Shown piece after piece: positions 1 through 32,780 of a stretch of DNA of 32,780 bases. The notes under the pieces were generated by a model that ran no database searches, was not told the DNA's origin, and was given only the letters and a program-made list of their open reading frames with translations. This DNA is from an uncultured Lachnospiraceae bacterium (lineage in GTDB: Bacteria; Bacillota; Clostridia; Lachnospirales; Lachnospiraceae), in assembly GCA_902788645.1 (NCBI GenBank), contig CADAKW010000013.1:13003-45782 (forward strand), read 5' to 3'. The position numbers were made by a program, and so were the translations under genes. The stretch's first letter is position 1. Each line of letters starts with the position of its first letter.

Positions 1-131
1 GATATCAGCACCTTTCCCTTTACCGTCTGATCCATCACGGAACGGATGGCCTCCTCCAGATATTCGCACTCCTGATAAGCGCATACAACAAATGTAAAAT
101 CATCTGCCGTGTAGTTATTATACTGTTTCAT
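1..131 (-). CDS. Glycosyltransferase family 2, N-terminal fragment (runs off the window)
   Basis: Only the first 43 codons lie in the window. The ATG at 131 follows the epimerase stop by two bases, with a GGAG about 10 nt upstream. The visible peptide has an FTFVVCAY strand, then ECEYLEEAIRSVMDQT, the usual first beta strand and first helix of a GT2 (GT-A fold) domain. The N-terminal part is the nucleotide-sugar binding side; the DxD motif would lie beyond the window. Its position as the last visible gene of the surface-glycan locus supports a role in glycan assembly. The family call is fairly safe, but substrate and full length cannot be judged. Confidence 0.75.
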   Translation of the reverse strand, partial: MKQYNNYTADDFTFVVCAYQECEYLEEAIRSVMDQTVKGKVLI

Positions 132-133
132 GT

Positions 134-973
134 TTATTCTGCTCCATTTCCCATGATCTGCTGAATCCTTGCCGCATCTCCCCAGATACCCGGCGAATCA
201 TACGGTCTGTCCGGAAAGGCTCCGTACTCCAGTCTGATATCCATATTCTTTTCTTTGATATAAGACTCGATCTTGTCCGCCAAAGACATCGGCTTACCGG
301 TACATACGTTGATGATACCGTCCACTTCTCCCTGAATACTGGCCTTCATGATCATCTGTGCCAGCTCATCTACGTGGATAAAATCATAGAGATTTTTGCC
401 TGTGGTAAACGGAAATGTCTTCTTTCCATCCTCTGCCGCCTGATACAGCTTTGCAAAGATCGAGCTGCCTCTGGCATCATCTCCGTAAATGTAATAGGCT
501 CTCAGCCAATGCAGATGAACATCCTTATTCTGTGTGTAAAGCATCAGCTGCTGGCGCAGGGCATTTTTGGCAATGCCGTACATGGACATAGGATTACACG
601 GAGTGTTCTCATCCACAGCCCCCTCCCAGTAACCGATCTCATGCATGCTTCCCATGACTGTCAGGTACTTGAGTCCACCATCGATCATGTGATCAAGGAA
701 TGTAACATGAGCAGACAGATCCTTCATGTGCGCCTCGGAGTTATGGACAAACCCGTCCCGCCATGCCATATGCACCAGCACATCCGGTCTGCCGAATTTA
801 TCATAAATGTCTTTATCATCGTCAAAGATCTCTACATCATCGACTCTCTTTGCCCGTTCATCGATCCCCTTGTACGAAAAATCGGACACATACACCTCAT
901 GGCCGGCATCACAAAATGCCTTTACCACATGGCGTCCAATATATCCGGCCGCTCCCGTGACCAATATCTTCAT
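134..973 (-). CDS. NAD-dependent epimerase/dehydratase (extended SDR)
   Basis: This 279-residue protein is an extended short-chain dehydrogenase of the kind that epimerises, dehydrates or reduces nucleotide sugars. The Rossmann motif TGAAGYIG is at residues 6-13. The catalytic set is S109 (VMGSMHE) and Y132-x3-K136 (MYGIAK). A substrate-binding C-terminal part follows, with FIHVDELAQ. The ATG at 973 is preceded by GGGGG at 7 nt; upstream in-frame codons have no such site and would overlap the acyltransferase. It starts 13 nt after the acyltransferase stop and ends two bases before the next GT2, so it is co-transcribed. Likely role: supply of an activated sugar for the glycan. The exact substrate is unknown. 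Confidence 0.88.
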   Translation of the reverse strand: MKILVTGAAGYIGRHVVKAFCDAGHEVYVSDFSYKGIDERAKRVDDVEIFDDDKDIYDKFGRPDVLVHMAWRDGFVHNSEAHMKDLSAHVTFLDHMIDGGLKYLTVMGSMHEIGYWEGAVDENTPCNPMSMYGIAKNALRQQLMLYTQNKDVHLHWLRAYYIYGDDARGSSIFAKLYQAAEDGKKTFPFTTGKNLYDFIHVDELAQMIMKASIQGEVDGIINVCTGKPMSLADKIESYIKEKNMDIRLEYGAFPDRPYDSPGIWGDAARIQQIMGNGAE

Positions 974-986
974 TTGATTACCCCCT

Positions 987-2009
987 TTATTTCTCAGTAA
1001 CATAGTGCAGCACTGCTCCCACTGCCGTAGATAACACCAATGCCAGCCCCATATGGACGTATACATCCATCTGACCGCCAAAACAGTGGATCAAAAGCTG
1101 CTGTAACGGAAAGGCACACAGATAGATCGTGTAGGAGAATCGTCCTCCAAACGCCAGTCTGCTGCCACACTGCTTTCCCATAAATGCCAGATACACCAGC
1201 ACGTAAGGATAAAAGATCCAGACTGCCGCACCGGGCTGCGACAGCATAAAGCATACCACCATACCCGCCAGCGACAGGATAAATAACCGTAGATCAACCG
1301 GCACCTTGTCCCGATATACGTACAGTACATGTCCCAACAGGAAAAAATAAATCGGGCGGAAGGCTGCGCTTAAAATGGCGATCCCAAGCACTGCACAGAT
1401 CCGGAAACCGAACCACGCACATACCAGATAGACTGCCATCACACCCAGGATCCTCTTCTTTTTTAAGAGTCCCAGCCGGTAGATCACATAGCATGCCACA
1501 TAACAAAGCACCTCTACCGGAAGCGTCCACAGCGCACCGTTGACAGCACTTCCAAATACATTGTTCTCAAAAACCCCCGGCAGATCATGCTGCAGCACAA
1601 ACACTGCATTTAACAGGTAACGCCATGTTACGCTGCTGGTAAGATATTGTCCCACCGGCAGAGTCGTGACAAACGCTCCCATGACCACCGACAGCACGAC
1701 AACTGCTGCAAGGGGCGGCCAGACACGCCGGAAACGCGCCTTAAAAAACCTTTTGGCACTCTGGTTGCGTTCCATGCTTTTTGCTATAAAAATGCCGCTG
1801 GCAAGAAAGAATAAGCTGACCGCCATGGTTCCAAAATCCAGCTGCTGCCCCGTGATCACCTTGATCCATTCTCCCTTGGCCAGATTCAGGTCAAAGGAAT
1901 GATGAACCACCACGAGCCACGCTGCCAGAAACTTCATGAGATCCAGATTATTGCTTTTCTGCTTTATCTGCGTCTCCAGATAGAGACTCGGTCTTTTGTC
2001 TGTATTCAT
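987..2009 (-). CDS. Membrane acyltransferase, family 3 (OafA/YrhL type)
   Basis: A 340-residue integral membrane protein with about ten hydrophobic segments. The early NLDLMKFLAAWLVVVHHSF region carries the conserved histidines (H36/H37) expected of acyltransferase-3 proteins, followed by an RFRRVWPPL segment like the family's conserved Arg-rich loop. Members move acetyl or other acyl groups across the membrane onto sugars, so this gene probably O-acetylates the glycan made by the locus. Its length fits a single acyltransferase-3 domain without an SGNH extension. It lies 19 nt after the DUF2304 gene and 13 nt before the epimerase gene. The family call is confident; the acceptor sugar is not known. 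Confidence 0.87.
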   Translation of the reverse strand: MNTDKRPSLYLETQIKQKSNNLDLMKFLAAWLVVVHHSFDLNLAKGEWIKVITGQQLDFGTMAVSLFFLASGIFIAKSMERNQSAKRFFKARFRRVWPPLAAVVVLSVVMGAFVTTLPVGQYLTSSVTWRYLLNAVFVLQHDLPGVFENNVFGSAVNGALWTLPVEVLCYVACYVIYRLGLLKKKRILGVMAVYLVCAWFGFRICAVLGIAILSAAFRPIYFFLLGHVLYVYRDKVPVDLRLFILSLAGMVVCFMLSQPGAAVWIFYPYVLVYLAFMGKQCGSRLAFGGRFSYTIYLCAFPLQQLLIHCFGGQMDVYVHMGLALVLSTAVGAVLHYVTEK

Positions 2010-2028
2010 ATCGATCCCAGTTCTCCCA

Positions 2029-2370
2029 TCATTGTTCCTTATTCATGACATCTCTCACTGCGATCTCCTGTGTGAGATTCTGTATCATATTCTCCAGATG
2101 CGATACACGGAATGTGATATAGAAATTATGCAGCAAAAGGATAAAGATCATAAATAAAAATATAAAGTTGACCGGTGACTGTATCCCGCACAGATCCGCA
2201 AGTGCAATGGCAATCTGCGGGAATATACTTAATACAAGCAGCAAAAATGAGAATACGATCCAAAACAGAGAATATTCTATTTTAAGCTTAGCTTTCCGAA
2301 TCCTGCGAAGCACATATAATGCTACCAGAAAAGATACAATAAACAGGATAACCCGTAAGGACATGGACAT
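2029..2370 (-). CDS. DUF2304 small membrane protein
   Basis: A 113-residue protein with three hydrophobic helices (about residues 5-22, 32-50 and 66-86). A short coiled-coil-like tail follows (SHLENMIQNLTQEIAV). Size, helix pattern and place directly after a GT2 gene match the DUF2304 family, which usually accompanies polyprenyl-phosphate-type GT2 enzymes in polysaccharide loci. A GAGGTG about 8 nt upstream supports the ATG at 2370; a second ATG two codons later is possible. It begins 7 nt after the GT2 stop, so the two are probably translated together. It may anchor or assist that GT2, but this is inferred from gene pairing only. Confidence 0.8.
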   Translation of the reverse strand: MSMSLRVILFIVSFLVALYVLRRIRKAKLKIEYSLFWIVFSFLLLVLSIFPQIAIALADLCGIQSPVNFIFLFMIFILLLHNFYITFRVSHLENMIQNLTQEIAVRDVMNKEQ

Positions 2371-2377
2371 GATCTGA

Positions 2378-3064
2378 TCACCTCTTTCTAAAATTCTGTA
2401 TCACAATAATCGACATCAACATACGAAACATATAAGAAATAGATCGCGTAAGATTCAGGTAACTGGTACCGGCAATCCTTTCCTCCATATCAACCTGTAC
2501 CTCAGATACCTTGGCTCCGTTTTTGATCAGATAGGATACGGTATCCGGCTCCGGTCCGTAATTGACCTCCTGCGCATATTCCTTCATACAGTTTCTGTTG
2601 TACATGCGCATACCGGAGGTAGGATCCTTGATCCATTTCCCTGTAGTCAGCCTGATGGCAAGGGAGATCAGTCTGCTTCCCAGCATCCTGGCTGTAAACG
2701 GTTTCTTTTCCGTGACAAAACGGGACCCGATCACAATATCGTATCCCTTTTCCATTTCCGCGATCATAGGAGCGATATACTCCGGCAGATGCTGTCCATC
2801 CGCGTCAAACTGGATCACATAGTCATAGTTCATACGGTAGGCATACTTCACACCCGCCTGAAATCCCCCTGCCAGCCCCAGATTGATGGGAAGATCGATA
2901 ACCTTGTAGCCCCGCTCCATACAGATATCATATGTCTTATCCTTGGAACCGTCGTTTACGATCACATAATCATACTGACTGTAATTGTGTTCAATATTGT
3001 CAACAACTCGTTCGATATTTTCCGCCTCATTATATGCCGGAATCAAAATCAATAATTTTGTCAT
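2378..3064 (-). CDS. Glycosyltransferase family 2 (DPM1-like)
   Basis: A 228-residue single-domain GT2. The N-terminus reads LLILIPAYNEAENIERVV, then VIVNDGSKDKT (about residues 34-44), and the metal-binding DADGQH motif at residues 87-92. This pattern is typical of dolichyl/polyprenyl-phosphate mannose or glucose synthases, which charge a lipid carrier with a sugar on the cytoplasmic face. No membrane helix pair follows; the DUF2304 protein encoded next may provide the membrane anchor. ATG 3064 is chosen because a GGGG sits 6 nt upstream; the ATG four codons earlier lacks a good site. It is 39 nt downstream of the DUF2142 gene, whose product could use the lipid-linked sugar. Confidence 0.88.
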   Translation of the reverse strand: MTKLLILIPAYNEAENIERVVDNIEHNYSQYDYVIVNDGSKDKTYDICMERGYKVIDLPINLGLAGGFQAGVKYAYRMNYDYVIQFDADGQHLPEYIAPMIAEMEKGYDIVIGSRFVTEKKPFTARMLGSRLISLAIRLTTGKWIKDPTSGMRMYNRNCMKEYAQEVNYGPEPDTVSYLIKNGAKVSEVQVDMEERIAGTSYLNLTRSISYMFRMLMSIIVIQNFRKR

Positions 3065-3103
3065 AAAATTCCCCATTCTTCTATCCCAATGCTGGTTTGT
3101 ATT

Positions 3104-5320
3104 TTATAAAAACTCCGTCAACATGCATCCTGCCAGGATCACGGAGATCACCATGGCTCCGCTCTCGATCCAGCGTTCCACCTTTTCATTCCGCGGAATG
3201 GTCAGGAAACGGATCTGTCCCAGGGTCAGAAACAGCGGTGTCATGATAGGCCAGAGATATCTTCCCTGACATCCCTCGATGGTTGCCGCCCCCACTTCAT
3301 TGAAGGTGACATACAATGCCGTTGCCACACAGCAGACGCTGATAAATGCAAGAGGCAGCACAACGATCTTGATGGGACATCCCACCGGGCGGACGTCGTC
3401 CTTGCGCCGGTCAAGCACCGTAACAGCCACAAGCCAGATCAGACAAGGCATTGCCAGTGCCGGAATACTCCAGAAATATGCTGTCTGTACGATAAACGCC
3501 TTGAACATTGTCATATTCAGATACTGAAAACGCAGATAGCTCAACAGCAGTCCGGTATATTTCATAGGATTGGCCATAATATACTGGATCTGTCCTGCCG
3601 CATTGACGCCCTCTCCTCCACGCATATCGCCGGAGCCAAGGCCGCCCCCAAAGATCAGTACCGCAAAGCCGATCACCGCAAGCACAACCACGCCTCCAAA
3701 GAAGCAGCGGTAGATCCTGCGCCATTTCACACTCTTAAACTTCTCCTTTGGCAAAAAGGCCGCCAGTCCAAGCAACGGAATATATACCGGCTTCGCAAGG
3801 ATACCCACAAGGAATGTACCAAAGATCAGTACAATGTCCTTTACCGTCAGCACCTTCTCCGGATGCTGATACTCTCCGATGAGATATGCAATGGAGTATG
3901 CTACCAGCGCAATAAGCCAGTAATCATAATTGAAATTGGATACCAGGAATACAGCTCCCGGCATCAATGCAACTGCTGCCATGATCATTTTGCCGGACTT
4001 TAAGTGGCGCATGCCAAGGTAGATCACGATAAGGTAAAACAATGCACTTGCCAGTCTCCCAAGAACAACCATTGCCGACATCGGGATCCCCAGTCCTCTT
4101 GCAAAAAAGAAAACAAGGATCGCCGGAAGATAGATCACCGTTCTGAAATTGATCAGAACCGGCTCGTCCGTTGTCTCCGCCACCTGTGCCGACGGATCGT
4201 TGAGGATCTGTTTTAATCTTGTCTCCTCCGTCATGGAATAGCTTTTGAGCTGTCCCAGATAACAGGTATAATAAAAATCCTCCTCTGCAATGGTCAATGT
4301 ACTGTTCTGCAGATGGGATGCCCCGGCTGCATTGATAAAATGTGTCTGATCATCCCAGGAAACATTTAACCGCAGCGGAAGAAGCAGGGTAAGTCCCACG
4401 CAGAGGATCACACCACAGCGCAGAAACAGCATTTCGAAGGTTCTCTTTTTGGTAATAAACAGATATTTGATGATCTCATAGCCCAGCAGTCCCAGCACAA
4501 CACCGTAAATGGTACTTTTGACCGTCCACTGCCATGCCCCGTGACGGATCACTACAAAGTAAATATTTCTGAGAAGCCATCCGCACACTCCCGCAAGCAC
4601 ATAAAACAACGCTGACAGCAGGATCTGCTTTGGATGCTGCTTAAGATAAACTCTGGCATTTTTGATCCCATTCTCACAATTACTGATGATACGCTCCAGC
4701 TTTTCCCGCTTCGCAAGCCAGCAGGAGACAATGATCAGAAGGATCACCAGAACCACCATCTTTTTCCGGAGAGGCCCCTCCTCGCCACCGGTCGTCTTCT
4801 GAAGATGCTCTATATAGACGGACTCCAGGGAGATATCCTGATCCGTGGAAAACCGGATGCGGTTGATGGGCTTGTGGTTTAAATAGGTCTTTTCCGCATA
4901 CTGCCCCTGGCCGACTCCTGTGATGATATGCTCCACCTTTTTGTCGTCCATAAAGGTATCGATCTCGAAATGATTGTCCACAGCGGCCTCTGCGCTCATA
5001 TTGATCCACAGGACACGCACATTTCTCACATCAAAGGTATATTCAATATAATGCTCATCCCCATCGGCGATCACATAATTGTTGTCTGTAACCGTGTACC
5101 CTGTCACGGACTGGTCCGCCGGATACTCAATGATCTTTTCCTGCGAATATACATTGAGCGAGCGGTATGCAATGATCCCGAATAAGACAGCAATGACACA
5201 TAAGACCGCCAGGTTTCTGGAATAATGTATCACCATCCGGTTCTTTCTTTTTTTATTATCTTTTATGTTTTTATTGTTTTTCCCATTTGTTTTTTTCTTT
5301 GAAGACATCCTATCCCCCAT
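3104..5320 (-). CDS. DUF2142 multi-pass membrane protein, probable GT-C-like glycosyltransferase
   Basis: A 738-residue membrane protein. A Lys/Asn-rich cytoplasmic N-terminus is followed by a first helix (about 36-54), an extracytoplasmic beta-rich domain (about 56-185), a second helix (187-203), and then roughly ten more helices. The segment SWDDQTHFINAAG (321-333) fits the acidic loop motif after an early helix that marks DUF2142 and GT-C enzymes, where Asp/His residues act on lipid-phosphate sugar donors. It lies between the tandem GT2 and the DPM1-like GT2 and would fit decoration of the glycan outside the membrane. ATG 5320 has GAGGTG 5 nt upstream; ATG 5308, after GGGGG, is an alternative start. 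Confidence 0.78.
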   Translation of the reverse strand: MGDRMSSKKKTNGKNNKNIKDNKKRKNRMVIHYSRNLAVLCVIAVLFGIIAYRSLNVYSQEKIIEYPADQSVTGYTVTDNNYVIADGDEHYIEYTFDVRNVRVLWINMSAEAAVDNHFEIDTFMDDKKVEHIITGVGQGQYAEKTYLNHKPINRIRFSTDQDISLESVYIEHLQKTTGGEEGPLRKKMVVLVILLIIVSCWLAKREKLERIISNCENGIKNARVYLKQHPKQILLSALFYVLAGVCGWLLRNIYFVVIRHGAWQWTVKSTIYGVVLGLLGYEIIKYLFITKKRTFEMLFLRCGVILCVGLTLLLPLRLNVSWDDQTHFINAAGASHLQNSTLTIAEEDFYYTCYLGQLKSYSMTEETRLKQILNDPSAQVAETTDEPVLINFRTVIYLPAILVFFFARGLGIPMSAMVVLGRLASALFYLIVIYLGMRHLKSGKMIMAAVALMPGAVFLVSNFNYDYWLIALVAYSIAYLIGEYQHPEKVLTVKDIVLIFGTFLVGILAKPVYIPLLGLAAFLPKEKFKSVKWRRIYRCFFGGVVVLAVIGFAVLIFGGGLGSGDMRGGEGVNAAGQIQYIMANPMKYTGLLLSYLRFQYLNMTMFKAFIVQTAYFWSIPALAMPCLIWLVAVTVLDRRKDDVRPVGCPIKIVVLPLAFISVCCVATALYVTFNEVGAATIEGCQGRYLWPIMTPLFLTLGQIRFLTIPRNEKVERWIESGAMVISVILAGCMLTEFL

Positions 5321-5324
5321 TCCA

Positions 5325-5341
5325 CCACCTCACTCCGGTGG
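5325..5341 (-). promoter_or_regulatory. Short hairpin covering the ribosome binding site of the DUF2142 gene
   Basis: On the minus strand CCACC and GGTGG pair across a 7-nt loop. The right arm includes part of the GAGGTGG ribosome binding site just before ATG 5320. It may lower translation of this large membrane protein. The stem is only 5 bp, so it could be chance. Confidence 0.3.
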
Positions 5342-5380
5342 CTTTCCACTTAACGCCGCAAAGATACTAAATATATAATT

Positions 5381-7147
5381 TTACAATTTACCGAGAATAA
5401 AATCCGATGAATTTTTGGTGAGATTGACATTATAATAAGGATCCCCTTCCCGGATAACATCCTTCCACCGTTCCTTTAGCAGCTCCATCTGCTCAGTCTC
5501 ATCCGCATATTCTCCGTTGGCATTTCTTTTAGCTTCCCAGTTGATCATATCGTTGTGGGAAAATCCCACTCTGGCATATGGATCCACTACGTTGAGCTTT
5601 CCTGACTGTCTCAGCTTCAACGAAAGGTCGAGACCTGCGAACCAGGTACCCAGTCCGTCATCCATCCCCCCTGCCTGATCGTAATATTCTCTCCGCACGA
5701 TCATACAGGCATCGGACACCGCCGATACATTGTGGATATAATAAAAGTTGCCCCAGAAGCCGTCATGATCGTCATTCAGCAGGTAGAAATTACAGCTTCC
5801 CAGACCATAATATCCCACGCCCAGGGTAATTCCGGCATCCCGGATCACATTCTTGGGATAACTGACCACACCGCCGGCCGCTCCTACATCTTCACGCTGT
5901 GCCACGCTTAACAGCTCCTCCAGCCAGGAGGCCTGCGTGCAGATACAGTCACTGTCCAGAAACAGCAGATATTCCCCTTTTGCCTTTGCTGCTGCCTCAC
6001 TCCATGTCATGCCTGCCCTGCGTATCAGGATCTCATAATTGGAATACGCAGTCACATTTCGTATGCTCTGCTCGCACTGTGCTGTCTCCGCATCAGCCTG
6101 ATTCTCCGACAGGATAATGGAGACCAGCGGATTGCCCTGCACCTGATATTTCACACGGTAGATAACCGGGTACAGCTCTGAGCTTTCCACTTCTGCCTTG
6201 ATATCCAGCCTCTCTAAATGAGAGCCGATGGCTTTCTTCCCTGCATCAATGCAATATGTCTTGGCCGAGATATCGGACGCCACAGACAATGCATGATTAC
6301 GCCAGAAATAAAGCACCTTCGGAATATGAACGATCTTGTGGGCCTGCTCTGTCAGCCGCAGCACAAGGTCAAAGTCCTGGCTGCCATCATATTCTGTCCG
6401 GAACAGACCGTCAATGTGATCCATCAGCTCCATGGAAAAGCATGTGATGTGACAGATATAATTGTTGGATCTCAGATCATCCGGCGCAAAATCCGGCTTA
6501 AAGTGATAGCTGTCCGGTTTCCGGGCATTTTTGGAGAAAACTGCCTCGTCCGTATAAATAAAATCCGCACCCTGCTCATCCACTGCCTTTTTCAGCTCAT
6601 ATAATGCGCACTCATGAAGCAGATCATCATGATCAAACAGTACCACATAATCTCCCGTCGCCATGGCCAGACATGCGTTTGTGTTTTCTGAAATACCGCC
6701 GTTTTTCTCGAGAGGCTGATATTTAATGCGCTTGTCCTGCTGCTGATACTCCTTTACGATGTCACCCACCTGCGCATGCTCCCGGTCACTTCCGTCCGCC
6801 AGGCAAAGCTCCCAGTCACCGTATGTCTGCGCCTGTACCGACTGGATCATTTCCCGTAAAAACTTCTCCGGTGTATTATATAACGGCACCAGAATACTGA
6901 AACAGGTGGAAGTGCTGTACTGCTGCTCTTTCTGTCTCTGACGCTCCTCCGGAGTGATCTGCAGACATTTGTAATACCGCTTTTGGGCGATCTTGTCACT
7001 GATCCTGCCGGACACCCATCTCATCTGTGCCTTAAATCCATGCTTGCGGATCCCCAGCATAATGGCGTAACATTTTCTCGGAATATAAAACAATCTGCTT
7101 TTCCGCAAATAAATATGAATCTTTGAAAGTTCTTGGTTATTGTTCAT
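5381..7147 (-). CDS. Tandem GT2 glycosyltransferase
   Basis: A 588-residue cytoplasmic protein with two GT2 domains. The first (about 83-300) has FSILVPLYNTP, LADGSDRE and the metal motif FDHDD (171-175), then SQDFDL (256-261); it looks active. The second (about 341-570) begins with LVSIILSENQ and has a DSD at 398-400. The stretch between is shorter than usual and lacks the normal aspartate after the second strand, so this domain may be weak or structural. Such two-domain proteins extend rhamnan or O-antigen-like chains. It starts 4 nt after the ABC ATPase stop, with its GGAG overlapping that gene's end, and so belongs to the export operon. Sugar specificity is not evident. Confidence 0.88.
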   Translation of the reverse strand: MNNNQELSKIHIYLRKSRLFYIPRKCYAIMLGIRKHGFKAQMRWVSGRISDKIAQKRYYKCLQITPEERQRQKEQQYSTSTCFSILVPLYNTPEKFLREMIQSVQAQTYGDWELCLADGSDREHAQVGDIVKEYQQQDKRIKYQPLEKNGGISENTNACLAMATGDYVVLFDHDDLLHECALYELKKAVDEQGADFIYTDEAVFSKNARKPDSYHFKPDFAPDDLRSNNYICHITCFSMELMDHIDGLFRTEYDGSQDFDLVLRLTEQAHKIVHIPKVLYFWRNHALSVASDISAKTYCIDAGKKAIGSHLERLDIKAEVESSELYPVIYRVKYQVQGNPLVSIILSENQADAETAQCEQSIRNVTAYSNYEILIRRAGMTWSEAAAKAKGEYLLFLDSDCICTQASWLEELLSVAQREDVGAAGGVVSYPKNVIRDAGITLGVGYYGLGSCNFYLLNDDHDGFWGNFYYIHNVSAVSDACMIVRREYYDQAGGMDDGLGTWFAGLDLSLKLRQSGKLNVVDPYARVGFSHNDMINWEAKRNANGEYADETEQMELLKERWKDVIREGDPYYNVNLTKNSSDFILGKL

Positions 7148-7151
7148 TTTC

Positions 7152-8390
7152 TCACTCCAGTTTCCATGTGGAACTCATATTGCAGATTCCCGTTCTTCCT
7201 GTTGTATTCTGTATACAGAAGCGTATGGTATCGTGGATCCGGTCAAGCACCTCTCCATTTTCATCCAATGCATCCACATCCAGCATAAAGTCGCCTTCCA
7301 AAAGCTCCAGCTTCTCAAACTCTATGATAAATTTACTTTTGCCCTGGATCTCCTCCGTGCAGCTTTTCTCAATCACACTGGTGCTGCCGTAGTAATGGGT
7401 GTCATCATCCCCGTAGATCCGCACGGCAAATTCTGCTTTGTGGATCTCCTTTGCCGCAGTAAACGTATACTCTGCTCTCATATATTCACCGGTCTGAAAT
7501 ACGCTTTCCCGGTTACCATCCCTGTCAAACAGCTCCACGCCTGTAAAGAATAACTGTCCGGACCCGGAGCGGATCACCTCTCGTCCACAAAATGTATTGC
7601 TGTCATTGCCGGTACCCGGCTCACCGTTTAATGCCTGCATCCTCTGCTGTGATCGCTTTTCCAGCTCCTTGAGATACTCGGCATGAACCTCCATAGGCTT
7701 GCCGATCCTGCGGATCTTGCCATAGTCGATCCAGATACAGCGGTCACAGATCTGTTCGATCTGCCCCAGTGCATGGGACACGATCACGATCGTAGTTCCT
7801 GCATTTTTAATCTCTTTGAGACGTTTGAAGCATTTCTTCTGAAAGCTCATATCACCAACGGCCAATATCTCGTCGATCAGGAGGATATCCGCCCTGACAT
7901 TGATGGCAACGGAAAAGCCCAGGCGCATATACATTCCGGAGGAATATGTCCGAACCGGATTGTCAATGTACTCGTCCAGCTCCGAAAAGGCGATAATGTC
8001 ATCGATCTTTTCCTCGATCTCCTTTTTGGTCATACCAAAGATAGATGCATTGGTGTATATATTCTCTCTTCCGGTCATATCCGGATGAAAACCGGCTCCC
8101 AGCTCCAACAGACTGGAAACACGTCCGTTTACCTTTACCTTACCATCGGTGGGATACATGATCTTGTTGATCAGCTTCAGTGTAGTACTCTTACCGCAGC
8201 CGTTTCTGCCGATCAGTCCCACAGCCTCTCCCTTTTTGATGGCAAAGCTGATATCGTCCAGCACCCAGTGATCCTCATACTGATTTCGTTTCCAGAACAG
8301 CATTTTATCCTTCATGCTGTTTCCTTTGTCTGCATATATCTTGAACTTCTTTTTTACATTCACCAGCTCAATTGAATTTTCGTTCTTCAT
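7152..8390 (-). CDS. wzt: ABC transporter ATPase for polysaccharide export, with C-terminal cargo domain (Wzt/TagH type)
   Basis: 412 residues. The N-terminal ATPase has Walker A GRNGCGKST (61-69), signature YSSGM (149-153), Walker B ILLIDE (169-174) and switch His206. From about residue 255 a separate beta-rich domain follows, of the size and position of the Wzt C-terminal domain that recognises the modified glycan end in O-antigen exporters. With the permease encoded 18 nt upstream it would form a flippase moving an undecaprenyl-linked glycan across the membrane. The symbol is used by analogy; TagH/RfbB names would be equally fair. Close spacing to both neighbours indicates one operon. Confidence 0.9.
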   Translation of the reverse strand: MKNENSIELVNVKKKFKIYADKGNSMKDKMLFWKRNQYEDHWVLDDISFAIKKGEAVGLIGRNGCGKSTTLKLINKIMYPTDGKVKVNGRVSSLLELGAGFHPDMTGRENIYTNASIFGMTKKEIEEKIDDIIAFSELDEYIDNPVRTYSSGMYMRLGFSVAINVRADILLIDEILAVGDMSFQKKCFKRLKEIKNAGTTIVIVSHALGQIEQICDRCIWIDYGKIRRIGKPMEVHAEYLKELEKRSQQRMQALNGEPGTGNDSNTFCGREVIRSGSGQLFFTGVELFDRDGNRESVFQTGEYMRAEYTFTAAKEIHKAEFAVRIYGDDDTHYYGSTSVIEKSCTEEIQGKSKFIIEFEKLELLEGDFMLDVDALDENGEVLDRIHDTIRFCIQNTTGRTGICNMSSTWKLE

Positions 8391-8408
8391 ATCACCGTCA
8401 TGCCTTTC

Positions 8409-9185
8409 TTATAATTCCTCCACAAAGCCTCTCTGCAGCCGTTCAAATACAAAACAGCCTACACATACAAAGACAATCCCTGTCACTGTCGCCAAAAGAA
8501 GCGTCTGCATCTGCGGGATCTGCTTGTAATATAAGATATCGCGATAAGCTGTAATGATCGGCGCCATGGGATTTAGCTGAAAAACAGACTGCAGCTCCTT
8601 TGGGATGAAGGAAAGCGGATATACCACCGGTGACATATACATCCACGCCATGGATACAATGCCAAGTATGTGCTCAAGGTCTCTCAGATACACCGTACAT
8701 GCCGAAGTGATCAGCGCGAGCCCCAGGGCAAATATATACTCTATGATCATGATCAGCGGTAAAAACAGACATGCTGTAAAATTGAACCCATAGCCTGTGA
8801 CGAACAGCACTGCAAATATCACGATAAAGCTGAACAGCATATTGACAAAACAGCTGGTCACATAGGATATTGGCAGTACGATCCTCGGAAAATAAATCTT
8901 CTGGATCATGTCCTGATTCATTACAATGATATTGGCTCCCCCTGTCAGCGCTGAGCTGAAAAAGATCCACGGCACCAGTGCCACAAAGACAAAGATGTAA
9001 AACTTCTCGATCCCGGCACGCATAACCACAGAAAAGACTACCGTATATACCAGCAGCTGCAGCAATGGATTAATGAATGTCCAGAAAAAGCCTAAAACAG
9101 ATGCCTTATATCTTCCACGTAAATCCTTTTTTACAAGAGAAATCAACATCTGTCTATATGCATATAATTCTTTTAACTTGTCCAT
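8409..9185 (-). CDS. wzm: ABC-2 type polysaccharide export permease (Wzm/TagG type)
   Basis: 258 residues with six predicted membrane helices and an amphipathic N-terminus (LISLVKKDLRGRYKASVLGFFW) typical of TagG/Wzm permeases, where this interface helix guides the lipid-linked substrate. The C-terminal region has YMSPVVYPLSFIP and the NPMAPIITAYRDILYY motif common in the family. It is the first gene of the glycan locus, with a good promoter 44 nt upstream. The ribosome binding site is weak (GAGG only about 2 nt before the ATG), so the start carries some doubt. It functions as a dimer with the ATPase encoded next. Confidence 0.9.
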   Translation of the reverse strand: MDKLKELYAYRQMLISLVKKDLRGRYKASVLGFFWTFINPLLQLLVYTVVFSVVMRAGIEKFYIFVFVALVPWIFFSSALTGGANIIVMNQDMIQKIYFPRIVLPISYVTSCFVNMLFSFIVIFAVLFVTGYGFNFTACLFLPLIMIIEYIFALGLALITSACTVYLRDLEHILGIVSMAWMYMSPVVYPLSFIPKELQSVFQLNPMAPIITAYRDILYYKQIPQMQTLLLATVTGIVFVCVGCFVFERLQRGFVEEL

Positions 9186-9228
9186 TTCCTCTAAAACCCT
9201 TCTACTATCAATTTACATAACTCATTTA

Positions 9229-9258
9229 AGTATAGCACACTCCTTATATTATAAGCAA
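9229..9258 (-). promoter_or_regulatory. Promoter of the polysaccharide export operon
   Basis: On the minus strand TTGCTT (9253-9258) and TATACT (9229-9234) are separated by 18 nt. TG one base upstream of the -10 makes it an extended -10 promoter. Start of transcription would fall near 9222, about 35 nt before the permease ATG. Confidence 0.65.
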
Positions 9259-9294
9259 CTCCTATTTCCTCGCAAACCCTGTTAAAAACTGACA

Positions 9295-9347
9295 ATCGCG
9301 AAAGCTATCACCTCGCATTATAAATGCAGAATAACAGTTTTCGCGAT
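9295..9347 (-). other. Long stem-loop after truA, possible terminator
   Basis: ATCGCGAAA (9295-9303) is the reverse complement of TTTCGCGAT (9339-9347). Inner bases continue the pairing with G-U pairs and end in a GCATT/AATGC hairpin. It begins about 15 nt after the truA stop. A run of five T follows on the minus strand, but 6-7 nt away, so it is an imperfect intrinsic terminator. It may instead be a regulatory or protein-binding palindrome ahead of the export promoter. Confidence 0.5.
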
Positions 9348-9361
9348 ATTTATCATTTATA

Positions 9362-10189
9362 TTAATCATATTTAATCTCTACCAGTCTGAGCCCCCTGGC
9401 CGGTGCCGTCGGTCCCGCCTTTGCCCGGTCACAGGCAGCAATGATCCCCTCGACCTCCTCCGGACGGATGTGTCCTCTGCCAACTTCAACCAGAGTCCCG
9501 GCAATGATCCGCACCATATTGTAGAGAAAGCCGTTTCCCCGGACCCGGATGGTGAGAAGGCGTTCCGGTGACTGTTGTGACTGAACGCCTCTTCCGGCTT
9601 CTGTCAACGGCTGCTCCAGCACCTCCAGACTATAGATGGTCCGCACCGTGGTCTGCACCTGTGCGCCCGCCGCACAAAAGGAAGCAAAATCATGCTCCCC
9701 CAGAAATGCCCGGCATGCCCGCCGCATGGCATCCAGATCCAGATCTCCATACAGAAAATACGCTGTGTTGCGGTATGCGGGTAACGGAAAAGTACGATTT
9801 AATATGTCGTATTCGTAGGTCTTTTGGCAGTCACAATGTCTCGGATGAAAGTCATCGTCCACCTGTACGGAGGACTGGATCACAATGTCCTCCGGCAGCC
9901 GCTGATTCAATGCATAGGAAAACTTCTCCGCCGGAATACGGGAAGCTGTGTCAAACACAGCCACATTGCCTAAGGCGTGGACACCCGCATCCGTGCGGCT
10001 GGCTCCGGTCACCTGAACCTCTTCTCCGGTAAGCTGTGTTAAGACACGATTTAACTCCCCTTCTATGGTTCTTGCATTGGGCTGTACCTGCCAGCCATGA
10101 TAACCGGTCCCATCATAAGCAACCCGCAGAAGGATCCTGCGGGTTGTGTGCGGCTTTGATGTCATTTTGTCTGAACCCCCTGACGCCAT
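9362..10189 (-). CDS. truA: tRNA pseudouridine(38-40) synthase TruA
   Basis: 275 residues. It converts U38, U39 and U40 of tRNA anticodon arms to pseudouridine. The catalytic motif RTDAGVHA places the nucleophile at D67. YDGTGYHGWQ (25-34) is the usual N-terminal signature, and GNGFLYNMVRIIAGTLVEVG lies near the C-terminus. The length is slightly above the usual 245-265 because of an N-terminal addition and an insert around 210-222. AGGAGG 9 nt upstream supports ATG 10189; an ATG eight codons later lacks this site. It follows ecfT by 61 nt, the usual clostridial order. In many relatives rplM-rpsI come next, but here the polysaccharide locus does. Confidence 0.96.
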   Translation of the reverse strand: MASGGSDKMTSKPHTTRRILLRVAYDGTGYHGWQVQPNARTIEGELNRVLTQLTGEEVQVTGASRTDAGVHALGNVAVFDTASRIPAEKFSYALNQRLPEDIVIQSSVQVDDDFHPRHCDCQKTYEYDILNRTFPLPAYRNTAYFLYGDLDLDAMRRACRAFLGEHDFASFCAAGAQVQTTVRTIYSLEVLEQPLTEAGRGVQSQQSPERLLTIRVRGNGFLYNMVRIIAGTLVEVGRGHIRPEEVEGIIAACDRAKAGPTAPARGLRLVEIKYD

Positions 10190-10250
10190 TTAATTCATCC
10201 TCCTCTTATACTACGGATCTTCTAAGCTGCTGATAAATCATTTTTTTATC

Positions 10251-11057
10251 CTAAATCGCCACAGTTCTCGTCACCACAATAAGCAGCACCAGATAAACCA
10301 CCAGCACGCCATAGCCTTTATAATCTCTGCTATGATATTTCAGAGGCTTCATCTTCGTTCTGCCGGCACCGCCGTTATAACAGCGGGCATCCATAGCATA
10401 TGCCAGCTCATTGGCACGCCTTGTGGCAGACACAAACAACGGCACCAGAAGAGGGATCATATTGCGAAGCCGGTGCATGAGATTTCCTGATTCGAAATCA
10501 GCACCTCTGGACATCTGCGCTTTCATGATCTTGTCCGTCTCCTCCAGCAGGATCGGTATAAATCGCAGGGCAATGCTCATCATCATTGCCACCTCATGAA
10601 CCGGTGCCCCGAAACGCTTGAAGGGACCCAGTAAATACTCCATGGCATCCGTCAGCTGATTTGGCGTGGTGGTCAATGTCAGCAGCGAGGATCCTATGAT
10701 CAGCAGGATCAGACGAAGTGCCATAAAGATACATTTATAGATACCCTCTTTGGTAAGATTTAATATACCAAACCGCCATATGGTTTCTCCCGGTGTCCAA
10801 AGCAGATTTAACGCCGCCGTGAATACCAGCAGGAACAGGATTGGTTTCAATCCTTTGATCACATAGCGGAATGGGACTTTGGACAGCTTCAATACCAGCA
10901 CAAAAAAGAGTCCTGCCACAAGAAAACCGATCACATACCGAAAGCAAAACAGGGAAATGAGATAAACAAGCACACCCACAACCTTGAGCCTGGGATCCAG
11001 CTTATGGATCAGGGATTCTCCCTGATAATACTGACCTATGGTGATGTCTCTGATCAT
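10251..11057 (-). CDS. ecfT: ECF transporter transmembrane component EcfT
   Basis: 268 residues with several hydrophobic helices and a long cytoplasmic coupling region. The two Arg-containing coupling motifs that bind the ATPases are SRGAD (183-187) and ARCY (224-227); the second has Cys where Gly is usual. EcfT couples ATP hydrolysis by EcfA1/EcfA2 to interchangeable substrate-binding S components for vitamins or metals. No S component is encoded here, as expected for a group II module shared by scattered S genes. Its ATG overlaps the ecfA2 stop by 4 bp (ATGA), which implies translational coupling. Confidence 0.95.
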   Translation of the reverse strand: MIRDITIGQYYQGESLIHKLDPRLKVVGVLVYLISLFCFRYVIGFLVAGLFFVLVLKLSKVPFRYVIKGLKPILFLLVFTAALNLLWTPGETIWRFGILNLTKEGIYKCIFMALRLILLIIGSSLLTLTTTPNQLTDAMEYLLGPFKRFGAPVHEVAMMMSIALRFIPILLEETDKIMKAQMSRGADFESGNLMHRLRNMIPLLVPLFVSATRRANELAYAMDARCYNGGAGRTKMKPLKYHSRDYKGYGVLVVYLVLLIVVTRTVAI

Positions 11058-11908
11058 GACTGCCTCCTCAAATAATCTGCAATGTTTTGTGCTGCCTGCT
11101 CCGGTGTGATCCCATTGGTATCGACGTCCATTCCTCTGTCCCGCAGTTCATATAGTATATTGGCAGACTGCGGCACATCCAGGCCGATCTCCCGAAGCTC
11201 CTTGCGATACCGGAATACCTTTTCCGGGGCTCCGTCCAACACAAGCTCTCCCTGATTCATCACAAGGATCCGCTCCGCATAACGTGCCACATCATCCATA
11301 CTATGAGAAACTAATATTACCGATATATTGTTTTCCCGGTGAAGCCTCTGTAGCAGCTCCAATATCTCTGTCCTTCCCGCCGGATCCAGTCCTGCTGTTG
11401 GCTCGTCCAGGATCAGCACCTCCGGCTGCATGGCAAGGACACCGGCGATCGCCACACGTCTTTTCTGGCCGCCGGAGAGGGCAAAGGGTGCCACATCCAG
11501 CAGCTCGTCACTGATCCCTACCTGTTTTAAGGCATCAAAGGAACGCTTCTCAACCTCCAGATTCGTCAGTCCAAGATTGCGTGGACCAAATTCCACATCC
11601 TTGATCACGGAAACCTCAAACAGCTGATGCTCCGGATACTGAAAGACAAGGCCCGCCTTCCGGCGAAGCTCCTTTTTGGAGAAGCCTTCTGCCTGAATAT
11701 CCTGGCCGTTATAAAGTATCTGCCCGGAGGACGGCTTCTCCAGCCCGTTTAAGAGCTGTGTCAGGGTGGACTTTCCGGAGCCTGTATGACCGACGATCCC
11801 TACAAATTCATTGTCATGAAGGGTCAGATTTATATTTTTTAAAGCCCATTTTTCCTGTCCGGAGCTCTCTCCGTAAATGTAATTCACATTTTCCAGCTGA
11901 ATCGACAT
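11054..11908 (-). CDS. ecfA2: ECF transporter ATPase EcfA2
   Basis: 284 residues from ATG 11908, chosen because AAGGTG lies 7 nt upstream; the ATG two codons earlier is too close to that site. It has Walker A GHTGSGKST, signature LSGGQKRRVAIAG and Walker B VLILDEPTAGLDP, the standard ABC ATPase set. EcfA2 pairs with EcfA1 to power the ECF vitamin/metal importer. It starts 14 nt after ecfA1 and overlaps ecfT by 4 bp. The C-terminal region past the ATPase core matches the usual EcfA extension used for dimer contact. Confidence 0.95.
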   Translation of the reverse strand: MSIQLENVNYIYGESSGQEKWALKNINLTLHDNEFVGIVGHTGSGKSTLTQLLNGLEKPSSGQILYNGQDIQAEGFSKKELRRKAGLVFQYPEHQLFEVSVIKDVEFGPRNLGLTNLEVEKRSFDALKQVGISDELLDVAPFALSGGQKRRVAIAGVLAMQPEVLILDEPTAGLDPAGRTEILELLQRLHRENNISVILVSHSMDDVARYAERILVMNQGELVLDGAPEKVFRYRKELREIGLDVPQSANILYELRDRGMDVDTNGITPEQAAQNIADYLRRQS

Positions 11909-11922
11909 GTTCATTCACCTTT

Positions 11923-12786
11923 CTATCGTTGAATCCACAAATTTTCCACTGCATCTACAAGCTCTTCCTGATCCAGAATGTCCTCCGGCAGAGGGATTCC
12001 CTGATCTCTGAGCAGCATAGCAACCTTTACCGCCTCCGGCACGGCCAGCCGATGCTCCTCCAGCTCATGACTTCTGGCAAAGATCTCCCGTGGTGAGCCT
12101 TCCATCACAACCTTGCCGCTGTCCATCACGTAAACATGGTCGGCCCCCGTGACCTCTTCCATATAATGGGTGATCACGATCACAGTAATCTTTTCCTCCC
12201 GGTTGATCCGGCTGATGGTATCAATGACCGCTTTTCTTCCGCCCGGATCCAGCATGGCCGTTGACTCATCGAGAATAATGCACTTAGGCTTCATAGCAAG
12301 AATACCGGCAATGGCTACTCTCTGCTTCTGTCCTCCGGAAAGTTTATTGGGAGAGTTTTTGCGATAGGCATACATCCCGACATTCTTCAGGGCATCTTCC
12401 ATCCGCTGCCATATCTCAGCAGTGGGAACGCCGATATTCTCCGGACCAAATCCCACATCCTCTTCCACTACATTGGATATGATCTGATTGTCCGGATTCT
12501 GAAATACCATCCCCACGGTCTTGCGTATGTCCAGATCCTTTGTATGATCCCCGCACTCCATACCACCTACATATAAGGTGCCCTCCGTAGGAGTTAAAAG
12601 AGCATTTAAGTGTTTGGCAAATGTAGATTTACCGGATCCATTTGCCCCCAGCACGGCAATAAAATCCCCCTCCTCGACCTGAAGGGACACTCCGTCCAAA
12701 GCTCTGTTGATCCCGGTAACATTTCCCTCTTCATCCCTCTGGGAATACTCATGTACTAAATCCTTTGCATCTATGATCGGCTGCAT
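11923..12786 (-). CDS. ecfA1: ECF transporter ATPase EcfA1
   Basis: 287 residues. Walker A GANGSGKST is at 47-55; signature LSGGQKQRVAIAG and Walker B CIILDESTAMLDP follow. The Ser in place of Pro after the catalytic Glu (DEST) is typical of EcfA1 and helps tell it from EcfA2. Together with EcfA2 and EcfT it forms the energising module of an ECF importer. It is first in the ecfA1-ecfA2-ecfT-truA run, placed directly after rplQ as in most Clostridia and Bacilli. A hairpin terminator lies between rplQ and this gene, and no clear promoter is seen in the 67-nt gap, so expression may rely on read-through. Confidence 0.95.
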   Translation of the reverse strand: MQPIIDAKDLVHEYSQRDEEGNVTGINRALDGVSLQVEEGDFIAVLGANGSGKSTFAKHLNALLTPTEGTLYVGGMECGDHTKDLDIRKTVGMVFQNPDNQIISNVVEEDVGFGPENIGVPTAEIWQRMEDALKNVGMYAYRKNSPNKLSGGQKQRVAIAGILAMKPKCIILDESTAMLDPGGRKAVIDTISRINREEKITVIVITHYMEEVTGADHVYVMDSGKVVMEGSPREIFARSHELEEHRLAVPEAVKVAMLLRDQGIPLPEDILDQEELVDAVENLWIQR

Positions 12787-12802
12787 CTTCTCACCTTTCT
12801 AC

Positions 12803-12832
12803 GATAAAAGGCGTGCACATATCATGCACGCC
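12803..12832 (-). terminator. Intrinsic terminator after rplQ
   Basis: GGCGTGCA and TGCACGCC (12810-12832) form an 8-bp GC-rich stem with a 7-nt loop, followed on the minus strand by TTTTATC. The T-tract is short, so partial read-through into ecfA1 is likely. It lies 21 nt after the rplQ stop. Confidence 0.75.
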
Positions 12833-12853
12833 CTCTGTTTTTCAAAGATTCAA

Positions 12854-13396
12854 TTATACCAGCTCGATGAGTACCTGCATAGCAGCATCTCCCTTACGCT
12901 GACCAATCTTCACGATACGAGTGTAACCACCATTGCCGTTACGCTCAGCATACTTTGGTCCCAGCTCATCCAGTACGATGTTGGAAACATCAACTGTCTT
13001 GGTACCGTTCTTACGGCCCTGAGCATCTGCAGGAACCTCTGTGATCTTGTACAGAGTCTTCTGCATCTGACGTCTGGCGTGAAGTCTGGAAGGCTGATCC
13101 TTCTTGATCTCCTTCTCAACATTGTCATAAACAGTTACTTTCTTACCGTCTACAACTTCTTTCACTCTCTTACCATCTTTATCCTTACGTGCTACCTTAG
13201 CAGTAACAGTTACGGTATCGAAGTTATTGCACTCCTTGATTCCCAGTGCAATGATTCCTTCTGCAATCTTGCGAATTTCCTTTGCCTTAGCCTCTGTAGT
13301 AATAATCTTTCCGTAGTAAAGCAGATCTGTTACCTGATTACGAAGCAACGCTTTTCTCTGGCTGGAAGTTCTTCCAAGTTTTCTATAGCCTGCCAT
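12854..13396 (-). CDS. rplQ: 50S ribosomal protein L17
   Basis: 180 residues, against about 113-127 in most bacteria. The N-terminus (YRKLGRTSSQRKALLRNQ) and C-terminus (NGGYTRIVKIGQRKGDAAMQVLIELV, in two conserved blocks) are standard L17. The extra length is an acidic/basic insert at about residues 52-103 and a second around 116-140. The protein lies near the exit tunnel of the 50S subunit. Enlarged L17 is known in Lachnospiraceae-type genomes, so I treat this as a lineage trait and not a fusion. ATG 13396 has GGAGG 7-8 nt upstream. It starts 11 nt after rpoA and is the last gene of the alpha operon. Confidence 0.96.
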   Translation of the reverse strand: MAGYRKLGRTSSQRKALLRNQVTDLLYYGKIITTEAKAKEIRKIAEGIIALGIKECNNFDTVTVTAKVARKDKDGKRVKEVVDGKKVTVYDNVEKEIKKDQPSRLHARRQMQKTLYKITEVPADAQGRKNGTKTVDVSNIVLDELGPKYAERNGNGGYTRIVKIGQRKGDAAMQVLIELV

Positions 13397-13407
13397 TTGC
13401 TTACCTC

Positions 13408-14370
13408 CTAATTATCCTCTCCTAAATTCAGAGAAAGACCTAATTCATTTAACTTTGCTAAAACCTCGTCCAATGACTTACGTCCAAGGTTTCTTACTTT
13501 CATCATGTCCTCTGATGTACGGTTACACAGTTCCTCAACTGTATTGATGCCTGCTCTCTTCAAGCAGTTGTATGAACGAACGGAAAGCTCCAGTTCGTCG
13601 ATGTTCATCTCGAGAACTTTCTCCTTGTCATCTTCCTCAGATGGTGCAATGATCACTGCCTTCTTTGCATTCTCTGAAAGGTTGATGAATGAGTTCAAAT
13701 GAACGCTGAGCACCTTTGCTGCCAGACTGACAGCATCGCTTGGCTCGATCGTTCCGTTTGTGAATATCTCAAGTGTCAGCTTATCATAATCTGTAATCTG
13801 ACCAACACGAGTATTTTCAATCTGAATATTTACTCTCTCTACCGGAGTGAAGATAGAGTCAATGGCGATAACATTGATCGGCAGGTCATCTCTCTTGTTC
13901 TTGTCGGAGCTGACATAACCACGTCCATTGACAATCGTCATCTCGATGTAGAGCTTGCAGTCAGGACCACCGCTAAGTGTAGCGATCACCTGATCAGGGT
14001 TCACGATCTCAATGTCGGAATCCACCTGAATATCTGCTGCTGTAACTACGCCTTCGCCGGAAGCCTCGATATATGCTGTCTTAACTTCATCGGAGTCGCT
14101 GTTGTTTTTGATTGCTAAACTCTTGATGTTCATGATGATCTCTGTAACATCTTCCTTTACTCCAGGAATGGAGCTGAACTCATGAACGACGCCATCAATC
14201 TTAATATGACTAACAGCTGTACCCGGCAATGATGAAAGCATAATTCTTCTGAGAGAATTACCCAAAGTCGTACCGTATCCTCTTTCCAGAGGTTCTACAA
14301 CAAAACGTCCATATTTCTTATCTTCTGAAATCTCAACAATCTCAATATTTGGTTCTTTAAAATCAAGCAC
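13408..14370 (-). CDS. rpoA: DNA-directed RNA polymerase subunit alpha
   Basis: 320 residues with both domains. The N-terminal assembly domain has [20 protein letters not shown] (about 27-46), the dimerisation and beta-contact region. An acidic linker (SEEDDKEK) leads to the C-terminal domain with [11 protein letters not shown], the helix-hairpin-helix part that touches UP elements and activators. Translation starts at GTG 14370, eight nt after GGAGG; no ATG fits better. It lies between rpsD and rplQ, the classical alpha operon position. Nothing is missing. Confidence 0.98.
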
Positions 14371-14415
14371 TCCAGGACCCTCCTTTTGGGTTTATGCTCA
14401 CATGCTATCCGGTTA

Positions 14416-15009
14416 TTACTTAGAATATAACTCGACGATAAGCACTTCATTTACAGGAACATCAATCTGCTCTCTTGTAGGAATATCCTTAACCGTACCA
14501 GTCAGAGTCTCATGATCAGCCTCAAGCCAATCAGGGATCAGTCTGCCCTCGGTTGTCTCCAGAACATCTTTGTATCTCTGGTATCCCTTAACCTTTTCCT
14601 TGATCTCGATCTTGTCACCCGGCTTAACTGTGTAAGATGGGATGTTTACGCACTTTCCATTTACAAGTACATGCTTGTGACCAACGATCTGACGAGCTTC
14701 TTTTCTGGTACGTCCATATCCCATACGGAATACTACGTTGTCCAGTCTCAGCTCAAGGAGAATCATAAGGTTCTCACCGGTTGTACCGTATTTTAACTTC
14801 TGTGCCTTTGCAAAATTGTTGCGGAATGGTTTCTCAAGCACACCGTAGATGAATTTTGCTTTCTGCTTCTCTTTTAACTGTAATGCATACTCACTTGGCT
14901 TTCTGCCAGCGCGAACATTTCTCTTAGACTTTTTATCAAGTCCCATGTATGCAGGCTCAATACCAAGAGCTCTACATCTCTTCAGTACAGGCGTCATATC
15001 TCTTGCCAT
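14416..15009 (-). CDS. rpsD: 30S ribosomal protein S4
   Basis: 197 residues. It has an S4 RNA-binding domain (LDNVVFRMGYGRTRKEARQ, in the middle) and the HKHVLVNGKCVNIPSY stretch. Only one Cys is present near the N-terminus, so this is the zinc-free form of S4. S4 nucleates 16S rRNA folding and acts in many bacteria as feedback regulator of its own operon. Its place inside the alpha operon, between rpsK and rpoA, follows the clostridial and proteobacterial pattern and differs from Bacillus subtilis, where rpsD is elsewhere. GGAGG at 8 nt supports ATG 15009. Confidence 0.98.
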   Translation of the reverse strand: MARDMTPVLKRCRALGIEPAYMGLDKKSKRNVRAGRKPSEYALQLKEKQKAKFIYGVLEKPFRNNFAKAQKLKYGTTGENLMILLELRLDNVVFRMGYGRTRKEARQIVGHKHVLVNGKCVNIPSYTVKPGDKIEIKEKVKGYQRYKDVLETTEGRLIPDWLEADHETLTGTVKDIPTREQIDVPVNEVLIVELYSK

Positions 15010-15040
15010 TTCTATATCCTCCTAATCTGGTAATCATTGA

Positions 15041-15436
15041 TTAAACACGACGACGCTTCGGTGGGCGGCATCCATTATGTGGTACAGGTGTTACGTCTCT
15101 GATGCTTGTTACATCGATACCGCATGCCTGCAGTGCACGAATTGCTGCCTCACGGCCTGAACCAGGTCCCTTAACCATAACGTCAACAGATGTCAAACCA
15201 TGTGGCAGAGCTGCTTTTGCTGCTGTCTCTGCAGCCATCTGAGCTGCATATGGAGTTGACTTCTTGGATCCTCTGAATCCTAATCCGCCTGCGCTTGCCC
15301 AGGAAATAGCATTTCCTTCTGAATCTGTAAGCGTAACGATTGTATTATTAAAGGAAGACTGAATGTGTGCCTGTCCATGTCCGACATTCTTCTTGACACG
15401 CTTCTTTGTTGCCTTCTTTGTTGCTACTTTAGCCAT
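15041..15436 (-). CDS. rpsK: 30S ribosomal protein S11
   Basis: 131 residues from ATG 15436 (GGAGG 8 nt upstream). A Lys-rich N-terminus ([14 protein letters not shown]) precedes the conserved [17 protein letters not shown] block. [13 protein letters not shown] and the C-terminal [18 protein letters not shown] tail complete the family pattern. S11 forms part of the 30S platform near the mRNA exit and the anti-Shine-Dalgarno helix. It starts 54 nt after rpsM and ends 31 nt before rpsD. Confidence 0.98.
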
Positions 15437-15490
15437 TATCAAACCCTCCTAGTTAGATTTTGGTAGAGTGTCTAACTGTTCCTACCTAAA

Positions 15491-15859
15491 TTACTTTTTC
15501 TTATTAGCGACAGTACGCTTAGGACCCTTACGAGTTCTGGCATTTGTCTTTGTCTTCTGTCCACGAACCGGCAGACCCTTTCTATGACGAATACCTCTGT
15601 AACATCCGATTTCCTGTAATCTCTTGATGTTCATAGCGATCTCTCTACGAAGATCACCCTCTACTGTCTGTGTCTCATCGATGACATCACGGATACGGGA
15701 TACTTCCTCGTCCGTAAGATCCTTGACACGAGTGTCAGGATTGACATTAGCTGCTGCCAAAATACGCTTAGAGCTGGCAAGTCCGATACCATAAATATAG
15801 GTAAGACCGATCTCTACACGTTTCTCTCTTGGTAAATCTACACCACTAATACGAGCCAT
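15491..15859 (-). CDS. rpsM: 30S ribosomal protein S13
   Basis: 122 residues. [26 protein letters not shown] marks the N-terminus in two joined conserved blocks, and [14 protein letters not shown] plus the basic tail [19 protein letters not shown] match the family. S13 contacts the tRNA and the 50S subunit in the 30S head. GGAGG lies 12 nt before ATG 15859, a rather long spacing. It is first of the rpsM-rpsK-rpsD-rpoA-rplQ group and is preceded by an unusually long 449-bp gap after rpmJ. Confidence 0.98.
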
Positions 15860-16308
15860 GTGTACTTTACACCTCCGTTAATTTTCTGTTTTACTATAGT
15901 TTCGTGGCAGATAAGTCTGCCGGTCACACAGGAATAACTCCCGTGCTTTCAATGATTTCGATGAGGGAATAGATAGTTCCTTCATCTTCAGCCGCTTTAA
16001 ATTGTAATCCCACTGCATAGACATTTTTCTCTATGACAGCACTATTGCTGTCCCTCGGGATCGCCTGCGAATTGACGATCGATCTACGCCGCAGTCATCA
16101 TCTGCCGTGGCAGGACCATCCAACAATGAAAATGACACATCGTACGGATGAGACGGGTAATCAGTCCGTCTACAATGTCACAGTGCGTATGCCTTTGCTG
16201 ACATTCGCCAATGCTAAGGCACGAAATAAACGCACCATAATTACAGAAAGCAAGTTCTATCTTAACAACAGAAAAGCCAAAGTATCTGCTTTGGTTTCTG
16301 TTCTCTAA
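15860..16308 (-). other. Unexplained 449-bp interval between rpmJ and rpsM
   Basis: Related genomes usually have a much shorter spacer here. I find no convincing gene. The minus strand has short open stretches in different frames broken by stops; one, ending in VYAVGLQFKAAEDEG...GVIPV with its stop near 15925, looks coding-like but has no start or ribosome site. A 91-codon plus-strand frame (16033-16308) also lacks a ribosome site. Structured elements are present: a hairpin at 16267-16302 after rpmJ (7 + 6 bp) and a perfect 7-bp stem with a 4-nt loop at 16035-16052. A GGCAGA/TCTGCC hairpin lies about 40 nt before rpsM. It may be a long leader of the alpha operon or the remains of a lost gene. 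Confidence 0.5.
16240..16268 (-). promoter_or_regulatory. Candidate promoter for the rpsM group
   Basis: On the minus strand TTGTTA (16263-16268) and TGTAAT (16240-16245) are 17 nt apart. If used, transcription would start near 16233 and give an rpsM leader of about 375 nt. It overlaps the hairpin after rpmJ, and the match is moderate. Confidence 0.3.
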
Positions 16309-16422
16309 TTAGCCCTGTCTCTGTTTGTGTCTAGGATTCTCACAGATTACTCTGATACGACCCTTTCTCTTGATGACCTTACATTTTTCGCAAATCGGTT
16401 TTACTGAAGATCTAACTTTCAC
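16309..16422 (-). CDS. rpmJ: 50S ribosomal protein L36
   Basis: A 37-residue protein starting at GTG 16422 with AGGAGG 8 nt upstream. The zinc ligands are C11, C14, C27 and H32 (CEKC...CENPRH), so this is the zinc-binding form. L36 organises rRNA around helices of the 50S subunit. It normally follows infA directly; here 346 bp separate them, filled by a terminator, an inverted-repeat element and a fresh promoter. It is the first gene of its own transcript. Confidence 0.95.
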
Positions 16423-16456
16423 AGCAATAACCTCCTTTCAGAAAAGTCCATTAACC

Positions 16457-16485
16457 ACTATATCACAATTTTTGTGCCAATGCAA
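16457..16485 (-). promoter_or_regulatory. Promoter for rpmJ and the downstream alpha operon
   Basis: On the minus strand TTGCAT (16480-16485) and TATAGT (16457-16462) are 17 nt apart, with TGA before the -10 giving an extended -10. Transcription would begin near 16450, leaving a leader of only about 28 nt before rpmJ. The inverted-repeat element ends 27 bp upstream of the -35, so the promoter itself is intact. Confidence 0.65.
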
Positions 16486-16505
16486 GTACAAGTTTTATTT
16501 TTTGT

Positions 16506-16711
16506 AAAAAACGTTACTATTCACAGCAGCTTTCCACTGGAAAGACCTGCATAAGCGAGCTTATGCAAGGTATTTTCTGTAGAAAGCTGCGTGTAAGCTG
16601 TCACTGCCCACAACCTCAGCCAGTGGACGTGCGAAGCACGGACTCTAGCCGCCGGTTTTGCGGCGGGCTGTGGTCTGCGGGCAGTGACGGCTGTGAATAG
16701 TAACAAAAAAC
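16506..16711. repeat. 7-bp direct repeats flanking the inverted-repeat element (possible target-site duplication)
   Basis: The plus-strand sequence AAAAAAC occurs at 16506-16512 and again at 16705-16711, directly abutting the two ends of the element at 16513-16704. On the minus strand this is GTTTTTT, the T-tract end of the infA terminator. Removing one copy plus the element would leave a normal terminator tail. Low complexity of the repeat means chance cannot be excluded. Confidence 0.6.
16513..16704. mobile_element. MITE-like palindromic element between infA and rpmJ
   Basis: A 192-bp element with perfect 15-bp terminal inverted repeats: GTTACTATTCACAGC at 16513-16527 and its reverse complement at 16690-16704. 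Inside are two large hairpin arms. One is bounded by GCAGCTTTC/GAAAGCTGC and contains TGCATAAG/CTTATGCA with a CGAG loop. The other is bounded by GTCACTGCCC/GGGCAGTGAC and contains CGTGC/GCACG and a GC-rich GCCG/CGGC hairpin. No transposase is encoded; a 61-codon frame inside is a by-product. The flanks carry a 7-bp direct repeat. Together these fit a non-autonomous mobile element moved by a transposase elsewhere. A structured RNA gene or DNA-binding site is the alternative. Family and copy number cannot be told from this window. Confidence 0.75.
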
Positions 16712-16750
16712 GGGGATATCCCTGCCATTACAGCAAAGATATCCCCGTTT
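16705..16750 (-). terminator. Intrinsic terminator after infA
   Basis: AAACGGGGATATC (16708-16720) pairs perfectly with GATATCCCCGTTT (16738-16750), a 13-bp stem with a 17-nt loop. On the minus strand it runs into TTTTTT. It lies 18 nt after the infA stop. The inverted-repeat element begins exactly at the end of its T-tract. Confidence 0.9.
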
Positions 16751-16768
16751 ATGAACTGGTTTAAAGAA

Positions 16769-16987
16769 TTATTTATCTCTCCAGGTAATACGTCCCTTTG
16801 TCAGATCGTATGGAGACATTTCCATTGTCACCTTGTCTCCCGGCAGGATACGGATAAAGTTCTTACGAAGCTTTCCGCTGATATGTGCCAGCACCTGATG
16901 ACCATTCTCAAGCTCTACCTTAAACATTGCGTTTGGCAGCTTCTCCACTACGATACCTTCAATTTCAATTACATCTTCCTTTGACAT
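16769..16987 (-). CDS. infA: Translation initiation factor IF-1
   Basis: 72 residues forming a single S1-type OB fold. [20 protein letters not shown] and the middle [19 protein letters not shown] block are typical, as is the C-terminal [14 protein letters not shown]-1 binds the A site of the 30S subunit during initiation. ATG 16987 is chosen by homology and has GGAGG 4 nt upstream, a short spacing; earlier in-frame codons run back into map. It starts 13 nt after the map stop. The small KOW-domain protein gene often found between map and infA in Clostridia is absent here. Confidence 0.97.
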
Positions 16988-17000
16988 ATTTCCTCCATTC

Positions 17001-17786
17001 TTACGCCTTGATCGTTTCATAATTGTGATCCCATTCCGGATAGGATAAGAGCTCCGGCTCTCCCTCGGTGATCAGGATCGTATTTTCATAATGTGCGGAA
17101 TTCAGAGAATCCTGTGTGACAACTGTCCAGTCGTCCTCCAACACCCATACCTCCCAGGTGCCCATATTGATCATCGGCTCAATCGCCAATGTCATGCCCG
17201 GACGAAGCTTCATGCCTCTGCCGATCGGCTTGTAGTTTGGAATCTGTGGATCCTCGTGTAAATTCTCTCCCACGCCATGACCAACCAGATCACGAACGAC
17301 ACCATATCCATTTGACTCTGCATAGTCCTGGATCGCCTTGGAAATCTCAAAGAGATGATTGCCTGCTTTGGCAAACTTGATCCCCTCAAAGAAGCTCTGG
17401 CGGGTGACATCTATAAGACGCTGATTTTCCTCGGATATCTGACCAACACCATGGGTTCTGGCCGCATCGGAATGATATCCCTTGTAGATAACTCCCGCAT
17501 CAAGACTGACGATATCGCCCTCCTTCAGAATCCTCTTTTTGCTTGGGATACCATGAACGACCTCATCGTTGACGGATACACAGATGGATGCCGGATATCC
17601 CTGATAATTCAGGAAGGATGGGATACAGTCAAAGCTGCGGATCACTTCCTCACCTTTTCGGTTGATATCCATGGTAGAGATACCGGGACGAATGATCTTT
17701 TCCATTTCCTGATGTACGATGGACAAAATCCTTCCGGCCTCTCTCATAAGCTCGATCTCGTGTTCTGATTTAATTGTAACTGACAT
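17001..17786 (-). CDS. map: Methionine aminopeptidase, type I
   Basis: 261 residues. It removes the initiator Met from nascent proteins and uses two metal ions. All ligands are present: D96 (SLDAG), D107 (YHSDAARTH), H170 (GHGVG), E203 (AIEPM) and E234 (HYENT), with the catalytic His at H79 (VVHGIP). There is no N-terminal zinc-finger or SEC-C extension. AAGG lies 6 nt before ATG 17786. It lies between adk and infA as in the usual order, 79 nt after adk and 13 nt before infA. Confidence 0.97.
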
Positions 17787-17865
17787 ATTATGCCTTCTTT
17801 CCTCATCTATTATAATGAATTTTTAGTCGTCGCGCCGACACGGCTGGAAATCCGCCGGTGTGATT

Positions 17866-18525
<660 letters not shown>

Positions 18526-18572
18526 TCACTTACATCATACCCTTTACGTCTAAAAAAAGACGTCCATAGAAT

Positions 18573-18601
18573 ATGATACCCCAAGGTGGTTTATTTTTCA
18601 A
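18573..18601 (-). promoter_or_regulatory. Promoter of adk-map-infA
   Basis: On the minus strand TTGAAA (18596-18601) and TATCAT (18573-18578) are exactly 17 nt apart, with one mismatch each to the sigma-A consensus. Transcription would start near 18566. A small ACGTCT/AGACGT hairpin (18545-18563) would sit at the 5' end of the transcript. Confidence 0.78.
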
Positions 18602-18649
18602 CCGTTTTTTACGGCATACTACGTTATTCCCGAACCCTCCCGGTCAAAA

Positions 18650-19615
18650 TCATTTTGTCTCCGTTTCCTCCCAGGTTCTCTCACTGATGATATACCGTGG
18701 TCTCTGCTTTACTTCCATATATATCTTGCCGATATATTCTCCCAATACACCGAGACAGATCAGCTGCACGCCGCCGATAAAGCAGATAATGCTGATGGTA
18801 CTTGCCCAGCCCACAACGCTGTTTTTCATATACACCATAACAAAGGTCCATATGATCGCCAGAAAACTTAAAATGGAAATAAAGGTTCCAAGTCCGGTAA
18901 TGATACGGATCGGTTTGATACTCAGGCTGGTGATCCCATCAAATGCCAATGCCAGCATTTTCCGCAACGGATAGTGGCTCTCGCCGGCAATACGCTCGTG
19001 ACGCTCATAATATACGCTGGTGCTTTTAAAGCCCACCAGCGGAAACATTCCTCTGAGGAAGAGATTGACCTCTTTAAAATTGGCAAACTCCTGCAAAACC
19101 CTTGAGGAAACCAGACGGTAATCCGCATGATTAAAGACGACCTCTGCCCCCATGGCATACAGGAGTTTGTAGAAGCTTTCTGCAGTAAACCGCTTAAAAA
19201 ATGTATCCGTCTCACGCTTACTTCTCACACCGTAAACGATCTCACAGCCATCCAGATATGCATCCACCATGTCATTCATGGCATTGATATCATCCTGTCC
19301 GTCACAATCGATGGAGATCGTGATGTCCGCCCTGTCCTTGGCCTCCATAAGTCCCGCCAGCACAGCATTCTGATGACCACGGTTACGGCTCTGGGATATT
19401 CCGATAAAATGTTCATCCTTCCGGGCCAGCTCTGTAATGATCTCCCATGTACGGTCCTTACTGCCGTCATTTACAAAAAGTACACGGCTTTCATCGGATA
19501 TCTTATCCATTTCCACCAGTTCATTGATCTTTGCCAGAAAATCTCCGCTGGTGATCGGCAGTACCTCCTCCTCGTTATAGCACGGTATTACAATATATAA
19601 AATTGGTTTCTTCAT
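18650..19615 (-). CDS. GtrB/YfdH-like polyprenyl-phosphate glycosyltransferase (GT2 with two membrane helices)
   Basis: 321 residues. The GT2 domain has LYIVIPCYNEEEVLP (6-20), FVNDGSKDRT (48-57), SRNRGHQ (77-82 region) and the metal motif DCDGQD (103-108). Two C-terminal membrane helices follow (about 239-262 and 270-294) with GEYIGKIYMEVKQRP, the layout of GtrB, CsbB and YfdH. These load glucose or a similar sugar on undecaprenyl phosphate for later transfer to wall polymers. ATG 19615 has GAGGT 7 nt upstream. It lies between secY and adk, normally adjacent, and has its own promoter; secY is closed off by a terminator. No clear terminator follows it. Confidence 0.9.
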   Translation of the reverse strand: MKKPILYIVIPCYNEEEVLPITSGDFLAKINELVEMDKISDESRVLFVNDGSKDRTWEIITELARKDEHFIGISQSRNRGHQNAVLAGLMEAKDRADITISIDCDGQDDINAMNDMVDAYLDGCEIVYGVRSKRETDTFFKRFTAESFYKLLYAMGAEVVFNHADYRLVSSRVLQEFANFKEVNLFLRGMFPLVGFKSTSVYYERHERIAGESHYPLRKMLALAFDGITSLSIKPIRIITGLGTFISILSFLAIIWTFVMVYMKNSVVGWASTISIICFIGGVQLICLGVLGEYIGKIYMEVKQRPRYIISERTWEETETK

Positions 19616-19635
19616 TTTGTACCTCGTTTCCCTCC

Positions 19636-19661
19636 CGGAACAGATCGCAGATCCTGTTCCG
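19636..19661 (-). promoter_or_regulatory. Leader hairpin of the GtrB-like gene
   Basis: CGGAACAG (19636-19643) and CTGTTCCG (19654-19661) form a perfect 8-bp stem with a 10-nt loop in the short leader, about 20 nt before the start codon. It is not followed by T residues. Function unknown. Confidence 0.45.
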
Positions 19662-19697
19662 ACTGATCCGTTCTTTTTATTATCGCAAGTCCTTTCT

Positions 19698-19726
19698 ATT
19701 ATACCCAAAATTGTCCCGCGATACAA
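19698..19726 (-). promoter_or_regulatory. Promoter of the GtrB-like gene
   Basis: On the minus strand a perfect TATAAT (19698-19703) has TTGTAT (19721-19726) 17 nt upstream. Transcription would start near 19691, about 75 nt before the ATG. The 110 bp between it and the secY terminator hold nothing else I can support. Confidence 0.7.
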
Positions 19727-19837
19727 TACACACAGCCTCACAATTGTATAAAACAATCCCTCCTCTGGCTTACCGAAAAAACGGCCCCCAGCGTTTTATC
19801 CCTGATCCTCACTACGTTACGAGTATTTCCTATATAC

Positions 19838-19886
19838 AAAAAAATCTCCCATATCCGGACAGTGGCTGTGTCTGGATATGGGAGAT
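19838..19886 (-). terminator. Intrinsic terminator after secY
   Basis: ATCTCCCATATCC (19844-19856) pairs perfectly with GGATATGGGAGAT (19874-19886), a 13-bp stem, with extra GACA/TGTC pairing inside. A run of T follows on the minus strand. It lies 88 nt after the secY stop and separates rplO-secY from the next gene. Confidence 0.92.
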
Positions 19887-19974
19887 CCTGATTTACTCTT
19901 ATTTGCTGTCTCAGCAGCAGCACGACAACTTTGCCCTGCCTCTGCAGATATCATCACAGAACTTTCCGCAAAGA

Positions 19975-21312
19975 TTACTCGCTGATAAATCCTCTGTAAT
20001 GACGAACCAGCATCTGTGACTCGATCTGCTTCAGTGTCTCAATAACAACACCTACGATAATGATCATAGATGTACCACCGAAGGATACGTCTGCACCAAA
20101 TGCTCCGGATACAAAGATCGGAACGAAAGATGCAAAGGACAGACCTGCTGCACCGATAAAGATGATACTGTTCAGTACATTTGTCAGATAATCCATCGTC
20201 GGCTTACCCGGACGGATACCCGGAATAAATCCACCCTGCTTCTTCATATTCATGGCAATCTCCTGTGGATTGAAGGTGATTGATGTATAGAAGTATGCAA
20301 AGAAGATGATCAATACAATATAAATGACAAGTCCTAATGTATACTTGAACTCGCCCCAGCTCTCCAGGTTACACCATGCGTTCTGGTTCAGCACCTTCAG
20401 GAACTTCTGGAAAAGTGATGCACCAGCACCGGATGCCGGCTGTACGCCTGCAAAATTGGCAATAACGATCGGCATAGAGAACAGGGATCCTGCGAAGATA
20501 ACCGGGATAACACCTGCGGTGTTTACCTTCAACGGAATATGTGAAGACTGACCACCAACAAGCTTACGTCCTCTGGTCTTCTGTGAGTACTGTACGCTGA
20601 TTCTTCTCTCACCATCGGAAAGATAGATGATAAATACAACCATACCTACAAGTACGCCGATAATGATAACAGCAGCAAGCAGACTGTTTACTGTTGTTGT
20701 TGCGTTCTTTACGAACTTATTGAACAATGAGCTCATATCCTCAGGCATACGGGATACGATGTTGTATAACAGGATAATGGAGATACCATTTCCTACACCG
20801 TGCTCTGTAATCTGCTCACCAAGCCACATCAGAAGAGCAGAACCTGCTGTCATGGATACGATACAAACTGTGATGGATGAAAATGTAGCACCACCGGTCA
20901 ACAGACCCTGGCTTGCAAAGCCGATCGCCATGGCAGCACTCTCCATCAGAGAAAGTACGATTGTGACGTATCTCGTATACTCAGAGATCTTCTTTCTTCC
21001 CTCTTCGCCGTCCTTATGCAGCTCCTCCAAACGTGGAATTGCGATCGTGAGCAGCTGTAAGATAATGGAAGATGTGATATACGGTGTAATATTCAATGCG
21101 AAAATAGACATTTTCTCAAAGGAACCACCGGTCAACTGATTAAAGAAATCCAGGGAGTTCTGATCTGCAAACCACTGTGAAATATAGTCAGCATCTACGC
21201 CCGGGATCGGAAGCTGGCATCCGATACGCACTACAACGAGAATGAAGAGTGTGTAAAGGATCTTTTTTCTCAAATCCTTAATCTTAAATGCATTGCGGAC
21301 TGTTTCGAACAT
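19975..21312 (-). CDS. secY: Preprotein translocase subunit SecY
   Basis: 445 residues with ten membrane helices. It forms the protein-conducting channel of the Sec pathway together with SecE and SecG. IKDLRKKILYTLFILVVVRIG begins the protein in the usual way (N-terminal cytoplasmic end, helix 1), and PIPGVD and SDGERRISVQYSQK mark conserved plug and loop regions. PGIRPGKPT and the C-terminal ESQMLVRHYRGF complete the family pattern. It starts two nt after the rplO stop, with its GAGGTGAT ribosome site inside rplO, so the pair is coupled. It ends with a strong terminator and not by running into adk. Confidence 0.98.
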   Translation of the reverse strand: MFETVRNAFKIKDLRKKILYTLFILVVVRIGCQLPIPGVDADYISQWFADQNSLDFFNQLTGGSFEKMSIFALNITPYITSSIILQLLTIAIPRLEELHKDGEEGRKKISEYTRYVTIVLSLMESAAMAIGFASQGLLTGGATFSSITVCIVSMTAGSALLMWLGEQITEHGVGNGISIILLYNIVSRMPEDMSSLFNKFVKNATTTVNSLLAAVIIIGVLVGMVVFIIYLSDGERRISVQYSQKTRGRKLVGGQSSHIPLKVNTAGVIPVIFAGSLFSMPIVIANFAGVQPASGAGASLFQKFLKVLNQNAWCNLESWGEFKYTLGLVIYIVLIIFFAYFYTSITFNPQEIAMNMKKQGGFIPGIRPGKPTMDYLTNVLNSIIFIGAAGLSFASFVPIFVSGAFGADVSFGGTSMIIIVGVVIETLKQIESQMLVRHYRGFISE

Positions 21313-21314
21313 CC

Positions 21315-21755
21315 TTAGATCACCTCAGCTTTTCCACCAAGAGCTTCAATCTTCTCAGCAGCACTCTTACTGAATGCATTTACCTGAACTGTAAGCTTCT
21401 TAGTTAATTCTCCATTTCCGAGTATCTTAACTCCGTCCTTAGGATTACTGATAACACCTGCCTCAAGTAAAGAAGCTACAGTTACAACTGCGCCATCTTC
21501 AAACTTGTTGAGCTTATCTACATTGATTGCAACGATTTCCTTAGAGTTGATGTTTGTGAAACCTCTCTTAGGAATACGTCTGTACAGTGGCATCTGACCA
21601 CCCTCGAAACCTGGACGTGGTGCGCCTGAACGAGCCTTCTGACCCTTATGTCCCTTACCTGCTGTCTTACCGTTTCCTGATCCATGTCCACGGCCTCTTC
21701 TGAAATTGTTGCTCTGCTTTGAGCCTTCTGCTGGTCTGAGTGTTGATAAATTCAT
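21315..21755 (-). CDS. rplO: 50S ribosomal protein L15
   Basis: 146 residues from ATG 21755 (AGGAGG 8 nt upstream; [14 protein letters not shown] is the family start). A Gly-rich RNA-binding N-terminus has [21 protein letters not shown], and [17 protein letters not shown] follows. L15 is a late-assembly protein of the 50S subunit. The reading frame stays open 40 codons upstream to an ATG at 21875, but that part is the structured leader and does not resemble L15. The gene begins a separate transcript with secY. Confidence 0.97.
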
Positions 21756-21908
21756 TGTAATTACCTCCTGATTATAAATACTAACGGGCTGTGCGCTTTC
21801 ACGGTCATTTTGCGGATTGACCGATCCATGCACAGGGTATGACCAATACCCCTTAAATGAGAACGGTGATCTCATTTACCCTCGCAATTGTTACATGTGT
21901 CTGTAAAA
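21756..21908 (-). promoter_or_regulatory. Structured leader of rplO-secY
   Basis: About 150 nt between the mapped promoter and rplO contain consecutive hairpins: AAATGAGA/TCTCATTT (21855-21877, 8 bp), GGGTAT/ATACCC (21835-21851, 6 bp) and a larger two-part stem with CTGTGC/GCACAG (21789-21835) around CGGTCA/TGACCG (21802-21823). Such density of stems suggests a cis-acting regulatory RNA, perhaps for feedback by a ribosomal protein. I know of no described family that I can match to it from sequence alone. Confidence 0.55.
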
Positions 21909-21914
21909 TGACAC

Positions 21915-21942
21915 ATCATATAATATAGCACAATCTCTCCAA
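21915..21942 (-). promoter_or_regulatory. Promoter of rplO-secY
   Basis: Two overlapping readings exist on the minus strand. One is an extended -10, TGC then TATATT (21922-21927), with a weak -35. The other is TATGAT (21915-21920) with TTGGAG (21937-21942) 16 nt upstream. Either gives a start near 21908, just after the rpmD terminator. Confidence 0.6.
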
Positions 21943-21959
21943 AAAGAAAAGACCTAATC

Positions 21960-21989
21960 AAAAAAAATGCCCCATAATCATGAGACATT
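21960..21989 (-). terminator. Intrinsic terminator after rpmD
   Basis: AATGTCTCAT and ATGGGGCATT form a 10-bp stem (with G-U pairs) around the loop GATT on the minus strand, followed by a run of T (8 counting the stem end). It lies 24 nt after the rpmD stop. It would end most S10-spc transcripts before rplO, an unusual place for a terminator. Confidence 0.82.
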
Positions 21990-22013
21990 TCTTTCGTTTG
22001 ACATATATCCTGT

Positions 22014-22196
22014 TTAGATCTCTTCTACCTTTACAAGATGCTTTACATGCCAGATCATTCCTCTGACAGCATCATTGTCAGGAAGCTCAACAGACTTATT
22101 GAGTTTCTTTAAGCCAAGAGCTTCTACTGTTGCACGATGCTTTGGAATGGCACCGATCGTAGATTTCACTAATGTAACCTTTAACTTTCCTGCCAT
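22014..22196 (-). CDS. rpmD: 50S ribosomal protein L30
   Basis: 60 residues, the normal bacterial size. [31 protein letters not shown] is the family hallmark, and [17 protein letters not shown] closes it. L30 binds 23S and 5S rRNA contacts at the 50S surface. It begins 13 nt after rpsE. Downstream is not rplO directly but a terminator and a new promoter, making rpmD the last gene of the S10-spc transcript. Confidence 0.97.
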
Positions 22197-22209
22197 TTTG
22201 ATCCTCCTT

Positions 22210-22722
22210 TTAGCCTAACAGCTCTTCTACAGAAATACCACGAGCCTTTGCAACTTCCTCAGGAGTCTTAAGGTTCTTAAGTCCCTCGATTGCTGCAAGT
22301 ACAACGTTCTGCTTGTTGTTTGAACCAAGAGACTTTGTACGAATGTTCTTGTATCCTGCAAGCTCAAGTACGGCACGCGCCGGACCACCGGCGATGATTC
22401 CAGTACCTTCTGGAGCCTTCTTAATCAATACAGATGCGCTACCGAACTTACCATTGAAGTCATGTGGCACACTTCCGTTCTCATCGATAGGAACTTCAAC
22501 AAGGTTCTTCTCTGCAGCTTCTTTTCCTTTACGGATAGCCTCAGGAATCTCTGTGGCCTTACCCAGACCAGCACCTACATGTCCGTTCTTATCGCCAACT
22601 ACTACTAATGCAGTAAATCTCATATTACGTCCACCCTTAACTACCTTGGTTACACGCTTAATCGTTACTACATTATCTTCCAGCTCACCTAACTGGCTTG
22701 GGTCAATAATTGTACGTTTCAT
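22210..22722 (-). CDS. rpsE: 30S ribosomal protein S5
   Basis: 170 residues. The double-stranded RNA-binding-like N-terminal domain has [21 protein letters not shown], and the C-terminal domain has [19 protein letters not shown]5 lies at the mRNA entry side of the 30S and affects accuracy with S4. ATG 22722 is 17 nt after rplR and has a GGAGGA site upstream. Length is normal. Confidence 0.98.
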
Positions 22723-22739
22723 GAGTTCTCCTCCTAATC

Positions 22740-23108
22740 TTAGAAATTCAAGCCTGCTTCTCTGGCTGCCTCAGCCAAAGCTTTTACCTTGCCCTGATAT
22801 ACAAAACCGCCACGGTCAAATACTACTGTGTTAATTCCTTTATCTAAAGCTTTCTTGGCGATGATCTCACCAAGCTTTGCTGCTGCATCTACGTTATTTG
22901 TCTTCTCAAGACCGTCCTTCACATCTTTCTGAAGGGTAGAAGCGAAAACCAGAGTATTTCCTACGGTATCATCAATAACCTGTGCGTACATATGATTATT
23001 GCTTCTAAATACAGCTAAACGTGGTCTCTCGGCTGTGCCTGAAAGACGATTACGAACCTTCATGTGTTTCTTCACACGAACATCACTTCTTGACTGCTTT
23101 TTAATCAT
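22740..23108 (-). CDS. rplR: 50S ribosomal protein L18
   Basis: 122 residues. The basic N-terminus ([18 protein letters not shown]) and [26 protein letters not shown] lead to the C-terminal [26 protein letters not shown], all typical. L18 brings 5S rRNA to the large subunit with L5. Start ATG 23108, 20 nt after rplF. Confidence 0.98.
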
Positions 23109-23128
23109 CGTATTTTCACTCCTTTATA

Positions 23129-23671
23129 TTATTTCTTACCGGTCTTACCAACCTTACGTCTGATTACTTCATCAGCATACTTAATACCCTTACCCTTATA
23201 AGGCTCCGGAGCTCTCTTTTCTCTGATTTCAGCAGCGTATTGGCCAACCTTTTCCTTGTCGATTCCCTTAACAACCAATGTGTTAGCGTCCTCAACTACA
23301 ACTTCGATTCCTTCAGGATCTTCCATCTCTACCGGATGAGAATATCCCAGGGACAGCGTAAGAAGCTTTCCCTTCTTTACAGCTCTGTAACCAACACCGT
23401 TAACTTCGAGCTTCTTCTCATATCCCTCTGTTACACCAACAACCATGTTGTTGATCAGAGTTCTTGTAAGACCGTGGAGAGATTTCATCTTCTTAAGATC
23501 GTTAGGACGGTTAACGATGATCTCGTCTCCCTCTTTCTTGATCTCCATCTCTGCCGGAAGCACTCTCTCAAGTGTTCCCTTTGGTCCCTTTACAGTCACT
23601 TTATTATTTTCTGCAATATCAACTGTTACACCAGCTGGTACCGCGATAGGCATTTTTCCGATTCGTGACAT
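23129..23671 (-). CDS. rplF: 50S ribosomal protein L6
   Basis: 180 residues from ATG 23671 ([14 protein letters not shown] 8 nt upstream). Two repeated alpha/beta domains are present, and the C-terminal part ends in [28 protein letters not shown], spread over the rRNA-binding region. L6 lies near the factor-binding site below the L7/L12 stalk. It starts 52 nt after rpsH. Confidence 0.98.
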
Positions 23672-23723
23672 GCCGTGCACCTCCATATTCTTGGTTTAAT
23701 GGGTGGCTGACTATCTGATATGA

Positions 23724-24125
23724 CTACCAGATAAATGCCAGTACTTCACCGCCAACGTTTTCTTTTCTAGCTTCCTTGTCTGTCATTACACCCTTGTTGG
23801 TAGAAATGATAGCAATTCCAAGTCCTCCAAGAACCTTTGGAAGCTCATCTTTGCCAGCATAAACTCTAAGACCCGGCTTAGAAATTCTCTTGAGACCGGT
23901 AATAATCTTGTCGTTCTTGTCTGCGCCATATTTTAATGTGATATGAATTGTCTTGATTCCGTCAACTTCATTCACGTCAAACTTCTTGATATAACCCTCT
24001 TTGAGAAGGATCTCTGCGATAGAGATCTTCATCTTTGAGCTTGGTACATCTACTGTATCATGCTTTGCAGTGTTCGCATTACGGATTCTTGTAAGCATAT
24101 CTGCAATTGGATCGCTCGTCATCAT
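23724..24125 (-). CDS. rpsH: 30S ribosomal protein S8
   Basis: 133 residues, [18 protein letters not shown] at the N-terminus and [22 protein letters not shown] at the C-terminus, as expected. S8 binds the central domain of 16S rRNA and in E. coli represses the spc operon. Two adjacent ATG codons are possible starts; GGAGG is 9 nt before the first, at 24125. It is 14 nt after rpsZ. Confidence 0.98.
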
Positions 24126-24139
24126 CTTGTTTTACCTCC

Positions 24140-24325
24140 TTACCAGCTTGCTTTCTTCACGCCTGGGATCTGTCCCTTGTATGCTAATTCACGGAAGCAA
24201 ATTCTGCAGATTCCGTATTTTCTTAAATAAGCATGTGGGCGACCACAAATTCTGCAACGACTATATTCTCTTGTAGAGAACTTTGCCTTACGCTGCTGCT
24301 TAACTTTCATAGAAGTCTTAGCCAT
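24140..24325 (-). CDS. rpsZ: 30S ribosomal protein S14, zinc-binding type
   Basis: 61 residues, the short type. Two CxxC pairs (CRIC around residue 24 and CRIC around residue 40) bind one zinc ion, which marks the C+ form. [20 protein letters not shown] is conserved. S14 joins the 30S head late. It lies between rplE and rpsH, spaced by 12 and 14 nt. Some authors call this gene rpsN or rpsNA. Confidence 0.97.
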
Positions 24326-24337
24326 GAGATTCCCTCC

Positions 24338-24877
24338 TTACTTCTTGAATGGCATACCGAACTGTGCCAATAATTCACGAGCTTCTTCATCAGTCTCAGC
24401 GGTAGTTACAACGATAATGTCCATACCTCTGACCTTGTCAACCTTATCATACTCGATCTCAGGGAAGATCAGCTGCTCCTTAATACCAAGAGCGTAGTTT
24501 CCTCTACCATCGAATGCATTCGGGTTAACACCTCTAAAGTCACGAACTCGTGGCAGTGCGAGGTTTACAAGACGATCCAGGAACTCATACATTTTCTCAC
24601 CACGGAGTGTTACCTTACATCCGATTGGCATTCCCTCACGAATCTTGAAGTTTGCGACAGAATTCTTTGCCTTTGTTGTAACGGCCTTCTGACCTGTGAT
24701 CTTTTCCAAATCAGCAATTGCAGAATCCAAAATCTTGGAGTTCTCTTTTGCTTCGCCGACACCCATATTTACTACGATCTTCTCGAGCTTAGGTACCTGC
24801 ATTATATTCTGATAACCAAATTTCTTGGTCATTGCATCAACGATTTCGTTGTTATACATTTCTTTTAAACGAGCCAC
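24338..24877 (-). CDS. rplE: 50S ribosomal protein L5
   Basis: 179 residues. Conserved blocks include [33 protein letters not shown] and [22 protein letters not shown]5 binds 5S rRNA and touches P-site tRNA. Translation starts at a GTG (24877) preceded by AGGAGG; no ATG upstream fits. It begins 24 nt after rplX. Confidence 0.98.
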
Positions 24878-24901
24878 GTTAGATTGCCTCCTTTCCAGTT
24901 A

Positions 24902-25207
24902 TTAGTCGATTACTTCACCTGTTGCTTTTGCGTAGCGGACCTTCTTGCCATCCTCTACCTTAAAGCCAACACGGGAAACCTTTCCCTTGCTCACATACAT
25001 TACGTTTGAAATATCCAGAGGAGCTGACTTCTGAACGATGCCGCCCTGAGGATTTGCCTGATTTGGCTTTGTATGCTTTGTTACCTGGTTGATTCCCTCG
25101 ATAATAACCTTGCCATCCTTAACGGATGTTACTTTGCCCTCACGGCCTTTATCTTTACCGGCGATTACTTTTACGGTATCGCCTTTTTTAATCTTACTTG
25201 TTGCCAT
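24902..25207 (-). CDS. rplX: 50S ribosomal protein L24
   Basis: 101 residues with an N-terminal KOW motif (KKGDTVKVIAGKDKGREGKV, about residues 7-26). L24 starts assembly of the 50S subunit and lies at the tunnel exit. VTKHTKPNQANPQGGI and the PLDISNV strand are typical. It is 14 nt after rplN. Confidence 0.98.
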   Translation of the reverse strand: MATSKIKKGDTVKVIAGKDKGREGKVTSVKDGKVIIEGINQVTKHTKPNQANPQGGIVQKSAPLDISNVMYVSKGKVSRVGFKVEDGKKVRYAKATGEVID

Positions 25208-25221
25208 TGTCGATACCCTCC

Positions 25222-25590
25222 TTATAATACTTCCGGTGCTAATGAAACAATTTTCATGAACTGCTTATCTCTCAACTCTCTTGCGACTGGTCCAAAGATA
25301 CGTGTACCTCTTGGTGTCTTGTCGTCACGGATGATAACGGCTGCATTCTCATCAAACTTGATGTAGGATCCATCAGGACGACGAGTGCTGTTTACTGTAC
25401 GAACTACAACAGCCTTAACGACATCACCCTTCTTTACAACACCGCCTGGTGTTGCATCTTTTACAGAAGCAACGATGACGTCACCGATACTTGCATATCT
25501 TCTGGTTGAACCACCCATAACTCTGATACAAAGAAGCTCTTTAGCACCTGTATTATCAGCTACTTTCAGTCTTGATTCCTGCTGTATCAT
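25222..25590 (-). CDS. rplN: 50S ribosomal protein L14
   Basis: 122 residues, the exact usual length, from ATG 25590 ([23 protein letters not shown] 5-6 nt upstream). The protein lies at the subunit interface and forms bridges with 16S rRNA. The C-terminus ends in IVSLAPEVL as expected. It begins 40 nt after rpsQ; in some bacteria the spc operon starts here, but I see no separate promoter. Confidence 0.98.
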
Positions 25591-25630
25591 AATTACCTCC
25601 ATATTCTGCCGTCTAATACCCGGCTCACAA

Positions 25631-25885
25631 TTATTTTGCTTTCTCGATAACCTCTACCAGTCTCCATCTCTTGTCCTTAGACAAAGGTCTGGTCTCCATT
25701 ACTCTTACTCTGTCACCGATCTTGCATGTATTCTCCTCATCATGAGCTTTCAGCTTACGAGTTCTCTTGATGATCTTGTTATAAAGTGGATGCTTAACGT
25801 TATCAACTACTGCAACAACGATTGTCTTATCCATCTTATCACTTACTACTTTACCTACACGAGTCTTTCTAAGATTTCTCTCCAC
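25631..25885 (-). CDS. rpsQ: 30S ribosomal protein S17
   Basis: 84 residues. [19 protein letters not shown] and [21 protein letters not shown] are the family blocks of this OB-fold protein, which binds 16S helix 11. Translation starts at GTG 25885, with AGGAGG 8 nt upstream. It follows rpmC by 39 nt. Confidence 0.97.
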
Positions 25886-25924
25886 GATCGTGTCCTCCTT
25901 TCCATAGGGCTTCTATCAAATGAA

Positions 25925-26122
25925 TTAGTTCTGGGATGCGAGCACTGTCTGAATTCTTGCGATATTCTTCTTTACTTCCTTAATACGGCTCGTATTGTCC
26001 AGCTGATTTGTTGCATTCTGGAACTTCAGATTGAAAAGCTCTTTCTTTGCAGCAACTAAATCTTCATTTAATTCTGTAACGGACTTACTCCTCAACTCTT
26101 CCATAAACTGCTTACTCTTCAC
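25925..26122 (-). CDS. rpmC: 50S ribosomal protein L29
   Basis: 65 residues of helical-hairpin type ([21 protein letters not shown], then [15 protein letters not shown]). L29 sits at the tunnel exit and helps dock trigger factor and SRP. I start it at GTG 26122, 8 nt after AGGAGG; a GTG three codons earlier lies inside that site. The gene thus overlaps rplP by 11 bp, which suggests coupled translation. Confidence 0.95.
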
Positions 26123-26549
26123 TGCCCGCACCTCCTTCTAAGTCTGCACGAGATACGACCTTACATTTAACAGGCAACTTATGAGTTGCAAGACGTAAAG
26201 CCTCTCTTGCTACCTCTTCTGATACACCTGAAATCTCGAACATTACACGACCAGGTTTTACAACAGCTACCCAGTACTCCAACGCACCTTTACCTTTACC
26301 CATTCGAGTCTCGGCAGGAGTCTTTGTTACTGGCTTGTCAGGGAAAATCTTGATCCAAACTTTACCACCACGCTTGATATAACGTGTCATCGCAATACGG
26401 GCTGCCTCAATCTGGTTGGATTTGATCCATGCCGGCTCTAAAGCCACGATACCAAAATCACCGTTTGTGATCTTGTTTCCTCTGAGCGCTTTTCCTGTCA
26501 TTCTACCGCGGAACTGCTTGCGATGTTTTACTCTCTTTGGCATTAACAT
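26112..26549 (-). CDS. rplP: 50S ribosomal protein L16
   Basis: 145 residues. [16 protein letters not shown] and [23 protein letters not shown] are the conserved L16 blocks. It binds near the A-site tRNA elbow and the peptidyl transferase centre. The ATG at 26549 overlaps the rpsC stop in TAATG; this start gives the family's usual MLMPKR end, though an ATG two codons later exists. The overlap means coupled translation with rpsC. Confidence 0.97.
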
Positions 26550-27214
26550 TATTTATCGCTCCCTTCCTTTTTGTTATTCTTGGTTGGAAGAACTTCACCA
26601 TGGTAAACCCATACCTTAACACCAACCTTACCATAAGTTGTGTCAGCCTCAGCGAAGCCATAATCAATATCTGCACGAAGTGTCTGAAGAGGAATTGTTC
26701 CCTCGCTGTAGAACTCTGTACGAGCCATATCAGCACCGCCCAGACGTCCGGAGCAAGATGCCTTCACACCCTTTGCGCCTGTCTTCATCGTTCTGCCCAT
26801 TGCAGACTTCATTGCACGACGGAAAGAGATACGATTCTCAAGCTGCTGCGCAATATTCTCTGCTACTAACTGCGCATGGCTGTCCGGATTCTTGATGTCC
26901 ATGATCTTGATATCCAATGCAACCTTGCGATCTAAAACCTTTAATAACTCTTTCTTCAGATTCTCAATCTCAGCACCGCCCTTACCGATTACGAAGCCAG
27001 GCTTTGCTGTGTGAATGATAACTCTTACTTTATCTGTCGGTCTCTCAATCTCGATCTTTGAAATACCAGCGCTGTATAATTTCTTCTTTACAAATTCTCT
27101 GATCTTGTAGTCCTCTACAAGATAGTCTGCAAATTTGTCCTCTGCAAACCAATTGGAATCCCAGTCACTGATAACACCGACTCTTAAACCATGAGGATTA
27201 ACCTTCTGTCCCAT
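26549..27214 (-). CDS. rpsC: 30S ribosomal protein S3
   Basis: 221 residues. [20 protein letters not shown] opens the protein. The KH domain follows with [17 protein letters not shown], then the C-terminal domain with [19 protein letters not shown]3 lines the mRNA entry tunnel and takes part in helicase activity. AGGAG is 6 nt before ATG 27214. It is 50 nt after rplV. Confidence 0.98.
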
Positions 27215-27264
27215 TTTAATCTCCTTTCACAGATCAAAAATTCTGATCTGAAGCAAACTTATGA

Positions 27265-27654
27265 TTAGCGCTCGTTGAGAACGATCGTGATGTGGCTCAT
27301 TCTCTTCTCAATACGGTATGCTCTACCCTGCGCTCTTGGTTTGATTCTCTTCATTGTCGGTCCTTTATTTGCATAACACTCTTCAATGTACAAATTCTCA
27401 GGATTCATACCATTGTTGTTCTCAGCATTTGCAACTGCAGACTGTAATAACTTTAAGATAATGCTGGACGCATATCTTGGATTATATGTCAAAATACCGA
27501 TTGCTGTCTCTACATCTTTGCCTCTGATGGCATCTAACACATAACAAGCCTTCTGAACTGAAACTCTTGCATAAGATAACTTAGCTGAAGGTCTGGTGTC
27601 TTTCTGGTTCTCATTTCTCTCTCTCTTAATCTGAGATCTATGCCCCTTAGCCAT
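27265..27654 (-). CDS. rplV: 50S ribosomal protein L22
   Basis: 129 residues. A basic N-terminal extension (about 20 residues) precedes AKLSYARVSVQKACYVLDAIRG, and the loop KGPTMKRIKPRAQGRAYRIEKR reaches the exit tunnel. Changes in this loop give macrolide resistance in other bacteria; nothing unusual is visible here. AGGAGG lies 8 nt before ATG 27654. Confidence 0.98.
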   Translation of the reverse strand: MAKGHRSQIKRERNENQKDTRPSAKLSYARVSVQKACYVLDAIRGKDVETAIGILTYNPRYASSIILKLLQSAVANAENNNGMNPENLYIEECYANKGPTMKRIKPRAQGRAYRIEKRMSHITIVLNER

Positions 27655-27709
27655 TTGTGAAGCCTCCTTTCGATTCTCTGTTGATTTATCTCTCCGCTGT
27701 CATCAATGA

Positions 27710-27985
27710 CTAACGGCCCTTCTTCTCGTCCTTACCGTGACCTCTGTAGGTTCTGGTAGCTACGAACTCGCCGAGCTTGTGTCCTACCATATCCTCAGTT
27801 ACATATACAGGTACATGCTTTCTACCGTCATGTACAGCAAATGTTAAACCTACGAATGATGGGAAAATAGTGGAACGACGAGACCATGTTTTGATCACTG
27901 CCTTATCACCGGATGCGACTGCAGCGTCTACCTTCTTTAAAAGGCTTGCATCAGCGAAAGGTCCTTTTTTTAATGAACGTGCCAT
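27710..27985 (-). CDS. rpsS: 30S ribosomal protein S19
   Basis: 91 residues from ATG 27985 ([12 protein letters not shown]). [21 protein letters not shown] and [20 protein letters not shown] are standard. S19 forms a complex with S13 in the 30S head. Its start is 59 nt after the rplB stop. Confidence 0.98.
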
Positions 27986-28044
27986 TGTATCCTCCATTCT
28001 GCCTTAACGGCTAATCCAATCTTCAAATAGACTGCTTCGGCTGA

Positions 28045-28890
28045 TTATTTAGCCAAAGCCTTTCCGTCTCTTCTTCTTACGATCAGTTTATTTGACTTAT
28101 TGTTCTTCTTACGTGTCTTTAAGCCAAGTGCAGGCTTGCCCCAAGGAGTACATGGACCCGGACGGCCGATACCTGTCTTACCTTCACCACCACCGTGTGG
28201 ATGGTCGTTAGGGTTCATAACGGAACCACGAACAGTAGGTCTGATACCCATGTGACGCTTACGTCCTGCCTTACCGATGTTTACAAGTGCATGCTCACCG
28301 TTTCCTACAACACCGATTGTTGCACGGCATACGATAGGAACCATTCTCATCTCACCAGAAGGAAGACGAAGTGTTGCATACTTACCTTCCTTAGCCATCA
28401 GCTGTGCGCTGTTACCAGCGGAACGAACAAGCTGACCACCTTTTCCAGGGTAAAGCTCAATGTTATGAACCTGGGAACCTACTGGAATGTTCTGAAGTGG
28501 AAGTGCGTTTCCTACTGCGATCTCTGCCTCAGGACCGTTCATGATCTTCTGACCAACCTTCAGTCCCTCCGGAGCGAGGATATATGCTTTCTGACCATCT
28601 GCATAGCTGATCAGTGCGATATTTGCTGTTCTGTTTGGATCGTACTCGATTGTCTTAACAGTAGCCGGAATACCATCCTTATTTCTCTTGAAATCGATAA
28701 TTCTGTATTTTCTTCTTGATCCGCCACCACGATGTCTTACAGTGATCTTACCCTGTGAGTTGCGTCCGGCGTTCTTCTTTAAAGACACGGTCAATGACTT
28801 CTCAGGAGTTGTAGCTGTGATCTCAGCACGATCCATTGTTGTCATATGTCTTCTGGAAGGTGTATATGGGTTAAATGTTTTAATTCCCAT
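28045..28890 (-). CDS. rplB: 50S ribosomal protein L2
   Basis: 281 residues from ATG 28890, supported by AAAGGAG 8 nt upstream; an upstream TTG overlaps that site. [14 protein letters not shown] starts the protein, and [19 protein letters not shown] contains the conserved His near the peptidyl transferase centre. L2 is needed for subunit joining. The normal length is about 275. It follows rplW after 76 nt. Confidence 0.98.
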
Positions 28891-28966
28891 GACATTTTCT
28901 CCTTTCAAATACTTATATTTGATCCGCCCGATAGGTTTTCCAGGCGATTTAGGTCTTACTCAGATC

Positions 28967-29266
28967 TTACAGTCCCTCAAAGATCTCGATATCCTTGCTG
29001 TCCTCTGTAAGCTGTACAATCGCTTTCTTATACTTAGCTGTCTTTCCCTGAGTTCTTCCACGGCGACGAGTCTTACCGTCACAGTTCATTGTGTTTACCT
29101 TTGAAACCTTTGTACCGTCGAAAAGCTTCTCAACAGCTTCCTTAACCTGGCTCTTTGTAGCATCAGGATGAACAGCGAATGTGTACTTTTTCTCTTCCAT
29201 AGATGCCATAGACTTCTCAGTCACGATTGGCTTCTGGATAACATCATAATATTTCAAATCTGCCAT
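28967..29266 (-). CDS. rplW: 50S ribosomal protein L23
   Basis: 99 residues. [21 protein letters not shown] and the Arg-rich loop [18 protein letters not shown] are typical. L23 at the tunnel exit docks trigger factor and SRP. Its ATG overlaps the rplD stop by one base (TAATG), so translation of the two is coupled. Confidence 0.98.
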
Positions 29267-29889
29267 TATGCGTACACCTCCTCAATCTTTGCTACAGCGC
29301 TCTTTGTGATGATGATCGTATCATACTTCAGAATGTCGTATACGTTGATTGCGTTAGAGTAAACTGTTCTGACACCTGCGATGTTTCTTGCAGAAACCTC
29401 TACGTTGTCATTATCCTCGCCGTCAAGAACAACGAGTGCTTTGTTTACCTTTAATGCATCAAGAACGCTTACCATTTTCTTTGTCTTGATCTCATCAAAC
29501 TTCAGAGAATCCATTACGAAGAATTTCTCCTCGTTTACCTTTGTTGTCAGTGCGGACTTAAGTGCACCGGCCTTCTCTTTCTTATTCATCTTGAATGAAT
29601 AATCTCTCGGTGTTGGAGCAAATACAACTCCACCGCCTGTCCACTGTGGAGATCTTGTAGAACCCTGTCTTGCATGACCTGTTCCCTTCTGTCTCCATGG
29701 CTTCTTTCCGCCACCGCTTACCTCAGAACGTGTCTTAGCTTTCTGGGTACCCTGACGTTTATTTGCAAGCTGTAATACAACAGCCATATGCATCAAATGC
29801 TCATTTACATCAACAGCGAATACGCTATCGTTAAGATCAAGCTTTCCAACTTCGCTGCCTTCCATATTATAAACAGATACGTTAGCCAT
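29266..29889 (-). CDS. rplD: 50S ribosomal protein L4
   Basis: 207 residues from ATG 29889 ([17 protein letters not shown] upstream); an earlier in-frame start overlaps the ribosome site. The long tunnel loop [20 protein letters not shown] is present. L4 represses the S10 operon in E. coli through the leader RNA; whether that happens here is unknown, but a long leader exists upstream of rpsJ. It is 26 nt after rplC. Confidence 0.97.
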
Positions 29890-29915
29890 CTGTGTGTTCC
29901 TCCTTTCCAAAAGAA

Positions 29916-30599
29916 TTATTTAGCAGTTTTAACGCTTTCCTTGATGGTCACAACAGACTTCTTTGGTCCAGGAACAGCTCCCTTAACCAGGATCAGATTC
30001 TGCTCTGCGTCTACGCGAACGATTTCAAGGTTCTGGATTGTTCTCTTAACGCCACCCATCTGACCAGGCATCTTCTTGCCCTTGAATACACGGCTAGGAT
30101 CAGAACAAGCACCGTTGGAACCTGCATGTCTGTGGAACTTGGAACCATGTCCCATAGGTCCTCTGTGCAGACCATGTCTCTTAATTGCACCCTGGAAACC
30201 TTTTCCCTTTGTAGTGCCGCTTGCGTCGATCTTGTCTCCGGCCTCAAAAATGTCAGCCTTGATCTCCTGACCAAGTGTGTACTCCTCAGCGTTCTCAAAC
30301 TTAAACTCTTTCAGATATCTTTTTCCGGATACTCCAGCCTTTGCGAAGTGTCCCTGAAGAGGCTTGTTTACGCCATGACTTCTCTTTACTTCCTTCTTAC
30401 CTGTAGAATCCTTGCTGATAACCTTGTCTTTCTTATCAACATATCCTACCTGTACTGCACTGTACCCATCATTCTCAACTGTCTTTACCTGTGTTACGAA
30501 GCAAGGACCTGCCTGAAGTACAGTTACCGGAGTTAATACTCCGTTCTCGTTGAAGATCTGTGTCATACCGATCTTCGTTGCTAAAATAGCTTTCTTCAT
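29916..30599 (-). CDS. rplC: 50S ribosomal protein L3
   Basis: 227 residues, a little longer than the usual 206-212 because of a charged insert around 55-72 ([18 protein letters not shown]). [16 protein letters not shown] and the loop [20 protein letters not shown], which reaches toward the peptidyl transferase centre, are conserved. AGGAGG is 9 nt before ATG 30599. A notable hairpin lies in the 157-nt gap after rpsJ. Confidence 0.98.
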
Positions 30600-30628
30600 A
30601 ATGTTGCACCTCCTGTTAATCTACAGCG

Positions 30629-30676
30629 GAATACGATTGGCGCACGCAGTGTTTACTGCCGGTTGGAATCGTATTC
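30629..30676 (-). promoter_or_regulatory. Conserved-looking stem-loop between rpsJ and rplC
   Basis: GAATACGATT (30629-30638) is the exact reverse complement of AATCGTATTC (30667-30676), giving a 10-bp outer stem. An inner GCAGT/ACTGC hairpin sits inside an asymmetric loop. It is 80 nt after the rpsJ stop and 30 nt before rplC. No T-tract follows, so it is not a terminator. A protein-binding or RNase processing site is possible. Confidence 0.55.
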
Positions 30677-30756
30677 ATCCTAGACGGTCTATAATGTGCA
30701 AGTTTGATTCAAAAAACTTCGTTTATATAAACCCTAAGGACTTTCTCTTTAAAATC

Positions 30757-31071
30757 TTACTTTTCCTTCATCTTGAGCTGTACAGCTACACCGGAAGGAA
30801 TCTCCATCTTTGTTAATGCTTCGATGGTCTTCTGTGTTGGAGCGATAACATCAATCAGTCTCTTGTGAGTTCTCTGCTCAAACTGCTCTCTGGAATCTTT
30901 GTACTTGTGAACAGCACGAAGAATTGTAACTACTTCCTTCTTTGTAGGAAGAGGTACCGGACCGCTTACGTTAGCGCCAGTCTTCTTTGCTGTCTCAATA
31001 ATCTTCCCAGCAGCATGATCAATCTGATTGTGGTCATACGCCTTCAGTGTAATTCTCATTACGTTAGCCAT
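30757..31071 (-). CDS. rpsJ: 30S ribosomal protein S10 (NusE)
   Basis: 104 residues from ATG 31071. [20 protein letters not shown] begins the conserved part and [13 protein letters not shown] is at 67-79. S10 is in the 30S head and also acts as NusE in transcription antitermination. An AGGAGG lies 11 nt upstream, separated by a run of seven U; the frame stays open further upstream but reads through the leader without similarity. First gene of the S10 operon, behind a leader of about 295 nt. Confidence 0.97.
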
Positions 31072-31366
31072 AAAAAAAGCCGCCTCCTTTTCGCACTTTT
31101 GCGAGCAAACTGATCTGATTGGCATCGAATCATGCTCGTTGTAATAGCGCAACAAGTGGTGACTGTACACTTATCCGGGTGTGTCCTGTTGAATCACATC
31201 GGGTAACGCAGGACTTCCCTTCTGTCTCTATCTGCTTTCGCAGAATGTTAAATTGGTACAGTGACTTGTCGCCAGTTTCCTAACTTGACATTCGCTCCAC
31301 GGAAAACCTGTCATTCGTTACCAGATGACAGCAACCTCACGCTTCACAGCTATCAATGTCACAGCA
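31072..31366 (-). promoter_or_regulatory. Long structured leader of the S10 operon
   Basis: Between the promoter and rpsJ about 295 nt hold no gene but several hairpins: CTGTCAT/ATGACAG (31308-31331), TCTGC-loop-GCAGA with a GAAA loop on the minus strand (31231-31244), and GTCCTG/CAGGAC (31183-31214). Near the start codon two alternatives share bases: CGAGCA/TGCTCG (31102-31138) and TCGCA/TGCGA (31091-31104), the latter just upstream of the ribosome site. This could be a regulatory switch for the operon. The E. coli S10 leader, bound by L4, is a functional parallel, not a sequence match. Confidence 0.55.
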
Positions 31367-31372
31367 TTTGCT

Positions 31373-31401
31373 ATTGTATCAAGATTTTACGGGGTTTTCA
31401 A
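31373..31401 (-). promoter_or_regulatory. Promoter of the S10 operon
   Basis: On the minus strand TTGAAA (31396-31401) and TACAAT (31373-31378) are 17 nt apart, each one base from consensus, with TGA before the -10 (extended -10). It is the best promoter in the window and sits upstream of the largest gene group. Start expected near 31366. Confidence 0.85.
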
Positions 31402-31449
31402 GGACTTTTTTTATTTTTTTTGTATTTTTTACTTTTTCTACGTTTTGCA

Positions 31450-31514
31450 CAAAAAATACTGTCACCGGAAGCTTCTGTTGTCAATATGCACAACTCCGTT
31501 TCGGATGACAGTAT
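31450..31514 (-). terminator. Intrinsic terminator of the chemotaxis receptor gene
   Basis: ATACTGTCA and TGACAGTAT (31456-31464 and 31506-31514) form a perfect 9-bp base, extended by CCG/CGG and a GTTGT/ACAAC inner hairpin, followed on the minus strand by TTTTTT. It lies 10 nt after the stop of the chemotaxis gene. Confidence 0.88.
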
Positions 31515-31523
31515 CCTCATTCT

Positions 31524-32780
31524 TTATAAGCGGTCAAACTTTCCGGCTTCGGCGGTCAGCTTTTCTGCAATCTCTTTGTTTTCCTGCATCTGGCTCGCAA
31601 TCTCGCCCATACCCTGTACCAGTTCCGTGGTGTTGGTTGCCGCAGAACCTACACCCTTGGCACTTTCATCCACCGCAGCACTGATCCCCTGAATGGCTCT
31701 TGTGATATTGTCCACCAGGATCTGTACTTCATCTGCCATCTGATGAAAACGTGTGACGATCTCATCTACATGAACAGCGTCCTTCTTGTACTGGGCACCG
31801 GAATCTACAAATCCGTCATAGTCCGTAGAAATATTCTCCATAATATAGGTAGCAATTGCTCTGGACTGCTCTGTTAATTCCTCCACAGCACTTACAACAA
31901 CCTGGTTGATATTCTGGATATTGTTGGCTGCCTTCCGGCTCTCTGCCGCAAGATTGCTGATCTCATCCGCAACGACAGCAAAGCCTCTTCCGGCCTCCCC
32001 TGCTCTCGCCGCCTCGATGGCAGCGTTCAGTGCCAGCAGATTCGTCTGACTGGATATGCTCAAAATCTCATCGGTCAGCTCATTGACCGTCTCTACGCTC
32101 TTGCTTCCTTCAATAGCTTCCTCCAGCTTTTTGATAATACCATTGACCACAACGCTGGTGTTTTTCTTAGTCTCCACAGCAGTGGATTCCAGCTTCTCCG
32201 CACGCTCTCTCATGCTTCCGGCGTAATCCTGAAGCTCCTTGGATGCCCCTGCCAGCTCAATGATATTTCCATTCACATCGGTGGCATTATCGCTGATATT
32301 GGAAACTGTCGAGGAAATCTCCTGCATAGAAGCCGCCAGCTCCTCCATCAAAGCAGAGATGTCTGCAGAGCTGTCATTGGCTGTTGCAACATGATCCGAC
32401 ACATTGCCAACGATCTCCTCCAGACTGTTTGCACTGGTGGTGATCTCCTTCATAATACTCTGGAGCGTTTCCAGGAACACATTGATACCGGTAGCGATCT
32501 TGCCCATCTCGTCCTTACTGTCCACGGAGATCCTTTCGGTCAGATCACCATGTCCGGACTGTACGTCATCAATGACCTTGGACAGCTTGCTGTCGATCCT
32601 TCCCAGCGGAAGACTGATGCTGCGATGACTGATGGTAACGCCCAGCACATCTACAATAACACCGAGGATCAGAAAGATTACCACCATAAATATAGAAGAA
32701 TTGTATTTGATCTTCTGCTTTGCGATGGCTGATTCCATCCCCTCTTTGTTACTCTTAACCATATCACTGATCTCATCAGA
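31524..32780 (-). CDS. Methyl-accepting chemotaxis protein, C-terminal part (5' end outside the window)
   Basis: 418 codons are visible and the frame is open to the window edge, so the true start and the sensor domain lie beyond it. In the visible part a membrane helix (about residues 28-50) is followed by a HAMP domain ([16 protein letters not shown]...DEMGK). A long signalling coiled coil comes next, with the conserved tip [16 protein letters not shown] near residues 247-262 and [11 protein letters not shown] after it. Such receptors pass ligand signals to CheA/CheW. No C-terminal CheR-binding pentapeptide is seen; the protein ends in KFDRL. It has its own terminator, so it is not part of the ribosomal operon. 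Ligand unknown. Confidence 0.92.

Follow-up and report, generated by a model that had tools for sequence, protein, structure and literature searches.

A probable MITE-like element in the infA terminator of a Lachnospiraceae bacterium, and the family to which it belongs

The element and the infA-rpmJ spacer

The window considered here is a 32,780-nucleotide stretch of DNA from an uncultured Lachnospiraceae bacterium. Its minus strand carries, in order, infA, an intrinsic terminator, a 192-bp element (positions 16513-16704), a promoter-like sequence and rpmJ. The features of the site are listed below.

16309-16422, minus strand: rpmJ, 37 amino acids, GTG start (identity from protein inspection)
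16457-16485, minus strand: putative promoter-like sequence before rpmJ, TTGCAT-17-TATAGT (not reported by the consensus scan)
16506-16512: left target-site duplication, AAAAAAC, 7 bp (read from the sequence)
16513-16527: left terminal inverted repeat, GTTACTATTCACAGC (read from the sequence)
16526-16590, plus strand: left arm, a long imperfect hairpin; the hairpin is kept among relatives while its letters vary
16596-16692, plus strand: right (core) arm, a long stem around two small hairpins and the conserved part of the family (covariance model R1, covariation)
16628-16640, plus strand: core sub-hairpin 1, CGTGC-GAA-GCACG
16648-16664, plus strand: core sub-hairpin 2, GCCGC...GCGGC
16690-16704: right terminal inverted repeat, GCTGTGAATAGTAAC, the exact reverse complement of the left (read from the sequence)
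16705-16711: right target-site duplication, AAAAAAC (read from the sequence)
16708-16750, minus strand: infA intrinsic terminator, whose T-tract is the insertion site and is duplicated
16769-16987, minus strand: infA, 72 amino acids from MSKEDVIE... (identity from protein inspection)

An earlier note on this DNA had described perfect 15-bp terminal inverted repeats, two arms, the sequence AAAAAAC on both sides and a lack of coding capacity, and direct reading of the sequence bears out each of these. The longest open reading frames, of 61 and 45 amino acids, overlap on opposite strands of the palindrome; the copy is thus short and without coding capacity, as expected of a miniature inverted-repeat transposable element (MITE). 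Its predicted fold consists of two arms within a terminal stem, with a minimum free energy of -112.6 kcal/mol; shuffles of the same composition average -66.9, and none of 200 was as good (z -9.36).

The site of insertion in the T-tract of the infA terminator is likewise as first described, but the idea that a conserved operon had been disrupted is softened by the terminator and promoter-like sequence already there. A sequence similar to the promoter-like stretch is present in both congeneric species compared, G001 and G002, whose spacers are empty: in G001 a terminator is followed by the promoter-like sequence, and in G002 the promoter-like sequence is kept and there is no obvious terminator. 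Neither in the window nor in G001 do infA and rpmJ resemble closely joined members of one operon. Since the two genes are already parted by a terminator (window and G001) and by promoter-like sequence (all three species), the insertion probably sits in a spacer between transcription units and does not split a tightly co-transcribed pair.

The earlier note had proposed looking for an empty infA-rpmJ spacer in close strains. The element is absent from the spacer in both congeners, and because of this it would have been either gained on the branch of the window species or lost twice.

Mobility and distribution of the family

The window copy is very probably one of a Lachnospiraceae-wide family of non-autonomous, MITE-like DNA transposons, moved in trans into the T-tract of the infA terminator. 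Exact matches to the end motif, GTTACTATTCRCRG, occur in 77 of 397 sampled Lachnospiraceae genomes, while a reversed control gives 0-2 matches per strand. Six or more ends occur in 28 genomes, the maximum being G266 with 128 + 115 = 243. The genome of the window species does not follow the expectation of many copies: its assembly (80% complete) contains one exact copy, the one in the window, one full diverged relative (on contig C54), one partial copy (C1) and one decayed copy (C12). In addition, GGAYGTGCGAAGCACRGAC has true matches only in the genus of the window among the 397 genomes of the bacterial family, the other matches read being unrelated.

Target-site duplications were examined in 76 distinct copies with both ends, with the expectation taken from shuffled flanks. 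A perfect 8-bp duplication flanks 22 of them (0.29 expected), and 37 have one with at most one mismatch (0.56 expected); lengths of 6, 7, 9 and 10 bp are far rarer. The duplicated sequences vary from copy to copy. The 7-bp direct repeat of the earlier note is therefore present at the window copy but shorter than the family norm of 8 bp; it lies in a low-complexity A6 tract. The copy at locus L091 shows a 9-bp duplication, also in a homopolymer tract, and slippage, which is easy in such tracts, may explain both lengths.

Comparison shows both the mobility of the element and the duplication of its target: the infA-rpmJ spacer is empty in the congeners, and 8-bp duplications surround copies elsewhere. 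The MITE-like mobility proposed from the window alone thus holds. Copies share their terminal inverted repeats, the length of the duplication is fixed at 8 bp in the family, and copies occupy unrelated sites with empty sites in relatives, although the copy number in the window species' own genome is low.

In the mechanism proposed, a putative transposase acting in trans would recognise the ends GTTACTATTCAC(A/G)GCC, make an 8-bp staggered cut and insert the element, so that 8 bp of the target become duplicated. The window copy would have entered the infA terminator T-tract in the lineage of its own species, after the split from G001, and the insertion would have left the terminator its T-run and the promoter-like sequence of rpmJ intact. 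Between its ends the element carries a conserved cargo of two arms, one a long hairpin that varies and the other the core arm with its pair of small hairpins. Some copies bounded by these ends are very short, and one of them (L300, 36 bp, ends only) has a perfect duplication. This suggests that the ends alone may be enough for movement and the arms perhaps needless, although the arms of such copies may instead have been deleted later.

Movement by a transposase in trans, as the earlier note envisaged, fits these data, but its source was not found: among the loci read, no autonomous transposon or transposase gene with these ends was seen. A 3.5-kb inverted pair of ends in G206, the sole widely spaced inverted pair examined among the end pairs listed, was rejected as an autonomous transposon; it flanks ordinary chromosomal genes, enclosing apparent pyridoxine-biosynthesis genes and a regulator. 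Inward from twenty unpaired ends lay short or decayed copies, or nothing, and no transposase gene.

Family members range from 28 to 297 bp, most being 180-201 bp, and include truncated and decayed copies. The longest observed, on G168:C36 (L192, 246-542), has tandemly repeated tip units in its long arm and near-perfect duplicated flanks. In G266 several contig ends (L251-L270) fall within element copies, and the family seems to break up that assembly.

The covariance model R1, built on the core arm and run with ten candidates scored per genome, has matches in 9 of 378 genomes and extends the family to relatives in seven more genera, with at least 8 in one genome. Most of these relatives end in GTTACTATTCAC / GTGAATAGTAAC. 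Members in G334 and G391 have the same core with other ends, for example GTAACAGTTCAGCC, and one copy in G391 (L094) has CATTTTTT on both flanks.

Outside the sampled genomes, a pattern scan of 84,980 genomes with GACTCTAGCCGC...GCGGCGG returned 25 matches, of which the Blautia match was read and is unrelated; the others were judged to be chance because they fall in scattered taxa. Three different copies used as blastn queries had no match among plasmids or phages in the collections searched. Viral contigs with the 16-bp ends mostly hold lone motifs, and also one full copy and one 36-bp ends-only copy. The full copy lies in the IMG/VR contig UViG_2882654883_000020 (L279, 7690-7881) and has a perfect 8-bp duplication, TCATGTAC.

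Conservation of the fold

The predicted two-armed fold is a conserved trait of the family, and the impression that the element is more elaborate than a simple MITE is borne out. In 51 distinct rows of the core arm, 88.9% of cells pair and double changes occur in all 31 modelled pairs. Double changes amount to 362 cells, compared with at most 89 in slid-structure controls; these controls have covariation scores of 0.06-0.10, and the model structure has 0.494. Because its rows were fitted to the model, the alignment is biased towards it; it also includes a few reverse-strand palindrome matches, and related copies inflate the counts. The structure of the core arm is kept across genera even where the terminal repeats differ. 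At the level of the genus, the window copy, the C54 copy and its orthologue in G001 have a common fold; at 22 of its 69 pairs, one or more of the three copies has both partners altered. The C54 copy stands between genes of the ThiF and JAMM families (named from inspection); the G001 orthologue is at the same place, and the junction is free of the element in G002, G004 and G010.

Because the fold persists while the sequence changes, its upkeep would come either from selection on the folded strand or from palindrome-correcting mutation. Conserved secondary structure with covariation is what is expected of a structured RNA, and palindrome correction can mimic it.

In the second case, template switching in quasi-palindromes during replication would copy either half of a hairpin onto its partner, with no selection acting on the folded product. 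This is compatible with a MITE and is a serious candidate, with a chance somewhat short of even. It predicts near-perfect stems and two-sided change at an orthologous site. Most stems are indeed near-perfect Watson-Crick; of single mismatches, G-T makes up about 1% and A-C is rarer. Between C54 and its orthologue in G001, where the fourfold sites flanking the copies differ at 36% and 11%, both partners have changed at 9 of 69 pairs that still pair, and 7 of these belong to the 25 pairs of the left arm. However, copies within a genome show mostly single uncompensated changes and few double ones, and the core sub-hairpins are conserved across genera. Symmetric correction would also not yield an excess of G-U over A-C, which selection on the folded strand predicts. 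Such an excess is seen in the stems of the modelled strand folded with G-U off (26:11), in the model alignment (65:22) and in changes between copies within three genomes (28:10), sets that overlap and draw on non-independent copies; it mildly favours RNA.

A further reading takes the two-armed core as a module of RNA or single-stranded DNA whose fold has a function, carried from site to site under selection with its terminal repeats swapped; this is rather unlikely on present evidence. If true, the elements would be mobile structured-RNA cassettes and not plain leftovers of transposases.

An unlikely reading, also compatible with mobility, is that the element encodes a structured non-coding RNA or acts as a cis-regulatory one, perhaps kin to Clostridiales-1, with its dispersal incidental. 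The core arm covaries strongly, the G-U excess points the same way, and several members match Clostridiales-1 below threshold (E 0.004-0.09; 24-29 bits, where 48 are required for gathering). Rfam RF01699, the Clostridiales-1 RNA, comes from Clostridiales and the human gut and is considered a probable RNA that is not cis-regulatory (PMC2864571). The present element has a similar outer stem and long arm with the CGUGCUUGCACG tip; in contrast, the core arm fails to align in the match shown, and the best score, 29.3 bits, is far under the 48-bit gathering threshold. No family in Rfam 15 reaches its threshold, Clostridiales-1 is not matched in the window, and no credible Rfam match appears there at E up to 1. 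A distant link to Clostridiales-1 is possible. Against a primary RNA role stand the traits of a transposon (target duplications, end-to-end inverted repeats, truncated copies, species-specific sites) and the opposite orientations of the window and C54 copies relative to their neighbouring genes.

Comparison with known systems

Returning to the transposon reading, prokaryotic MITEs such as Correia, ERIC, QMITE and Chunjie are shorter than 500 bp, gene-less and bounded by terminal inverted repeats with target duplications; they are mostly intergenic, occur as truncated copies and form stable stem-loop folds (PMC10969869). The present element shares all of these traits, and its family differs in having a two-armed interior conserved by covariation across genera, together with 8-bp duplications.

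The bcr1 repeats of the Bacillus cereus group are mobile. They are about 150 bp long and have a conserved predicted secondary structure (PMC2267715). The likeness to the present family lies in size, conserved fold and mobility; the host group is another one, and the two are likened by description.

Two further readings are far less probable. The first, that the element belongs to the infA-rpmJ junction as a fixed terminator or regulator, is very improbable: the element does sit just past the infA terminator, and on the minus strand the duplicated T-tract comes after its own hairpin, but the same spacer is without it in both other species of the genus and its relatives occupy unrelated sites. 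The empty sites refute a conserved junction element, while a role gained locally is possible. The second, an element processed as a single strand (REP/RAYT or IS200/IS605 type), is more improbable still and is refuted by the target duplications: the element is rich in hairpins, the small ones closed by C-GAA-G loops, but such processing is not associated with long perfect terminal inverted repeats or with target duplications of 8 bp.

A literature search for the end sequence and for Lachnospiraceae MITEs, with subscription journals mostly outside its reach, found no description of the family, and a 2024 review of MITEs mentions neither Lachnospiraceae nor Clostridia (PMC10969869). Lachnospiraceae rank with the most common bacteria of the human gut, and this small mobile element is abundant in them, with up to 243 exact ends in one genome. 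A fold kept by paired changes across genera offers a clean system in which selected RNA structures in short transposable elements can be set against self-repairing palindromes.

Other palindromic and repeated structures were also seen. Beside the partial C1 copy (G000:C1, L002 about 1610-1800) there is another palindrome with two arms, whose ends differ: ATTCGCATATGA / TCATATGCGAAT. On G260:C19 (L069, L071) a long perfect hairpin precedes, at the contig end, a tandem repeat (about 74 bp) that holds GGACGTGCGAAGCACGGAC, and at the 3' end of L261 (G266:C11) a unit around GATTTTCCGA.TGGCGATCATGAGCGCCAGCTCATGATATAATGAGG is repeated in tandem. In G001:C49 (L032 about 1390-1680) there is a duplicated hairpin array with CCACATA/TATGTGG ends and GC-rich sub-hairpins, which matches the core model weakly (25 bits).
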